A DNA stretch of 64,000 bases from Limnochorda sp. LNt (GTDB taxonomy: Bacteria; Bacillota; Limnochordia; Limnochordales; Geochordaceae): positions 1,116,001 to 1,180,000 of the forward strand of contig NZ_CP141614.1 in NCBI RefSeq assembly GCF_035593265.1. The letters are read 5' to 3'. Position numbers and translations under genes: made by a program. The notes below the pieces were generated by a model. That model did no database searches, was not told the DNA's origin, and saw nothing but the letters and a program-made list of their open reading frames with translations. Shown here one piece after another: positions 1 to 64,000 of this stretch (the first letter of the stretch is position 1; each line of letters starts with the position of its first letter).

Positions 1-2
1 CC

Positions 3-152
3 GAGGACGAGGAATCTTCGGGGATCGTCGACGTCTCCGAGATCCTGGGCGACGGATGGGTGCTGCTGGTCGTGCAGGCCCACTATGACCATGGCGATCC
101 GGAGCTGGTCGAGGGCGGGCAGCTTCTGGCCATGCGGGTCCCCCGCCGCTGA
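3..152 (+). CDS. C-terminal end of a PhoX/DUF839-like phosphatase (5' end outside window)
   Basis: Only the last 49 codons are present; the reading frame is open from the window edge to a TGA. The tail contains ESSGIVDVSEILGDGW, VVQAHY and ELVEGGQLLAMRVP. From memory these resemble the C-terminal strands of the DUF839/PhoX alkaline phosphatase family, which are secreted calcium-dependent beta-propeller enzymes that release phosphate from organic esters. The catalytic part is not visible, so the family call rests on the tail alone. The next gene starts about 75 bases downstream. Confidence 0.5.
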   Translation, partial: EDEESSGIVDVSEILGDGWVLLVVQAHYDHGDPELVEGGQLLAMRVPRR

Positions 153-225
153 CCCCGGACTCGGCGGGGCCGAACGTGGCCGTAGACGCTGCCCATCCGC
201 AGGCCTACGAGGGGGTCGAGGCCGG

Positions 226-560
226 GTGAAGCGGCGGGTGCTCTTTCTGTGTACGGGCAATTCGGCCCGCTCGCAGATGGCCGAGGCGTTGGTGGAGCCC
301 GCAGCAAGGTCGTCGACGAGTTTTTGGGGCAGGCTTTCGATTTGGTGGTCACCGTTTGCGATCAGGCGGCCGAGGCTTGCCCGGTCTGGCCGGGGCAGGG
401 CCGGCGGGTGCATCTCGGGTTTCCCGACCCGGCGTCCGCACAGGGATCGCCCGAGGCTATCCGGCAGGTCTTCCGCGGGGTGCGCGACGGCCTGACCGAG
501 GGGCTGGAGCGGCTCCTGCGGGAGGTGGAGCGGGACGCTCAACCTCCCGACGGCAGATAA
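226..560 (+). pseudogene. arsC: Broken arsenate reductase of the low-molecular-weight phosphatase fold (arsC-like)
   Basis: A GTG start preceded by GAGGGGG opens a frame reading RVLFLCTGNSARSQMAEAL, which holds the CxxNxxRS P-loop of thioredoxin-coupled ArsC. About ten codons later this frame loses similarity, and from about 300 another frame carries the rest of the protein: SKVVDEFLGQ, FDLVVTVCDQA and ACPVWPG, ending at 560. The roughly 40 residues that normally lie between (SAG..P region to the GHRSK segment) are absent, so the lesion is a deletion that also changed frame. The enzyme would reduce arsenate to arsenite. The redox cysteines of the C-terminal loop survive but are out of frame with the P-loop. 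The gene is therefore inactive unless the sequence is wrong at the junction. Confidence 0.72.
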
Positions 561-1109
561 GTGTTCGGTGTCCCGTGACAGGAGAATAGTGTCGTGTCTC
601 CCGCTTTTTGACCACTCTCGAGGGGAGATCGCGCGCGTAACTTCAGCGCGCGATCTCCAGGAGGGTCCCTCCCAGCCCCCCGGCTAGTTACGATGAACGA
701 GGCCGGCCCCCGTTCACGACGAACGTAGGTTACGTCCCCAGGGGGACGCAGAGCTACAGCGTGAAGGAGGCCGGCAGCGGGGTTTGGCTGGGCCGTGGCC
801 TGCCACGTGGAGGCGCAGCGGGCCCGCGTGGCGGCCTGATGGAGGGCTGGAAGGGGCAGCACGAAGCCCGATGAGGATTCGGCCGGCGGGGTGAGCTGGA
901 ACCGACCGGGGACCGGCGGGGGGAACCCTCGACGCTGCCATGCACACGGCGCTTGAGCCGCACGTGCGTCTCTCGTTCGAGGTAGCTCTCCGACGGATGG
1001 CGTAGGATGCGGTAGCCAACCCGCGGATATCAGCGTGCCAACCGTCGACGACATCCCCGGCCCGGCTCCACCCCGGCGGATCACACTGGGGTTGACGGCC
1101 TCGTCCATA
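561..1109. other. Stretch without a recognisable gene
   Basis: About 550 bases separate the broken arsC from the short membrane-protein gene. Long open frames on both strands here have arginine/proline-rich, non-protein-like translations and are taken as high-GC shadows. The region holds a perfect 13-bp inverted repeat at 624-658, described separately, and several smaller GC-rich inverted repeats between about 700 and 960. It could be a decayed mobile element or a structured RNA. Nothing firmer can be said. Confidence 0.35.
624..658. repeat. Perfect 13-bp inverted repeat with 9-nt loop
   Basis: GGAGATCGCGCGC (624-636) is followed by a 9-base loop and its exact complement GCGCGCGATCTCC (646-658). 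It lies 64 bases after the arsC remnant. No T-run follows on either strand, so it is not a textbook Rho-independent terminator. It could still end transcription, or mark an insertion site. Confidence 0.6.
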
Positions 1110-1481
1110 TCAGCTGACGGGGGACCCACGGCCGGGCCCACCGCCGCACGGCAACAGCGCCTCGGACATCTGGGAGCCCGCGCCCACGATCATGGTGGAG
1201 CCCAACCCCAGCGTGATGGCGTGCGTCAGCGCGAGCCCCGGCGCCGTCGAGAGCCGGACCGCCGTCAGCCTCGGCGCCGCGACGACGAGCAGGACGGCGA
1301 TGACCGGCATAGCCACCGCGACCGCCCACCGCATGGCCGCCTCGGCCGCCGTCATGACCAGCGTCCCTCCGGTGGCCCCTGCGGTCACCCCTGCCGGCAT
1401 CCGCTCCGGTTCCCTGGCCTGCGGCCCGTTGACGGCCTGGCGTGCCGTCACCCCCAGCTCGGGGTGCGACGCGTCGCCCAT
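1110..1481 (-). CDS. Short membrane protein, probably the truncated 5' part of a larger gene (NnrS/heme-copper-like)
   Basis: The 123-residue frame starts 5 bases after the Crp/Fnr regulator stop, so it is co-transcribed. After a polar N-terminus it has a hydrophobic helix (about residues 50-66, VAVAMPVIAVLLVVAAP) and a second segment LALTHAITLGLGSTMIVGA. The HA.TLG..STMI.GA pattern resembles helices of NnrS-like and heme-copper-oxidase-like proteins linked to nitric oxide metabolism. The frame ends abruptly in low-complexity residues (CGGGPGRGSPVS), far short of those families' usual several hundred residues. I infer a 3' truncation joined to unrelated DNA. Family assignment is weak; membrane location is better supported. 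Confidence 0.4.
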   Translation of the reverse strand: MGDASHPELGVTARQAVNGPQAREPERMPAGVTAGATGGTLVMTAAEAAMRWAVAVAMPVIAVLLVVAAPRLTAVRLSTAPGLALTHAITLGLGSTMIVGAGSQMSEALLPCGGGPGRGSPVS

Positions 1482-1485
1482 CGGC

Positions 1486-2259
1486 CTACTCCCATTCCTG
1501 GAGCCTGGCGGGATCGTCGACGACGATGTAGCCCCTCTCGACCCGTATGAGGCCGGCCCGCCGCCATCGGGCCAGCAGGCGGCTCACCGTCTCCCGGGTG
1601 GTGGCGGCCATGCCGGCCAGGTCCTGGTGCGACAGGTGTACTTGGATGCGCACGGCCTCCGGCCGCCCCCCGGCCGGCGCCGGCTCGCCCAGCTGGCGGG
1701 CCAGGCGCAGCAGCACGCGGGCCAGGCGGGCCTGCACCGCCTGCATGCCCATCTCCCGCAACTGGGCATGCAGCCGGCGGATGTGGCGGCCCAGCACCGC
1801 CACCATCTGCACGGCCATTTGGGGCTCCCGGGTGAGCAGGGTGTAGAAGGCCGCTCGCTCCATGACCCAGACCGTGGTCTCCTCCAGCGCCTGGGCGGTG
1901 GCCGGCGCCGGCCCCCCGTCGAGGAAGCCCACATGAGGGAAGAACGTCCCCGGCCCCAGCACGTTGAGCACGTGCTCGCGCCCGTCCGCGTCCATGGTCG
2001 AGGCCTTGACCGAGCCTGACTCGATGAAGTAGACGGCCTCCACCGGCTCGCCTTCGAGGAAGATGAACATCCCTCGCCGGTAGTGCCGGCGACGCAGGAG
2101 GGCGGCGATGGTAGCCAGCAGCCCCTCGTCGAGCCCTTCGAAGAGGCCGGTGCGGCGCAGCACCTCGAGGCTCGGCATGGATGGGCCCGTGATCTCCATC
2201 ACTCCATGCTGTGACGGGGCGCAACGCCCGGTCTGCGGCCGGGGGCTACGCTCCCTCAC
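1486..2259 (-). CDS. Crp/Fnr-family transcriptional regulator
   Basis: The 257-residue protein has an N-terminal cyclic-nucleotide-binding-like domain (about 30-145; LFEGLDEGLLATIAALL, GMFIFLEGEPVEAVYFIESG) and a C-terminal winged helix (about 175-250; LSHQDLAGMAATTRETVSRLLARW, split here as LSHQDLAGMAA plus TTRETVSRLLARW). There are no N-terminal Fnr-type cysteines, so it is not an iron-sulfur Fnr. The GTG start at 2259 is chosen because AAGGA lies 6 bases upstream; in-frame ATGs at 2199 and 2178 have poorer sites. It is divergent from the hemerythrin/DUF2249 gene and heads a two-gene unit with the short membrane protein. By family precedent and context it may respond to nitric oxide or redox state (a Dnr/NnrR-like role), which is an inference. 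Confidence 0.85.
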   Translation of the reverse strand: MRERSPRPQTGRCAPSQHGVMEITGPSMPSLEVLRRTGLFEGLDEGLLATIAALLRRRHYRRGMFIFLEGEPVEAVYFIESGSVKASTMDADGREHVLNVLGPGTFFPHVGFLDGGPAPATAQALEETTVWVMERAAFYTLLTREPQMAVQMVAVLGRHIRRLHAQLREMGMQAVQARLARVLLRLARQLGEPAPAGGRPEAVRIQVHLSHQDLAGMAATTRETVSRLLARWRRAGLIRVERGYIVVDDPARLQEWE

Positions 2260-2276
2260 GGGGTATCCTTGTCGAG

Positions 2277-2289
2277 GTTAACGGTTTAC
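2277..2289. promoter_or_regulatory. Imperfect palindrome between divergent genes, candidate Crp/Fnr operator
   Basis: GTTAACGGTTTAC is a near-palindrome (10 of 12 paired positions) in the 71-base divergent gap between the regulator and the hemerythrin/DUF2249 gene. Crp/Fnr proteins bind two-fold symmetric sites and often control themselves and a divergent target. It does not match the classical TTGAT-N4-ATCAA box, so the assignment rests on position and symmetry. Confidence 0.25.
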
Positions 2290-2330
2290 CAGGTCAAGAG
2301 CAAGCGTTGTCGTTCGAAGGGGGACCTTAA

Positions 2331-2897
2331 GTGTCGACCCGACGCGCAACCCATGTGATCCGGGCCCATCACCGCCGCTTGGCGGACCCTGCCCGCCCCG
2401 AGGCGTTGCAGGAGTTGCTGCGGCTGGCGCTGCAGCTGGCCGCCATCTTCCGCCTGCACCTCGACAAGGAGGAGCGAGTCTACCTGGCCCTCCTGGAGGC
2501 CCACCTGTCGGAGGCGGAGCAGCACCGGGTGCTGGAGGCCATGCACGAGCCGGCCGATCCAGGCAGCCGCAATGGTCCGGGAGCCTCGGATTCCAAGGGC
2601 TCGGCAGACGGGCCGCCCGTGCTGGACGTGCGCGAGACACCCCCGCCGATGCGCCACCCCCTCATCTTCGAGACCTACCAGCGCCTCGGCCCGGGAGAGG
2701 GCTTCGTGCTGGTCAACGACCACGACCCCAAGCCGCTATACTACCAGTTCGCAGCCGAGCTGCCCGAACAGTTCACCTGGGAGTACCTCCAATCGGGCCC
2801 CGAGGTCTGGCGGGTGCGGATCGGCAAACCAGTGGCATGGAAGCGGGGGATGCGCGCTCGGGCTGCCAGCCCGCGTCGAGGGAGTCAGACGCCTTGA
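2331..2897 (+). CDS. Hemerythrin-like domain fused to a DUF2249 domain
   Basis: The GTG start follows GAAGGGGG. Residues about 1-70 form a helical region with AHHRRL and HLDKEERVYLALLE, resembling part of a hemerythrin-type HHE iron-binding bundle. The usual first helix and full set of His/Glu ligands are not all present, so this domain may be shortened. Residues about 95-170 (VLDVRETPPPMRHPLIF, FVLVNDHDPKPLYYQF, EVWRVRIGK) match the DUF2249 pattern, a small TusA-like fold often found with hemerythrins and NO-responsive regulators. It is divergent from the Crp/Fnr regulator. Its TGA overlaps the TTG of the broken permease downstream. Confidence 0.62.
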   Translation: MSTRRATHVIRAHHRRLADPARPEALQELLRLALQLAAIFRLHLDKEERVYLALLEAHLSEAEQHRVLEAMHEPADPGSRNGPGASDSKGSADGPPVLDVRETPPPMRHPLIFETYQRLGPGEGFVLVNDHDPKPLYYQFAAELPEQFTWEYLQSGPEVWRVRIGKPVAWKRGMRARAASPRRGSQTP

Positions 2898-3524
2898 GGC
2901 AGCCCAACCGCGAAGCCCGGTCGGCCCACCTGTGCCGGCCGCCAGCCGCGCTGCTGCGGCTACTGGCCATTGCCTTCCCGCTGGCGGTGGTCGGCGGTGT
3001 GGCCGCGGGGCTTCTGCTGGCGTCGAGCCGGGCGCTGCGGCAACTGCTGGATCCGTTGCTGACGGCCCTCTACTCGGTGCCGGTGGTGGCCGTAGCGCCC
3101 CTCTTCATCTCGTGGCTGGGGCTCGAGTCCAAGGTGGCCATCGTGCTGCTCGTCTCCATCTTTCCCATCATCATCAACACCGAGGTGGGCCTGCGCTCGA
3201 CAGACCCCATCCTGGTCGAGGTGGCGCGCTCGTTCTGAGCGACGCGCTGGCAGATCTTCCGGACCGTCATGCTGCCGTTCTCCGTGCCTTACATCCTGGG
3301 TGGGGTGCGGGTGGCCTTCGCCAGGGCGCTGGTGGGGGTCGTGGTGGCCGAGTTCTTCGGGGCCATCGCCGGGTACGCGGTGGCTCGCGGCCAGCCAGAC
3401 CTTCAACACGGCTCTCTTGCTTGGTTACGTAGTGATCCTGGCCGTGGTCGGCATGCTGGGCAGCATGGGGTTGCGCGCCTGGGAGCGCCGGCTCGCTCCG
3501 TGGCGCGAGCCGGGAGACGGGTAG
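2894..3524 (+). pseudogene. Broken ABC permease of the SsuC/TauC (nitrate/sulfonate) type
   Basis: The translation carries permease features: PLLTALYSVPVVAVAPLF, then LVEVARSF. The next codon is TGA where the family has Gly, followed in the same frame by ATRWQIFRTVMLPFSVPY, the cytoplasmic EAA-type loop. The TGA at 3236-3238 is therefore a nonsense change (GGA to TGA is the simplest route). Near 3385-3400 a frameshift moves the reading to the frame giving QTFNTALLLGYVVILAVVGM and ending at 3524. The N-terminal helices also look shortened. The intact protein would be the inner-membrane channel of a sulfonate, taurine, nitrate or thiamine-precursor importer, with the broken ATPase and binding-protein genes that follow. 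Confidence 0.78.
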
Positions 3525-3642
3525 GGACGACGGGCAAGGGCGTGGGTCGGTGCGACGGGCAATCCCGCGCGTGGGGGTGACGTGCGAAGGCGTTGCCCGA
3601 CGACAGCGGGCTCGGAGGACGAGTGGGAGGAGGAGAGGGCGC

Positions 3643-3969
3643 ATGCTGGACATCCAGGGGGTCTGCATGTCGTTCCCGGCACCCGAGGGCGGGGCCCTGG
3701 AGGTCCTGCGCGACATCCACCTCGGCGTCTCGCAAGGGGAGTTCGTCCTGTTTGTCACGCACCAGATAGACGAAGCGGTCTACCTGTCCGACAGGGTCGT
3801 GGTGCTGAGCGCCAGACCCGGCGCCATCAAGGCCATCGTCGACGTGCCGCTCCCCCGCCCGAGGGCGCTGGGGATCAAGCGAAGCGAGCCGTTTGGGCGG
3901 CTGGTGGACGAGATTTGGGGGCTGATCGAGGAGGAGGTGCGGCGGGCGATGCGACTCGCGGCCAGTTGA
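3643..3969 (+). pseudogene. ABC importer ATPase with in-frame deletion of its catalytic core
   Basis: An ATG preceded by a GGAGGAGGAG run opens a 108-residue frame. It starts like an SsuB/TauB ATPase (MLDIQGVCMSFPAPEGGALEVL shortened; then GEFV) and then jumps straight to VLFVTHQIDEAVYLSDRVVV, which contains the H-loop His. Walker A, Q-loop, signature motif and Walker B, about 130-150 residues, are missing, yet the frame is preserved. The product cannot bind or hydrolyse ATP. C-terminal regulatory residues remain to the TGA. Expression of a stump is possible, but a functional role is unlikely. Confidence 0.78.
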
Positions 3970-4124
3970 TAGGGGTGGGCGGGGGTCGCCACACAGAGCG
4001 GAGCGTAGCGAAGACCTCCTGTTGCCCGGACAGAAAGGGCGTCGCTCGGACCTGGACAGGCCCAGGACGCGAGAGCGGCCTCCGGGCTGCAGGGGGGAGG
4101 CCGGTGGAAAGAGGGGGAGGTCCG

Positions 4125-5109
4125 GTGAGCCTCGACAGGATCAGGGGGCTAGGAGTCGCCGTGGCTGCCATCACGCTGGTCGCGAGCCTGGTGAGCGGGG
4201 TGGCTGCCCCGGCGGTGGCGCAGACACCTGCCCGGGTGCGGCTGGCGACGTTGGCGCCGAGCGCGCTACTCTGGCTGCACTACGTCGCCCAGGACCAGCG
4301 CCTCTACGAGAGGCGGGGCGTACAGGTGCTCCCCGTGCAGGTCTCCGACAGCGCCGTACTGGTGCAGTCGGTTGCCAGTGGCAGTGCCGAGGCTGGCGTT
4401 GCACTGGGTGACAACGTGATGCGAGCCGTGGATCGGGGAGCGCCCGTGATCATCACGGGAGCCATCCTGTACAAGCCCATCCTGCGCCTGATCGGCAGCA
4501 CGGCCGACGTGGCGAGCCTGAGAGGTAAGCGGGTCACGGCGGGTGCCGTCGAGGGCGGCACGACCGACCTGCTCGTCTACCAGCTCTTGAAGAAGGGCGG
4601 TCTCGCCCGACAGGACGTGCAGATGGTGGCCATGCCTAACTCGCGGGACCGGCTGGTGGCGCTGCGCAACGGGCAGCTGGCGGGCGCGCTTCTCATCGCC
4701 CCGTTTGACGTGGAGGCCATCCGATCCGGGTTTACGGTGCTGGACGTGTACCGGGAGCCGTGGCTGGAGACCCCGCTCATCGTCAACGCCAACTGGGCGA
4801 GGCAAAACCGGGCAGCGGCGTCGGCCCTGACGCTGGCATTGAAGGACGCCGCACGGTGGATTTACGACCCGGCCAACGGGGACGAGGCAGTGGCGATCCT
4901 GGCTCGCAACACGGGTATCGCGCCCGACGTGGTGCAGGAAGCTTACTGAGTTCATCGTGAGAGACCAGCAGGCTATCAGCCCGGACCTATCGGTGCCGGC
5001 CGACAGCCTGCGCAACATCCTGCGCATCCAGCAGGAGCTGCACGGCGGGCCGGATCCGGCCTTCGACCTGTATCGCTATTACGATCCCTCATTCCTGCAG
5101 GAACGCTGA
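4125..5109 (+). pseudogene. Frameshifted substrate-binding protein of an SsuA/TauA/NrtA-like ABC importer
   Basis: The GTG start follows a GGGGGAGG ribosome site. A signal peptide ends near AVAQTP, followed by an SsuA/NMT1-like periplasmic-binding fold (LATLAPSALLWLHYVA, LRGKRVTAGAVEGGTTDLLV, ALRNGQLAGALLIAPFDVEA). At 4944-4949 the frame reads Ala-Tyr-stop. Skipping the extra T at 4947 restores EFIVRDQQAISPDLSVPA and a sensible C-terminus (DLYRYYDPSFLQER) to TGA 5107-5109. A single-base insertion therefore removes the last roughly 53 residues. The gene is otherwise well preserved, so the lesion looks recent or is a sequencing error. A strong terminator follows. Confidence 0.8.
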
Positions 5110-5143
5110 GCGGCACGCGTACAACGGTACCACCGTCTGCGGC

Positions 5144-5182
5144 ACGACGCCCGGAGGCTCACCATGCCGGGCGTCGTCTTTT
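5144..5182 (+). terminator. Rho-independent terminator of the broken ABC operon
   Basis: ACGACGCCCGG (5144-5154) pairs perfectly with CCGGGCGTCGT (5167-5177), an 11-bp stem with a 12-base loop, followed directly by CTTTTC. It lies 34 bases after the binding-protein stop codon, which supports an original three-gene operon ending here. Confidence 0.8.
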
Positions 5183-5222
5183 CGTGGCCCCCGGGCACCC
5201 CTAGCAGGTTTCTCGGGAGTGC

Positions 5223-5403
5223 CGGCTACAGATCCTCAAGCAGGCGGCGGGGGTAGTCGAGCTCCTGGTGATGTTGGTCATTGCCGGGGTTATGATGGCG
5301 GCCATCCAGCTCTTCCGGATCCGGGCGTTCGTGCAGATGCTGCGGGTCCCCACCCACTACCTGGCGCCGCTGCTGTTGTTGCATCGGCTCAACTTCTCCG
5401 GTG
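5223..5403 (+). pseudogene. Possible fragment of a tripartite tricarboxylate carrier large subunit (TctA-like)
   Basis: One frame reads a hydrophobic helix (VVELLVMMLVIAGVMMAAI) and then IRAFVQMLRVPTHYLAPLLLL. The latter resembles the segment before a late transmembrane helix of TctA permeases (small residues, RVP, then LAP.LLL). No start codon with a ribosome site precedes it, and the similarity stops after about 60 codons. I read it as a scrap of a deleted gene. The family call is from pattern memory only. Confidence 0.3.
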
Positions 5404-5482
5404 CGCCGTTCGATAGATGGACCAGTGTCCGCGTACAAGACAGGCGACTGCTCAGCAACGAGCACAGGAGGAGGACGCGGGT

Positions 5483-5824
5483 TTGTCATTCATGGAGAAC
5501 AAGGCCATGTTCGCTGCCTATTCACGCCTGACGGTGGTCAACCATTTCAAGAACCTCCGCGCCGGTAACCGTTCGCCTCGGTCGGGCACGGCCGCGATGG
5601 ATTTCCACGAGTTCATGGATGCCATCGAGAAGCGAACGGTCGTCTCGGCCGAACGGTCTCGCAGCCTGCCGGCCAGCGAGGTCTTGCAAAGTGCCATCAA
5701 TGCTCGATACACGGGCGATTACCGCTTCGAACGGCAGGTGTTGGGGATCGTCGAGACGGCGTATACCCTTGGACTCGTCGGGCCTGACGGGACGCTGGCC
5801 CCTCCACGAAGTAGGTATGCCTGA
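5483..5824 (+). CDS. Unrecognised 113-residue protein
   Basis: A TTG start is favoured because GGAGGA lies 7 bases upstream; an ATG follows at 5492. The translation is mixed-composition and protein-like (AAMDFHEFMDAIEKRTVVSA, FERQVLGIVETAYTLGLV) with no signal peptide or membrane helix. I do not recognise a family. It sits between the TctA-like scrap and the degraded transposase, in DNA where most genes are broken, so it may itself be the tail of a larger lost gene. Confidence 0.35.
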   Translation: MSFMENKAMFAAYSRLTVVNHFKNLRAGNRSPRSGTAAMDFHEFMDAIEKRTVVSAERSRSLPASEVLQSAINARYTGDYRFERQVLGIVETAYTLGLVGPDGTLAPPRSRYA

Positions 5825-5953
5825 ACGAGCCGGCCGGGCCGCCGGCGCTCGTCCAGCGGCCCGACGGGAAAGATCTTTCTGTTGCTTACGCGGGAGGCGA
5901 ACCGGTAGCCGCCTTCGGGTCGGTGGGCCAGCAGAAGGCCGAGCATCCCGCCG

Positions 5954-6820
5954 TCATGCTGGCGTGAAGTGCAGCGTGAAGCGGCGATGACGCTGGAGCC
6001 AGCGCTTCACTGCTTGGTGCTTGTGGGTGGCGTAGTTGTCGAGGATCAGATGCATCTCGCCGTCGGGGTGGGTCTTGTCCAGGCGTCGCAGGAAACGCAG
6101 GAACTCCTGATGGCGATGGCGCCGGTAGCCTTCGCCGTCGACCTCGCCGGTGGCGAGGTTCAGGGCGGCAAAGAGGGTGACGGTGCCGTGGCGCTCGTAG
6201 TCATGGGTGTGTCGCGCCACCTGGCCAGGCCGCAGCGGCTGCAGGGGTTGCGTGCGGTTGGTGGCGGATCTGGCTCTTCTCGTCCACGCAGAGCACCAGA
6301 GCATTTTCGGAAGGGTGCAGGTACAGCCCGACGATGTCGACCACTTTGGCTTCCAGCTCGGCGTCCCGGCTGTACTTAGAGGTCTCGACCCGATGCGGTT
6401 GCAACTTGTGGCGGCCCCAGATGCGATGGACGGTCATGTGGCTGACGCCCTGGGCGCGGGCCAGCCGCCGCGTGCTCCAGTGGGTGCGAGGCTCCGGGGG
6501 CGTCAACGTCTGGGCCACGATGGCGCTCACCTTGTCAGGGCCGTAGGTCCGTGGACGGCCCGAGCGGGGAGCTTCCTTCAGTCCCTCCAGCCGATGCTGA
6601 GCAAAGCGGGTTCGCCGCAGGCCGACCGTCGGCAGCGAGCAGCCCAGCGCCGCGGCGATCTCTTTGTTCATCTTCCCCTCCGCCTCATCTTCCACTCCGC
6701 CGCGGCCAGGATGATGCGGGCCCGCAACACGTTCCGCTGCGGCGCCGTTCGCGTCCGGACGGTCGCTTCCAAGAATCGCCTTTCCTCGTCGGTCAGTTCG
6801 ATGGGCGGTGCGTACTTCAT
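5954..6820 (-). pseudogene. IS630-family transposase, multiply frameshifted and 3'-truncated
   Basis: Reading on the minus strand from ATG 6820: MKYAPPIELTDEERRFLEA and LRARIILAAAE run to a 17-bp tandem duplication (6668-6701) that shifts frame. The next frame has NKEIAAALGCSLPTVG, the helix-turn-helix, GLKEAPRSGRPRTYG, and VLCVDEKSQI with the first catalytic Asp. A second frameshift, about 2 bases lost near 6275, leads to RTQPLQPLRPGQVARHTHDY and LHLILDNY-type sequence (EMHLILDNYATHKH) with the second Asp. The protein ends at HFTPA, before the final catalytic Glu. It is inactive. Confidence 0.85.
6668..6701. repeat. 17-bp tandem duplication inside the transposase
   Basis: TCATCTTCCCCTCCGCC (6668-6684) is followed immediately by TCATCTTCCACTCCGCC (6685-6701), one mismatch in 17. 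Because 17 is not a multiple of three, it splits the transposase frame. The single mismatch shows the copies have since diverged, or the duplication was imperfect. Confidence 0.85.
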
Positions 6821-6926
6821 GGGCCTATGGTGTCATACACCAAGGTTGGAAGCCCAGTGAATTGCGTTACGCGACACTAGCCCGCGGCGCCACCGCCACG
6901 GAGAACGTAAACGGTCGGGGGGTATG

Positions 6927-6932
6927 TATAAT
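6927..6932 (+). promoter_or_regulatory. Candidate -10 box of the two-component operon
   Basis: A perfect TATAAT lies 80 bases before the response-regulator start in an otherwise GC-rich gap. No good TTGACA-like -35 sits 16-18 bases upstream, so the promoter may be activator-dependent. It lies outside the IS remnant. Confidence 0.4.
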
Positions 6933-7012
6933 GGGGCCAGGGCGACCCCCGAGCCGGGGCCAGGGGCTGAGCGACGAGACGGCGACAGAGTCCCGGGGTA
7001 CCGCGGAGTAGG

Positions 7013-7759
7013 ATGGACGCACCACCTCTACTGCGGAGGCTGCGAGACGGCATGGCCGACTACGTCCTGGTGGTCGACGACGATCCCAAGCTGACGGACA
7101 TGCTCCGGCGGGCGCTGGCCCTGGAAGGGTTCGAGGTCGGCACCGCCCTGTCCGGCCAGGAGGCGCTGGAGCAGGCCCTGCTGCGCTGGCCGGACGTGGT
7201 GGTGCTGGACTGGATGTTGCCCGGCATGGATGGCCTGGAGGTCTGCCGGCGTCTGCGCCGCAGCGGGGATGTCCCCATCCTGATGCTGACCGCGCGGGAC
7301 GCGGTGGAGGATCGGGTCCTGGGGCTGGAGTCCGGAGCCGACGACTACCTGGTCAAACCCTTCGCCCTGGAGGAGCTGGTGGCCCGCGTCCGGGCCCTTC
7401 TGCGGCGGCGGGCCCGCGCGCGGATGACGCAAGGCGGCGAAGCGCCCGCCGAAGAGACGCTGCGATTCGCCGACCTGTCGCTGGATACCGCCTCCCGGGA
7501 GGCCCGCCGGGGCAATCGACGCATTCCTCTGTCGACCACGGAGTTTGACCTGTTGGAGCTGTTCATGCGCAACCCCCGGCGGGTCCTGCCCAGGGACCTC
7601 ATCATGGAGCGGGTGTGGGGCTACGACTTCCAGGGCGAGTCCAACGTCCTGGAGGTGTACGTGGGCTACCTGCGCCGAAAGCTCGAGGCCGCCGGTGAGC
7701 CTCGTCTGCTGCACACGGTACGCGGCGTGGGGTACGTGCTCAAAGAGGCCGAGGAGTGA
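7013..7759 (+). CDS. OmpR/PhoB-family response regulator
   Basis: The protein is 248 residues. The receiver domain (about 16-130) has the acidic pocket VVDDD, phospho-acceptor Asp66 in [12 protein letters not shown] and the conserved Lys in LVKPF. The C-terminal winged helix (about 150-245) has [17 protein letters not shown] and the recognition region [14 protein letters not shown]. It binds DNA when phosphorylated by the kinase encoded next, whose start lies at its stop codon. Start 7013 has GGAG 5 bases upstream; an internal ATG at 7052 ([11 protein letters not shown]) matches the usual family N-terminus and may be the true start. The signal sensed is unknown. Confidence 0.9.
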
Positions 7760-7761
7760 CG

Positions 7762-9177
7762 ATGTCCATCCGTTTGCGTCTCGGCCTGTGGTACGGCACG
7801 TTGGCCGCCGTGCTCGTGGCGGTCTTCGGGGCGGTGGTCTTCTCGACCGTCGCGGCCTACCTCCGGGAAGACCTGCGCCGCAGCACCGAGCGTCTCGCGG
7901 ACCACTTCGTCGAGTCGGCCCAGGGCAGGACTGACGGCGCCTCGGCGGAGACGCTGATGCAGGCCTTCGCCGCGCCCGACGTGACCGTGGCCGTCTTCGA
8001 CTCGGCCGGGCGGCTGCTGGCCGCCACGCCACCAGCCTCTCCGGGGCTCGCGCCGGACGAAGGCGAGGGGACGGCGACGGGGGCCGCTCCGGCCCGAGCG
8101 GAGCGCCTCCCGCCATTTGTCCGCGGAGGATACCGAGCGGAGAGGGCCATTCCCGCTCCCAACGTCTTCTCGGTCGACGAACCCGTGCGGGCGGTGGTGC
8201 TGGGCTGGTTCTTCACCCGCCGCCTCATGCTGGACAGGCTGCTGCGGGTGCTGGTCGTAAGCGGCGTGCTGGCGTCCGTGGCGGGCGTCTTCATCGGCTG
8301 GGGAGTGGCCGGGGGAGCATTGCGCCCGGTGTCGATGATGGTCGAGGCTGCCCGGCGCATCGCCCGATCCCAGGATTTCCGCCACCGCCTGCCGACGGCC
8401 GGCTCCCGGGACGAACTCGGCCAGTTGACCTCGGCGTTCAACGAGATGCTGGCCGAGCTGGAGAAGGCGTTCGAGAATCAGCGGCGGTTCGTGGCCGACG
8501 CCTCTCACGAGCTGCGGGCCCCCCTGGCCACGCTGCAGGGCAATCTGGAGCTGCTCGAACGGGCCGCGAACCTCTCCGAAGCGGAGCGTCGCGCGGTCTG
8601 GCGGGACATCCGGGACGAGGTCCGCCGCCTGGGCCGGTTGGTGAGCGACCTCCTGTCGCTGGCGCGGGCGGAGGCCGGCCAGGGGCTGCATCTGCTGCCG
8701 GTGGAGCTGGATCGGGTGGTCACGGACGTGCTCCGATCCATGCGCAACGAAGTGGCCCAGCACCGGCTGGTCGTCGAGCACCTGGAGCCGGTCCAGGTGA
8801 TGGGCGACGCGGATCGCCTGCGCGAACTCCTGGTGATCCTGCTGGACAACGCCATCCGCTACACGCCCCCAGGCGGCGAGATCCGGGTGGGGTTGGGGCA
8901 TACCCCGGGGCCAGAGGTGGCCCTGAGCGTGGCCGACACCGGCATCGGCATCGCGCCAGAAGACCTGCCGCACATCTTCGAACGGTTCTACCGGGCGGAC
9001 AAGGCGCGCTCCCGGGCGACGGGCGGGACGGGCCTGGGCCTGGCCATCGCCCGGTGGATCGTCGAGGCGCACGGGGGCCGCATCGAGGTGGAGAGCCAGC
9101 CAGGACAGGGGTCGCGCTTCACCGTTCGCCTGCCGGCGGCGCGCCCTGCATCGCCCGAGACTGAGGCGCACACATGA
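7762..9177 (+). CDS. Sensor histidine kinase, partner of the OmpR-type regulator
   Basis: About 471 residues. Transmembrane helix 1 is near residues 13-35, then an extracytoplasmic sensor region of about 120 residues and transmembrane helix 2 near 162-185. A HAMP linker follows (LRPVSMMVEAARRIA), then the HisKA domain with phospho-His in DASHELRAPLATL (about His249), and a HATPase domain with N box (LLDNAIRYTPP), G1 (VADTGIGI), F box (IFERFYR) and G2 (GGTGLGLAI). It autophosphorylates and passes phosphate to the adjacent regulator. ATG 7762 is preceded by GAGGAG; a GTG at 7756 overlapping the regulator stop is the alternative. A proline/alanine-rich segment near 90-120 lies in the sensor region. 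Confidence 0.9.
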   Translation: MSIRLRLGLWYGTLAAVLVAVFGAVVFSTVAAYLREDLRRSTERLADHFVESAQGRTDGASAETLMQAFAAPDVTVAVFDSAGRLLAATPPASPGLAPDEGEGTATGAAPARAERLPPFVRGGYRAERAIPAPNVFSVDEPVRAVVLGWFFTRRLMLDRLLRVLVVSGVLASVAGVFIGWGVAGGALRPVSMMVEAARRIARSQDFRHRLPTAGSRDELGQLTSAFNEMLAELEKAFENQRRFVADASHELRAPLATLQGNLELLERAANLSEAERRAVWRDIRDEVRRLGRLVSDLLSLARAEAGQGLHLLPVELDRVVTDVLRSMRNEVAQHRLVVEHLEPVQVMGDADRLRELLVILLDNAIRYTPPGGEIRVGLGHTPGPEVALSVADTGIGIAPEDLPHIFERFYRADKARSRATGGTGLGLAIARWIVEAHGGRIEVESQPGQGSRFTVRLPAARPASPETEAHT

Positions 9178-9288
9178 TCCCCGAGCGCCTGATGGACGTG
9201 GTGGCCGAGGATCTCTCTCCCACGGTCGCGGGCGGGACGGTAGACTGTCGGAGCCGGCGCACGTGGTCAAGGAGCGGATGGATCGTCG

Positions 9289-10326
9289 ATGGAGATCGGC
9301 ATCTATAGCTTCGGCGAGCGCACCCGAGACCCCGAGACGGGCGAGCTCATCAGCCCCGCCGAGCGGCTGCGCCGACTGCTGGAGGAGATCGAGCTGGCCG
9401 ACCAGGTAGGGCTCGACGTCTTCGGCGTGGGCGAGCATCACCGTCCCGACTACGTGGTTTCGGCGCCGGCGGTGGTGCTGGCGGCCGCCGCCGCCCGGAC
9501 CCGCCGCATCCGGCTGACGAGCGCCGTCAGCGTGCTGAGCACCGACGACCCCGTGCGGGTCTTCCAGTCGTTCGCCACCCTCGACCTGCTCTCGGGGGGC
9601 CGAGCGGAGATCATGGTGGGGAGGGGCTCCTTCACCGAGTCGTACCCCCTCTTCGGCTACGATCTGCACGACTACGACGAGCTCTTCGAGGAGAAGCTGG
9701 ATCTGTTGCTGCGTCTGCGGAGCTCGGATCGGGTCACCTGGTCGGGCCGCTACCGGCCGCCCCTGCAGGATGCGGCCGTCTACCCGCGCCCCGTGCAGGA
9801 TCCGCTCCCGGTCTGGGTGGCCACGGGGGGCACGCCCGCCTCCGCGGTGCGGGCCGGGCTGTTGGGACTGCCCATGGCGCTGGCCATCATCGGGGGCATG
9901 CCCGAGCGCTTCGCCCCGGTGGTGCGGCTGTATCGGGAGGCGGCCCGGCGTGGCGGCCACACCACCGTGCGAGTCGGTATCAACTCCCACGGCTTCATCG
10001 CCGACAGGTCACAGGATGCGGCCGAGACGGCGTTTCCGGCCTTCAAGGAGACCATGGATCGCATCGGCCGAGAGCGGGGCTGGCCGCCCATGACCCGCGA
10101 GCAGTTCGAGTTCTCGCGCTCCTTGCGGGGGGCGGACTTCGTCGGCAGCCCGCAGCAGGTCGCCGAGAAGATCCTCTGGCAGCACCGCCTCTTCGAGCAC
10201 GACCGCTTCCTGCTCCAGCTCACGGTCGGGACGTTGCCGCACCGCAAGGTGCTGCGGGCCATCGAGCTGTTGGGCACCGAGGTGGCGCCGGTGGTGCGGC
10301 GGGAGCTGGGTGCTGCCTCCTCCTGA
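9289..10326 (+). CDS. LLM-class flavin-dependent oxidoreductase (luciferase-like monooxygenase fold)
   Basis: The 345-residue protein has the bacterial-luciferase TIM-barrel pattern: [71 protein letters not shown] and [17 protein letters not shown] is the FMN or F420 phosphate-binding region of this superfamily. The substrate cannot be predicted. The ATG has AAGGAG upstream at longish spacing. It stands alone, downstream of the two-component genes and convergent with the cystine transporter. Confidence 0.85.
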
Positions 10327-10545
10327 GGGTGGCCCGCCGCAGCCGGCTCCCACGACGGCGACGGGGCCTGTCGGGGCGGGGCCGGGTCCGCGCCGGCGAC
10401 GCTGGAGGTCGTCGACCATCTCCCATCCCGACGGTGGGAATGGTATGATCCGACCGTCTCCAGGGCTGGCAGAGGATCATCTGATGGGGGTCTACACCGG
10501 CATGTGAGGCTGGAGGAGCAGCCTGGCCCGTCGGGATAGGGATGG

Positions 10546-10573
10546 CGCGGGGGCCCGCCCAGGGGCCCCCGCG
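10546..10573. terminator. Strong GC hairpin between convergent genes
   Basis: CGCGGGGGCCC (10546-10556) pairs perfectly with GGGCCCCCGCG (10563-10573) across a 6-base loop. It sits 17 bases past the cystine-transporter stop and about 220 bases past the oxidoreductase stop, so it can serve both strands. There is no T-run on either side. Confidence 0.5.
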
Positions 10574-10590
10574 GCTCTCCGAGCCGCTGG

Positions 10591-11979
10591 TCATGCCGAG
10601 ACCTCGACCGTGCGGCTGCGATCGGCGTAGACGCCAACGTCCAGGCTGCCCGTCACGCGGCTGGTCACGATGCCGGCCACCATGCTGCCGCTGACGTTGA
10701 GCAGGGTGCGGCCCATGTCGATGAGCGGCTCGACGGAGATGAGGAGCCCCACCAGGCCCACCGGGAGATTGAGGGTCGAAAGCACCAGCAGGGCCGCGAA
10801 CGTCGCCCCGCCGCCGAGGCCGGCCACGCCGAAGGAGCTCAGCACCACCACGGCCACCAGCGTCACCAGGAAGCTCACCGACGTCGGGTCGATGCCGACG
10901 GCGGGCGCCGCGATGATGGCCAGCATGGCCGGATAGATGCCCGCGCACCCGTTTTGGCCGATGGAGAGCGCGAAGGAGGCGGCCACGTCGGCGACGCCCG
11001 CCGGCACGCCCAGCTGCCGCTGGGCGCTGACGTTGAGCGGCAGCGTCGCGGCGCTGCTGCGGGAGCTGAAGGCGAAGCCCAGCGCGGGCCAGGCCTTGCG
11101 CACGTACGTGGTGGGCTGCAGGCCCGATGCCGCCAGGATCAGCAGGTGCACGGCGAACATGGCAGCCAGCGCCACGTAGGACGCCACCACGAACTCGCCC
11201 AGGCTGACGATGGCCTGGAGGTTGCTGGTCGCGGCCGCTCGCGCCATGACGGCCAGGATCCCGTAGGGCGTCAGCCGCAGCACGATGCGGACCAGACCCA
11301 TGACGACCCCGTAGATGGCCTCCACCAGGCGGGCGAAGTCAGCGGCCTGCTCCGCCGCCCGGCGCTTCACCCCGAGGTAGGCGATCCCCAGCAGCCCCGC
11401 GAAGATGACCACGCCGATGACCGACGTGGGGCGCGCCCCCGTCAGGTCGAGGAACGGATTGGTGGGAATCAGCTCCAGGAACTTCTGCGGCAGGCTCTGC
11501 GACTGCAAGCGTTGCATGCGGGCGCCAAGATCCTCCGACGGGGTCGCCGTGGCCGCCGCCTCGGCCAGGCCCGAGCGATGCAACCCGAAGCCCAGTGTGG
11601 AGGCGATGCCCAGCACCGCCGCGATGCCCGTGGTGACCAGCAGCACGGCCAGCACCCAGCCGCCGATCTTGCCGACGTCCGATGCCGTCTGGAGCCGGGT
11701 GAAGGCGCTCAGGATGGAGATGAAGACCAGGGGCAGCGCCACCATCTGCAAAAGGCGCATGTAGCCCGAGCCGACGACGGCGTACCACTGGGCCGTCTGC
11801 GCCACGACGCCGGAGCCCGCCCCGTAGGCGGCCTGCAGGGCGAGGCCCAGCACCAGGCCGAGACCCAAGCCGACCAGGACCCGGGTCGAGAACGACAGAT
11901 GCCGCCGCTGCAAGCCGTAGAGCACGACCAGCAGGGCGACCAGGATCCCCACGTTGAGGGCCACGAGCCAACTCGTCAC
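10591..11979 (-). CDS. tcyP: L-cystine/dicarboxylate-type cation symporter (TcyP-like, DAACS family)
   Basis: About 462 residues, multi-spanning. The sequence contains the DAACS hallmarks LVFISILSAFTRL, SSRSSAATLPLNV (serine-rich re-entrant loop), and SIGQNGCAGIYPAMLA with the NG motif, in the arrangement of Bacillus TcyP/YhcL-like cystine carriers. It would import L-cystine with Na+ or H+. The GTG at 11979 is chosen because GGGGGGAAG lies just upstream and the protein then begins at the first helix. The extended frame to 12036 adds a non-conserved tail. It is monocistronic and followed by a GC hairpin. Confidence 0.85.
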   Translation of the reverse strand: MTSWLVALNVGILVALLVVLYGLQRRHLSFSTRVLVGLGLGLVLGLALQAAYGAGSGVVAQTAQWYAVVGSGYMRLLQMVALPLVFISILSAFTRLQTASDVGKIGGWVLAVLLVTTGIAAVLGIASTLGFGLHRSGLAEAAATATPSEDLGARMQRLQSQSLPQKFLELIPTNPFLDLTGARPTSVIGVVIFAGLLGIAYLGVKRRAAEQAADFARLVEAIYGVVMGLVRIVLRLTPYGILAVMARAAATSNLQAIVSLGEFVVASYVALAAMFAVHLLILAASGLQPTTYVRKAWPALGFAFSSRSSAATLPLNVSAQRQLGVPAGVADVAASFALSIGQNGCAGIYPAMLAIIAAPAVGIDPTSVSFLVTLVAVVVLSSFGVAGLGGGATFAALLVLSTLNLPVGLVGLLISVEPLIDMGRTLLNVSGSMVAGIVTSRVTGSLDVGVYADRSRTVEVSA

Positions 11980-12440
11980 GACACTTCCCCCCAAGTGTAG
12001 AGCCCAACTCCCCAAGACGCCCCGACACGCACACAATGCCTCGTGCCAGGGCGGATCGCGGACGCGACGCGAGAGGCATCAGGATGCGGGAGCGCGCAGA
12101 CCTGCCGGCTCCTCCGTCACCGACCGACGAGGGCCGTGCCTGCTTCCCGCCGAGGACAGATGCAGCGGCGCGGGGTGTGCGGCGACAGGCGACCCGACGG
12201 GCCTTGCCCGTACAGCATGAGACGCGAGGTCGCCGTGCGGGTCGGCAAAGTCTTCATCTCCCCGTTAGACAGGTAACGCACCGGCTGCGGCAAGTCAAGG
12301 TCGCAGGATGCGGGGTTGCCTTCCCGTTGCGTCAGTGAAACGCGACCTAAAACGACTCTTCAAACGCCGGTAACCCTCCGGTTCCACGCTGGAGACGGAG
12401 ACGGCCGGCCGGCTCACAACCGACCAAAGGAGGCGAGAGC
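11980..12440. other. Divergent gap between tcyP and pstS
   Basis: About 460 bases upstream of both genes. The last 150 bases before pstS are locally lower in GC and probably hold its promoter. I see neither repeated TT(A/T)ACA-type Pho boxes nor a convincing -35/-10 pair. No ORF here looks protein-like. Confidence 0.35.
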
Positions 12441-13499
12441 GTGAGGGTCGCTTCATCTCGTGCGGCCGTCGTGGCCGCCCTGGTTGCCTGGGCCTGGATG
12501 GCGGTGGCTCTACCCGCCCTGGGGGCCGAGAGACTGACGGGGGCGGGGGCCACCTTCCCGTACCCGCTCTACTCCCGCTACTTCGAGGAGTACCGCCGGC
12601 TCACCGGCGTGCAGGTCAACTACCAGTCCATCGGCTCCGGGGGCGGCCAGCGCCAGCTCCTGGAGCGCACGGTTCACTTCGGGGCCTCCGACGCCTACCT
12701 CTCGGAGGAGCAGATGGCGCAGTATCCGGGCGAGGTGGTCCACGTCCCCACCGCGGTCGGGGCGGTGGTACCCACCTACAACCTTCCGGGCGTCACCCAG
12801 CGCCTGCGCTTCACCGGTGAGCTCCTGGCCGACATCTTCCTGGGCCGGGTGACCCGGTGGGACGATCCTGGCATCCGAGCGCTCAACCCAGACGTCGCCC
12901 TGCCGCCGCTGCCCATCGTGGTGGTGCACCGCGCCGACGGCTCGGGGACCACGTTCATCTGGGTCAGCTACCTGGCCAGGGTCTCGGAGGAGTGGCGGCA
13001 GCGGGTGGGGGTGGGCACGAGCGTGGAGTGGCCCGTGGGGCTGGGCGGCCGCGGCAACGAGGGCGTGGCGGGGCTCGTCCGCCAGACGCCGGGCGCGCTC
13101 GGCTACGTCGAGCTCATCTACGCGCTGGAGAACGATCTGGCCTACGGGGCCGTACGAAACCGCTCGGGCCGGTACGTCGTGCCGGACCTGGCGAGCGCCT
13201 CGCGAGCGGCCGCCGTCGACATCCCGGCCGACACGCGACTCCTGCTGGTGAACACGCAGGCCCCCGACGGGTATCCCATCGCGGGCTTCACCTGGATCCT
13301 GGTCTACCGGGACCTGAGCCTGGTCACCGACCGGCGCGAGCAGGCCCGGGCCCTGGCCGAGCTGTTGTGGTGGATGGTGCACGACGCCCAGCGCTACAAC
13401 GAGCCGTTGCACTACGGGAGGCTACCCGAGCCGGCGGTGCAGCGGGCCGAGGCACTGATCCGCAGCCTCACCTTCAGGGGCGAGCCGCTGCTCCCATGA
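12441..13499 (+). CDS. pstS: Phosphate ABC transporter binding protein PstS
   Basis: 352 residues with a signal peptide ending near LGAERL. The mature start [20 protein letters not shown] and the segments [26 protein letters not shown] and [13 protein letters not shown] are classic PstS phosphate-binding elements. No lipobox cysteine is visible. The GTG start has AAAGGAGG at good spacing. PstS captures phosphate outside the membrane for PstCAB, but pstC, pstA, pstB and phoU are not in this neighbourhood, so it is an orphan copy here. The PhoX-like tail at the window start is too far away to imply co-regulation. Confidence 0.92.
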
Positions 13500-13524
13500 G
13501 CCGGCCCTGTCCGTGGTATCATAC

Positions 13525-13557
13525 GGCGTGGCCCGCTCTGGCCGGGCGGGCCACGCC
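13525..13557 (+). promoter_or_regulatory. 12-bp hairpin between pstS and msrAB
   Basis: GGCGTGGCCCGC (13525-13536) pairs perfectly with GCGGGCCACGCC (13546-13557), 9-base loop. TATCAT at 13517-13522, just before it, resembles a -10 box, so the hairpin could be the very 5' end of the msrAB transcript. It could equally end the pstS transcript, although no T-run follows. Confidence 0.45.
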
Positions 13558-13599
13558 AAAGCTCCCGCCTCGTGGGCGGGGCGCAGGGGAGAGAGGACC

Positions 13600-14556
13600 G
13601 TGGGGGAGCGGCAGGAGGCGACCTTCGCCGGGGGGTGCTTCTGGTGCATGCAGGCGGCCTTCGATGGCCTCCCCGGCGTCGAACGGGTCGTCGCCGGCTA
13701 CACCGGGGGCCATGTCGAGGCGCCCAGCTTCGAGCAGGTCGAGACCGGCGAGACCGGTCACCGCCAGGCGGTGCGGCTCACCTTCGATCCCGAGCGCATC
13801 GCCTACACGACGCTGCTGGCGCGCTTTTGGCGGCAGATCGACCCCACCGATCCCGGCGGGCAGTTCGCCGAGCGGGGGCCGCAGTACCGGACTGCCATCT
13901 TCTACCACGACCAGGCCCAGCGACAGGCAGCCGAGGCCTCGCGCCAGGCCCTCGAGGCCAGCGGCCGCTTCGAGCGCCCCATCGTCACCGAGATCCTGCC
14001 GGCCGTCCCCTTCTACCCGGCCGAGGCGCGCCACCAGGCCTACCATCGGCGCCACCCGCTGCAGTACGCGCTGTACCGGGCGCGCTCCGGGCGCGACGAG
14101 TTCATCCGACGGGCCTGGAGGCGGGCCGACGAGCGGGCGGCCCTGCGCGGCCGGCTCGACCCCCTCGAGTACGCGGTGACGCAGGAGAACGCCACCGAGC
14201 CCCCCTTCCGCAACCGCTACTGGGACAACCGCCGCGAGGGCATCTACGTCGACGTGGTGTCGGGCGAGCCGCTCTTCAGCACCCGGGATCAGTACGACGC
14301 GGGCTGCGGCTGGCCCAGCTTCACGCGGCCCCTGCACCCCGAGAACGTCCTCGAGCTGGTCGACACGAGCCACGGCATGATTCGGACCGAGGTGCGCAGC
14401 CTGCAGGCCGACTCGCACCTGGGCCACGTCTTCGACGATGGCCCCCCGGAGGCAGGCGGACGGCGCTACTGCATCAACTCCGCGGCGCTGCGCTTCATCC
14501 CCAAGGAGGACCTGGAGAAGGAGGGCTACGGGGAGTACCGCAAGCTCTTCGACTGA
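13600..14556 (+). CDS. msrAB: Fused methionine sulfoxide reductase MsrA-MsrB
   Basis: 318 residues. The N-terminal MsrA domain has catalytic Cys13 in [21 protein letters not shown], and [10 protein letters not shown]. The C-terminal MsrB domain (about 185-318) has CGWPSF and catalytic Cys291 in [12 protein letters not shown]. The enzyme repairs both S- and R-methionine sulfoxides using thioredoxin. The GTG at 13600 with AGAGGA upstream is chosen over an upstream extension rich in Arg/Gly. The MsrB part lacks the paired CxxC zinc motifs of some homologues, which is common in fusions. Its 3' end overlaps the 3' end of mnhG on the other strand by 31 bases. Confidence 0.93.
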
Positions 14557-14990
14557 GGGGCCGCCTGGTTCTCCAGCCCTTCGCTGGCCTCCGGGGGCCG
14601 GACGGCATGAGGTGACGGCTCGGCCGGCCGGCGGTCGAGGTGCCGGGCCAGCTCGTCCACCGCGGTCTGGCGGGGCATGGGGACGCCGATGCGGTAGGCA
14701 GCCCGTGCCATCATGTGGGTGCCCGCCGGCACCGTCAAGAAGACGAAGAGGAAGACCAGCAGGTCTTTGAGGTACAGGCTGCCCTCTTGCACGCTGAAGA
14801 GGAGCGTGGTGGCCACCGCGATGCTCAGCAGCCCCTGCGTGGTCGCCACCGTCGAGACGTTGGCACGCGAGTAGAAGTCCGGCATCCTCGCGACACCCAG
14901 GGCGGCGGTCAGGAGCAAGAACGCACCCGCCACCAGCAGCGCGCCGGTGAGGAAGCCGACCATCCCCCCGACCGTGCTCGGCTCAGTCAT
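14526..14990 (-). CDS. mnhG: Mrp Na+/H+ antiporter subunit G
   Basis: About 154 residues, three predicted helices. It has the MrpG/PhaG pattern [21 protein letters not shown] and [13 protein letters not shown], then [26 protein letters not shown] 14990 is chosen for its overlap with the mnhF stop. The polar C-terminal tail of about 40 residues is longer than in typical MrpG. Last gene of the seven-gene operon; its end overlaps msrAB convergently. Confidence 0.9.
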
Positions 14991-15279
14991 GGCCATCGCC
15001 CCCATCGTCGTCGAGCACCCTTCCGCGCAGGAGAAACCGGGCCACGGCCACGGTGCCGACGAAGGAGAGGATGGCGACCACCAGGGCGGCGTCGGAGTAG
15101 AGCGGGCTGTTGAGGCGCACCGACAGGATGAGCACCATCGCGATGAGCGCGACGCTGAGCGTGTCGACGCCCACCATCCGGTCCGGCACCGTCGGCCCCA
15201 CCACGATGCGGTACAGCGACAGCAGCATGGCCAGCCCCGTCAGCATGGCGGCCACGGAGGTCGCAAGCATCAGCATCAT
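14983..15279 (-). CDS. mnhF: Mrp Na+/H+ antiporter subunit F
   Basis: 98 residues, three helices, with the MrpF signature RIVVGPTVPDRMVGVDTLSV and DAALVVAILSFVGTVAVAR. The start ATG overlaps the mnhE stop by four bases (ATGA) and the stop overlaps mnhG, so translation is coupled. A charged tail (DDDGGDGHD) is unusual but short. Confidence 0.92.
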   Translation of the reverse strand: MMLMLATSVAAMLTGLAMLLSLYRIVVGPTVPDRMVGVDTLSVALIAMVLILSVRLNSPLYSDAALVVAILSFVGTVAVARFLLRGRVLDDDGGDGHD

Positions 15280-15746
15280 CGGGTCAACTCCTCGATGGTT
15301 CGTGCGAAGGCGCCCCGGATCTCCTCGCGCACCCGCTCGGGCTGGCGGGCGTCGAGGGCGAAGACGAAGAGGCGGTCCTGCTGGGGCGTCACCTCCACCG
15401 TCATGGTCCCCGGCGTCATGGTGATCAGGTTGGCCAGCAACGTGACGGCCCCGTCGCTCTTGAGCCGGGTCGGGAGCTCCACGATCCCCGGGGAGATCCG
15501 CCCCCGAGGGTGCCAGATGGCTGAGGCCACGATGAGGGCCGACCGGTTCATCTCCACCAAGAACCGCCACGCCAGCCTGGCCGCCACGCCCACCCGGCGA
15601 AGGGACAGGTCCCCCCGCCCCGACACATGGACGAGCGCCGCGATGGCCGCGGCCAGGATCGCGCCGCCCAGCACCGACCGGAAGGTGATGGGCCCCTGCA
15701 GCGCCGTCCAGACCAGTGCCACCAGCACGACCAGCGTCGCGCGCAT
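15276..15746 (-). CDS. mnhE: Mrp Na+/H+ antiporter subunit E
   Basis: About 156 residues. Two N-terminal helices are followed by LAWRFLVEMNRSALIVASAI and a soluble C-terminal part with LANLITMTPGTMTVEV, the MrpE/PhaE hallmark. ATG 15746 overlaps the mnhD stop as TGATG. It is required for assembly of the multi-subunit antiporter in studied systems. Confidence 0.92.
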   Translation of the reverse strand: MRATLVVLVALVWTALQGPITFRSVLGGAILAAAIAALVHVSGRGDLSLRRVGVAARLAWRFLVEMNRSALIVASAIWHPRGRISPGIVELPTRLKSDGAVTLLANLITMTPGTMTVEVTPQQDRLFVFALDARQPERVREEIRGAFARTIEELTR

Positions 15747-17248
15747 CACACCCGGCCTCCCGGAGCCAGGACGGCCTCGATGTAGGCCGCCGGGTCGACC
15801 AGCTGGGCCGCGGCCTGCTGCATCAGGCCGAGAGCGCCGTGGGCCCCGATCCCGAGGCCGACGCTGACCAGCACCAGAGCTGCCGCCGGCAGCAAGAGCC
15901 GTCCGACGGCACCGGCGCGGGCCGGGCGGTCGGGGTGACGCAACGGCCCCCAGAAGACCCCCACCTGGATCTTCATCATCGAAAAGAGCGTGAAGAAGCT
16001 CACCGCGATGCTGACGGCGACGACCGCCAGCTCGCCGACGGCCAGCCCGGCCTGGGCCAGCACCAGTTTGCCGAAGAAGCCGCTCAGCGGCGGGATGCCC
16101 GCCAGGGAGAGCGCAGCCACCAGGAAGACGGCCGCCAGGGCTGGGTAGGGGCGGGCCAGGCCACCCAGCTGCTTGAGGCTCTCGGTGCCCGTCACGTGCT
16201 CGGTGGCGCCCGTCACGAAGAAGAGCGCGGACTTGATGACGCTGTGGTGGATCATGAAGTAGACGGCTCCGGCCAGCGCCAGCGGGGTGTCGAGCCCCAG
16301 ACCCATGGCCATGTAGCCGATCTGGCTGATGCTGTGGTAGGCCAGGATCCGCTTCATCGTCACCTGGGCCACGGCTCCCAGCACCCCGATGCTCATGGTC
16401 AGCGCCGCGATGACCAGCACGAGACGGCGGGTGAAGTCAGGGTCCAGGGGGAAGACCAGCGAGAAGGCCCGGATCAGGGCGTACATCCCGACCTTGGTCA
16501 ACAGGCCTGCGAAGACGCCCGACAGAGGGGTGGGGGCCGCGTCGTACCCTCCGGGCAGCCAGAAGTAGAGCGGGAAGAGGGCCGCCTTGGCAGCGAAGAC
16601 GACGGCGAAGAGCATGGCGATGACGGTGAGCAGCCGCGGATCCTCCATCTGGGCGGCCCTGACCGCCAGGTCGGCCAGGTTGAGGGTGCCCATCACGCCG
16701 TACAGCACGGCCACGGCCACCACGAACAGGGTGGAGGCGACCATGTTGAAGACCATGTACTTGAAGCCCTCTTGCAGCGGGTAGCCGCGATTGAGGATGG
16801 GCACGAGGGCGTAGGATGCGATCAGCAGCACCTCGAACCAGACGAACATGTTGAAGATGTCGCCGGTGAGGAAGGCCCCGTTGATGCCCATCAGCAGGAG
16901 TTGAAACAGCGCGTAGTAGGAGCGTCGCTCGAGCTCCGGGGGGATCACCTGCAGCGACTGCCAGAGTCCCGGGATGGCCACGACGTACGTCAGTGCCACC
17001 ATCAAGGCGCTCAGGCGGTCGGCCACCAGTACGATGCCGAAGGGCGCCGGCCAGTCACCCGCCCGGAAGACCAGGATGTGGCCGTCCAAGACCCGGCCCA
17101 TCAGCACCAGCGCCAGTAGGAGCCCCACCAGGACCGAGATGACGCTGAAGCTCCGTTGCCGGGCGCGGTCGCGCCGGGTCAGGGCAAGGGCGATCCCCGT
17201 CAGCAACGGCCAGAGCACCGGAGCGATGACGAGATCAGCGTCGGCCAT
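15746..17248 (-). CDS. mnhD: Mrp Na+/H+ antiporter subunit D (NuoN/M-like)
   Basis: 500 residues with about 14 helices of the proton-conducting NADH-quinone oxidoreductase family. Key segments: WFEVLLIASYALV with the helix-5 Glu region, AAKAALFPLYFWLPG with the conserved Lys, AYHSISQIGYMAMG and HHSVIKSALFF. It starts 14 bases inside the end of mnhC. Together with MrpA it forms the ion-translocating path. Confidence 0.93.
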   Translation of the reverse strand: MADADLVIAPVLWPLLTGIALALTRRDRARQRSFSVISVLVGLLLALVLMGRVLDGHILVFRAGDWPAPFGIVLVADRLSALMVALTYVVAIPGLWQSLQVIPPELERRSYYALFQLLLMGINGAFLTGDIFNMFVWFEVLLIASYALVPILNRGYPLQEGFKYMVFNMVASTLFVVAVAVLYGVMGTLNLADLAVRAAQMEDPRLLTVIAMLFAVVFAAKAALFPLYFWLPGGYDAAPTPLSGVFAGLLTKVGMYALIRAFSLVFPLDPDFTRRLVLVIAALTMSIGVLGAVAQVTMKRILAYHSISQIGYMAMGLGLDTPLALAGAVYFMIHHSVIKSALFFVTGATEHVTGTESLKQLGGLARPYPALAAVFLVAALSLAGIPPLSGFFGKLVLAQAGLAVGELAVVAVSIAVSFFTLFSMMKIQVGVFWGPLRHPDRPARAGAVGRLLLPAAALVLVSVGLGIGAHGALGLMQQAAAQLVDPAAYIEAVLAPGGRV

Positions 17249-17576
17249 GGTCGCCCTCCCGTAGGGCTTCGAGATCGTCGCTGCCCCGCTCCTGGTACGC
17301 GCGCAGCGCCAGGGTCAGGATCAGCGCCGTGGTGGCGAAGCCGATGACGATGGCGGTCAGGATGAGGGCCTGGGGCAGCGGGTCCGTATACGCCGCCTCG
17401 CCGGTCAGGACCGGCGCGGCCCCCCGTTTGAGGGCGCCCGACGTGATCAGCATCAACAGCGATCCGTGGCTCATCAGGACGGTACCGACCACGACCCGCA
17501 GCAGCGAGCGGCTCAGCATGTGGTAAAGGCCCACCGCGAACAGCAGCCCGATGACGCCTGCCATCAGGTACTCCAC
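17235..17576 (-). CDS. mnhC: Mrp Na+/H+ antiporter subunit C (NuoK-like)
   Basis: 113 residues, three helices, with the NuoK-like pattern VVVGTVLMSHGSLLMLI and DPLPQALILTAIVIGFATTA. GTG 17576 is preceded by a GGAGGGAGG stretch; ATG 17564 is an alternative. It overlaps mnhD by 14 bases and follows mnhB by 34. Confidence 0.92.
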   Translation of the reverse strand: MEYLMAGVIGLLFAVGLYHMLSRSLLRVVVGTVLMSHGSLLMLITSGALKRGAAPVLTGEAAYTDPLPQALILTAIVIGFATTALILTLALRAYQERGSDDLEALREGDHGRR

Positions 17577-17610
17577 CCGTTGCCGCCTCCCTCCGATGGC
17601 CTGGCTCCGC

Positions 17611-18039
17611 TCACCGGCTGGTGCCGATGCGCTCGACGATGGTCATGGCGGTGCCCACCACCACCAAGAAGACCCCCACGTCGAACAGGACGGCACTGGC
17701 CATCTCCACGTGTCCCAGCACGGGCAGGTCGAGCGCCACGACGGCGCTGGTGAGAAAGGGTCGTCCCGCCAGCATGGCACCGATGCCAGTCAGGGCCGCC
17801 ACCAGGAGCCCCAGAGGGGCCAGCGACGCGAAGTCCCATCGCTTGCGCCGGCGATCCGCCGAAGGGTGTGCCAGGCCCATCCCGGCCATGCGCATCAGCG
17901 TCAGCGCGGCGGCGCTGACCAGTCCGGCGATGAAGCCGCCACCCGGTTCGTTGTGGCCCCGCAACAAGAGGTACAACGCGTACACCACGGTGGTCGGCAC
18001 GGCCAGCCGGGCCGTCGTGCGGAGGATGACCTCGTTCAT
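17611..18039 (-). CDS. mnhB: Mrp Na+/H+ antiporter subunit B
   Basis: 142 residues, four helices, with the MrpB motif LLLRGHNEPGGGFIAGLVSA and a C-terminal FDVGVFLVVVGTAMTIV. The ATG overlaps the mnhA stop as ATGA, showing tight coupling. Confidence 0.93.
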   Translation of the reverse strand: MNEVILRTTARLAVPTTVVYALYLLLRGHNEPGGGFIAGLVSAAALTLMRMAGMGLAHPSADRRRKRWDFASLAPLGLLVAALTGIGAMLAGRPFLTSAVVALDLPVLGHVEMASAVLFDVGVFLVVVGTAMTIVERIGTSR

Positions 18040-20492
18040 GCCCGCTCCAGACCCCCCGGGCTCGCCACCTTCGAGGAAGGGGCTGCGTTCGAGGAGGGGG
18101 CTGCGTCGGACAGGTCCTCGGTCACGAGGGGCGGGAACGCCAGGCGCTCATCCGGACCGGCGCCATGTCGTCGGGCCGGTCGGCGCATCAGCCCCGCGAC
18201 GGCCAGCGCGGCGATGGCCAACACGGTGATCTCGCCCAGCGTGTCGAGCCCGCGAAAGTCGACGAGGATGACGTTGACCACGTTGCGCCCTCCGCCCAGG
18301 GGCAGGCTCGTCTCCAGGAAGAAGGGCGCGATGCTGGGCCACACCCGATGGGAGGTGAAGATCAGCGTCAGCGTGGCCATGGAGAGGCCAAACCCGATCG
18401 AGAGGGCGGCCGAGGCAGCACGCCGACACGTGCCCACGGGCCGATGTACGAGAGGCGGCAGGTGCCTGAAGGCCAGCACGAAGAGCACCAGCGCGATGCT
18501 CTCGACGATGAGCTGCGTCAAGGCCAGGTCGGGCGCTCGCAGGCTGACGAACAGCACGGCCATGGGCATGCCCACGCCTCCCAGGGCGGCCGCCATGCCC
18601 AGCCGTGATCGCACCGCAAGCGTCGCCAGGGCGCTTGCCGCCATCACCCCCGTCAACGCGACGTCGAAGGGTTCGATGGCCCCCAGCGAGGCCGATCGCC
18701 ACTCGAGTCCCCAGAGTCGCAGGATCACGTAGCCCCACAGCAGGAGGACCGCGGCCACCAGCGACCCGAGGTGGTCGGACAGCCGACCGGTCACGTGGGC
18801 ACGGGTCAGGCGGTCTGCGACCGCGGGCAATTGCCGGACGAAGCCGTCGTACCAGGTGTCGAGACGAAGCGCGGGGGGCATCTGCGGCAGACCCGCCACC
18901 CAGCGATGCCGGGTGGCATAGCCGGCCAGCCCCGCTGCCAGGGCGGCCCCGCTCATCGCGAGAGCCGGGGTCAGGCCGTGCCACAGGCCCGCCTCCACGG
19001 ACGTCCACGCTCCGGCGAGGGCCGAGGTCGCAGGGGTCAAGAGCGCCCCCGATACGAGCTGCGGGCCCACTCCCACCACGAGGGCGAGCCCGCCCAGCAG
19101 CAACGGCGGCCCCAGGAGCGACCAACCGGGGTCATGGCCTGCGCCGTCGTGGGACGAGCCGCCGCGCGCCAGAAAGACCCCGTGGAAGAAGAGGAGGGCG
19201 TAGACCATGGTGAAGCTGCTGCCCAGCACCGCCAGCGCCGGGGCCAGCCACGCGAGGCCAGCCCGGTCGTGACCGAAGTGCCAGGCGGCCTCGAAGAACA
19301 TCTCTTTGCTGACGAAGCCGTTGAGCGGGGGCACCCCTGCCAGAGCCAGGCTCGCCAGGCCCGCGGCCGCCGCCGTCAGCGGCATGGAGCGGGCCAGCCC
19401 TCGGAGCCGCCGCACGTCCCGGGTGCCCGTCTCGTGCTCGACGATGCCCGTCACGAGGAAGAGAGAACCCTTGAAAATGGCGTGGTTGAGCGTGTGGAAG
19501 ACGGCCGCGGCCAGTGCGGCCGGCGTGGCGATGCCGAGGAGGCTCATGATGAGGCCGAGCTGGCTCACGGTCGAGTTGGCCATCAGGGCCTTGAGGTCGG
19601 TCTGCCGCAGGGCCAGGGCAGCCCCCCATACCAGGCTTGCCAGTCCGACGCCCGTCACCAGCCAGGTCCACAGCTCGGTGCCACCCAGCACCCCGACCAT
19701 GCGCGCGACCAGGTAGAGCCCTGCCTTGACCATGGTGGCCGAGTGCAAGAAGGCGCTGACGGGCGTGGGGGCCTCCATGGCGTTGGGAAGCCAGATGTGG
19801 AAGGGCACCTGCGCCGACTTGGCAAAGGCCCCGGCCAGGACCAGGGCGGTGATGAGCGGGTAGCGGGGACTCTGGCGGATCTGGGTGGCCTGGGTGCTCA
19901 GACCCGCCAGGTCGAAGGTGCCCGCCTCGACGTAGAGCAGCACGAAGCCGAGCAGCATGGCCAGCCCGCCGCCGGCCGTGATGAGCAACGCCTTCTGGGC
20001 GCCGTAGCGGGAGCCCTCCTTGTGGTACCAGTAGCCGATGAGCAGGAAGGACGTGACCGAGGTCAGCTCCCAGAAGACGTAGAGGACCGCCAGGTTGCTC
20101 GATAGCACGACCCCCAGCATGGCCCCCATGAAGGCCAGCATGTAGGCGAAGAACCGGCCGTGGTCCTCGTCGGGGCCCAGGTAGGCCGATGCGTACAAGA
20201 GGATGAGGGTGCCCATCCCGGTCACGATGAGGGCGAAGAAGAGGCTGAAGCCGTCGAGTACCAGGCGGATCTCCACGCCCAGCGCGGGCACCCACCGCCA
20301 GGTGGCCGACAGGCTCTCGCCGGCTGCCACCTGAGGGAGGGCCGAAGCCAGGGCAAGGGCCGCGGCCAAGGCGACGGCGGCCGATGCCACGCCGACCCAC
20401 CGGCTCGCCACCCGCCGGGCGAGCAGCGGCGCGAGTGCGCTGGCCACGAAGGGCGCGATGAGGATGATCGTGAGCCAGGTGGATGCTCTCAT
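18036..20492 (-). CDS. mnhA: Mrp Na+/H+ antiporter subunit A (NuoL-like)
   Basis: 818 residues, the usual length for MrpA. The first roughly 500 residues are NuoL-like (SNLAVLYVFWELTSVTSFLL, AKSAQVPFHIWLPNAMEAPT, LNHAIFKGSLFLVTGIVEHE). The C-terminal part (about 600-800) carries the MbhD/MbhE-like extension (LALTQLIVESIALVLFVLAF, VVNVILVDFRGLDTLGE). First gene of mnhABCDEFG. The complex exports Na+ (or K+) in exchange for protons and supports pH and salt homeostasis. The whole operon is intact, in contrast to the first 7 kb. Confidence 0.94.
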   Translation of the reverse strand: MRASTWLTIILIAPFVASALAPLLARRVASRWVGVASAAVALAAALALASALPQVAAGESLSATWRWVPALGVEIRLVLDGFSLFFALIVTGMGTLILLYASAYLGPDEDHGRFFAYMLAFMGAMLGVVLSSNLAVLYVFWELTSVTSFLLIGYWYHKEGSRYGAQKALLITAGGGLAMLLGFVLLYVEAGTFDLAGLSTQATQIRQSPRYPLITALVLAGAFAKSAQVPFHIWLPNAMEAPTPVSAFLHSATMVKAGLYLVARMVGVLGGTELWTWLVTGVGLASLVWGAALALRQTDLKALMANSTVSQLGLIMSLLGIATPAALAAAVFHTLNHAIFKGSLFLVTGIVEHETGTRDVRRLRGLARSMPLTAAAAGLASLALAGVPPLNGFVSKEMFFEAAWHFGHDRAGLAWLAPALAVLGSSFTMVYALLFFHGVFLARGGSSHDGAGHDPGWSLLGPPLLLGGLALVVGVGPQLVSGALLTPATSALAGAWTSVEAGLWHGLTPALAMSGAALAAGLAGYATRHRWVAGLPQMPPALRLDTWYDGFVRQLPAVADRLTRAHVTGRLSDHLGSLVAAVLLLWGYVILRLWGLEWRSASLGAIEPFDVALTGVMAASALATLAVRSRLGMAAALGGVGMPMAVLFVSLRAPDLALTQLIVESIALVLFVLAFRHLPPLVHRPVGTCRRAASAALSIGFGLSMATLTLIFTSHRVWPSIAPFFLETSLPLGGGRNVVNVILVDFRGLDTLGEITVLAIAALAVAGLMRRPARRHGAGPDERLAFPPLVTEDLSDAAPSSNAAPSSKVASPGGLERA

Positions 20493-20541
20493 CTTCCCTA
20501 CATCCTCGCATAGCCCGAAGGCAGGCAGCGTCGGGTGGCGC

Positions 20542-20569
20542 GCCGCCTGCCGGCGAGGCCGGCGGCGGC
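20542..20569. repeat. GC-rich hairpin in the mnhA-MFS divergent gap
   Basis: GCCGCC-T-GCCGGC (20542-20554) pairs with GCCGGCGGCGGC (20558-20569), with one bulged T and a 3-base loop. The gap between divergent genes cannot need a terminator for either, so this may lie in the mnhA 5' leader or be incidental. Confidence 0.35.
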
Positions 20570-20722
20570 CCCGGAGTGGTTACGATGCCTACTTGCGACA
20601 ATCCTCCCCGTCGTGACCCACCCCCTCGAGCGCTGCGGGCGCACGGCGCCCTGGCACCGCGCTCGTCCAGGCTGCGTTGACAACGCGAAGAGTCCGCAGT
20701 ATCTTCCCGAGAAGGCGACTCA

Positions 20723-20743
20723 TTTGCTTTGGCAAACCAAAGC
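20723..20743. promoter_or_regulatory. Overlapping palindromes upstream of the exporter, candidate MarR operator
   Basis: GCTTTGG-CAAA-CCAAAGC (20726-20743) is a perfect 7-bp inverted repeat, overlapped by TTTGC-TTTG-GCAAA (20723-20736). It lies 30 bases before the exporter start, whose operon ends with a MarR-type gene. Autorepression of exporter-marR operons through such sites is common; binding here is inferred. Confidence 0.5.
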
Positions 20744-20772
20744 GACCGCGCCAGCGAACGGAGGGCCACCCC

Positions 20773-22416
20773 GTGGAGGATGTGACGCTCGGGCAGCGTC
20801 TCGATGCCCGGTCCGGTGACGGAGCCAGCACCCCGGCGGCGGTGACCAACCGCATCACGGGCAGCCGCCGGTGGTGGGCGCTGGGGGCCGTCATGGTCTC
20901 GATGTTCTTCTCGTCGTTGGACCAGACCATCGTCTCGGCGGCGATGCCGGTCATCATCGGCGAACTCCACGGCTTCGGCCTGTACGCCTGGGTCTTCACC
21001 GCCTACATGATGGCGTCGGCTATCACGGTGCCCATCTACGGCAAGCTTTCGGACGTGTATGGTCGCAGGCCCTTTTACGTCTTCGGACTGGTCACCTTCA
21101 TGACGGGCTCGGTCCTGGCCGGGCTCGCCCGAGACATGGGCTGGCTGGTGGCGGCGCGGGCGCTGCAGGGCGTGGGGGGTGGGGCGTTGCTCAGCATGCC
21201 GCCGGCCACCATCGGTGACATCTTCAATCCCCGCGAGCGTGCCCGCTGGATGGGGCTGGTCATGACGCTCTTCGGGGTCTCGAGCATCGTCGGGCCGACG
21301 CTCGGCGGCTGGATCACCGATCACCTGGGCTGGCGGTGGGTCTTCTACGTCAACCTGCCGGTGGGTCTGGCCGCGCTGGCGGCTGTCAGCTACGCGCTGC
21401 CCACCGTGCGGCTGCCCGGCCAGGCGCGGGTCGACTGGGCGGGCAGCGCGCTCCTGGTCGCCGGCCTGGTGCCCCTGCTGCTGGCCCTGACGTGGGCGGG
21501 GTCGACGTACCCGTGGGGATCGCCTCGGGTACTGGGGGCCTTCGGCGTCGCGGCCCTCGCGCTGGCCGGCTTCCTGTGGGTAGAGCAGCGGACGCCCGAC
21601 CCGCTGCTGTCGCCTGCGCTCCTCTCCCATCCCGTCTTCCTCTCCGCCGCGTCCGTGGCGCTGCTGGCCTCCGTCACGATGTTCTCAGGCGTGATGTTCA
21701 TGCCGCTCTTCGCGCAAGGGGTGCTGGGCATCTCGGCCGAGGGGTCCGGCATCGTGATGACGCCGATGATGCTCAGCTTCATCGCGGGCAGCGCCCTGAG
21801 CGGCCAGATCCTCTCCCGTACCGGACGCTACAAGGTGCAGGCCGTCGTCGCGGCCGGCGTCGTCATCGTGGGGACCGCGCTGCTGCGGCGGATGGGCGTC
21901 GACGCCGCTCCCCCCGACGTGGTGCGCAACGTGGTGACGCTGGGGCTTGGCATCGGGTCGCTGATGCCCCTCGTCAACGTGGCGGTCCAAAACGCCTTCC
22001 CCTATCGGATGCTGGGGACGGTCAACGCGACCCAGCAATTCGTGCGGTCGCTGGGCGGGGTGCTGGCGGCTCCCATCTTCGGCACCATCCTGACCCGGGG
22101 CTTCCAGCGCAGTCTCGAGCAGCGGCTGTCGGCCCCGGTGGCGGGGGTGGTGGGGCAGATGTCGCTGGATCCGCAGGCCCTCATCACCGCCGAGGCCCAG
22201 GAGCGGGTACGGGCCGTCCTGGCGAGCATGGGGGGCGAGGGGGAGCAGATGGCCCGCACCTTCGTGGAGGCCTTGCGGCAAGCCCTGGCCGACGGGATGG
22301 CCGGCATCTTCGCCGTGGGATGGTGGCTCGCGCTGGCGACGCTGGCGGCCACCCTGTGGCTCAAGGAGATCCCCCTCAAGCGCGACGAGTTTTACCGCGA
22401 GGAGGGCGGCTCGTGA
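20773..22416 (+). CDS. DHA2-family (EmrB/QacA-like) multidrug exporter, 14 helices
   Basis: About 547 residues. Motif D1 (SSLDQTIVSAAMPVI), motif A (GKLSDVYGRRPFYV), motif C (GVSSIVGPTLGGWITDHLGW) and the 14-helix layout place it in the DHA2 drug:proton antiporters. GTG 20773 has GGAGGG 7 bases upstream. An upstream extension rich in Arg is not conserved and would run through the palindromic operator. It is co-transcribed with the MarR gene (GTGA overlap). Substrates are unknown; by class it exports hydrophobic or cationic toxicants. Confidence 0.9.
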   Translation: MEDVTLGQRLDARSGDGASTPAAVTNRITGSRRWWALGAVMVSMFFSSLDQTIVSAAMPVIIGELHGFGLYAWVFTAYMMASAITVPIYGKLSDVYGRRPFYVFGLVTFMTGSVLAGLARDMGWLVAARALQGVGGGALLSMPPATIGDIFNPRERARWMGLVMTLFGVSSIVGPTLGGWITDHLGWRWVFYVNLPVGLAALAAVSYALPTVRLPGQARVDWAGSALLVAGLVPLLLALTWAGSTYPWGSPRVLGAFGVAALALAGFLWVEQRTPDPLLSPALLSHPVFLSAASVALLASVTMFSGVMFMPLFAQGVLGISAEGSGIVMTPMMLSFIAGSALSGQILSRTGRYKVQAVVAAGVVIVGTALLRRMGVDAAPPDVVRNVVTLGLGIGSLMPLVNVAVQNAFPYRMLGTVNATQQFVRSLGGVLAAPIFGTILTRGFQRSLEQRLSAPVAGVVGQMSLDPQALITAEAQERVRAVLASMGGEGEQMARTFVEALRQALADGMAGIFAVGWWLALATLAATLWLKEIPLKRDEFYREEGGS

Positions 22417-22889
22417 TCGCCGAGGCCGAGGTCGAGGTCGACCGGGTGACGCTGGGGTGCCGCCTGGATCGCGCGCTGACCGCGCTGTGTCGGAGGCTGA
22501 GCCAGCAGGCGGCTCGCGCCGGGATGGGGCTCACCCCCGCTCAGCTCTTCGTCTTGCGCGCCTTGCGGGGGCCGCACCCCGTGCGGGTGACCGATCTGGC
22601 CGAGAGGCTCGGCATCGGTGCCAGCGCCGTCACGCTGCTGCTCAACCGCCTCGAGGGCATGGGCCTGGTGGCGCGCCAGCGCGACACGGGCGATCGCCGG
22701 GTGGTGCGGGTGGGGCTCACGCCCGCCGGGCGTGACGTGCTGGCTCAGGTGGAGGCCGAGCGGACGCGGCTCGTCGAGCGCCATCTGGCGCGCCTGTCCG
22801 ATGCTCAGGCCGTCGCCGTGGTCGAGGCGCTGGAGCGACTGGCGCAGGAGGAGCCGGGCGGAGAGGAGGCCGACCTCGTTCCATCGTAA
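22413..22889 (+). CDS. MarR-family transcriptional regulator
   Basis: 158 residues with the winged-helix core LTPAQLFVLRALRG, VTDLAERLGIGASAVTLLLN, RLEGMGLVARQRDTGDRRVV (the DxRxxxV wing) and a C-terminal dimerisation helix. The GTG overlaps the exporter stop by four bases. It probably represses the exporter operon through the palindrome at 20723-20743 and is released by ligand. It ends one base before the convergent ABC permease. Confidence 0.9.
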   Translation: MIAEAEVEVDRVTLGCRLDRALTALCRRLSQQAARAGMGLTPAQLFVLRALRGPHPVRVTDLAERLGIGASAVTLLLNRLEGMGLVARQRDTGDRRVVRVGLTPAGRDVLAQVEAERTRLVERHLARLSDAQAVAVVEALERLAQEEPGGEEADLVPS

Positions 22890-23735
22890 CTAGTGCATCC
22901 CCACCGCGCCCGATGCCTGGATCCGGCGCTCCGCGCCCTTGAAGGCCCGCACCCCTACCACCACGAAGCCGACCGCCGCCAGCGTCAGGATGGCCACGCC
23001 GACGGGCAGCGTCACCAGCGGTCGGGTCCCGAGCACCAGCGCCCGCATCAGGTCGATGCCGTAGGTGACGGGCAGCGCCAGGGCGAGGATCATCAGCGCC
23101 CTGGGCAGGGCCGTGACGGGGAAGTTGATGCCGGACAGCACCTGGATCAGGAAGCTGCCGACGTCGGTCAGGAAGTTGGCCTCCCGGGCGAAGAGCACGA
23201 GCGCGGCGTAGGCGAATCCGAAGCCGTACAGCGCGACGACGGTGGGCACCAGCACCAGCAGAGCCGCTCCCAGCGGGCCGCCCGGCGAGAAGCCGAACAG
23301 GAAGTGGGCCAGCACCAGCACGGAGATCGTGTTGAGGCCCGTCACCACCAGGCCGAAGAGGCTGCGGCCCACCAGCAGCCACAGCCGTGAGTTGGGCGTC
23401 AGCCAGAGGGCCTCCAGGGTGCCCTCGTCCATCTGCTGCTTGAGGGCGAAGCCCAAGCCCCAGAAGACGGCGCTGATGTAGCTGCCGACGATGCTGCCCA
23501 GCAAGACGAACGATAGGAAGTTGGACGTCCCCGTGGCCGCCTCGAAGCCCGGCAGGCGTCCGTCCGCCGTGGCGAAGGCCCTGCCCAGGAAATAGACGGG
23601 CGTCAGCCACATGATGGGTTCGACGAGGCGCATCACGGCGTTGAGCGGGTAGCGCACGAAGACGAGCCACTCCCGCCAGACGGTGGCCACCAGCACCCGC
23701 AGCGCGTCGACGATGACGGCTCCCCCTCCCCGCAT
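22890..23735 (-). CDS. ABC-2 type exporter permease (second of pair)
   Basis: 281 residues with six predicted helices: VWREWLVFVRYPLNAVMRLV, LEALWLTPNSRLWLLVGRSL, and SFLIQVLSGINFPVTALPRA match the ABC-2 membrane family. ATG 23735. Third gene of an ATPase-permease-permease operon; the two permeases likely form a heterodimer. It lacks a signal peptide and has no fused ATPase. The exported substrate (lipid, drug, polysaccharide or peptide) cannot be deduced. Confidence 0.88.
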   Translation of the reverse strand: MRGGGAVIVDALRVLVATVWREWLVFVRYPLNAVMRLVEPIMWLTPVYFLGRAFATADGRLPGFEAATGTSNFLSFVLLGSIVGSYISAVFWGLGFALKQQMDEGTLEALWLTPNSRLWLLVGRSLFGLVVTGLNTISVLVLAHFLFGFSPGGPLGAALLVLVPTVVALYGFGFAYAALVLFAREANFLTDVGSFLIQVLSGINFPVTALPRALMILALALPVTYGIDLMRALVLGTRPLVTLPVGVAILTLAAVGFVVVGVRAFKGAERRIQASGAVGMH

Positions 23736-23752
23736 CGGCGCACCAGCCCCGG

Positions 23753-24568
23753 TCAGTACTGGGCGAGGCTGCCCGTCTGCCGGGCCATGCGCTCGACCAC
23801 TCGAAACAGCCCCACGCCCAGCACCAGCGAGACGACGCCGAAGCAGGCGATGGCGAGGGCGTCGCCCCGGACGCGGTCCCAGCCCCAGCCCGCCAGGGCC
23901 ACCCCTCGCAGGCTGCGCACCGCGTAGGTGAGCGGCAGGGCCCGCGCGAGGCCTTGCATCCAGGCCGGCATCACGTCGATGGGGAAGGTGATGCCGGCGA
24001 AGACCGTGAAGAGCCCCCGTACCAGGAAGACCATGGCCTCCGTCTCTCGCACCCAGAGCACCAGGCTCGCGAAGGTCAGGCCCACCCCCACCACGGAGAG
24101 CACCGACAGCGCCAGGAGCAGCGCCATCAGGGCCAGACTTCCCCTCATTTCGAGCCCGTACAGCAGCCGGAGCTCGACGAGCGTGACGCCCATCAGCGTC
24201 AGCGACTGGAGCACCTGTGCCGCGCCCGCCCCCGCGAGCAGGCCGAAGCGGGAGGCGGGGGAGACCCAGTTGGCCTCCAGCGTCCCTCGCCACTGCTCCT
24301 GGCGCAGGTGCGACCCCAGCATCCACAGCGCCGAGTTGAGCACCATCCAGAGCGTGGTGCCGAGCAGCACGTAGCCGACATAGTCGGCGGTGCCGGCCCT
24401 GGCCTCGAAGGCCGCCAGCCCCTCGCCTGCCGGGCCGGCCAGGGCCCGCCCGAAGAAGACGTAGCCGGCGGGGAAGAGCACCGGCCAGACCAGCAGCCCC
24501 ACGGTCCACGTCGGATAGCGCAGCAGGATGAGCAGCTCCTTGCGGGCCACGGCCCAGGCGGCTCGCAC
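23753..24568 (-). CDS. ABC-2 type exporter permease (first of pair)
   Basis: 271 residues, six helices, with VARKELLILLRYPTWTVGLL, GTLEANWVSPASRFGLLAGA and GLFTVFAGITFPIDVMPAWM, the usual ABC-2 layout. GTG 24568 is preceded by AGAGGGGG. It is 14 bases after the ATPase and 17 before the second permease. The two permeases resemble each other across their length, which suggests an ancient duplication. Confidence 0.88.
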   Translation of the reverse strand: MRAAWAVARKELLILLRYPTWTVGLLVWPVLFPAGYVFFGRALAGPAGEGLAAFEARAGTADYVGYVLLGTTLWMVLNSALWMLGSHLRQEQWRGTLEANWVSPASRFGLLAGAGAAQVLQSLTLMGVTLVELRLLYGLEMRGSLALMALLLALSVLSVVGVGLTFASLVLWVRETEAMVFLVRGLFTVFAGITFPIDVMPAWMQGLARALPLTYAVRSLRGVALAGWGWDRVRGDALAIACFGVVSLVLGVGLFRVVERMARQTGSLAQY

Positions 24569-24582
24569 GTGGGGGCCCCCTC

Positions 24583-25632
24583 TCAATCGCGCAGCGCCCG
24601 ACCCGTCATGGCGATGAAGACATCCTCGAGCGTGGGCTCCTTGACGGAGAACCCCAGCAGGTGAAGCCCCTCGGCAAAGACGGCGTCGAGGATGTCGGCC
24701 ACGTCGCGCCGGCCGTCGGGAAAGGCCAGCGTGAGGCGGGTGACCGACGCCTCCTGGTCCTCCTGGGCCGACGCCAGACGCAGGTCGCCGAGACGCGCCC
24801 TCAATCGCTCGAGGTCGTGGCCGAGGCCGGCCACCTCCAGTCGAAAGAGGCGATGGGCCGCCAGCCGGCGCTTGAGCGCGGAGGGGGTGTCGCAGGCCAC
24901 GATCCGCCCGTGGTCGATGATGGCGACCCGGTCGCAGAGGAAGTCCGCCTCCTCCATGTAGTGGGTCGTCAGCAGGATGGCCCGGCCCTCGGCCTTGAGC
25001 TCCAGCACCAGCTCGCGCAGGGTACGGGCGGCCTGGGGGTCCAGCCCCAGCGTCGGCTCGTCCAGCAAGAGCGCCGGCGGGTCGTGCAGCAGCGCCCTGG
25101 CCAGCGAGAGGCGCTGGCGCATGCCCGTGGAGTAGCGCTCGACCAGCTCGTCGGCGCGTGCGGTGAGGCCGAGGCGGTCCAGCACCGCCTCGACGCGGCC
25201 CGGGATGGCACGGGCGGGCACGCGGTAGAGGGTGGCGAAGTAGTGGAGGTTCTCGCGGCCGGTGAGCTTCCAGTAGAGGTGGCGCTCGCCGGCCATCACG
25301 ACCCCGAGGCAGCCTCGCGCGGCCGCGGGCGCCTCCAAGACGTCGTGCCCGCAGATGGCGGCGCGCCCGCTCGAGGGCTCCACCAGGGTCGAGAGCATCC
25401 GAATGAGGGTGCTCTTGCCCGCCCCGTTGGGACCCAGCAGCCCCAGCACCTCGCCGGGTCGTACCTCGAGGCTGACCGAGTCGACGGCCACCAGCCACTC
25501 GCTGGGAGCGGCCGTGCCATCGTCGCTGCCTCGGCGTCGCCCGAGACGCCGGAGCAGCCGCGACGGACGTGCGACCCTCCGCCTGAAGCGCTTGGTCAGG
25601 TCACGTGCCACGATGACGCCGTCGCCGGACAC
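24583..25632 (-). CDS. ABC exporter ATPase (DrrA/CcmA-like)
   Basis: About 349 residues. Walker A GPNGAGKST, signature YSTGMRQRLSLA, Walker B ALLLDEPTLGLD and H-loop TTHYMEEAD are all intact, and a C-terminal domain ends with PTLEDVFIAMTGR, typical of DrrA-like exporters. A basic, serine-rich insertion (about 25-40) precedes the first strand. The GTG at 25632 has GGAGGG 9 bases upstream; an ATG at 25641 and a GTG at 25650 are alternatives. First gene of the three-gene exporter operon, behind a strong sigma-A promoter. Confidence 0.9.
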   Translation of the reverse strand: MSGDGVIVARDLTKRFRRRVARPSRLLRRLGRRRGSDDGTAAPSEWLVAVDSVSLEVRPGEVLGLLGPNGAGKSTLIRMLSTLVEPSSGRAAICGHDVLEAPAAARGCLGVVMAGERHLYWKLTGRENLHYFATLYRVPARAIPGRVEAVLDRLGLTARADELVERYSTGMRQRLSLARALLHDPPALLLDEPTLGLDPQAARTLRELVLELKAEGRAILLTTHYMEEADFLCDRVAIIDHGRIVACDTPSALKRRLAAHRLFRLEVAGLGHDLERLRARLGDLRLASAQEDQEASVTRLTLAFPDGRRDVADILDAVFAEGLHLLGFSVKEPTLEDVFIAMTGRALRD

Positions 25633-25683
25633 GGGGCCCATCCCTCCCACCGGCCGCGCCGATGCGCGATACGATCATCAACG

Positions 25684-25712
25684 AATTTAATCTAGGATAT
25701 AAAGGATGTCAA
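25684..25712 (-). promoter_or_regulatory. Near-consensus sigma-A promoter of the ABC exporter operon
   Basis: On the minus strand TTGACA (25712-25707) is followed by a 17-base spacer and TAAATT (25689-25684), in an unusually AT-rich island. It gives a leader of roughly 45 bases to the ATPase start. Consensus strength is notable next to the otherwise GC-rich intergenic DNA. Confidence 0.75.
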
Positions 25713-25809
25713 TAGAGGAGATACATGTCGTACAGTAGGACGTGGGCCCCGCGAGCGCGAGCCCGGCCGGAGCGGGGGACGCCCGTCATGCCATGCCAGC
25801 CGGCAGGTC

Positions 25810-26379
25810 TCAGACGCCGGCCGGAGCGGCTCGCTCTCGCAGCAGATGGGCGAAGGCTCGCCTCATCTTGGCCAGTTTGGGCGCGATGACCAGCTGGCAG
25901 TAGGGCTGGAAGGGGTTGCGCTCGTAGTAGCGCTGATGATAAGCCTCGGCAGGATAGAAGCGCTCGAAGGGGACCACCTGTGTCACGATGGGCGCCTCCC
26001 AGACGCCCTCGCGCTCGAGCCGCTGGATGACGCGCTCGGCGGCTGCCCTCTGCTCGGGCGAGTGGTAGAAGATGACGGAGCGGTACTGGGGCCCCACGTC
26101 GGCGCCCTGCCGGTCGGGGGTCGTCGGGTCGTGGATGGCGAAGAAGATCTCCAGGATCTGCTCGTAGCGGATGACCGACGGATCGAAGGTGACCTGCACC
26201 ACCTCGGCGTGCCCCGTGGTGCCCGTGCAGACCTGCTCGTAGGTCGGGTGCTCCACGTGGCCGCCTGCGTAGCCGGAGACCACCGCGTGCACCCCCTTGA
26301 CACCCTGGAAGGCCGCCTCCAGACACCAGAAGCAGCCGCCGCCGAGGGTGGCCACCTCACGACGCGCACCGGTGCTCAT
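25810..26379 (-). CDS. msrA: Peptide-methionine (S)-S-oxide reductase MsrA
   Basis: 189 residues. Catalytic Cys in GGGCFWCLEAAFQGV, then GYAGGHVEHPTYEQVCTGTTGH, and QYRSVIFYHSPEQ. A C-terminal YERNPFQPYCQLVIAPKL provides a candidate resolving Cys. ATG 26379 follows GAGGAGG. It reduces the S-epimer of methionine sulfoxide and is a second MsrA beside the MsrAB fusion. It is monocistronic, with the hypothetical gene divergent. Confidence 0.93.
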   Translation of the reverse strand: MSTGARREVATLGGGCFWCLEAAFQGVKGVHAVVSGYAGGHVEHPTYEQVCTGTTGHAEVVQVTFDPSVIRYEQILEIFFAIHDPTTPDRQGADVGPQYRSVIFYHSPEQRAAAERVIQRLEREGVWEAPIVTQVVPFERFYPAEAYHQRYYERNPFQPYCQLVIAPKLAKMRRAFAHLLRERAAPAGV

Positions 26380-26557
26380 CGCATCCGACCTCCTCGGCGG
26401 TAGCATACCCGATGGGCTCACCCCCCGCCGGACGCCTCCGAAGGCCTCGGCCGTGCAATGGACGTGCAGCAGGCGGTCCACCAAGGGGGGAGGGAGCCCC
26501 TCCGGCGGCGGCGAACTCCCCCCCGCACCCGGGCCATGCCCGAGAGGGGGCCAGCGC

Positions 26558-26836
26558 GTGGCGGGTCTGGCGGGCGTCGGCCTCTTTCGTTACCGGCAAT
26601 CGCTGTGGTGGCGGCCGTCGGAGCTGGCGCGGCGGCTCGCGGCGCTCGACCGCGAGGCAGGCCTGCAGGCCATCGGTGCCATCAGCCGCCTGGGTGACCG
26701 CCTGGCCGCCATCGAGGAGCCCTCCAGCCGGCTGGTGCCTGCCGTCGTCGAGCATCTGCGGGCACAGGAGCAGACCGCCGAAGAGCGGACCCGACGCTGG
26801 CTGGCCCTGACGGGCCGCATCGACGCGCGGGCGTGA
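26558..26836 (+). CDS. Small uncharacterised alpha-helical protein
   Basis: A GTG start with GAGGGGG 7 bases upstream opens 92 residues: a short hydrophobic start (VAGLAGVGLFRYRQSL), then amphipathic helices (ELARRLAALDREAGLQAIGA, LVPAVVEHLRAQEQTAEER) likely to form a coiled coil. No family is recognised. Composition and ribosome site support coding; length and high GC leave doubt. Confidence 0.45.
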   Translation: MAGLAGVGLFRYRQSLWWRPSELARRLAALDREAGLQAIGAISRLGDRLAAIEEPSSRLVPAVVEHLRAQEQTAEERTRRWLALTGRIDARA

Positions 26837-26860
26837 GAGCCCCCCGACGGGGAGGCGCCC

Positions 26861-28429
26861 TCAACGACGCGGGGCGGGCAGCGGTTGGGTTGCCGGGCCG
26901 GCGTCGGCCAGCTCCTCTCCCGCGTCCGACTCGGTCTCCGCCTCCGACCGCTCGAAGCGGGCCCGCACCTCCTCCAGCACGGCCGGCGGGCCCAGGACGA
27001 AGAGCATGTCGCCCCCATGGACCGTGGTGCCGCCCGTCGGCACCCGGTAGCGGCCGTTGCGGCCCACCATGATGATGAGCGTCTCCTTGGGGAGTCCCAG
27101 CTGCGCCACGGGCTTGCCCGCCAGGGGCGACTCCTGGGGCACCACGATCTCCATCAGGTCGCTGTCCATGGCCTCGTGGGGCACGAGCTCGATGGGGACA
27201 CGCCGCCGCACCCGCTCGGGGGCGGCCACCCGCAGCCACTGCGCGACGTAGGGGATGGAGGTCCCCTGGACCAGGCAGGAGACGACCACGACGAAGAAGA
27301 CCACGTTGAAGATGAGCTGGGCGCTGGCCACCCCGGCCACCCGGGGGAGAGTGGCCAGGATGATGGGCACCGCCCCGCGCAGCCCGACCCACGCTACCAG
27401 CAGCGCCTCTCGCCAGTTGCGCCGGAAGAGCAGGAGGAGCGGCACCGTGGCCACAGGACGCGCCGCGAACATGAGGAAGGCGGTCATGGCCATGCCCGGG
27501 CCCGCCACCTCGATGAGCTGGCTCGGGAAGACCAGCAGCCCCAGGGTGACGAACATGACGATCTGGGCGAGCCAGGCCATCGTGGAGTTGAAGCGGATGA
27601 GGAAGCGCCGGTACGGCAACTTCGAGTTGCCGATGACCAGGCCCGCGACGTAGACCGCCAAGAAGCCGCTGCCGCCGAGCGTGGCGACCAGGCTGTAGAT
27701 GAAGCCGGCGATGGCCATGGATAGCAGGGGGTAGAGGGCCTCCTGCTCGAAGTGCATGCGGTGCAAGAGCCACAGACCGACCCGCCCGAGCCCGTAGCCC
27801 AGCAACCCGCCCAGCGCCATCTGCACCACGAAGTGGCCGGCCATCTGAAGTGGGGTGGTCTGGGGCAGGGTCAGCAGCTGGATGAAGAACGTCGTCAGCA
27901 GGATGGCCATGGGGTCGTTGCTGCCCGACTCCAGCTCCAGCAGGGGGGCGAGGCTGCCCCGCAGGGCGACATGCTTGGAGCGCAACACCATGAAGACGGC
28001 CGCCGCGTCGGTAGAGGAGATGACCGCTCCCACCAGCAGGCCATCCAGGAGATCCCATCCCAGCACCCAGGTGGCGAAGAGCCCCACCAAGCCTGCGGTG
28101 GCCGCCACGCCGACCGTGGCCAGCGTAGCGGCGGGCCCCAGCACGGGTCGCACCTGCTTCCACTCGGTGTCGAGGCCGCCTGCGAAGAGGATGATGGCCA
28201 GCGCACCGATCCCCAAAAACTGCGCTAGCCACGGGTCATCGAAGGCGATGCCGCCGGGGCCCTCGGAGCCCGCGAGCATCCCCACCAGCAAGAAGAGCAC
28301 CAGGGCGGGCACGCCGAGGCGACCGGCCGTCCGCGCCATCACCAGGCTGACGCCCATCAGGATGGAGACCGCCAGGAAGGTGCGCTCGATGGGAATGGCT
28401 TGAAGGGCGCTGTAGGTGTCGACTGGCAC
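26861..28429 (-). CDS. K+/H+ antiporter of the NhaP2/CvrA type with C-terminal TrkA-C domain
   Basis: 522 residues. A 12-13-helix CPA1 domain includes LILFAGGLDTEW-like ALAIILFAGGLDTEW, GAVISSTDAAAVFMVL, LLELESGSNDPMAILL (ion-binding Asp region) and WVGLRGAVPIILATLP. The last roughly 100 residues form a cytosolic RCK-C/TrkA-C domain (GKPVAQLGLPKETLIIMVGR, GGTTVHGGDMLFVLG), as in NhaP2/CvrA. GTG 28429 has AGGGGAG upstream. Family function is K+ (or Na+) efflux for volume and pH control. A short acidic tail follows. Confidence 0.88.
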   Translation of the reverse strand: MPVDTYSALQAIPIERTFLAVSILMGVSLVMARTAGRLGVPALVLFLLVGMLAGSEGPGGIAFDDPWLAQFLGIGALAIILFAGGLDTEWKQVRPVLGPAATLATVGVAATAGLVGLFATWVLGWDLLDGLLVGAVISSTDAAAVFMVLRSKHVALRGSLAPLLELESGSNDPMAILLTTFFIQLLTLPQTTPLQMAGHFVVQMALGGLLGYGLGRVGLWLLHRMHFEQEALYPLLSMAIAGFIYSLVATLGGSGFLAVYVAGLVIGNSKLPYRRFLIRFNSTMAWLAQIVMFVTLGLLVFPSQLIEVAGPGMAMTAFLMFAARPVATVPLLLLFRRNWREALLVAWVGLRGAVPIILATLPRVAGVASAQLIFNVVFFVVVVSCLVQGTSIPYVAQWLRVAAPERVRRRVPIELVPHEAMDSDLMEIVVPQESPLAGKPVAQLGLPKETLIIMVGRNGRYRVPTGGTTVHGGDMLFVLGPPAVLEEVRARFERSEAETESDAGEELADAGPATQPLPAPRR

Positions 28430-28529
28430 GGGCAGTTTCTCCCCTGCATGATTGTAACAGAAGTGCCGGGTCGACAGGCAGTTGCCCCTCCGGGGGGCGA
28501 GGCCGCCGGCGGCGAGGGGGCGTTGCGGA

Positions 28530-28783
28530 TGGTCGGACGGATCCAGGCCGTCGCATGGGCGGCGGGGGTGGTGGCGCTGGCCATGGCCGCCGGGACGCCG
28601 GCGGTCGTCGAGTGGGCGCGTCCGCTTCACGACGCGGTGAGGGTGCCCGTGGTGCTGGCCTTCATGGGCGGCTGGGCGGCGCTGGTGGCCATAGCCTCGG
28701 CCTGCCTCAAAGAGGCCCGGCTCCGTCGGCCGGGGACCGCTGCGGAGGGCCTGGCCGGGCCCGCAAGGGAGGATGGCCGATGA
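28530..28783 (+). CDS. Small membrane protein of unknown function
   Basis: 84 residues with two hydrophobic segments (AVAWAAGVVALAMAAGTPAV and VVLAFMGGWAALVAIASACL) and a basic, polar C-terminus, predicting a two-helix membrane hairpin. ATG 28530 follows GAGGGGG. Its stop overlaps the peptidase start (ATGA), so the two are translationally coupled. No family is recognised. Confidence 0.6.
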
Positions 28784-29895
28784 GCGCCGAGCGGCCGCGG
28801 GCCCGTCAATGGGGCCTCATCACGGGCATCCTGCCCCCAGGGCCCCACGATGCCATCACCGACGTCCCAGGGGTCGCGGTGGGACATGCCACGCTGTGGT
28901 GGGGAGAGGGCCCCCTGGTGGAGGGGGTGGGGCCCGTCCGCACGGGCGTCACGGTGGTGGTGCCCCACGGCGGCAATCTCTACCGGGAGAAGGTGCCCGC
29001 CGCACAGTTCACCTTCAACGGGTACGGAAAGGCCGTGGGCCTGCCTCAGATCGACGAGACCGGCGCGCTCGAAAGCCCCATCGCCATCACCAGCACCCTC
29101 AACGTGAGCCGGGTGGCCGATGCCCTCGTCTCCGTCGCGCTGGAGCGAGACCCTGGCATCGGTTCTCAGCTCGGCACCTTCAGCCCGGTGGTGGCCGAGA
29201 TCCACGACGGCTACCTCAACGACGCGAGGGGCCGGCACGTCCAGGAGGCCCACGTGCGCCAGGCGCTGGCCACGGCCTCGACCGGCCCCGTGCCCGAGGG
29301 GGCGGTGGGCGCCGGCACGGGCGCCATGGCCTTCGGCTGGAAGGGCGGCGTCGGCACGGCCTCCCGCCGCCTGCCCGACCGTTTCGGCGGCTGGACCGTG
29401 GGAAGCCTGGTGGTGGCCAACTTCTCCGGGGTGCTGATGGTGCAGGGCAGGGCGGTGGGGCCGGCCCTGGGGCAGCTCCCCCTCGGGCTGGAGGCGGGAG
29501 AGCTGGCGTCGGAGGGTGGGTCGGTGGTGGTGGTGCTGGCCACCGACGCCCCCCTGTGGCACCGCAACCTCCAGCGCCTGGCCCGGCGCGCCGTGGTGGG
29601 GCTGGCGCGTACCGGCTTCTTCGGGACGCACACCAGCGGCGACTTCATCCTCGCCTTCTCCACGGCTGCGAGGATCCCGCACGTGCCTCGCCTGCCGGCC
29701 CCCGGCGAGCCCCTGATGCTGACGGGGCTGTCGGAGGTGCGCAACGAGGCGATGTCGGCGCTCTTCCTGGCGGCCGCCGAGGCGACGGAGGAGGCGGTCT
29801 TCAACGCGCTCTTCAAGGCCGTCACGGTCGTCGGCCGTGACGGCCACAGGGGCGAGGCCCTCGACCTCGACCGGCTGCGGGCCGTCCTGGGATGA
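28780..29895 (+). CDS. P1-family (DmpA/BapA) aminopeptidase-like Ntn hydrolase
   Basis: 371 residues. ITDVPGVAVGHATL, TGVTVVVPHG, PIAITSTLNVSRVADAL and GAVGAGTGAMAFGWKGGVGT are characteristic of peptidase family S58. EGGS-VVVVLATDAPL carries the expected self-cleavage site with Ser248 becoming the N-terminal nucleophile. The mature enzyme would be cytosolic; there is no signal peptide. Family members cleave N-terminal D- or beta-residues from small peptides; the substrate here is unknown. ATG 28780 overlaps the small membrane-protein stop and has AAGGGAGGA upstream. Confidence 0.9.
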   Translation: MSAERPRARQWGLITGILPPGPHDAITDVPGVAVGHATLWWGEGPLVEGVGPVRTGVTVVVPHGGNLYREKVPAAQFTFNGYGKAVGLPQIDETGALESPIAITSTLNVSRVADALVSVALERDPGIGSQLGTFSPVVAEIHDGYLNDARGRHVQEAHVRQALATASTGPVPEGAVGAGTGAMAFGWKGGVGTASRRLPDRFGGWTVGSLVVANFSGVLMVQGRAVGPALGQLPLGLEAGELASEGGSVVVVLATDAPLWHRNLQRLARRAVVGLARTGFFGTHTSGDFILAFSTAARIPHVPRLPAPGEPLMLTGLSEVRNEAMSALFLAAAEATEEAVFNALFKAVTVVGRDGHRGEALDLDRLRAVLG

Positions 29896-29930
29896 CCCAC
29901 AGGCAGGAACGTCCCTGAAACGTATCGAAA

Positions 29931-29950
29931 CAGCCTCCACCGGGAGGCTG
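29931..29950 (+). promoter_or_regulatory. Hairpin covering the ribosome-binding site of the LacI gene
   Basis: CAGCCTCC (29931-29938) pairs perfectly with GGAGGCTG (29943-29950) around ACCG. The only Shine-Dalgarno-like sequence for the downstream TTG start at 29958 is GGGAGG (29942-29947), inside the 3' arm. The hairpin could limit translation of the regulator or could be a weak terminator for the peptidase; no T-run follows. Confidence 0.4.
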
Positions 29951-29957
29951 AACGCGC

Positions 29958-31028
29958 TTGCGCACGCAGGGCCCGGACGCGAGCGACAGGACGAGCTCGC
30001 CGACGGTACGGACCATCGCCAGGGTGGCCGGCGTCAGCGCCTCTACCGTCTCCAGGGTCCTGAGGTCCCAGGACGGCGTCAGTGTCGATGCCCGTCGACG
30101 GGTACTGGACGCCATCGCCCGCCTCGGCTCCACGCCCGACGAGGTCCGCCTCTGGTCTTCCTTGCGGCTGCGCGCCCGGACGCGGGCCGCCTCGGCGCCG
30201 GGCGAGGGGCGCCTGCTGGCTCTCATCGTGCCCGACGTGTCGACCGGTTTCTATGCCGAGGTGCTCCGGGGCGTCGAGGCCGAGGCCTACGAGCGCGGCT
30301 ACACGCTGGTGCTCTACACCACGGCGGGACGCGGCCACGACGCCGTGGTGGGGCGCGCCCTGGAGGCCGGCCAGTGCCAGGGGCTCATCGTCATGACGCC
30401 GCGGGGGCACCCACCGCGAGCGCTGCAGCACCCGTCCGGGCATCCGGTGCCACCGGTGGTCGTGGTGGATCACCGCAGCGAGGGCAGTCCCTACCCCCAC
30501 ATCGCTGTCGACAACCTCAAGGGCGCCTTCGAGGCGACCCACTACCTGATCGCCAAGGGACATCGCCGCATCGCGCTCATCACGGGGCTGCTCTCCATCC
30601 AGTCGGCGGTGGATCGGCTGCGGGGCTATCGGCTCGCGCTGGAGGAGGCGGGCATCGGCTTCGACCCGGGCTGGGTGCTCCAGGGCGACTTCCTGACGCC
30701 GTCGGGCTACCGCCTGGTCAAGGAGTGGCTGGACCAGCGGCGGCCGCTGCCCGACGCCTGGTTTTGCTCCAACGACCTGATGGCCTTCGGCGTGCTCCGA
30801 GCGCTGCACGAGGCCGGCGTCTCGGTCCCGGGCGACACCGCGGTGATGGGCTTCGACGACATCCCCATGGCCCAGGCCACCCTGCCGCCGCTCACCACGG
30901 TGGCGCAGCCCATGGCGGAGATGGGGGCCCTGGCGGTGCGCATGGTGGTCGACATGATCGAGGGAGGGGGGGTGACCGTCCCGCGCGTCGTGCTGCAGAC
31001 CCGCCTCGTCATCCGGGAGTCGGCGTGA
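29958..31028 (+). CDS. LacI-family sugar-responsive repressor
   Basis: 356 residues. Helix-turn-helix RTIARVAGVSASTVSRVL with hinge region, then a periplasmic-binding-like effector domain (LLALIVPDVSTGFYAEVLRG, HIAVDNLKGAFEATHYLI, DAWFCSNDLMAFGVLRALHE, VMGFDDIPMAQATLPPLTTV). TTG is the only plausible start before the DNA-binding helix. It lies 22 bases before the sugar-binding-protein gene and very likely controls that operon and perhaps itself. The operator was not identified. Confidence 0.88.
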   Translation: MRTQGPDASDRTSSPTVRTIARVAGVSASTVSRVLRSQDGVSVDARRRVLDAIARLGSTPDEVRLWSSLRLRARTRAASAPGEGRLLALIVPDVSTGFYAEVLRGVEAEAYERGYTLVLYTTAGRGHDAVVGRALEAGQCQGLIVMTPRGHPPRALQHPSGHPVPPVVVVDHRSEGSPYPHIAVDNLKGAFEATHYLIAKGHRRIALITGLLSIQSAVDRLRGYRLALEEAGIGFDPGWVLQGDFLTPSGYRLVKEWLDQRRPLPDAWFCSNDLMAFGVLRALHEAGVSVPGDTAVMGFDDIPMAQATLPPLTTVAQPMAEMGALAVRMVVDMIEGGGVTVPRVVLQTRLVIRESA

Positions 31029-31050
31029 CCGCGACGAGATCGGAGGGGAG

Positions 31051-32340
31051 ATGACGTCGATGCGAAGCGTCGGGTCGGTGCGAATCTTGGCAACCGCTAT
31101 CTTAATCTCCATGCTGGTCGGCGTGGCGGGCGCGGTGGCCTCCGCTCGGACCACCCTGACGGTAGGGGTCTTCCCGGACCTGGACTCGGTGCTCAAGGCC
31201 GTCATCCCCGAGTTCAACAAGGTGCATCCCGACATCGAGATCAACTTGCAGACCCTGGGCTTCGCGGATCACCACAACGCCCTGCTGACCGCACTGGCCA
31301 CGGGATCGGGAGCGCCCGACGTGGTGGCCATCGAGATCGGCTACCTGGGGCGCTTCGCGGTGGAGGGCGGCCTGACCGACCTGAGCCGGCCGCCTTACAA
31401 CGCCGGAGAGTTGAAGGACCTCTTCGTCCCGTTCGCGTGGGGGCAGGCGACGACCACGGACGGGCGGATCGTGGCCATCCCGACCGACATCGGGCCGGGC
31501 ACCATGTTCTACCGGCGTGACGTGTTGGAGGCCGCCGGCGTCGACATCGACGCCGTGGCGTCGTGGGACGATCTGGTGGAGATGGGGCGCAAGGTGACCC
31601 GTGACCTCAATGGCGATGGCAAGGCTGACGTCTTCCTCATCGCAGCCGCCTCCACCATCGCCGACGCGATGTATCGGGGCGACATCCCGGAGGGCGAGGG
31701 CGTCTACTTCGATGCCCGGGGCCGCACGGTGGTCGACAGCCCTCGGTTCGTCAACGCCTTCACCGTGGCCCAGCGCGTGCGCCAGGCGGGGCTGGACGCC
31801 CGCATCGGCGCCTGGAGCAACGAGTGGTACGAGGCCTTCAAGCGCGGCACGGTGGCCGTGGAGCTCTCGGGCGCCTGGCTGGGCGGGCACCTGCAAAACT
31901 GGATGGCGCCCGAGACCGCCGGCAAGTGGGGCGCCCGCGACCTGCCGAGCAACATGTACGTGAGCTGGGGCGGCTCCTTCTACGCCATCCCGGAGCAGTC
32001 CCGCCACAAGGATGCTGCCTGGAAGCTGATTCAGTTCCTGACGACCCGCCCCGAGATCCAGATCCTGGCGTTCCGCACCACCAACGCGTTCCCCGCGTTG
32101 CAGGCGGCCCTGGAGGATCCGCTCTTCGACGAGCCCGTACCATTCCTCGCCGGACAGCGGGCGCGCCGCATGTGGGCGGAGGCGGCCGCGAAGGTGCACG
32201 TGTCGGTCATCCACCCGGGTGACCCCGTGGCCCAGGAGATCGTGGGCTCGGCGCTGACCCAGGTGCTGGAGGAGGGCAAGGACGTCCGCCAGGCCCTGGC
32301 CGAGGCCAGGCAGCTCATCGAGCGGCGGGTCCGGAGGTGA
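31051..32340 (+). CDS. CUT1 sugar ABC importer, substrate-binding protein (cassette 1)
   Basis: 429 residues with a signal peptide (ILATAILISMLVGVAGAV) and an extracellular solute-binding family 1 fold: FPDLDSVLKAVIPEFNKVHP, VAIPTDIGPGTMFYRRDVL, GDIPEGEGVYFDARG and WGGSFYAIPEQSRHKDAAW. A calcium-binding-like loop, DLNGDGKADV, is present. No lipobox Cys is visible. It captures an oligosaccharide; the linked GH16 and GH1 genes suggest beta-glucan fragments. It is closely similar to the protein at 42318. The operon lacks an ATPase gene, so a shared MsmX-like ATPase elsewhere is expected. Confidence 0.9.
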   Translation: MTSMRSVGSVRILATAILISMLVGVAGAVASARTTLTVGVFPDLDSVLKAVIPEFNKVHPDIEINLQTLGFADHHNALLTALATGSGAPDVVAIEIGYLGRFAVEGGLTDLSRPPYNAGELKDLFVPFAWGQATTTDGRIVAIPTDIGPGTMFYRRDVLEAAGVDIDAVASWDDLVEMGRKVTRDLNGDGKADVFLIAAASTIADAMYRGDIPEGEGVYFDARGRTVVDSPRFVNAFTVAQRVRQAGLDARIGAWSNEWYEAFKRGTVAVELSGAWLGGHLQNWMAPETAGKWGARDLPSNMYVSWGGSFYAIPEQSRHKDAAWKLIQFLTTRPEIQILAFRTTNAFPALQAALEDPLFDEPVPFLAGQRARRMWAEAAAKVHVSVIHPGDPVAQEIVGSALTQVLEEGKDVRQALAEARQLIERRVRR

Positions 32341-32342
32341 GC

Positions 32343-33416
32343 ATGGCCATGGGGCCGGGTGGCGACTCGGTGCGTGAAGTGCCCCACGGGGCCGGGACTG
32401 CGGGCCACCCGGCCCCGGCCCTCCCACGCCCGGTCGCGGCGCACCCGCCGACCGTGACGGGGCGCCACCGCGGTAGCTCCTGGTGGAAGAGGCGGGCGGC
32501 CCCTTACGTCTTCATCAGCCCGTTCTTCATCCTGTTCGCCGTCTTCGGCCTGTATCCCATCCTCTTCTCCTTCTACTTGTCGTTTCACAGCTGGAACGCG
32601 GTGGGCGGCCTCGGATCGATGGAGTGGGTCGGACTGGAGAACTACACCTACCTGCTCACCGACCCGTGGTTTTGGAAGTCCTTGTGGAACACGGTCTGGC
32701 TGCTGATCGTCTCCGGGCTGCCCCAGCACCTCATCGCCATCCCCCTGGCGTTCATCCTCAACTCGGGGCTGGTGCGGCTGCGCAACCTCTTCAGCGCGTC
32801 GTACTTCATGCCGTACATCACCTCGACCGTGGCCGTCGCCATGATCTTCACCACCATCTACGGCACGCAGTACGGTGCCCTCAACGCCGCGCTCGCCTGG
32901 CTGGCGGATCACGCTCGCCTGGGGTGGCTTTGGGAGCGGTTGGGCCTCGAGCTCCCGGTCAACTGGCTGGGGCGGGCCGCCTACATCAAGCCGGCCATCG
33001 CCATCCTGGTCGTATGGCGGTGGTTCGGCTGGAACACCATGCTCTACCTGGCCGGTCTGCAGACCATCCCCCGGGAGCTCTACGAGGCGGCCATGGTGGA
33101 CGGGGCGAGCATCCCCCAGCAGTTCCGGTGGATCACCCTGCCCCTGCTGAAGCCCATCGCGTTCTTCGCGGTGACGCTGACCATCATCGGCAACATGCAG
33201 CTCTTCGACGAGCCCTTCGTCCTGACGGGCGGCACGGGGGGCACCAGCGAGTCGGGTCTGACGGTGGCCCTCTACCTGTACCGGACCGGCTTCGAGTGGC
33301 TGTACATGGGCTCGGCGGCGGCCATGTCGTGGATGCTCTTCGTGATCATCGTGGGCATGTCCATCCTCAACTTCCGTCTCATGGGACGCGCCGGACTCGA
33401 GCGGCGTGGCGGCTGA
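32343..33416 (+). CDS. CUT1 sugar ABC importer, permease 1 (cassette 1)
   Basis: About 357 residues, six helices after a polar N-terminal extension of about 50 residues. The cytoplasmic EAA loop ELYEAAMVDGASIPQQFRWI-TLPLLKP is clear. ATG 32343 follows GGAGG that overlaps the binding-protein stop. Pairs with the next permease to form the channel for the cassette 1 substrate. Confidence 0.92.
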   Translation: MAMGPGGDSVREVPHGAGTAGHPAPALPRPVAAHPPTVTGRHRGSSWWKRRAAPYVFISPFFILFAVFGLYPILFSFYLSFHSWNAVGGLGSMEWVGLENYTYLLTDPWFWKSLWNTVWLLIVSGLPQHLIAIPLAFILNSGLVRLRNLFSASYFMPYITSTVAVAMIFTTIYGTQYGALNAALAWLADHARLGWLWERLGLELPVNWLGRAAYIKPAIAILVVWRWFGWNTMLYLAGLQTIPRELYEAAMVDGASIPQQFRWITLPLLKPIAFFAVTLTIIGNMQLFDEPFVLTGGTGGTSESGLTVALYLYRTGFEWLYMGSAAAMSWMLFVIIVGMSILNFRLMGRAGLERRGG

Positions 33417-33437
33417 CGCGAGGGGGCAAGGTTGACG

Positions 33438-34271
33438 ATGCAGGCCTTGAGGTCGTGGCCGGCCAAGCTGGCGCTGTATGCGGTGCTGGTCTCGATGGCC
33501 CTGCTGACGGCCTTTCCGTTCTACTGGATGTTCGTCCTGGCGACCCACGATCGCTCGACCATCTTTCGGGCGCCGCCCCCCATGTGGTTCGGGACGGAGC
33601 TGAGCGCCAACTACGAGCGGCTGGTCTCGACGCTGCCCTTCTGGCGCAACGCATGGAACAGCCTCTACACCGCGCTGATGGCGACGGGGACCACTTTGTT
33701 CTTCTGCAGCCTGGCGGGGTTCGGCTTCGCGATGTACGACTTCAAGGGGCGGGACACCCTGTTCGGCTTCCTGCTGGGCACCATGATGGTCCCGGGGTTG
33801 CTGGGCATCATCCCGTACTACCTCATCATGCGGTGGCTCGGGTGGATCAACCTGCCCCGTGCGCTGTACGCACCGGGCATGGCGTCGGCCTTCGGCATCT
33901 TCCTGATGCGGCAGTACATCGCCAGCGCCGTGCCGGCCGACCTGCTGGATGCGGGCCGCATCGATGGGCTGAGCGAGTTCGGGCTGTACCGGCGGGTGGT
34001 CGTCCCCCTGATCAAGCCCGCCTTCGGCACGCTGGGCATCATCACCTTCGTCGGCCAGTGGAACAACTTCATGGGCGCCCTCATCGTCCTCAAGGAGCGC
34101 ACCGCCTACACGCTGCCCCTGGCGCTGCGCTCCCTGCAGGGGCTCATCTCCACCGACTGGGGCGCGCTCATGCTGGGGACGGCGCTGAGCGTCTTGCCTC
34201 TGCTGGTGGCCTTCGCGGTGGGGTCGCGCCGCATCATCGAAGGGCTGACGGCGGGTGCGCTGAAGGGATGA
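33438..34271 (+). CDS. CUT1 sugar ABC importer, permease 2 (cassette 1)
   Basis: 277 residues, six helices (TAFPFYWMFVLATHD first), EAA loop ADLLDAGRIDGLSEFGLYRR, then VVVPLIKPAFGTL. ATG 33438 has AAGG upstream; a TTG at 33432 is possible. The second permease of the importer; GH16 follows at once. Confidence 0.92.
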   Translation: MQALRSWPAKLALYAVLVSMALLTAFPFYWMFVLATHDRSTIFRAPPPMWFGTELSANYERLVSTLPFWRNAWNSLYTALMATGTTLFFCSLAGFGFAMYDFKGRDTLFGFLLGTMMVPGLLGIIPYYLIMRWLGWINLPRALYAPGMASAFGIFLMRQYIASAVPADLLDAGRIDGLSEFGLYRRVVVPLIKPAFGTLGIITFVGQWNNFMGALIVLKERTAYTLPLALRSLQGLISTDWGALMLGTALSVLPLLVAFAVGSRRIIEGLTAGALKG

Positions 34272-34278
34272 TGGCAGG

Positions 34279-35163
34279 GTGCGGCGGGGAGGGGCGATGC
34301 TCCTGGCCTTCGGCGTGGGGCTGGCCTTCGTGAGCGGTCTTTCAGCGGGCATCCGCGCCTCGGCGGGAGAGCCAGCGGACTGGGTGCTGGTGTGGCACGA
34401 CGAGTTCGACGGGCCGGCGGGCAGTCCGCCGGACCCGGCTCACTGGACCGCCCAGATCGGGGACGGCAGCCAGGACGCTCTGCCCGGATGGGGCAACCGG
34501 GAGCGCCAGTACTACACCGACCGGCCGGACAACCTCGCGCTGGACGGCCAGGGCCACCTGACCATCGTGGCCCGGGAGGTGGACGACCCGTCGCTGCGTT
34601 GCTACTACGGGCCGTGCCGCTACACCTCGGCCCGCGTCACCACCCGCGGCAAGGTGGAGGTGCGATTCGGCCGGATCGAGGCGCGGATCCGGCTGCCCGG
34701 CGGGCAGGGCATCTGGCCGGCCTTCTGGATGCTCGGTACCCTCTTCGACCGCATCGGCTGGCCGGGCTGCGGGGAGATCGACATCGTCGAGCTCGTGGGC
34801 CGCGAGCCGGGCACGGTCCACGGCACCGTGCACGGTCCGGGATACGCGGGGGAGAGGGGGATCGGCGGGAGCTACACCCTGCCCGGGGGGCGTCGCTTCG
34901 ACGAAGGCTTCCACGTCTTCGCCATCGAGTGGGAGCCCGGGGCGATCCGGTGGTACGTCGACGGCGTGCCATATCACGCGGTGAGGCGGGAGGACATCCC
35001 TCCCGGCACCCCGTGGGTCTTCGATGCGCCGTTCTTCCTGACGCTCAACGTGGCCGTGGGCGGCAACTGGCCCGGGTATCCGGACGAGACCACGCAATTC
35101 CCGCAGACCATGTGGGTCGACTACGTGCGCGTCTTCGCTGCACGAGACGCCGAGAGGAAGTGA
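34279..35163 (+). CDS. Secreted GH16 endo-beta-1,3-glucanase (laminarinase-like)
   Basis: 294 residues. The signal peptide (to about ASAGEP) follows an Arg-rich start. The GH16 jelly-roll includes WHDEFDG, GNRERQYYTDRPDNL, ARIRLPGGQGIWPAFWMLG and the catalytic GEIDIVE with nucleophile Glu166, Asp168 and acid/base Glu171. The spacing (E-x-D-x-x-E) and downstream HGTVHGPGY fit laminarinases. It would cut beta-1,3- or mixed-linkage glucans outside the cell and feed oligomers to the cassette 1 importer. Start: GTG 34279 retains the positive n-region; ATG 34297 has a closer GGAGGGG. Confidence 0.92.
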   Translation: MRRGGAMLLAFGVGLAFVSGLSAGIRASAGEPADWVLVWHDEFDGPAGSPPDPAHWTAQIGDGSQDALPGWGNRERQYYTDRPDNLALDGQGHLTIVAREVDDPSLRCYYGPCRYTSARVTTRGKVEVRFGRIEARIRLPGGQGIWPAFWMLGTLFDRIGWPGCGEIDIVELVGREPGTVHGTVHGPGYAGERGIGGSYTLPGGRRFDEGFHVFAIEWEPGAIRWYVDGVPYHAVRREDIPPGTPWVFDAPFFLTLNVAVGGNWPGYPDETTQFPQTMWVDYVRVFAARDAERK

Positions 35164-35168
35164 AGGCG

Positions 35169-36518
35169 ATGCGCCGATTCCCGGAGGGATTCTTGTGGGG
35201 CTGTGCCACCGCGTCGTACCAGATCGAGGGATCGCCTCTGGCCGATGGCGCCAGCCCGTCCATCTGGCACCGCTTCAGCCACACCCCGGGCAACGTCCAG
35301 GGGGGCGACACGGGGGACGTCGCCTGCGACCACTACCGCCGCTGGCGCGATGATGTGGCCCTCATGCGGGAGCTGGGGCTCAAGGCGTACCGCTTCTCCA
35401 TCGCCTGGCCCCGGGTGTTGCCGGACGGCACCGGGCGGGTCAACGAGGCGGGGGTGGCCTTCTACGACCGGCTGGTGGATGCCCTGCTGGAAGCCGGGAT
35501 CGTGCCCTTCGCCACGCTGTACCACTGGGATCTGCCAGGAGCGCTGCAGGATCGGGGCGGGTGGGCCAACCGGGACGTCGTCGGCTGGTTCACGGAGTAC
35601 GCCGGTTTGATGTTCGAGCGTCTGGGCGACCGGGTGCAGCACTGGATCACCCTCAACGAGCCGTGGTGCGTGGCGCACCTCGGCCACGTGGCGGGGGTGC
35701 ATGCCCCCGGGATGCGGGATCTGTGGGCCGGGTTGCGTGTCGCGCACCACCTGCTGCTGGCGCATGGCGAGGCCGTCGCCGCCTTCCGGGCGAGCCGGGC
35801 CGGTCGCGGCCGGATCGGCATCACCCTCAACCTGGCGCCCCAGCATGCGGCCACGTCGTCGCAGACCGATCGGGCCGCCACGGATCGGGCGGACGCCTAC
35901 CATAACCGCCTCTTCCTCGACCCCCTCTTCAAGGGCCGCTATCCGGCCGTGCTGGTGCAGCACTTCGGCGAGGCATGGCCCGAGGTGACCGACGAGGATC
36001 TCGCGATCATCCGGCGGCCCATCGACTTCTTGGGGATCAACTACTACAGCCGCTCCGTCGTGGCCGACGCTCCTGGCGAGGGCCTGCTGGGCATCCGCCA
36101 CGTCGACACCGCCGGCGCCCGCACGGCCATGGGGTGGGAGATCTACCCCCAGGGCCTGTACGAGCTGCTGGTCCGACTCCATCGGGAGTACGGGCCGTTG
36201 CCGTTGTACATCACCGAAAACGGCGCGGCCTTCGATGACCGTCTCGACGCTTCGGGCCAGGTGGACGACGCCGAGCGGGTCGACTACCTGCACCGGCACT
36301 TCCTCGCGGCGCGGCGTGCCATCGACGACGGGGTGCGGCTCGAGGGGTACTTCGTCTGGTCCATGCTCGACAACTTCGAGTGGGCCCTGGGCTACTCCAA
36401 GCGCTTCGGCATCGTGTACGTGGACTACCCCTCCCAGCGACGCATCGTCAAGCGAAGCGGCCGGTGGTACCGGCAGGTCATCGAGGCCAACGGCGTGCCG
36501 GAGAGGACCGAGGGCTGA
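35169..36518 (+). CDS. GH1 beta-glucosidase
   Basis: 449 residues, the family norm, with no signal peptide, so cytosolic. RFPEGFLWGCATASYQIEG, acid/base Glu164 in TLNEP, NYYSRS, nucleophile Glu350 in YITENGAAF and WSMLDNFEW are all present. It would hydrolyse imported cello- or laminari-oligosaccharides to glucose. ATG 35169 lies 5 bases after the GH16 stop, and the stop overlaps the next gene (TGATG). Confidence 0.95.
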   Translation: MRRFPEGFLWGCATASYQIEGSPLADGASPSIWHRFSHTPGNVQGGDTGDVACDHYRRWRDDVALMRELGLKAYRFSIAWPRVLPDGTGRVNEAGVAFYDRLVDALLEAGIVPFATLYHWDLPGALQDRGGWANRDVVGWFTEYAGLMFERLGDRVQHWITLNEPWCVAHLGHVAGVHAPGMRDLWAGLRVAHHLLLAHGEAVAAFRASRAGRGRIGITLNLAPQHAATSSQTDRAATDRADAYHNRLFLDPLFKGRYPAVLVQHFGEAWPEVTDEDLAIIRRPIDFLGINYYSRSVVADAPGEGLLGIRHVDTAGARTAMGWEIYPQGLYELLVRLHREYGPLPLYITENGAAFDDRLDASGQVDDAERVDYLHRHFLAARRAIDDGVRLEGYFVWSMLDNFEWALGYSKRFGIVYVDYPSQRRIVKRSGRWYRQVIEANGVPERTEG

Positions 36519-37831
36519 TGCGCCAGACCGCTCGGCGTCTGGGTGCCGTGGTCCTCTTCGTGGCGTGGGCCGTCTCGAGCCCGTCCGTCGCGGGCGCCGG
36601 TGCCCAGGGGGTGGCCGAGACGGCCCCCACCGTGCTGGCCGTCGTCGACGTCGGGCAGCCGGCGGGGCGGGTGCCGCCCCTCGCCGTCGGAGGCTTCAAC
36701 TTCGCCAACTTCATGCAGGTGGTGGGCTTCGAGCGGGAGCTGGGCTCCGTCGGGATCCGCTCCATCCGGTTTCCGGCGGGCAACCTGGGCGATCAGCGGG
36801 ACCGGACCCCCGCCGACCTCGACGTGCTGAGGATGCACTGGATGCTGCTGGGGCGTCCCCGGATCGTGATGCAGGCGCGGCTGTTGGGCGGCACGCCAGA
36901 GCAGGCGGCCGAGGCGGCCCGGTACGCGCGGCGCATCGGGCTGCCCATCGACTACTGGGAGATCGGCAACGAGCCCGATCTGTACCCACCGGCTGGCTCG
37001 TGGACGTCGGAGAGGTACTGCGAGGCCTTCCGGGCCTTCGTCGAGGCCCTCGAGCCCGAGGTCGGCGACGCCCGCTTCGCCGGCCCGGCGGTATCGGGCG
37101 GCGAACACAAGATGGAGTGGGTGCGGCGGTTCATCGGGGCCTGCGGCGACGTGGTGGACGTGGTGACCTGGCACGTCTACCCCACCGACGGTACGTGGCC
37201 GGAGGGCGAGGCGCTGGCCACCGCCTCCCGGGTCTCCGACGAGATCCGCCAGGTGCGGGCCTGGCTGGAGGATGCCGGGGCCAACCCGCTCGGATGGCAC
37301 CGGGCGCACGAGGTGGGACTGGGCGTCACCGAGTACGGGCTCTCGTGGCAGACCCAGAGCTTCCGGCACCTGGCGGACTTCACGGCCGCCCTGTGGACGG
37401 CTGACGTGGCGGGCCGACTCGTCGCCGGGCGAGTGGAGCTGGCCTCCTACTTCGCCCTGCAGGACACGGGGGGCCACGGTCTTCTCGACGCGGCAGGCTT
37501 CACCCGGCCGACCTACCATGTCTTCCGCCTGTTGCGAGATTTCGACGGCCAGGTCGTGCCGGTGGCCTTGCGCGGCGCCGGGGAGTGGCTGACGGCGTAT
37601 GCCGTGGCGGGCGACGACGGCGTCGTGCGGGTCCTGGTCGTCAACCGCGACCCGTCGAAGGCGGCGGCGCTGCGCTTCGAGACCGGCGAGGGCGTGCCGC
37701 TGGTCGTGCGGTCGGCTCGCCAGCTGACCGAGCTCTCCTTCGACCACCTCGACGACGTGACGGCGCCGGACTCTCTGAACCCGCTGAGCGTCCCGCCCCG
37801 GTCCGTGACGCGGGCGGAGCTGGGTCGATAG
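36518..37831 (+). CDS. Secreted clan GH-A glycoside hydrolase, family undecided
   Basis: 437 residues with a signal peptide (AVVLFVAWAVSSPSVAGAGA). A TIM-barrel glycosidase is indicated by acid/base Glu152 in YWEIGNEPDLY and nucleophile Glu272 in LGVTEYGLSW, with HVYPTDG after strand 6. A C-terminal beta-domain (about 355-437) follows. The pattern is compatible with GH39, GH51, GH79 or GH44-like enzymes; I cannot choose. It is coupled to GH1 by a TGATG overlap and is the last gene of the island's first operon. Confidence 0.8.
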   Translation: MRQTARRLGAVVLFVAWAVSSPSVAGAGAQGVAETAPTVLAVVDVGQPAGRVPPLAVGGFNFANFMQVVGFERELGSVGIRSIRFPAGNLGDQRDRTPADLDVLRMHWMLLGRPRIVMQARLLGGTPEQAAEAARYARRIGLPIDYWEIGNEPDLYPPAGSWTSERYCEAFRAFVEALEPEVGDARFAGPAVSGGEHKMEWVRRFIGACGDVVDVVTWHVYPTDGTWPEGEALATASRVSDEIRQVRAWLEDAGANPLGWHRAHEVGLGVTEYGLSWQTQSFRHLADFTAALWTADVAGRLVAGRVELASYFALQDTGGHGLLDAAGFTRPTYHVFRLLRDFDGQVVPVALRGAGEWLTAYAVAGDDGVVRVLVVNRDPSKAAALRFETGEGVPLVVRSARQLTELSFDHLDDVTAPDSLNPLSVPPRSVTRAELGR

Positions 37832-37937
37832 AGACCCCCGTTGCGAACGCGAGGAATGTTACATCCTGTGGTGAACTGAGATGTCGCCCGGACGGGGTGG
37901 GCTGCGGGAGACGCCAGCAGGAGGGAGTCGGCACGTC

Positions 37938-38435
37938 ATGCGCTGGCTGAAGAGAGCGGGAGCGTACGCCCCCCTGGTGCTGACCGTGGCCCTGGTCCTG
38001 GCGGCATCTTCGCGGGTGGCGGCGGCAGACGGGGCGCTGCTGGAGGTGACGGGGGCGTGGGCCCGGCCGGCACGGGCCATGGGAGGTGGCCACGCGCACT
38101 CGGAGACGCCGTCGATGACCGCCGTGACCAGCGCCGTCTACATGACCCTGGTCAACCACGGCTCGCACCCCGTCCGCATCGTGGGGGCGAGCACGCCGGT
38201 CGCCGATGTGGCCGAGCTGCACGAGACCCGCATCGAGGGCATGGTGGCGAGAATGGGGCCCGTCGACGCCATCGAGGTGCCGCCGGGAGGGCAGGTGCGT
38301 CTCGAGCCGGGCGGCCTCCACGTCATGCTGATCGGCGTCACCCGAACCCTCGAGCCAGGTGACCGGGTGCCGTTGACGCTGGTGCTGGACGACGGCTCGG
38401 AGCTGGTCGTGGAGGCCGTCGTGCAGGAGGCGTGA
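37938..38435 (+). CDS. PCu(A)C copper chaperone
   Basis: 165 residues with a signal peptide (VLTVALVLAASSRVAAA). The copper site follows H-X10-M-X21-H-X-M exactly: His95, Met106, His128, Met130 (LHETRIEGMVARMGPVDAIE and GLHVMLIG). This family hands Cu(I) to the CuA site of cytochrome oxidase. A His/Ser-rich loop (GGGHAHSETPSM) near residues 49-60 may add metal binding. ATG 37938 follows GGAGGGA. No oxidase genes are nearby. Confidence 0.92.
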   Translation: MRWLKRAGAYAPLVLTVALVLAASSRVAAADGALLEVTGAWARPARAMGGGHAHSETPSMTAVTSAVYMTLVNHGSHPVRIVGASTPVADVAELHETRIEGMVARMGPVDAIEVPPGGQVRLEPGGLHVMLIGVTRTLEPGDRVPLTLVLDDGSELVVEAVVQEA

Positions 38436-38929
38436 GGACGAGCTGGTGCGCCTGGGGCACGCCCGCAAGGTGCGAGGGGGTGCCGTCGCCACCAAGGCGG
38501 TGGCGGGAACGGTGGGGGTCGCGGGCCGGTGCGGCCTCTTCGGCAAGCCCACGGATGGACGGCACACCTTCGTCGTACACCCGGACGAAGGCCCTCCCGT
38601 CCCGGCCTGTTGCGCTCACTGCGGCGTGCTCTGCGGCTCCTCTCGCTGACCGAGGCCATCGAGTGGGTGCGGTCCGAGTGCGCCCCCCGACACGCAGGCC
38701 GTTGGCGAGAGGAGGCGTGACATGCGCGCCGACACGCAACTCGAGACGCAGGGCCCGCGCAGCAGGACGATCCGCACCGGGCTCCCGGCCGGGGCCGACC
38801 CGCCTCCTCGCGCTCTGGTGGCGCCGGATTGACGGCGCTTGACCCGGCCCGGTCCCGGCGCGACCATACGGGAGCGACGCGGCCGGCGCGGCCGCTGGAG
38901 CCTCCGGCGGGGGAGGAGTTGGCAGGGCG
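38436..38929 (+). other. Gap with a possible decayed Cys-rich reading frame
   Basis: About 490 bases between the copper chaperone and the exporter. One frame (from GTG 38446) reads GRCGLFGKPTDGRHTFVVHP and VPACCAHCGVLCG to a stop at 38649. A second frame continues LLSLTEAIEWVRSE to 38720. The CC..C cluster and change of frame suggest a frameshifted small metal-binding gene, possibly tied to copper given its position, but I recognise no family. The rest (38721-38929) shows nothing clear. Confidence 0.25.
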
Positions 38930-39954
<1,025 letters not shown>

Positions 39955-39958
<4 letters not shown>

Positions 39959-40761
39959 CGAGCAGGTCCAGGATTCGGCGGGAGCTGGTGGGGGCCTACA
40001 CCATCTGGTACCGGGACGTGCTGCGCTTCGTGCGCGACCGCGCGCGGATCGTCGCATCGCTGGGTCAGCCCCTGCTCTTCCTCTTCGTCTTCGGCAGCGG
40101 GCTGTCGCCGGCCATGGCGGGTCTGGGGCAGGGTGCGTTCGACTTCAAGCAGTTCCTCTTCCCGGGCATCCTGAGCATGGCCGTCCTCTTCACGGCCATC
40201 TTCTCGGCGGTCTCCATCGTGTGGGACCGGGAGTTCGGCTTCCTCAAGGAGGTCATGGTGGCGCCCGTGTCGAGGCTGGCCGTGGCCCTCGGCAAGGTGG
40301 CGGGAGGCAGCACCGTGGCGCTGCTGCAGGGCCTCATCGTGCTGCTGCTGGCGCCGCTGGTGGGCGTGCGCCTGGAGTGGGATCAGATCGTGGTGCTGGT
40401 GCTCCTGATGCTGCTGTTGGCGGCGGTCATGAGCGCCATGGGGCTGCTCATCGCGGCCCGCCAACGCAGCATGGAGGGCTTCCAGGTCATCATGCAGTTC
40501 CTGCTGATGCCCATGTTCTTCCTGTCGGGGGCCTTCTTCCCGCTGCGAGGGGTACCGCTCTGGATGGAGTGGTTGAGCCGGCTCGACCCTGTCACCTACG
40601 GCGTCGACCCCTTGCGGCAGGTCGCGCTCGGGCGCAGCGTGCCCGAGGCGGTGGTGGCCGCCATCCGGTTGCATCCCATCGCCGTCGATGTCGCGGTGCT
40701 GCTCGTCGTGGGCCTGGCCTTCCTGGTGCCGGCCGTCTGGCTGTTCAGTCGCCAGGACTGA
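39955..40761 (+). CDS. DrrB-like ABC-2 exporter permease
   Basis: 268 residues, six helices: AYTIWYRDVLRFVRDRARIV, FLFVFGSGLSPAM, IVWDREFGFLKEVMVAPVSR and FFLSGAFFPLRGVPLWMEWL fit the ABC-2/DrrB pattern. GTG 39955 overlaps the ATPase stop. The pair is organised differently from the three-gene exporter at 22890-25632, which has two permeases. Confidence 0.92.
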
Positions 40762-41152
40762 GCCGGCACGGCCTCTTCCGGGCCAGGAAAGCTGGACTAA
40801 ACGAGGCAGACCGGGCATGGTGCGCCCTTACGGGTGGAAGGGGCCGGGCGTTAGTCTTGCTTAACATGCCCGGCTGCCTCATACTGGGAGCGGCAGGCTC
40901 CACGTCGGACGGCCCGGCGAGGGGGGGGCGAGAGAGCAGGCCGCGACTGTGGATTGAACCCGTTGCCCAATCGCATACAGCCAGAGCGACCGTGCTGCAA
41001 GGCTCAGTCCCACCCTACTTCACCTTGCGGAGGTCGGCCGGAGGGGTAGCGTGAGAGACGGCGTACGGCTCCAGTAGACGGTAGGCCAAGGGCGGGTACG
41101 CCGGCCGCGGAGCCTGCCACCGCCGTCATCGCGGAGGCGAGGGGGCGGCAAG
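40762..41152. other. Non-coding stretch with a GC-clamped stem and intron-like 5' motif
   Basis: About 390 bases without a convincing gene. GCCGGGC (40843-40849) pairs with GCCCGGC (40868-40874), enclosing GTTA...TAAC, which makes a long interrupted stem. Just upstream GTGCGCCC-TTAC-GGGTGG (40820-40837) resembles the GUGYG 5' end of bacterial group II introns. No reverse transcriptase frame and no convincing domain V follow. It could be a structured leader or a heavily deleted intron. Confidence 0.3.
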
Positions 41153-41947
41153 ATGACGTGCACGATGGAGGAGACGCCTGTCTGCTTCACGTCGGAGGGA
41201 GAGCAGATCATCGGGGTGCTGCATCGACCACCGGCATCCGAGCGCACGGAGCTGCCGGTGGTCGTGATGTGCCACGGGTTCACCGGCCACAAGGTGGAGA
41301 GCCATCGCATCTTCGTCAAGACGGCGCGAGCACTGGCGCGCCGGGGCGTGGCCGCCTTGCGCTTCGACTTCCGGGGGTCGGGCGACTCGGCTGGCGAGTT
41401 CGACGAGATGACGGTGGAGGGCGAGGTGCGCGATGCGCTGGCCGCCATGGCCTACGTCCGCCGGCAGGTAGGAGGGCCCGTGGCGCTGCTGGGGATGAGC
41501 CTGGGGGGCATGGTCGCCACGCTGGCGGCGCAGCGCGACGGCGATGTGGCCGCTTTGGTGCTGTGGGCGGCCGTCGCCCGACCGGAGCGCCTCGCTCGGC
41601 GGATCGGCTTCGGTGGCCCCGAGGGGGTGTGGCCCCCGGAGTGGGAAGGTCGCTACGACCTCGGCGGGCACCTGGTGAGCCAGGCCTTCGTCCATGACCT
41701 CATCCGACACGACCCGCTCGCCGCCGCCCGCACGTATCCCGGTCCGGTGCTCGTCCTGCACGGCCGCCGGGACGAGACGGTCCCGCCCGATGACGCCGAA
41801 GCGTACCTGGCCGCGTTTTCGGGGACCGACCGGACCCTTCGGTGGATCGAGGGGGCCGACCACACCTTCAACCGTACCTCCTGGGAGCGGGAGGTCATCG
41901 AGGCCACCGTCGCCTGGCTCGCTGCCAGACTGGCGGCGAGGCCATGA
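41153..41947 (+). CDS. Alpha/beta-hydrolase (esterase/acyl-peptidase-like)
   Basis: 264 residues, cytosolic. The nucleophile elbow GMSLGG has Ser116; Asp207 (LHGRRDETVPP) and His237 (EGADHTF) complete the triad; the oxyanion-hole region is MCHGFTGHK. The overall pattern resembles feruloyl-esterase-like and dienelactone-hydrolase-like serine esterases. Its position between two glycan-uptake cassettes would suit removal of acyl decorations from imported xylan or glucan fragments, which is inference. ATG 41153 has GAGGGGG 8 bases upstream. Confidence 0.85.
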   Translation: MTCTMEETPVCFTSEGEQIIGVLHRPPASERTELPVVVMCHGFTGHKVESHRIFVKTARALARRGVAALRFDFRGSGDSAGEFDEMTVEGEVRDALAAMAYVRRQVGGPVALLGMSLGGMVATLAAQRDGDVAALVLWAAVARPERLARRIGFGGPEGVWPPEWEGRYDLGGHLVSQAFVHDLIRHDPLAAARTYPGPVLVLHGRRDETVPPDDAEAYLAAFSGTDRTLRWIEGADHTFNRTSWEREVIEATVAWLAARLAARP

Positions 41948-42317
41948 CCGCCGGCTTTTGATCGACCTGTCCATCTGGCACCGTCCTCATCGTTGCCAGG
42001 GGGCCACCGACTCGCTCGGGGCCTCTTGCGCGTCCCACCGGCGAAACCCCGTAAGCCGGGCTCTTTGTTGACGTCCCATACGAGTCGAGGGTGGTGTCGG
42101 CGCGCTCCGGCGGCATCGCGGCCAGCGCTTTGCGACCGCATGTGTACGATTACTGCGTGATAGAAGCGGGAGAGCTCCGAAGTCACGTCGGACTCCGAGC
42201 AGTTTTCTGTAACCGCAAGCAGGAGTCGCCAGGGGTGCGTCGTATTCGTGAGGCAAAAAGATGATTGGGAGCCCCAACTAAGTTGCCCGCAGACCGCGGG
42301 GACGGGAGGGTAACGCC
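41948..42317. other. Intergenic region upstream of sugar-importer cassette 2
   Basis: About 370 bases, locally AT-richer after about 42090, likely to hold the cassette 2 promoter. I could not pair a -35 with a -10. A weak stem CCGGC...GCCGG followed by CTCTTTG (about 42037-42068) may terminate the esterase transcript. No regulator gene accompanies this cassette, so the LacI protein at 29958 may act here too, but no operator shared with that gene's upstream region was found. Confidence 0.35.
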
Positions 42318-43601
42318 ATGAGAAGCCCGGGTGCAATCTGGCGTGGGGTCGGGCACACGCTCGCCGTGCTCGTGGCCTTGACGGTCTGGGTCATGCCGGC
42401 AGGAGCCGGCACCAAGATCGTGGTCGGGGCCTTCCCCAACCTGGACGCGGCCATCAAGGCCGTCCTGCCGGCGTTCGAGCAGGCGCATCCCGACATCGCG
42501 GTAGAGTTGCAGGTCTTGGGCTACGAGGATTACCACAACGCCCTGCTGACGGCCCTGGCGGCCGGATCGGGGGCCCCCGACGTCGCGGCGCTCGAGATCG
42601 GCTACGTGGCCAGGTACGTTGCCAGGGGCGGGCTCACGGACCTCACCCAGGCTCCTTTCCACGTCCGGGAGCTGACGCCGCTGTGGGTGCCCTATGCGGT
42701 GGGGCAGGTGACCACCACGGACGGTCGGATCGTCGCGGTGCCCACCGACATCGCCCCGGGGACACTCTTCTACCGGCGAGACATCCTGGCCGACGCCGGG
42801 GCGGACATCCAGTCCGTGGTCACCTGGGACGACCTGCTCGCCCTGGGGCGCAAGGTGACCCGAGACCTCAACGGCGACGGGCGCGCGGACGTCTTCCTGG
42901 TCGGTGACGCAGCTACCGTGGCCCGCGCCATGTTCCGGGGCGACATCCCGGAGGGAGAGGGCGTCTACTTCGACCGCAACGGACGGCCCGTCGTCACCTC
43001 TGAGCGCTTCGTCAAGGCCCTGACGCTGGCCCAGCGCATCCGCCGGGAGGGCCTGGACGCCCAGATCGGCGCTTGGAGCAACGAGTGGTACGAGGCGTTT
43101 CGCCGGGGGACGGTGGCCATCGAGATCTCGGGCGCGTGGTTCGGTGGTCACCTGGCCGACTACATCGCCCCCGAGACGGCGGGCAAGTGGGGCGTCACCA
43201 ACCTGCCCGAGGGCATGTACGTGAGCTGGGGCGGCTCCTTCTATGCCATCCCCGAGCAGTCGAGAAACAAGGAGGCGGCCTGGACCTTCATCCGCTTCTT
43301 GACCACCCGGCTCGACAGCCAGTTGACGGCCTTCCGCGCCATCAACGCCTTCCCCGCCCTCATGGAGGCGTGGGACGATCCCGTCTTCGACGAGCCGGTG
43401 CCCTTCCTGGGCGGCCAGCGGGCGCGGCGCCTCTGGGCCGAGACCGCGTCGAAGATCCAGGTCGCCGTGGTGGACCCGGGCGACGCGGTGGCCGAGGAGT
43501 TGGTGAACGCAGCCATCTCCCAGGTGCTCAACGAGGACCGCGACGTGCGGTCGGCACTGGAGGAGGCTCAGCAGCTGATCCTCCGGCGGCTGCGGCGCTG
43601 A
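42318..43601 (+). CDS. CUT1 sugar ABC importer, substrate-binding protein (cassette 2)
   Basis: 427 residues with a signal peptide (AVLVALTVWVMPAGAGT). It is strongly similar along its whole length to the protein at 31051: for example GAWSNEWYEAFRRGTVAIEI, MYVSWGGSFYAIPEQSR and the DLNGDGRADV loop. The ATG follows GGGAGGG. With the xylanase gene downstream, xylo-oligosaccharides are the likely ligand (inference). No ATPase gene is present. Confidence 0.9.
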   Translation: MRSPGAIWRGVGHTLAVLVALTVWVMPAGAGTKIVVGAFPNLDAAIKAVLPAFEQAHPDIAVELQVLGYEDYHNALLTALAAGSGAPDVAALEIGYVARYVARGGLTDLTQAPFHVRELTPLWVPYAVGQVTTTDGRIVAVPTDIAPGTLFYRRDILADAGADIQSVVTWDDLLALGRKVTRDLNGDGRADVFLVGDAATVARAMFRGDIPEGEGVYFDRNGRPVVTSERFVKALTLAQRIRREGLDAQIGAWSNEWYEAFRRGTVAIEISGAWFGGHLADYIAPETAGKWGVTNLPEGMYVSWGGSFYAIPEQSRNKEAAWTFIRFLTTRLDSQLTAFRAINAFPALMEAWDDPVFDEPVPFLGGQRARRLWAETASKIQVAVVDPGDAVAEELVNAAISQVLNEDRDVRSALEEAQQLILRRLRR

Positions 43602-43680
43602 CGAGACGTCGGGGGCGGCTGTCGCCGGTCCGAGCGCCGGGGCGGCAGCCGCTCTCCGCGCATCAGGGGGAGACGAGACC

Positions 43681-44685
43681 GTGAGCGTACCATCCTTGGC
43701 GCATCGGCAGAGGGATGCGGTGGCGAGCACCCTCTCCGCCCGCTGGCACGTCTGGCAGCGGCGGATCGCCCCGTACGCGTTCATCAGCCCCTTTTACGTG
43801 CTCTTCGCGATCTTCGGGCTCTTCCCCCTGGTCTTCTCGCTATGGCTCTCGTTTCACAACTGGAACCCGGTCGGCGGGCTCGGGACCATGGAGTGGGCGG
43901 GCCTGGACAATTACGTCTACCTGGCGACGGACCCGTGGTTTTGGAAGGCGCTCGGCAACACCTTGGTGCTGCTGGTGATCTCGGGGCTGCCCCAGCACCT
44001 GGTGGCGATCCCGCTCGCCTTCGCCCTCAACGCAGGCCTGGTACGGATGCGCGACTTCTTCACGGCGGCCTACTTCATGCCGTACATCACCTCGGCGGTG
44101 GCGGTGGCCCTCATCTTCTCCACCATCTACGGCACCCAGTACGGCATCCTCAACACGGTCATCCGGTACCTGGCGAGCACCCGCCTGCTGGGCTGGGCCT
44201 TCGAGGCGCTGGACGTGCGGCTGCCCATCAACTGGCTGGGCTCCTCGGCCTACATCAAGCCGGCCATCGCCATCCTGGTCATGTGGCGCTGGTTCGGTTG
44301 GAACACGGTGCTCTATCTGACGGGTCTGCAGACCATCCCGCGCGAGCTGTACGAGGCGGCCATGGTGGACGGCGCCACGACAGGGCAGCAGTTCCGCTGG
44401 ATCACCCTGCCACTGCTCCGCCCCATCATGCTCTTCGCCGTCACCCTCACCATCATCGGCAACATGCAGCTCTTCGACGAGCCGCTCATCCTGGTGGGCA
44501 CGGGAGGAGGCACTTCCCAGGCGGGCCTCACCTCGGCGCTGTACCTGTATCGCACGGGCTTCGAGTGGCTGTACATGGGGTCGGCGGCTGCGATGTCCTG
44601 GGCGCTGGTCCTCGTCATCGGCGTGTTGACCCTCATCAACTTCCGGCTGTTCGGGCGTGAAAGCCTGCAGCGACGAGAAGGGTAA
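43681..44685 (+). CDS. CUT1 sugar ABC importer, permease 1 (cassette 2)
   Basis: 334 residues, six helices, EAA loop ELYEAAMVDGATTGQQFRWI. Its N-terminal extension is shorter than that of the paralogue at 32343, while the membrane part is nearly co-linear (FISPFYVLFAIFGLFPLVFS). GTG 43681 with GGGGGAGA upstream. Confidence 0.92.
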   Translation: MSVPSLAHRQRDAVASTLSARWHVWQRRIAPYAFISPFYVLFAIFGLFPLVFSLWLSFHNWNPVGGLGTMEWAGLDNYVYLATDPWFWKALGNTLVLLVISGLPQHLVAIPLAFALNAGLVRMRDFFTAAYFMPYITSAVAVALIFSTIYGTQYGILNTVIRYLASTRLLGWAFEALDVRLPINWLGSSAYIKPAIAILVMWRWFGWNTVLYLTGLQTIPRELYEAAMVDGATTGQQFRWITLPLLRPIMLFAVTLTIIGNMQLFDEPLILVGTGGGTSQAGLTSALYLYRTGFEWLYMGSAAAMSWALVLVIGVLTLINFRLFGRESLQRREG

Positions 44686-44693
44686 GCTGGATC

Positions 44694-45512
44694 ATGACGG
44701 CGAAGCGGATCGTGATGTACGCGCTGCTGGGAGCGGTCGCCTTCCTCACGCTCTTCCCCTTCTACTGGATGTTGGTGCTGGCGACGCACGACCGCGGCAC
44801 CATCTTCAACTACCCGCCGCCCCTGGTGCCGGGCGACAAGGCGGCCGTCAACTACCGGCAGCTGGTGGAGTCGGTGCCGTTCTGGCGCAACTTCTGGAAC
44901 AGCCTCTACACCGCGGGCATGGGCACCTTGGCGACGCTCTTCTTCTGCAGCCTCGGCGGATTCGGCTTCGCGATGTACGACTTCCGATTCAAGGAGCCCC
45001 TCTTCGCCGTGCTGGTGGCGACGCTGATGATCCCCTCGCTGCTGGGGATCATCCCCTACTACCTGATCATGCAGTGGCTGGGCTGGCTCAACCATCCCAG
45101 GGCCCTGTACGTCCCGGGCATGGCCTCCGCGTTCGGCATCTTCCTGATGCGGCAGTACATCGCCAGCGCCATCCCGCGCGATCTGATGGACGCCGCCCGC
45201 ATCGACGGTTGCACGGAGTTCACCATCTTCCGTCGGATCATCGTGCCCTTGATCAAGCCGGCCCTTGGCACGCTGTCCATCATCACCTTCGTGGGCTCGT
45301 GGAACAACTTCATGGGCGCCCTCATCGTCATGCGCACCCGGGAGGCCTACACGCTGCCTGTGGCGCTGCGCTCCCTGCAGGGCGTCACCTCCACCGACTG
45401 GGGCGCCCTGATGCTGGGCACGGCCATCAGCGTGCTGCCCCTGCTGCTGGCCTTCGTGACGGGGTCGAGCCGCATCATCGAGGGCCTTACGGCGGGGGCG
45501 ACCAAGGGGTAA
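44694..45512 (+). CDS. CUT1 sugar ABC importer, permease 2 (cassette 2)
   Basis: 272 residues, six helices, EAA loop RDLMDAARIDGCTEFTIFRR, then IIVPLIKPALGTL. Paralogue of the permease at 33438. It starts 8 bases after permease 1 and ends 12 bases before the xylanase, so the four genes form one operon. Confidence 0.92.
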   Translation: MTAKRIVMYALLGAVAFLTLFPFYWMLVLATHDRGTIFNYPPPLVPGDKAAVNYRQLVESVPFWRNFWNSLYTAGMGTLATLFFCSLGGFGFAMYDFRFKEPLFAVLVATLMIPSLLGIIPYYLIMQWLGWLNHPRALYVPGMASAFGIFLMRQYIASAIPRDLMDAARIDGCTEFTIFRRIIVPLIKPALGTLSIITFVGSWNNFMGALIVMRTREAYTLPVALRSLQGVTSTDWGALMLGTAISVLPLLLAFVTGSSRIIEGLTAGATKG

Positions 45513-45524
45513 GGGGGAGCCGCG

Positions 45525-47954
45525 ATGCATCGCCGACGGCTCGTCGTCGCCCTGGCGGTGGTGGCGCTCTTCGCGGGCCTCTGGGGGGTTCCGAAGGCGA
45601 CCGCATGGGCCCAACAGGAGGGGGACCTCGTACAGGAGCCCTCCTTGCGAGAACTGGCGGCTCCGACGGGTCTGCGCATCGGCTTCGCCTCCGCGAACGA
45701 CTTCTGGACGCTGCCCGACGCCGCGACCTACCAGCGCCTGGCTGCACGGGAGTTCGACATCCTCACGCCCGAGAACCAGATGAAGTGGGACAGCCTGCGC
45801 CCGGCGCCGGACCGGTTCGACTTCGAGGCGGCGGAGCGGCATGTGGCCTTCGCTGCCGCGCACGGGATGCAGGTGCACGGCCACACCCTGGTCTGGCACA
45901 ACCAGCTGCCCGCCTGGCTGACCACCACCCGCTGGACCCCCGATGCGCTGGAGGGGGTGCTGGAGGAGCACATCCGCCGCGTGGTCGGCCACTTCCGGGG
46001 CCGCGTCGCGGTCTGGGACGTCGTCAACGAGGCCCTCGACGAGGACGGTCGCCTGCGGGAGAGCTTCTGGTACGTCAACCTGGGCCCCTCCTACATCGAG
46101 AAGGCCTTCACATGGGCGAGGGAGGCGGACCCCGACGCGATCTTGATCTACAACGACTACAACATCGAGGTCGTCAACGCCAAGTCGGACGCGCTGTACG
46201 AGATGATGGTCGACTTCAAGCGACGGGGCGTGCCCGTCGACGGCATCGGCTTTCAGATGCACGTGACCCATCGGGGACTGGATTACGGGAGCCTGCGCCG
46301 CAACCTCGAGCGCTTCGCGGACCTGGGTCTGTCGCTGTACATCACGGAGATGGACGTCCGCATCCCCGGCGAGCCGGACATGGAGAGGCTGCTGCAGCAG
46401 GCCGAGGTATACCGTCGGGTCTTGCAGATCGCCCTTCCGCAGCCCCGGGTGGCGGCCGTCCAGTTCTGGGGCTTCACGGACCGCTACTCGTGGGTGCCCC
46501 AGTCGTTTCCGGGCCAGGGCGCCGCCCTCGTCTTCGACCGGGCGTACCGGGCCAAGCCGGCCTACTACGCGCTCAAGGAGGTCTTGAGCGCGTTCGTGGC
46601 CGCCTTCAAGCCGTACAGGGACCTGCAGGTGATCCAGCGCAGCCCCGAGCGCTACGAGGTACGCGCCCGGGTCCACAACACGGGCGCCGCGCCCGAGGTG
46701 CGTGACGTGGCGTTGCGGATCGACGGTCAGGTCGTGGCATCCCAACGGGTGGAGCTCCTGCCGAGGGAGGAGCGCCCGGTGGCGTTCGAGCACACCTTCG
46801 ACCGGCGCGGTACGTACTGGGTCGCCGTGGGGGACCTGCCGGCCGTCGAGGTGACCGTGCCGGGTCGCCTCGGCCTGCTGCAGCCATCGGTCTGGCTCGA
46901 CTTCGAAGATGGCGTCGGCAATCGCTCGACCAGCGGCATCGTCGCGCGGCCGTCTGGGGCGGTGCGCATCGGCGAGACCGGACGCATCGGCCGGGGCATC
47001 GAGTTCGACGGGGAGGGCCGACTCGAGCTGGACGACCCGCTGCATCGCCACAGCGGCGGGCACGAGATGCTGACGCTCCCGACAAGGGGCGGCTTCACCC
47101 TGGCGCTCTGGTTCAAGCCGGACTTCCCCGAGGGGGCGGCCGGTCCCTTCGCCTTGCTGGACGCCAGTCGCAATCCCATCTACTTCGCCGTCTCCATCAC
47201 GCGGCAGGGCCTGAGCTGGTACTACGAGGACGGCACCGACGCCGACTTCCAGATGGACGTCCCTGCACCCCTGGATGACGGCCAGTGGCATCACCTCGCC
47301 GTCACCGGCGCCTTCGGGCAGCCGGGGGTGATGGCGGTCTACCTCGACGGCGAGTTGCGGGCGGCTCGCGATATCGTCGCCAGCCCCGCCGGGCCGCTCT
47401 CGCCGCTGGTCATCGGCCACGACTCCGACCCCACCTACTTTCCGACGCACGTCGGCTTCGTCGGCAGCGTCGACGAGGTACGAGTCTTCCCGTGGATCCT
47501 CACCGCGGATGAGATCCGGGAGGTGATGGCCTCCCATGCGTACGCGTCCCAGCCAGGGACGCATGTCACCGAGTGGGTGAGCCTCGAGCCCGGCGAGACG
47601 CTCCGCTCGCTCACCGTGCATGCCTCGGTCGGGGCCGCCGACCGCGTCGAGGCGACCGTCGAGACCTCCCTCGACGGTCAGAGCGTCTCGGAGCGAACGA
47701 CGCTCACGGTGGAAGGCGGAGAGGCGACCCATCCCCTGGCGCTCGGACCGGCTCGGTACTTCCGCATCCGTACCGTCCTGGACGGCTTCTCCGCGGCGGT
47801 GCTGGAGTACGAGGCAGCGTCCTCGTCGGGTCGCCGGTGGCTGTGGAGCACGACCGAGGACTGGGCCAGGGGGATCTGGTCGTCCAACGTCGACCTGGGC
47901 GCTCCTTGGCCGGTCGAGCCTCCCGAGACCTCGACCGCGGCCGGCCCGCTTTAG
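45525..47954 (+). CDS. Secreted multidomain GH10 endo-beta-1,4-xylanase with LamG-like domain
   Basis: 809 residues. Signal peptide to about residue 28. GH10 barrel about 35-360 with acid/base Glu169 in WDVVNEA and nucleophile Glu275 in ITEMDVRI, plus TPENQMKWDS and HGHTLVWHNQLPAWL. A CARDB-like beta-domain lies at about 365-440. A concanavalin/LamG domain follows at about 445-665 (GGFTLALWFKPDFPEG, GQWHHLAVTGAFG, GFVGSVDEVRVF). The C-terminal beta-region (about 670-800) ends abruptly in PETSTAAGPL. Immediately after, another frame encodes a piece of a carbohydrate-binding module, so the protein has probably lost a C-terminal module by deletion. It would depolymerise xylan outside the cell. 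Confidence 0.93.
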   Translation: MHRRRLVVALAVVALFAGLWGVPKATAWAQQEGDLVQEPSLRELAAPTGLRIGFASANDFWTLPDAATYQRLAAREFDILTPENQMKWDSLRPAPDRFDFEAAERHVAFAAAHGMQVHGHTLVWHNQLPAWLTTTRWTPDALEGVLEEHIRRVVGHFRGRVAVWDVVNEALDEDGRLRESFWYVNLGPSYIEKAFTWAREADPDAILIYNDYNIEVVNAKSDALYEMMVDFKRRGVPVDGIGFQMHVTHRGLDYGSLRRNLERFADLGLSLYITEMDVRIPGEPDMERLLQQAEVYRRVLQIALPQPRVAAVQFWGFTDRYSWVPQSFPGQGAALVFDRAYRAKPAYYALKEVLSAFVAAFKPYRDLQVIQRSPERYEVRARVHNTGAAPEVRDVALRIDGQVVASQRVELLPREERPVAFEHTFDRRGTYWVAVGDLPAVEVTVPGRLGLLQPSVWLDFEDGVGNRSTSGIVARPSGAVRIGETGRIGRGIEFDGEGRLELDDPLHRHSGGHEMLTLPTRGGFTLALWFKPDFPEGAAGPFALLDASRNPIYFAVSITRQGLSWYYEDGTDADFQMDVPAPLDDGQWHHLAVTGAFGQPGVMAVYLDGELRAARDIVASPAGPLSPLVIGHDSDPTYFPTHVGFVGSVDEVRVFPWILTADEIREVMASHAYASQPGTHVTEWVSLEPGETLRSLTVHASVGAADRVEATVETSLDGQSVSERTTLTVEGGEATHPLALGPARYFRIRTVLDGFSAAVLEYEAASSSGRRWLWSTTEDWARGIWSSNVDLGAPWPVEPPETSTAAGPL

Positions 47955-48060
47955 CCTCCACGTGAAGGGGCGATCGGCCAACTGGCACGGCGCCGAGGTG
48001 GACCTGCTCGATTGGCTCTCGGCGGGGAGGACCTACCGCGCCGTCACCACGTCACCGTGA
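47926..48060 (+). pseudogene. Out-of-frame remnant of a CBM4/CBM22-like carbohydrate-binding module
   Basis: In a frame different from the xylanase, the DNA reads RFSLHVKGRSANWHGAEVDL then LLDWLSAGRTYRA. This closely follows the CBM4_9/CBM22 pattern (S-L-x-V-x-G-R-x-x-x-W-x-G, then G-x-T-Y). It ends at TGA 48060. The first part of the module is missing. I infer that the xylanase once continued into this module and that a deletion both shortened it and shifted frame. Confidence 0.6.
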
Positions 48061-48090
48061 GCGCATCCCGCAGGCGAGGGGGCATGGGAC

Positions 48091-48963
48091 GTGCTGCGTC
48101 TGGAGCTGTCGGAGAGCTGGGCGGAGGTGCACGCGCCGGGGGGGAGGGTGCTGCGCTACGTGGCGGGGGAGCCTCCCAAGCGCCGCCCGTACATCCACCC
48201 CATCTCCCTGCCGGGAGGCCCGGCGATGACCGCCGACCGCCCGGAGGACCACGTGCACCATCACGGGCTGTGGGTGGCCCACCACCGGGTCGACTCGGGC
48301 GGGCGCATCGACGACTTCTACCTCGAGCGAGGGCCCGAGGGCGAGATCGTCCACCGGGCCTACGAGGACGTGGTGCAGGAGGGGGAGCGCGTGGGCTTCG
48401 GCGCCGTGCACCACTGGGTCGCTCCGGACGGGTTCGTGCCGCTGGAGGATCGGTGGGACGTGCAGGTGGGGCAGTACGAGACGGGCGACGTCTTCATCGA
48501 CTTCACCCTGGAGCTTCGGGCCACCGGCGGGGCGGTGCGGCTGCACACCACCAACGAGGGAGCGCTGCCGCTCATCCGCGTCGCCCGGTGGATGTCGGCC
48601 GACGCCGGGGGCATCATCACCAACAGCCGGGGTGCCACCAAGGAGTGGATGACGTTCGGTCGCAGGGCCGAGTGGGTGGACTGCTCGGCTCCCGACGAGC
48701 AGGGGGTCTGGCAGGGGTTGACCATCTTCGACCATCCGGCCAACCCGTCGTTTCCCGCTCCGTGGTTCACCCGCGACTACGGGCCCTTCGGCCCCGGCCC
48801 CAACTGCTTCGACGGCGACCTGGTCATCGCGCCCTGGCTTCCTCTGTTGCTGCGGTACCGCATCGTGGTGCACCGCGGCGACGTGAAGCAGGCTGGGATT
48901 CAGCGACGGTGGCAGGCGTACTACGCGGCCGCGTTGCGAGGCCGGCCGGCCAGCGAGGGGTGA
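48091..48963 (+). CDS. DUF6807 (PmoA-like) family protein
   Basis: 290 residues, no signal peptide. Motifs PYIHPISLPGGPAMTADRP, DHVHHHGLWVAHH and TIFDHPANPSFPAPWFTRDY are typical of the DUF6807 family, often mislabelled as methane oxygenase PmoA and usually found beside MocA-type oxidoreductases in sugar loci. The HHHGLW segment could bind metal. Biochemical role unknown; context suggests sugar or sugar-acid catabolism. GTG 48091. Confidence 0.82.
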   Translation: MLRLELSESWAEVHAPGGRVLRYVAGEPPKRRPYIHPISLPGGPAMTADRPEDHVHHHGLWVAHHRVDSGGRIDDFYLERGPEGEIVHRAYEDVVQEGERVGFGAVHHWVAPDGFVPLEDRWDVQVGQYETGDVFIDFTLELRATGGAVRLHTTNEGALPLIRVARWMSADAGGIITNSRGATKEWMTFGRRAEWVDCSAPDEQGVWQGLTIFDHPANPSFPAPWFTRDYGPFGPGPNCFDGDLVIAPWLPLLLRYRIVVHRGDVKQAGIQRRWQAYYAAALRGRPASEG

Positions 48964-48967
48964 GGGG

Positions 48968-50101
48968 ATGAGCGGCACGCGCATCGCCCGAGTCGAGGTC
49001 TTGCCCCTGGTCTTGCCGTTTCGCGGGGAGTTTCGGATCTCCCGGGGGGTCATCGGGGCCACCGACAGGGGGCGCACGGTGGCCCTCGTCAAAGTGACCG
49101 CCGACGATGGCACGGTGGGGTGGGGCGAATCGTCGCCCATACCGGTCTGGTCGCCCGAGACGCTCCACTCCGTGGTGGGGGCCATCCGCGATCACCTGGG
49201 GCCCGCCGTCATCGGACGGCCGGTGGACGACCTGGACGGGCTGCACCGCGCCATGCACGAGGCCATCGCACCCGGCTTCGGCGCCGGGATGCCCATCGCC
49301 AAGGCGGGCATCGACATCGCGGTGCACGACCTGCTGGGCAAGATCCGGGGCCTGCCGCTGTGGGCCCTGCTGGGCTACCGGCGCGCGACGACGGTGACCC
49401 TCAGCTGGACCGTGGGCGCGCCCGATCTGGACTCCGCCCGGCGTTCCATCGAGGAGGGCCGGCAAAGGGGCTACCGCCACTTCAACGTCAAGGTGGGGCA
49501 CGACGTGCACCACGACGTCGCGCTCTGCGAGATGGTCCGCAAGGTCGCCCCCGACAGCGTGCTGTGGGGGGACGCCAACGGAGGGATCCCGCCGCATCGG
49601 GCCGCGGCCCACGCCAGGGCCCTGGAGGCGGCGGGCCTGGATCTGCTGGAGCAGCCGGTACGGGCGGACGCCATCGGGACGTGGCGGGAGCTGCGCCAGC
49701 GCGTCGAGATCCCCATCGTCGTCGACGAGACCGTGACGGGGCCAGGTCCGTTGATGGAGCTGATCCGCGCCGATGCCGTCTCGGGCGTGGCGCTCAAGGT
49801 GACCCGCACCGGGGGTATCTTCCCCAGCCGGCAGTGTGCCGAGATCGCGATGGCCGCCGGGCTGCTGCTGGTCAGCAGCGGCCTCACCGATGCGGGCGTG
49901 GCGCTGGCGGCCAACGTCCACCTCGCGGCCGCCTTCGGCGTCGAGCTGCCTTGCGCCCTCAACGGCCCGCAATTCCTCGCGGACGACGTGCTGGCCCTAC
50001 CCCTGGCCATCGAGGGCGACGTGGTGACCGTGCCGGATGGCCCGGGCCTGGGGATCGTGGTCGACGAGGAGAAGGTCCGGCACTATGCGGTCTCGCTGTG
50101 A
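48968..50101 (+). CDS. Enolase-superfamily enzyme (mandelate racemase/muconate lactonizing type)
   Basis: 377 residues. N-terminal capping domain, then a barrel with metal ligands Asp202 (WGDANGG), Glu228 (LLEQPV) and Asp253 (VVDETV), and general base Lys277 (ALKVTRTGG). The usual KxK motif on strand 2 reads N-V-K (Asn173, Lys175), so one of the two lysines is replaced. The overall pattern fits the muconate-lactonizing/dipeptide-epimerase subgroup. The substrate is unknown; sugar acids or related carboxylates are likely in this operon. It lies between the DUF6807 and MocA-type genes with short gaps. Confidence 0.85.
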   Translation: MSGTRIARVEVLPLVLPFRGEFRISRGVIGATDRGRTVALVKVTADDGTVGWGESSPIPVWSPETLHSVVGAIRDHLGPAVIGRPVDDLDGLHRAMHEAIAPGFGAGMPIAKAGIDIAVHDLLGKIRGLPLWALLGYRRATTVTLSWTVGAPDLDSARRSIEEGRQRGYRHFNVKVGHDVHHDVALCEMVRKVAPDSVLWGDANGGIPPHRAAAHARALEAAGLDLLEQPVRADAIGTWRELRQRVEIPIVVDETVTGPGPLMELIRADAVSGVALKVTRTGGIFPSRQCAEIAMAAGLLLVSSGLTDAGVALAANVHLAAAFGVELPCALNGPQFLADDVLALPLAIEGDVVTVPDGPGLGIVVDEEKVRHYAVSL

Positions 50102-50119
50102 GGGGGCGGAGGCGAGGTC

Positions 50120-51056
50120 ATGGCAGATCGGATAGGCGTCGGCATCGTCGGCGCCGGAGGCATCAGCCGGGAGCACCTGAGGGCCTACCAGGCGTGGCCC
50201 GATGCGTGCCGGGTGGTGGCCGTGGCGGACGTCGTCGAGGAGCGTGCCCGCGACCTGGCGTCCCGGGCCGGCTGCGATGCCTGGTATACCGACTACCGGG
50301 CGCTGTTGGCGCGGCAGGACGTGCAACTGATCTCCATCTGCACGCCGCCCCACCTGCACGCATCGCTGACGGTGACGGCGCTCGAGGCCGGCAAGCACGT
50401 GCTGGTGGAGAAGCCGATGGCGGCGTCGCTGGAGGAGTGCGACGCCATGATCGCCGCCGCCGAGAGGCACGGGCGGCTCTTGTCGGTGGTCTTCCAGAAC
50501 CGCTTCCACCCCGACTACTGGCGCATGAAGGCGCTGGTGGGTGGAGGATATCGGCATGGCGGTCCTCCGCTTTCGCTCCGGCGCGTTGGGGCAAATCACC
50601 GGCACGGTCGACGGCCACCGCGACTACGTCACGCTCGAGGTCAACGGTGAGCACGGGGCCGTCGCCCTCCCCTGGCAGGTGGCCGCCAAGGTGCCGGACG
50701 CTCACGGCTTTCCCGTGCCCGAACCGGTTCGGGTGGAACGACTCGAACGCTACGCCCGGTCGGTGCCGGTCCCCGAGGGAAGCGGTCACGCCGCCCAGGT
50801 GGGTGACGTGCTGCGTGCCCTCCGCGACGGAGGCCGGCCGGTGGTGGACGGGCGAGAGGGCCGTCGCAGCATCGAGCTGGTCACCGCCCTGTACGAGTCG
50901 GCCGTCTCGGGACGGCGGGTGCTCCTGCCCCTGACGCCTGCCGACCCCTTCTACACCACGTACGGACTCCACACGGCCATGCGTCAGGCAGGCCCGCACC
51001 CACCGGCCGAGCCGCCTTCCGCCCTCGTCGAGGGGAGGGAGCCGCCCATGACCTGA
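50120..51056 (+). pseudogene. Gfo/Idh/MocA oxidoreductase with an internal deletion
   Basis: The first part (50120 to about 50542) is a good Rossmann domain: VGIVGAGGISREHLRAYQ, ICTPPHLHASLTVTALEAGK, HVLVEKPMAAS and VVFQNRFHPDYWRMKALV. The next codons then match the last third of the family in another frame: VEDIGMAVLRFRSGALGQIT and YVTLEVNGEHGAVALPW. About 80-90 residues are missing, including the catalytic region normally ending in a D..H motif, and the frame changes near 50540. The intact enzyme would oxidise or reduce a sugar with NAD(P). Confidence 0.8.
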
Positions 51057-51092
51057 CGGGTTGCGCCGTGCCCGTATCCACCCAGCCTCGGC

Positions 51093-51365
51093 CGGGTCAC
51101 GCTGCCCCTCATCACGCCCAGCATCTTCTTCGTCACGGTCACCTCCATCATCGGGTCGTTCCAGGTCTTCGAGCTGACCAGCGTCTTGACCCGGGGAGGC
51201 CCGGCCAACGCCACCAACACCCTGGTGATGTTCATCTACCAGTACGCCTTCCAGTCGTTTCAGATGGGATATGCCTCCGCGGCCGCCTACGTGCTGTTTG
51301 CCATCATCCTGACGGTCACCATCTTCCAGTTCGCGACATCCAAGCGGTGGGTCTATCACCAGTGA
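51093..51365 (+). pseudogene. C-terminal remnant of a UgpA-like sugar ABC permease
   Basis: The frame RVTLPLITPSIFFVTVTSII, FELTSVLTRGGPANATNTLV and AAAYVLFAIILTVTIFQF to TGA 51365 matches the last two helices of CUT1 permease 1, starting inside the EAA loop. Everything upstream (about 200 residues) and any binding-protein gene is absent. The deletion joins it almost directly to the MocA pseudogene. The partner permease 2 downstream is intact. Confidence 0.8.
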
Positions 51366-51394
51366 GCCGGTGAGGGCCCTTGGAGGGGAATGGC

Positions 51395-52282
51395 ATGCTG
51401 CCGAAGCCGGGAGTTGCCGCTCAGGTGGGGGTGTCTGCCCGTGCGGGCGTCCGTCCCCGGACTCGTCGGGTCGGGTCGAGCCTGCTGAGCTATGCCCTGC
51501 TGGGCGTGGCCGCCGTCCTGATGGCCATGCCCTTCATCTGGATGGTCTCGTCCGGGTTCAAGTCGTACCGGGAGATCTTCATGGATCCGTTCCGGCTCGT
51601 GCCGCAGCAATGGACGTGGACCAACTACCGCGACGTCTTCCGGGTCGCCCCGTTTCACCTCTACATCTTCAACACGGCCAAGGTCACCTTCTTCAGCACC
51701 CTCGGCACGCTGGCCACCTCGGCGCTCGGGGCCTACGCGTTCGCCCGCCTGCGGTTCCCGGGCCGTGACTATCTCTTCATGGGCTATCTCGCCACCATGA
51801 TGATCCCCGGCCAGGTCACCCTGGTGCCGCGGTTCATCCTGATGCGGTGGCTGGGGCTCATCGACAATCACCTGGCGCTGATCCTGCCGGGGATGTTCAC
51901 GGCGTACGGCACCTTCCTGCTCCGGCAGTTCTTCCTGACCATCCCCCGCGAGCTGGAGGAGGCGGCCGCCATCGACGGGGCGGGCTTCTTGCGGCGCTTC
52001 CTCACCATCATCCTGCCCCAGGCCAGGCCGGCTCTGGCGACGCTGGCCGTCTTCACCCTGATGTGGCACTGGAACGACTACCTCAACCCTCTCATCTTCC
52101 TGCACAGCCAGCGAAACCGCACCCTGGCCCTGGGGCTGGCCATCTTTCGCGGCGACGTGGACGTGCAGTGGAACCTGGTCATGGCCGCCGTCACCATCTC
52201 GGTCGCGCCGCTGGTGGTCGCATTCCTGGCGGCTCAGCGATTCTTCGTCGAGGGGATCGCCCTGACGGGGCTCAAGGGTTGA
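51395..52282 (+). CDS. CUT1 sugar ABC permease 2 (UgpE-like), left without its partner
   Basis: About 295 residues, six helices, EAA loop RELEEAAAIDGAGFLRRFLT. ATG 51395 has GGAGGGGA 6 bases upstream; the TTG-started extension is weaker. Less similar to the permeases of cassettes 1 and 2 than they are to each other. Because permease 1 is truncated and no binding protein is present, this gene is probably non-functional in transport unless it pairs with another system. Confidence 0.88.
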   Translation: MLPKPGVAAQVGVSARAGVRPRTRRVGSSLLSYALLGVAAVLMAMPFIWMVSSGFKSYREIFMDPFRLVPQQWTWTNYRDVFRVAPFHLYIFNTAKVTFFSTLGTLATSALGAYAFARLRFPGRDYLFMGYLATMMIPGQVTLVPRFILMRWLGLIDNHLALILPGMFTAYGTFLLRQFFLTIPRELEEAAAIDGAGFLRRFLTIILPQARPALATLAVFTLMWHWNDYLNPLIFLHSQRNRTLALGLAIFRGDVDVQWNLVMAAVTISVAPLVVAFLAAQRFFVEGIALTGLKG

Positions 52283-52349
52283 GCACCGAGCGACGGGGGC
52301 CGGACCGCGCCCGTGCGGCGCCATGCTGGCGAGAGCCACCCGTCACCCT

Positions 52350-52355
52350 TATAAT
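52350..52355 (+). promoter_or_regulatory. TATAAT box 10 bases before the Fur-family start
   Basis: A perfect -10 hexamer ends 9 bases before ATG 52365. Transcription would start about 2-3 bases before the ATG, giving a nearly leaderless mRNA. The -35 region 17 bases upstream (TGGCGA) is poor. Confidence 0.45.
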
Positions 52356-52364
52356 GACGCGAGC

Positions 52365-52907
52365 ATGGTGCCCGAGCGATTCGACGAGATGGCCGGGTGG
52401 CTGAGGGCGCACGGGCTGCGGCCCAGTTCACCACGCATCGCGGTGCTCTCGTTCCTCGAGCGGCGAGGCCAGCACCTGACGCCCTACGAGATCTACGAGG
52501 GCCTGCGGGCGGCGGGAGCGCCCGTCAGCATCGCCACCCTCTATCAAAACCTGCAGGCGTTGAGCCGCCACGGCCTCATCAAGCGCATCGTGGGGCCCGA
52601 CGGGGCGGTGCGCTACGACGTCAACCTGGCGCCGCACCACCACCTGGTCTGCGAGCGATGCGGCCGCCTGGTCGACGTGGGGCTGTCAGGGCCGCTGGAC
52701 GTGCGGCCGGTGCTGCTCTCCCGTCACGGTCTGGAGCAGGAGCCGCCGCTGGATGCGGCAGGGGCCGGATGGCGCATCCAGGGGGCGCAGGTGGAGTTTC
52801 GTGGGACGTGTCCCGACTGCAGCCAGCGCACGACCTCGCCGGGCACGAAGCGACGGCGCCGCACCAGCCAAGGGCCGACCAGGCGCCGGCAGCGTCCGAC
52901 GACGTGA
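52365..52907 (+). CDS. perR: Fur-family regulator, PerR-like
   Basis: 180 residues. Winged helix RPSSPRIAVLSFLERRGQHL and PVSIATLYQNLQALSRHGLI, then regulatory-metal residues in NLAPHHHLVCERC and two structural zinc pairs CERC (96/99) and CPDC (149/152). A basic tail (KRRRRTS) extends it. PerR-type function (peroxide sensing by metal-catalysed His oxidation) is favoured by the adjacent convergent manganese catalase with a PerR/Fur-box palindrome upstream. ATG 52365 is chosen as the conserved start; an upstream ATG at 52323 would place the -10 box inside the gene. Confidence 0.85.
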   Translation: MVPERFDEMAGWLRAHGLRPSSPRIAVLSFLERRGQHLTPYEIYEGLRAAGAPVSIATLYQNLQALSRHGLIKRIVGPDGAVRYDVNLAPHHHLVCERCGRLVDVGLSGPLDVRPVLLSRHGLEQEPPLDAAGAGWRIQGAQVEFRGTCPDCSQRTTSPGTKRRRRTSQGPTRRRQRPTT

Positions 52908-52990
52908 CCCGCGACGAGCGGGGCTCCGGGGTGTCGCCCCAGAGCCCCGCCCGGTGAAGGAGTGCACGCAGCCGAGCGTCGGCGGCCGGC

Positions 52991-53872
52991 TCAGGATGCC
53001 AGGCGTCGGGCCAGGTCGGCCAGCACCTGCGGGTCGACACCCGGTGCGAACTCCTCCGGCACGTCGGGCAGCACGGGCACGGGCCCGCCCTCGGGAGGCC
53101 CGTCGACCACCTGGAGCGTGCCCCCGTCGGGAGCCGGGCCCCGCCAGATCTTGCCGATCTCCTGGTAGTCCTGCGGGCTGAAGCGGTACAGCGCGCGATG
53201 GACGCCCGCCTCCTCGAACTTGCGGGCCTCCGGGAACTTGCTGTTTTCGATGTTGGGGATGGGCAGCATCTTGGAGACATCGACACCCGTGAGGCTCTCC
53301 AGGGCCTTGGCATAGGCCAGGGCATGGACGCCACCCCGCACCAGCAGGTAGCCTATCATCTGGCGGGCCACGGGGTTGCGGGTCATCTCGTAGACCCGGA
53401 TCTTCTGGAGCCGGGCCCCATTCTCCAGGAAGAAGTTGTGGAGCAGGTCCAGCACCAGGTTGCCGCTGGAGAAGACGTAGTCGCCTCGCCAGGACCCGCC
53501 CATCGAGTCGCCCACCAGGGCGGTCTGGCCCGTTGCGATGAAGTGATGGGTGTTGCGGAGCGACGCGGCACGCGACAGCGGTGCCTCGTCGGGAGCTCCC
53601 GGGCTCGTCGAGCCCGACAGCAGCGCATTGACCGTGGCGGCCACCAGCTCGATGTGGCCCAGCTCCTCGGTGGCGATGTTGGCGATGAGGTCGTAGTAGG
53701 GCTTCAACTTCTCGCGGCCGCGGAAGTTGAAGGACTGGTACATGTAGTTCATGAGGGTCGACATCTCGCCGAACCGTCCGCCCAACAGCTCCTGGACGGC
53801 CGCCGCGGCATTGGGGTCGGGCTCCTGGGGGTGCGGCAGGGCGACCTGCAGGCGATCGACACGCAGGAACAC
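52991..53872 (-). CDS. Manganese (non-heme) catalase
   Basis: 293 residues. Mn ligands Glu36, Glu70, His73, Glu150 and His183 are all in place, with spacing close to the Lactiplantibacillus plantarum enzyme (35/66/69/148/181). Segments: FGEMSTLMNYMYQSFNFRG, IATEELGHIELV and LLVRGGVHALAYAKALE. It splits hydrogen peroxide without heme and is usually thermostable. GTG 53872 has GGAGGT 8 bases upstream. It is convergent with the PerR-like gene and has a PerR/Fur-box palindrome just upstream. Confidence 0.95.
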   Translation of the reverse strand: MFLRVDRLQVALPHPQEPDPNAAAAVQELLGGRFGEMSTLMNYMYQSFNFRGREKLKPYYDLIANIATEELGHIELVAATVNALLSGSTSPGAPDEAPLSRAASLRNTHHFIATGQTALVGDSMGGSWRGDYVFSSGNLVLDLLHNFFLENGARLQKIRVYEMTRNPVARQMIGYLLVRGGVHALAYAKALESLTGVDVSKMLPIPNIENSKFPEARKFEEAGVHRALYRFSPQDYQEIGKIWRGPAPDGGTLQVVDGPPEGGPVPVLPDVPEEFAPGVDPQVLADLARRLAS

Positions 53873-53890
53873 CGGTCGACACCTCCATAG

Positions 53891-53905
53891 TCATAATGAT
53901 TATGG
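53891..53905 (-). promoter_or_regulatory. PerR/Fur box upstream of the manganese catalase
   Basis: TCATAATGATTATGG contains the perfect core ATAAT-N-ATTAT of the PerR/Fur consensus. It starts 19 bases upstream of the catalase start codon, just beyond the ribosome site. Placement predicts repression of the catalase, relieved on peroxide oxidation of the regulator. Confidence 0.8.
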
Positions 53906-54050
53906 CTGCCGAGGAGGAGATTAGCCCGCGTACCGGTCGCTGTCAAGGGCGACGGGACCGGCATCGGATGCCGCCGGCCGGGGCTGCGTCCGTGGGGATC
54001 ACACATCCACGGAGGAGGAGCCCAGCGGCCCCTGAACCTACCGGTCGCGT

Positions 54051-57000
54051 ATGCCACCGACTCTCGCGCGCCTGGCGACCTGGACGCTGCTGGCCCTCGC
54101 GGCGACAGCCACGGTGGGCCCGGCGGGACGCGCCGAGCAGCCGGATGCCGGCGACCGCCCCGCCGCGTTGCGCATCGATGGGGAGAGCGTCTGGCATCTT
54201 CGCTTCGCGCTGGGCGACGCCGACTCCATCCCCGGGGGCTCGGACCTGTTCGCCAGCGGCGTGCCGACCCTGGAGCAGCAGCTGCGGCTGCGCCTCGAGG
54301 GGGACGTGGCTCCGGGCGTGACGGTCTCGGCCGACCTCGACAACGTCCGCAGCGACAACCTCCAGCTGCTGGGGGTCGACATCCGGTGGGCTCACGGCGT
54401 GCTGCACCTGGGCGACCTGCAGCTGCGCTCCCAGAGCCGTTACGCGGCCAGCCCCGCGGCCCTCATCGGGGCCCGGGTCGAAGCCCAGTGGGGCGACTTC
54501 TCCCTGACCGGCCTCGTCGGCCGTGCACGGGGCATCCCCGCCACCAAGACCTTCGTCGGGCAGAGTAGCGAGGAGGTCGTCGAGTGGGTCATCGGCGGCA
54601 GCGGCGGCGAGCGGCCGCCCTATGCCCCCTCGCTCGGGGACGGCGCCGTGATGGTGGCCGACGCTCGCGGTGCCCAGGGCTTCCGGCTCAACCGCCCCTT
54701 CGACGCGGACTTCGTGCGGGTATGGTGGGTGCCTGTGGAGGAAGGGATGGCGCCGGCATGCGGGACCTCCGCTCCCGGCGTCACACTGTCGCAGCTGCTG
54801 GCCGAGTACCGGCTCGACTTCCTGCTCTACCGACCGGGGCAGCCAGCCGGCCAGGTGGGGGTCCTGGTGCCGCTGTCGAGCGGGGACGAAGCCCGGGAGC
54901 CGCCATGGTTGCCTCCCCAAGAGGCAGGCCGCACCTACTTCCCCCTCGAAGCCGGACAGCTGGTCGGCCTCGCCTCGCCGGATGCCGAGGCGCCCGGGTA
55001 CGTGCTGCTCCGCCTGGAGTCGATGGATCTGCTGCGGGCGCACGTCGAGGCGCTCATCCGCCGCTACAACCTCCAAAACGGCTTGAGCGGCCCCACCCAG
55101 CGGCAATACCCGCTGGTGCGGGGCAGCACCTCGGAGGCCCAGTTCCTGCAGCGGCTGCGCCTCCACTACCTGCTGTGGGCGGGGCTCGGGCCGCATCCCG
55201 GCGGCGACGGTTGGGTGGCGGCCGCCGACGGACCGGTCTCCCTGGACGCGCTCGGCACCTGCCCGCACTTGCGGGAGCGCCTGGGTTTGGGAGCGTCCAA
55301 CGAGGTCGACGGCTCCGAGCCGGGCGGCCCCGAGGCACCGCTCTACCTGCTGGGGCGGGGCGAGATCGATCCCACATCGCTGGAGCTGCAGGTGCGCTTG
55401 CCGGAGGGGCGGCTGGAGCCCGCGGAGGATCGGGGCATCGGCTGGCGCCTCTACGCCGAGGAGGGCGTGCTGCAGCTCCGGTACCCGGGCCAGGTCGCCG
55501 AGCTCCTGGCGCCGGGGGGCGATCTGGCGGCGCTGCGCGTGCGGTACCGCTACAGCGTCAGCCAGGGCGTCTACTTCCTGGGCACCTCCATCGCGGTGGG
55601 CAGCGAGCGGGTCTACCTGGACGGGGCCCTGCTCCAGCGCAACGTGGACTACCTCATCGACTACGAGCTCGGCATCCTGACCCTCCTGCGGGAAGTGGGG
55701 CCTGCCAGCCGCCTGACGGTGCAGTTCGAGTACTTCCGTGGCGGACTGGGGGCCAGTGCCGAGTACAACCGCAACATGCTGGGTCTCGAGGCCCAGTGGG
55801 CGCCGGCTGGGGACGAGGGGCCCTGGCGGCTGGTCGGAGGCCTCTTCGTCGAGGCGGACGAGCCCCGCCCGCTGGTGGAGCCCGAGCGCGCCCGCACCAT
55901 GCCCAACACCCACGTGGTGGCGGCTCTGCGCGGCTCGTACGGGGCCAGCGGCCCCACGGGAGCAGAGGGCAGCGGCCAGGGCTGGTGGGGGCAGTGGGAC
56001 CTGGCGTGGTCGTACGACCGGTTTCCCATCGACGACAACCTCCGCGACCACCAGGCCAACCGGGTCCACGCCGTGACGGGAAGCGCCGAGGGCGACCCGT
56101 CGTCGGGGACGGCGAAGGCACCACTGGTCATGGTGGGGCACGGGGCCGGGTTGACGGTGCTGCGGTTGGAGCCGAGCGGCGAGACGACAGCCCATCTCTA
56201 CACCACCGCTCATGGCTTGAGCGGCCTCACCGTGCGGGCCATCGCACCGGCCGTCCCAGGCACGATCTCGGATGGGAGCGACGGCGCGTCGGCCTTCTCG
56301 AGCCCACCCCTGGCGTGGCTGCTGGCGACCGAGTCGGGGCTGACGGTGGTGCTCAATCGCCCGGGGGAGGAGACGCCCTCCCTCGATCTGACGGCCAACT
56401 GGCTGCGTCGCTACACCCACCACGGTCTGCCGTCCAACGACGTGCACGACGTGCTCTACATCGGCCGTCAGGTCACGACGCCGGAGCGCATGTCAGGCTC
56501 CGTCTGGGTGGCCACGTCCCGGGGTCTGGCGTGGGCGCCGGCTACGGATCTCGAGGCTGCGGCGGTGCTCGCCTCCGTCGCGGCCGACGACGTGCTGACC
56601 TCCTGGCGATCCTGGGAGAGCCTGCCGGGCTCCACGGAGCCCCTCGATCTGCGCGACCTCGCCGTGGTGGCAGGGAGCGGGGACGAGGTGCCCATCATCC
56701 TCCTGGCGGCGTCCTCGGAGGGCCTGCTATGGCTCTGGTGGCCCGACGACCCCAGCGCGGCCGAGCCGACCGTGCACCGCATGCCCCTGGGTCCGCTGCG
56801 GCGGGTGGCCGGCATCGTCCGGCCGGGGGAGGGGGAGGCCCCCTCGACGGTGAGGCTGTTCGCCGGCACCGACAAGGGCCTGCTCTACGTGGACGTGCTG
56901 GCGACCATCGCGGCGGGTGGCCGCCCCAACCTGCAGGTGCTGGACGGCCCGCACCCCGTCTCGGGCATCGCCGGTGCGGTCCATGCCCTCCAGTGGCAGA

Positions 57001-58811
57001 CCGAGGAGGACGCCGCCGGGGGCCCATCCCTTTGGGCCGCGACCGACGCCGGCCTCTACCGGGTCGACCCGGGGAGACCCGGGCAAGACGAGCCAGCGTC
57101 GCTGGCGCAGGGGTCCTTCACGGCGGTGGGGCTGGGCGCCTCTCCCGCCGGCGGCTCACCGACGACCCTCTGGGCCGCCGGGTCTCCTCCGGTGGGAGGG
57201 CCGTCCCTTTGGTGGATGGACCGCGGCACCCTCGGGACATTTCAGGTGCCCGCGGAGGAGCTGCCGGCCCAAGATCCGGCGCGCTTCCAGGACCCGCCCA
57301 CGGTGCGTGAGCGTACGGGCATGGCCGGGCAGGTGGCGCTCGGTTACGGATGGGGCACCGGCGGCGTCGACTTGCGCTACGAGCGCGTCGAGCCCTCGTT
57401 TCGGGCCATCAATGACACCCGTCGCCAGTGGCTCGACGGCTGGGAGGTGACGCTGCGCCAGCGCCTGACCGAGAGCCTGGACGTCGTGCTGGCGCGCTCG
57501 GATCGGGTCAGCGCCGATCCCGAGACCGGCCGTGCCCAGCGCAACGTCGTCGAGCGCGGCGAGGCACGCTGGCAACTTCCCCTGCCGGCTCCGGCCACGT
57601 GGGCTTCGGCGCCAGCCCTGCGGGCGACGCTGCAGCGCTCGCGGCTGGACAGCGACGAGGCGCGGCCGGGCTTCGAGGCCACCACCCTGACCCGGGGGCT
57701 GCGCGTCGAGCAGCGACTCTGGCAGGAGCGGATCGTGCTGGCGGCCGGCTACGAGCAGGTGAGGCACCAGGAGGTTCGACGCGCCGGGTACGTGTCGCAC
57801 AACCTGGTGGCCGACCTGTCGGCCGTGCTCTTGCCGGACACCCGCTTGACGGTGCGCTTCAGCTATCCCCTCAAGGTGACGGAGGCCCACGGCGGCGATC
57901 CCCCCCGCATGGAGGGGAGCCAGCAGCTCCAGGTGGGAGCAACGGCCGCCCGCTCGTTCGGCCCGGTTCGCACGTCCGTGACGCTGGGTCAGCAGTCGGG
58001 ATGGCGGGTGACCGGTGAGGGCACGTCTCCCGAGCGGGCGGGCAGCCAGGCGACCCTGTCGGTGGCGGCCGAAGAGATGACCGTCGCCGGGTGGCGCCTG
58101 CAGCCCAGCGGCCGACTGGGCTACACCCGCACCGACAGCGCCCGCAGCCAGTCCACCGGCCTGGCCGTCAACGGCGGGCTTCGGGCCCGCTGGGCCCCGG
58201 CCGCGCTCGAGATGGCCCTCAGCGCCGACCGCCAGTACCAGTGGGCCGTCTTGCCCTCGACCAAGCAGACCCGGCAGGACCGGGCCGAGCTGACGTTGCG
58301 GAGCCGGGCCTGGTCCGGCATCGATCCCTCGCTTACCCTGCGGGTCGATGATCGACGGGCCGTGGCTGTCCCGGATGGGTGGAGCACCCAGACCCTGCAG
58401 CGCAGCGCCTCGGTGCGCGTGGGGTGGGCGCAGGCGTCATGGTGGCCACAGGAACTGCGGCTGAGCGCCGGTACGACGGCCTCCACCCAGCCCCCCGCCG
58501 ACAGCCGCCGTGTCGGGGCCGCCTACGTGCTGACCCTGCGTCCGGGTGGCCCGTGGGAGCTGGCCACGACGCTGGAGGGCGAGGGCGGCGACGCAACCCG
58601 CTCGGGCCAGGCACGCCAGCCCCACTGGCGGATCTCGGTGCAGGGCAGGCTCGACCACCGCCTCTCCGGACAGTGGAGCGGGACCCTCGCGCTGGGGCAC
58701 GCCCGGGGCGTACGCGATCCGCTCTCGTCCATCACCGGCAGTGTCGGTTACCTGGAGCCCCGGCCCTTTGCGGTGAGCTGGGCAGAGCTCTCCGTCCGCG
58801 CCCGGTTTTGA
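54051..58811 (+). CDS. Very large exported protein: propeller inserted before a C-terminal beta-barrel-like region
   Basis: 1586 residues. Signal peptide LATWTLLALAATATVGPAG. Residues about 40-650 are beta-rich with GVYFLGTSIAVGSERVYLDG and YLIDYELGILTLL, a pattern seen in large surface/outer-membrane proteins of the SprA type. About 690-1090 shows propeller-like repeats (TTAHGLSGL, THHGLPSNDVHDVLY, SVWVATSRGLAW), close to two-component-regulator propeller motifs. About 1100-1586 is alternating polar/hydrophobic strands (LRVEQRLWQERIVLAAGYEQ, LTLRSRAWSGIDPSLTLRV) and the protein ends in Val-Arg-Ala-Arg-Phe. The terminal Phe and strand pattern suggest an outer-membrane barrel. ATG 54051 has only a weak ribosome site. 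Function unknown. Confidence 0.75.
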   Translation: MPPTLARLATWTLLALAATATVGPAGRAEQPDAGDRPAALRIDGESVWHLRFALGDADSIPGGSDLFASGVPTLEQQLRLRLEGDVAPGVTVSADLDNVRSDNLQLLGVDIRWAHGVLHLGDLQLRSQSRYAASPAALIGARVEAQWGDFSLTGLVGRARGIPATKTFVGQSSEEVVEWVIGGSGGERPPYAPSLGDGAVMVADARGAQGFRLNRPFDADFVRVWWVPVEEGMAPACGTSAPGVTLSQLLAEYRLDFLLYRPGQPAGQVGVLVPLSSGDEAREPPWLPPQEAGRTYFPLEAGQLVGLASPDAEAPGYVLLRLESMDLLRAHVEALIRRYNLQNGLSGPTQRQYPLVRGSTSEAQFLQRLRLHYLLWAGLGPHPGGDGWVAAADGPVSLDALGTCPHLRERLGLGASNEVDGSEPGGPEAPLYLLGRGEIDPTSLELQVRLPEGRLEPAEDRGIGWRLYAEEGVLQLRYPGQVAELLAPGGDLAALRVRYRYSVSQGVYFLGTSIAVGSERVYLDGALLQRNVDYLIDYELGILTLLREVGPASRLTVQFEYFRGGLGASAEYNRNMLGLEAQWAPAGDEGPWRLVGGLFVEADEPRPLVEPERARTMPNTHVVAALRGSYGASGPTGAEGSGQGWWGQWDLAWSYDRFPIDDNLRDHQANRVHAVTGSAEGDPSSGTAKAPLVMVGHGAGLTVLRLEPSGETTAHLYTTAHGLSGLTVRAIAPAVPGTISDGSDGASAFSSPPLAWLLATESGLTVVLNRPGEETPSLDLTANWLRRYTHHGLPSNDVHDVLYIGRQVTTPERMSGSVWVATSRGLAWAPATDLEAAAVLASVAADDVLTSWRSWESLPGSTEPLDLRDLAVVAGSGDEVPIILLAASSEGLLWLWWPDDPSAAEPTVHRMPLGPLRRVAGIVRPGEGEAPSTVRLFAGTDKGLLYVDVLATIAAGGRPNLQVLDGPHPVSGIAGAVHALQWQTEEDAAGGPSLWAATDAGLYRVDPGRPGQDEPASLAQGSFTAVGLGASPAGGSPTTLWAAGSPPVGGPSLWWMDRGTLGTFQVPAEELPAQDPARFQDPPTVRERTGMAGQVALGYGWGTGGVDLRYERVEPSFRAINDTRRQWLDGWEVTLRQRLTESLDVVLARSDRVSADPETGRAQRNVVERGEARWQLPLPAPATWASAPALRATLQRSRLDSDEARPGFEATTLTRGLRVEQRLWQERIVLAAGYEQVRHQEVRRAGYVSHNLVADLSAVLLPDTRLTVRFSYPLKVTEAHGGDPPRMEGSQQLQVGATAARSFGPVRTSVTLGQQSGWRVTGEGTSPERAGSQATLSVAAEEMTVAGWRLQPSGRLGYTRTDSARSQSTGLAVNGGLRARWAPAALEMALSADRQYQWAVLPSTKQTRQDRAELTLRSRAWSGIDPSLTLRVDDRRAVAVPDGWSTQTLQRSASVRVGWAQASWWPQELRLSAGTTASTQPPADSRRVGAAYVLTLRPGGPWELATTLEGEGGDATRSGQARQPHWRISVQGRLDHRLSGQWSGTLALGHARGVRDPLSSITGSVGYLEPRPFAVSWAELSVRARF

Positions 58812-58960
58812 ATCGAATCGTCTTGCGCGCCCCGGTCTCACCACGAACTCCGTCCCGGTTTTGAAGAATCCCCCGGCTTTCGTGTCCTCTTCATTGAATG
58901 CGTCGATGGGCGGGATGAGGCGCGTCTGCCACAGAGAATCAGAGAGTAAGAAGGATAACT

Positions 58961-59020
58961 ATGACGATCCAGTGTGCTGATGACATGGGATTCGCTCTCG
59001 TGCGATACAACGCCTCTTAG
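58961..59020 (+). CDS. Possible 19-residue leader peptide
   Basis: AAGGA lies 6 bases before an ATG that opens MTIQCADDMGFALVRYNAS-stop, in an AT-richer gap of about 350 bases (58812-59165) between the two giant genes. Its stop codon sits in the loop of a 6-bp hairpin (59010-59027). No other gene was seen in the gap. It may be a regulatory leader of the subtilase gene, or chance. Confidence 0.25.
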   Translation: MTIQCADDMGFALVRYNAS

Positions 59021-59027
59021 AAGGCGT
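59010..59027 (+). repeat. Small hairpin at the end of the short ORF
   Basis: ACGCCT (59010-59015) pairs with AGGCGT (59022-59027) across CTTAGA. The TAG of the short frame lies in the loop. No T-run follows, so termination is unlikely. Confidence 0.35.
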
Positions 59028-59165
59028 AACGGGTCATTGGAAGCGCGTGCGAACCCTGGAGTACATTGGGAGTTGAATGGATCCCGACGGTCCAGAACCG
59101 TGCAAGGTCGGGTCGCAACCTGTCGAAGTGTTGAATCTTGATCTTTGAAACGGGGGGTTGTCGAC

Positions 59166-62100
59166 GTGGCGGCTGCGCGACCCTGGGATGGCCCTCATCG
59201 GCCGGTGCCCTGCGCTCGCAGGCTCCGTCCGTCGCTCGTGTCATGGCTCTCGATGGCTCTCGTCGGGCTGCTGCTCGCGGCTGGCGGACCGACGGTCCAG
59301 GCCGCGGACGTCTCGCCCCCCGAAAAGGAGCGAAGCGCCTGGCAGAGCGGGGCACTGGAGTACCACCCCGGCCGCGTCATCGTGCGCTTGCGCGACGACA
59401 TGGCGGGAGCCGCTGGGGTACAGGCGCTGAGGGATCTGGGCTATGCCGTGGCCCGTCCGGTGAGCTTCCGGCCTTCCGCGGACTTCCCCGACGGGTTGAC
59501 CCTTTACGTCGTCGATCTCCCCGAGGGCCAGACGGCCGAGCAGGCCGTCGGCCGGCTGAGCCAGTCGCCAGGCGTGCTGTACGTGGAGCGGGACTGGAAG
59601 GTCTACAAGGACCAGGCCGTGCTGCCACGCCAGGCCGTCATGCCCGACGATCCTGCCTTCATGGCCGGCGCCATGTGGGGGCTCCACAACCAGGAGATCC
59701 CGGAGCCGTACGTCGACCCGTACATGGTGGGCGAGCCGGTGGACGACGCCGACATCGACATGCCGGAGGGCTGGGTTCGACACACCGACTCGAGCCAGGT
59801 CATCGTGGCCATCATCGATACCGGGGCCTACGTGCAGCACCCCGACCTCGCGGACAACATCTGGGTCAACGAGGCCGAGCTCTACGGCCAGCCCGGCGTG
59901 GACGACGACCAAAACGGCTTCGTCGACGACCTCCACGGGTGGGACTTCTTCAACAACGACAACTCGGTCTGGGATCCCGACGAGCGTGACATCTACGGGT
60001 ACCTCAACGACGAGCACGGGACCCACGTGGCCGGCACCATCGGCGCCCTGACCGACAACGGCATCGGTGTCGCCGGCATCAACTGGCGCATCCAGATCAT
60101 GGTCCTCAAGTTCCTGGGGCCTCAGGGCGGCTACACGTCGGATGCCATCCGGGCCCTGGCCTACGCCTCGGCCAACGGCGCCATGCTCACCAGCAACAGC
60201 TGGGGAGGGGGCGGCTTCAGCCAGGCCCTCAAGGATGCCATCGAGGCCTCGGGCATGCTGTTCGTCGCCGCGGCGGGCAACAGCAACGCCAACAACGACT
60301 CGACGCCTCACTATCCGTCGAGCTACGACTCCCCCAACATCGTCGCGGTGGCCGCCAGCATGCAAAACGACCAGCGAGCCAACTACCCCGGCTGGTGGGG
60401 ATCCAACTGGGGGGCGCGGAGCGTCGATCTGTTCGCGCCCGGCGGCTTCATCCTCTCCACCGTCCCTCCCGACCCACCGCCCGCCCCGGGCGAGCCGCCC
60501 GAGGAGGCGTACGCCTTCTTCTACGGGACGTCCATGGCCACGCCGCACGTGACGGGCGTCGCCGCGGCCCTCATCGCCATGCACCCTGATCTGCCGCAGT
60601 ATCCGGGCGCGCCGGGGTGGACGCCAGGCAGCCCCAGCATCAAGGAGGTCATCCTCCAGACCGTCGACCGCAAGCCGCAATTCGAGGGGCTGGTCTCGAG
60701 CGGTGGCCGTCTCAACGCGGCCCAGGCCCTGGCCATGTCGTTGCCGCCGGTCATCGTCGAGGCCACGGCCGAGCCTACCGAAGGTCCACCGCCCCTCGCC
60801 GTCTCCTTCTCGGCCCAGGCTACCGACCCCGACGGTGAGGTGGTCGACGTCTGGTGGGACTTCGGGGATGGGTCGGAGCCCGTACATTCCGATGAGGTCG
60901 TCCACACGTACCAGGAGCAAGGCAACTTCGAGGCCACCTTCCACGCCGTCGATGACAGCGGGCTGGAGTCGGTGGCGGTGATCCCCATCCGGGTCCTTCT
61001 GCCGCCGGACATCGAGGTGTCGCCGATCTCGATGGACGTCCATCTCGACTGGGACCAGAGCGAGGACCGTACCCTCGCCATCGCCAACCGCGGAGAGGGC
61101 CCCCTCCACTGGACCGTCGGCATCGTGCCGGGTGAGGGGCCGTCGGCGCCAGCCTCGGGGACGGCCGTCGATGTGCGGGCGCTGGAGCTGGCCAAGGAGG
61201 AGGCCGACCCCCGCGTCAATCCTCCCCAGCCCTATGGCCGGGGTGGGCCGGACGAGTACGGCTACGTCTGGATCGACAGCGACGAGCCCGGCGGCCCCCG
61301 GTTTGAATGGCTGGACATCCGCGCGTCGGGCGTGCGCCTGCCCATCACGGGGGATGACCAATCCGCCGACGTCGACTTGCCCTTCCCGTTCCCCTTCTAT
61401 GGGGAGCTCAAGAGCCGCGTGCGCGTCTCATCCAACGGCTATCTCACCTTCGGCACCTTCGGCACGGACTGGAGCAACGATCCCATCCCCTCGACCGCCC
61501 AGCCCAACGACCTCATCGCCGTCTTCTGGGACGACCTGACCCTTTCGCAGGGCAACGTCTACGCCTGGGGGAGCCCCGAGGAGGGCATCTTCATCGTCCA
61601 GTACGACGGGGCTCGGCGGCTCGGCACCCTGCAGCGCTACGACTTCCAGGTCATCCTGCGGGCCGATGGATCCATCGTCATGCAGTACCTCCTCATGGAG
61701 CCGGGGCGGCTTGACGAGGCCACCATCGGCATCGAGGATGCTTCGGGCCAGACAGGGTTGCAAGTGGCCTTCAACCAGGCGTACGTCCACAACGAGCTGG
61801 CCGTGGGCATCTACCCGATGTGGGTATCAGCCTCGCCGGTGCAGGGTACCGTCCAGCCGGGCGAGGTGGCCGACGTGACCCTGACCTTCCAGGCTCTGCG
61901 CCTGCCCGAGGGCGAGTACCCGGCCACCGTCGTGGTGCGCAGCGACGACCCGGACCAGCCCGAGGTGTCGGTGGCCACGAGGCTGTTCGTCAACGCGTTG
62001 CAGCCGCCGGTCATCGAGCAGATTGCCGCGCAGCCTTGGGCCGGCGCCGCGCCGCTGGAGGTGCACTTCTCGGCCCAGGTGCGAGACCCTGACGGGCAGG

Positions 62101-64000
62101 TCGTCTCGGTCCTCTGGGATTTCGGCGACGGCAGCGACCCCGTCTCCGGCACGCTCGACGTGGTGCACGTGTACGAGGTCGAGGGGGAGTACGAGGCCAC
62201 GTTGACCGTGGTGGACGACGAGGGCTTGACCGCCAGCGCCTCCGTCCCCATCGTCGTCCGCCCCCAGCCGTCCATCTCCGTGGAGCCGCCTTCCTTCAGG
62301 GCCTTGGTCCGGGCCCACCGGATCCGCACCGAGACCCTCCGGATCGAAAACACGGGGGAGGCGTCGCTCGAGTACACCATCCGCGTCGAGACCTCTCAGG
62401 GCACGGCGGCCGTGCCGGCGGAGGATCTGCCCCCATGGGAACCCGGCAGCAAGGAGGCCGTCGACCCGCGGGGCGGCCGGTTGCACCCCCAGGGCTTCGG
62501 CGGGCCCGACGCGTTCGGCTACCTGTGGCGTGACAGCGACGAGGCCAGCGGCCCGGCCTTCGAGTGGGTGGAGATAAGCGGCGTCGGCACCCGTCTTCTC
62601 CTCTCCGAGGACGGCTTTGAGAGCGTCGAGCTGCCCTGGCCCTTCCCCTTCTACGGCCAGGAGAAGCAGCACGTGGTCATCTCGGCCAACGGCTACCTGA
62701 CGTTCGGCACGACGGGCGGGGACTACACCAACGACCCGATCCCGTCCTCCTCGACGCCCAACGACCTGCTCGCGGTCTGGTGGGACGACCTCAGCCCCCA
62801 GCGAGGAGACGGGGCGGTCTACTACCACCACGATCCCGTGGGCGACCGGTTCATCGTCCAGTGGACCGACGTGCAGCGGTACCCCGGCCGGGGATCCCAC
62901 ACGTTCCAGGCCATCCTGTATCCTGACGGCCGCGTCGTCTACCAGTACCTCGAGATGGCCTTCGGACAGCCTGGCGATGAGGCCTCGGCCACCGTCGGCA
63001 TCGAAAACGCCGACGGCACCGATGGGCTCGAGGTGCTGTTCAACGCAGCGGGCTACATCCACGATGGGCTCGCCATCGCCTTCTGGCCCTACCGGTGGCT
63101 GGCGGTGGAGCCGCAGGCCGGCACCGTGGAGCCCGGCGAGGCCGCCGACGTCGAGGTGGTCATGGACCTGACGCCCGTCGCTGGCGGCATCCTCAATGGG
63201 GTGCTGATCGTCGAGAGCAACGACCTGTCGCAACCCCAAGTCCGGGTGCCGGTGCAGGTGGAGGTGCTGGCCAACCAGCCACCGGTCATCGACGCGGCCG
63301 GCGTCAACCCGTCGCGGGGCCCCTTGGGCACCACGTTCCAATTCGTGGCCGCTGCCAACGATCCCGATGGCTCCATCGCCGACGTCTACTGGGACTTCGG
63401 GGATGGCAGCGGCCCCGTCCATGCCTTCGTGGCCACTCACGCCTATGCGAGCGAGGGCGTCTACACCGCCACCTTCACCGCTGTCGACAACGATGGGTAT
63501 CGCAGCTCGGCCAGCGTGACGGTGCGGGTGCAGCAGACCCCCCAGGCCCGCTGGGCACCCCGTCAGCTCTTCATGGAGGTGGCGGCCGGACAGTCGACGT
63601 CGGCGACGCTGACCCTGAGCAACGACGGAGCCGGCCCCCTGGTCTTCGGCTCGGCGGAGGAGGGGACCCGGTGGGTTGCCACGCCCGAGCGGCTCGTGGC
63701 CCCGCATGAGGTGCAAGAGCCCGACACCAGGACGGCCGAAGGGATGTACGCACCCAATCCGGACCCCGATCGCTCCCCCTGGCTGCCCGAGGCCGTGGGC
63801 GACGTCATCACCTCCTGGCCGGCTCCGGCGCCCATCGGCCTGGCTTGGGGCGTCGGCGTCAACTGGCGGACCGGGCATCTGGTCATCTCGGACCCTGATC
63901 TCCTGCAAGACTTCGTGGTGCCGCCCGACGGCAGCGCGCCGGTCGCGAGCTGGCCCACCCCGTGGGCGGGCGCCTGGCCTGGCGACATGGCCTTCGACGG
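59166..64000 (+). CDS. Secreted subtilisin-like (S8) protease with tandem PKD-containing units (3' end outside window)
   Basis: The frame is open from GTG 59166 (GGGGGG 8 bases upstream) to the window edge, over 1600 codons. A signal/anchor helix lies near 25-45 (WLSMALVGLLLAAGG). An I9-like propeptide spans about 60-145. The S8 domain spans about 200-510 with Asp218 (IIDTGAYVQHPD), His284 (EHGTHVAGT), Asn344 and Ser456 (YGTSMATPHVTG). PKD domains begin near 528, 950 and 1373 (DPDG..V..WDFGDG). Each of the first two is followed by a BACON/ASH-like strand module and a domain with WxDSDE, FPFPFYG and SNGYLTFGT. The last visible part resembles an NHL/propeller start. It is probably an exported protease for protein scavenging or surface display. 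Confidence 0.92.
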   Translation, partial: MAAARPWDGPHRPVPCARRLRPSLVSWLSMALVGLLLAAGGPTVQAADVSPPEKERSAWQSGALEYHPGRVIVRLRDDMAGAAGVQALRDLGYAVARPVSFRPSADFPDGLTLYVVDLPEGQTAEQAVGRLSQSPGVLYVERDWKVYKDQAVLPRQAVMPDDPAFMAGAMWGLHNQEIPEPYVDPYMVGEPVDDADIDMPEGWVRHTDSSQVIVAIIDTGAYVQHPDLADNIWVNEAELYGQPGVDDDQNGFVDDLHGWDFFNNDNSVWDPDERDIYGYLNDEHGTHVAGTIGALTDNGIGVAGINWRIQIMVLKFLGPQGGYTSDAIRALAYASANGAMLTSNSWGGGGFSQALKDAIEASGMLFVAAAGNSNANNDSTPHYPSSYDSPNIVAVAASMQNDQRANYPGWWGSNWGARSVDLFAPGGFILSTVPPDPPPAPGEPPEEAYAFFYGTSMATPHVTGVAAALIAMHPDLPQYPGAPGWTPGSPSIKEVILQTVDRKPQFEGLVSSGGRLNAAQALAMSLPPVIVEATAEPTEGPPPLAVSFSAQATDPDGEVVDVWWDFGDGSEPVHSDEVVHTYQEQGNFEATFHAVDDSGLESVAVIPIRVLLPPDIEVSPISMDVHLDWDQSEDRTLAIANRGEGPLHWTVGIVPGEGPSAPASGTAVDVRALELAKEEADPRVNPPQPYGRGGPDEYGYVWIDSDEPGGPRFEWLDIRASGVRLPITGDDQSADVDLPFPFPFYGELKSRVRVSSNGYLTFGTFGTDWSNDPIPSTAQPNDLIAVFWDDLTLSQGNVYAWGSPEEGIFIVQYDGARRLGTLQRYDFQVILRADGSIVMQYLLMEPGRLDEATIGIEDASGQTGLQVAFNQAYVHNELAVGIYPMWVSASPVQGTVQPGEVADVTLTFQALRLPEGEYPATVVVRSDDPDQPEVSVATRLFVNALQPPVIEQIAAQPWAGAAPLEVHFSAQVRDPDGQVVSVLWDFGDGSDPVSGTLDVVHVYEVEGEYEATLTVVDDEGLTASASVPIVVRPQPSISVEPPSFRALVRAHRIRTETLRIENTGEASLEYTIRVETSQGTAAVPAEDLPPWEPGSKEAVDPRGGRLHPQGFGGPDAFGYLWRDSDEASGPAFEWVEISGVGTRLLLSEDGFESVELPWPFPFYGQEKQHVVISANGYLTFGTTGGDYTNDPIPSSSTPNDLLAVWWDDLSPQRGDGAVYYHHDPVGDRFIVQWTDVQRYPGRGSHTFQAILYPDGRVVYQYLEMAFGQPGDEASATVGIENADGTDGLEVLFNAAGYIHDGLAIAFWPYRWLAVEPQAGTVEPGEAADVEVVMDLTPVAGGILNGVLIVESNDLSQPQVRVPVQVEVLANQPPVIDAAGVNPSRGPLGTTFQFVAAANDPDGSIADVYWDFGDGSGPVHAFVATHAYASEGVYTATFTAVDNDGYRSSASVTVRVQQTPQARWAPRQLFMEVAAGQSTSATLTLSNDGAGPLVFGSAEEGTRWVATPERLVAPHEVQEPDTRTAEGMYAPNPDPDRSPWLPEAVGDVITSWPAPAPIGLAWGVGVNWRTGHLVISDPDLLQDFVVPPDGSAPVASWPTPWAGAWPGDMAFD

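What the first reader, a model, noticed from the sequence alone, without database searches (positions are those of the whole stretch)
54051..58811. Giant protein joining an SprA-like region, a propeller and a C-terminal Phe-ending beta-barrel-like region
If the last 500 residues form an outer-membrane barrel, this organism of apparent Bacillota affinity has a diderm envelope. The insertion of a propeller before a barrel is an architecture I do not recognise.
Basis: inference. Interest (0 to 1): 0.65.

Follow-up and report, generated by a model that had tools for sequence, protein, structure and literature searches.

The report
SprA-like secretion gate with inserted propeller
A bacterium of the Bacillota that has an outer membrane carries a large SprA-like outer-membrane protein beside a giant protease bearing a type IX sorting tag and a PorV-like shuttle, which points to a type IX-like protein exporter in a branch of life where the literature read here says none exists.

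Summary
The ORF is real (54051-58811, 1586 aa, intact) and conserved in Limnochordia and other diderm Bacillota. It is a distant homologue of SprA, the type IX secretion (T9SS) outer-membrane translocon. A profile of its N-terminal core has SprA as its only significant PDB match (E 3.8e-14, three co-linear segments). A beta-propeller of the HTCS type (residues ~692-1070) sits between predicted barrel strands, and the C-terminal ~500 residues model as long beta-strands ending in Phe. BamA, TamB, Skp and Lpt genes are present, and Limnochordia are diderm by microscopy.

The larger finding is the neighbourhood. Downstream on the same strand lie a 3513-aa subtilase ending in a T9SS type A-like sorting domain and a PorV-family barrel. 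In loci fetched only for the SprA-like gene, cargo, PorV-like and SprA-like genes are adjacent in 10 of 13. In 398 genomes of the phylum the SprA-like gene tracks BamA (26 of 28; p = 7e-15). GldL, GldM and the PorU catalytic part were not found, though those searches lacked a positive control.

Best reading: a SprA/PorV/CTD export module that works like the T9SS translocon, with a propeller built in. Secretion itself is inferred, not shown.

The parts
54051..58811 (+). SprA-like outer-membrane protein with inserted propeller, 1586 aa
54165..54530 (+). N-terminal beta region (res 39-160), about seven predicted strands; aligns with SprA 146-267
55533..55730 (+). SprA-like domain (res 495-560, motif SERVYLDG...DYLIDYELG), the most conserved segment across the class
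55773..56018 (+). four amphipathic strands (res 575-656) between the SprA-like domain and the propeller
56124..57260 (+). beta-propeller of HTCS/Reg_prop type (res ~692-1070)
57309..58808 (+). C-terminal strand-rich region (res ~1087-1586), predicted rest of the outer-membrane barrel
58782..58808 (+). C-terminal outer-membrane-protein-like signal ELSVRARF with terminal Phe
59145..64000 (+). S8 subtilase with PKD repeats, proposed cargo; continues outside the window to 69,686 (3513 aa) where its C-terminal sorting domain lies; a PorV-like gene follows (about 69,740-70,669)

Best explanation
The gene encodes the outer-membrane channel of a T9SS-like export module. Proposed working: the cargo (here a giant subtilase) crosses the inner membrane by Sec; its C-terminal sorting domain is recognised at the SprA-like barrel by a PorV-like shuttle; the shuttle takes the cargo out to the cell surface. 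Each cargo gene carries its own PorV-like partner, so shuttles appear dedicated, as PorP/SprF-like shuttles are for type B cargo in Flavobacterium. The inserted propeller probably caps the channel or docks cargo or surface glycan; by strand counting (7 + 4 strands before it, an odd number) it would be extracellular. Shown here by sequence: homology of all three parts to T9SS counterparts, their genetic linkage, and co-occurrence with an outer membrane. Inferred: secretion, recognition, propeller role, sidedness, barrel size (roughly 33-36 strands). Unknown: the energy source.
For: SprA-like core profile: SprA is the only significant PDB hit, E 3.8e-14, co-linear. PorV-like profile: the PorV chain of the SprA-PorV complex is the only significant PDB hit, E 4.8e-11; 15 of 15 match PorV_fam, some over its curated cut-off. 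Sorting-domain profile: top PDB hits are the PorU C-terminus (4.5e-8), the T9SS CTD bound in the translocon (4e-4) and, after one ice-binding protein at a similar score, PorZ (8e-4); 22 of 22 match TIGR04183, including the window's cargo over the cut-off (24.2 vs 23). Of 13 loci fetched only by the SprA-like core, 11 have an adjacent PorV-like gene and 10 an adjacent sorting-domain cargo. In one family PorV-like and SprA-like genes are divergent neighbours. In G000 both genome-wide sorting-domain hits are directly followed by a PorV-like gene. SprA-like gene vs Omp85 in 398 genomes: 26 of 28 against 76 of 370, Fisher p 7e-15.
Against: Score against the SprA equivalog model is far below its cut-off (38 vs 200 bits). 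Motor proteins GldL and GldM were not found in G000 or convincingly in 20 relatives, and PorU matches cover only its sorting domain; no control genome was a positive for the motor, so these negatives are not calibrated. FlgD-like Ig domains and FadL/PorV-like barrels also occur outside secretion systems. Structure models are of moderate or poor confidence. No experiment.
Confidence: 0.7

Rival explanations
1. The SprA-like barrel is homologous to SprA but exports or inserts something else (lipid, glycan, or outer-membrane proteins), and the protease and PorV-like genes are merely co-regulated surface proteins.
For: Short propeller-free homologues in one family (829 and 868 aa) sit next to TamB-like genes (judged by eye), not next to PorV-like or cargo genes. 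The best fold match of the model is the lipopolysaccharide exporter LptD, E 4e-8, ahead of SprA at 1e-6.
Against: By sequence profile only SprA is matched, not LptD. The three-gene linkage recurs in many families with rearranged order, and cargo plus PorV pairs also occur away from the SprA-like gene, one translocon serving several cargos.
Confidence: 0.2
2. The PorV-like barrel alone anchors or exports its neighbouring protease, and the C-terminal domain is a structural Ig domain bound by it; the SprA-like protein is unrelated.
For: Nearly every sorting-domain gene found in the Limnochordales has its own PorV-like neighbour, more tightly than it has the SprA-like gene.
Against: In the window's order, sorting-domain hits and SprA-like gene co-occur (8 of 9 vs 0 of 5 genomes, p 0.003), and in the wider phylum the three genes form one cluster.
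Confidence: 0.1

Closest known systems
SprA/Sov, T9SS outer-membrane translocon of Bacteroidota (6h3i, 8gl6; TIGR04189)
   Same: Co-linear homology of the N-terminal core, large strand-rich predicted barrel, linked PorV-like partner and sorting-domain cargo
   Different: About 1590 instead of about 2400 residues, homology detectable only in the N-terminal core, HTCS-like propeller inserted, below the family cut-off, found in Bacillota
PorV/PorQ family shuttle proteins (NF033709)
   Same: Family match in 15 of 15, 6h3i_F as only significant PDB hit, linked to cargo
   Different: One PorV-like gene per cargo, next to it; in Bacteroidota one PorV serves all type A cargos (PMC12618676)
T9SS type A sorting domain (TIGR04183)
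   Same: 22 of 22 match; conserved GPNP...GRLV...W.L..G.PLA.GLYLY...RLVI.R end
   Different: Several score only just over the cut-off; carried by few proteins per genome (2 in G000, about 8 in G005)
PorP/SprF shuttle with type B cargo pairs
   Same: Cargo gene directly followed by its own shuttle gene
   Different: Shuttle is of PorV family and the tag is type A-like
PorZ of Porphyromonas (5m11)
   Same: HTCS-like propeller in a T9SS protein; weak profile match, E 4e-4
   Different: PorZ is a separate surface protein with its own sorting domain; here the propeller is inside the translocon, and it is closer to HTCS propellers (E 6e-30)

Membership tests
SprA/Sov equivalog (TIGR04189) | score over the curated cut-off of 200 bits | tested here: not met
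   38 bits in the window protein, 0 of 73 class genomes over the cut-off
SprA/Sov equivalog (TIGR04189) | homology to SprA sequence | tested here: met
   family profile vs PDB: SprA only, E 3.8e-14, three co-linear segments
SprA/Sov equivalog (TIGR04189) | very large outer-membrane barrel (36 strands) with lateral gate | tested here: inconclusive
   AlphaFold: long strands, pLDDT 58.8; N-terminal part 46.3; strand count about 33-36; gate not testable
Type IX secretion system | PorV-family shuttle | tested here: met
Type IX secretion system | cargo with C-terminal sorting domain | tested here: met
Type IX secretion system | GldL/GldM motor | tested here: inconclusive
   no convincing match in 21 genomes, but no positive control among the control genomes
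Type IX secretion system | PorU sortase | tested here: inconclusive
   only the C-terminal sorting-domain part of the PorU model is matched; no positive control rang over the cut-off
Type IX secretion system | PorK/GldK, PorN/GldN, SprE/PorW, SprT/PorT | not tested
Type IX secretion system | secretion of tagged cargo through the barrel | not testable with these tools
   needs experiment
HTCS/Reg_prop propeller | sequence homology to HTCS periplasmic propellers | tested here: met
   3v9f E 6.3e-30, 4a2l E 3.8e-28
Diderm envelope | Bam, Tam, Skp and Lpt genes | tested here: met
   microscopy of Limnochordia in PMC11456536

The most novel reading that the evidence does not exclude
Diderm Bacillota possess an export system built on a SprA/PorV/sorting-domain core without the GldLM motor, meaning that the core of type IX secretion is older or more widely spread than the Bacteroidota and its relatives and can run on another energy source, with a propeller-bearing translocon as a lineage-specific variant.
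Probability: 0.45. Interest if true: 0.9.

Novelty: new variant of a known kind. Interest (0 to 1): 0.77.

Why it matters
Papers read here state that T9SS genes are confined to Bacteroidota and related FCB phyla and absent elsewhere (PMC11285876, PMC4793230). A linked SprA-like, PorV-like and sorting-domain module in diderm Bacillota would reopen where type IX secretion came from, give a smaller system for asking which parts are essential, and make the question of what powers it without GldLM directly testable in cultured Limnochordia. It also proposes an export route for very large surface proteases in a little-known group. The novelty claim rests on a search of open-access papers only.

Tried and rejected
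Alignment A2 contained an ABC transporter row by mistake (one search shows it), so matches that rest on it are not used; the clean alignment A6 replaces it. Pfam alone gave nothing on the target. LptD as identity: best fold match but no sequence match, so kept only as a rival. PorZ as source of the propeller: matched only weakly. AlphaFold of residues 24-700 was too poor for a fold search. The full-length protein exceeds the folding limit, so no single model contains all proposed barrel strands.

Full report
What is there. The window lies in a single-contig genome of 3,019,339 bases. Relatives fetched with titles are Limnochordaceae MAGs, so the organism belongs to the class Limnochordia; the paper on Geochorda and Carboxydochorda describes diderm cells with an outer membrane (PMC11456536). 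The named ORF is intact, has coding-type base composition and full-length homologues in several genera.

Anatomy. The order is: signal peptide (seen by eye); an N-terminal beta region with about seven predicted strands (res 41-160); an insert with a conserved helix; the SprA-like domain (res 495-560); four strands (res 575-656); a propeller (res ~692-1070); and a strand-rich C-terminus ending in Phe. Propeller-free homologues exist in the class and phylum (829, 868, 906, 805 aa and about 1280-1390 aa) and share the N-terminal region followed directly by the SprA-like domain. The propeller is present at the same place in at least ten more distant homologues. It is related to periplasmic propellers of hybrid two-component systems, E 6e-30, and weakly to PorZ, E 4e-4.

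Relation to SprA. A profile of residues 39-672 from 13 homologues finds SprA of Flavobacterium as its only significant match among all PDB chains, in three co-linear segments (SprA 146-267, 419-470, 695-789; E 3.8e-14). The AlphaFold model of residues 420-1586 (pLDDT 58.8) gives 22-23 long C-terminal strands, with LptD first and SprA second in the fold search; TM-scores are low and the model is not good enough to fix the strand number. Seven N-terminal strands, four before the propeller and 22-25 after it give about 33-36; SprA has 36 (PMC10994853). This count is an inference.

Neighbourhood. The next gene on the same strand is a subtilase of 3513 aa (59145-69686, partly outside the window). 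Its last 85 residues match the T9SS type A sorting domain model at 24.2 bits against a cut-off of 23. The gene after it belongs to the PorV/PorQ family (E 2.3e-22, 80 bits, cut-off 90); relatives exceed that cut-off. A second cargo and PorV-like pair lies at about 2.176 Mb in the same genome; these are the only two sorting-domain genes found genome-wide, and each is followed by a PorV-like gene. In G005 (genome of 3.817 Mb) about eight cargo and PorV-like pairs are scattered and one SprA-like gene is present.

Linkage tested without bias. A search of 398 genomes of the phylum with the SprA-like core found 28 genomes. Thirteen of these loci were fetched on that basis alone. Eleven have an adjacent PorV-like gene and ten an adjacent sorting-domain cargo, mostly in the order cargo, PorV-like, SprA-like on one strand with small gaps. 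Two lack neighbours: one sits on a 5.6 kb contig (G084), and the other locus (G107) has neither. In another family the PorV-like and SprA-like genes are divergent neighbours. Profiles of the PorV-like proteins and of the tags have T9SS proteins as their best PDB matches.

Envelope. The genome has a cluster with TamB, Omp85 with POTRA (BamA), OmpH/Skp, LpxD, LptF/G and an LptC-like gene. Across the 398 genomes, 26 of the 28 with the SprA-like gene have Omp85, against 76 of the other 370 (p 7e-15). The two exceptions are a weak 29-position match (G101) and an incomplete MAG (G425). These genomes are related to each other, so the p-value overstates independence.

What is missing. GldM and GldL models gave no convincing match in 21 genomes, and the PorU model matched only through its sorting domain. 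None of the control genomes served as a positive for the motor, so absence is provisional. Other T9SS parts were not searched.

Verdict. All three parts of the T9SS translocation step have homologues here, and they are linked. That supports 'works like the T9SS translocon'. Membership is not claimed: the SprA equivalog cut-off is not met and motor and sortase are unproven. Papers read here state that T9SS genes are absent outside Bacteroidota and related phyla (PMC11285876, PMC4793230), and no paper in the library joins type IX secretion with Limnochordia. The novelty judgement is limited to that open-access library.

Noticed in passing
L029:1290-3770 and L031:7063-9657: Short propeller-free SprA-like proteins (829 and 868 aa) lie near TamB-like genes (recognised by eye) and not near PorV-like genes.
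   Followed up: partly
L139:7682-10096 and L140:5088-6875: Two SprA-like proteins carry a FlgD/sorting-domain-like Ig domain at their own N-terminus, ahead of the SprA-like core.
   Followed up: partly
L108:5888-11742 (G000 at about 2.176-2.182 Mb): Second cargo and PorV-like pair in the same genome, cargo of 1625 aa.
   Followed up: partly
L068:4350-7358 and L111:2-5840 (G068): A genome placed in another family of the class carries the propeller-type SprA-like gene and a cargo and PorV-like pair; completeness is 75% with 5% contamination, so a contaminant contig is possible.
   Followed up: no
window 52323-53872: Fur-family regulator convergent with a manganese catalase just upstream of the target gene.
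   Followed up: no
window 13513-14553 and 25813-26484: Two proteins with the GGCFWC motif of methionine sulfoxide reductase A, judged by eye.
   Followed up: no
L064 and L065 (isolate Bu05): Both copies of the SprA-like gene in this MAG are broken by frameshifts at different places, probably assembly errors.
   Followed up: no
L033:14319-16694: 792-aa protein in the outer-membrane cluster that looks OstA/LptD-like by eye but has no Pfam match at E 0.001.
   Followed up: no
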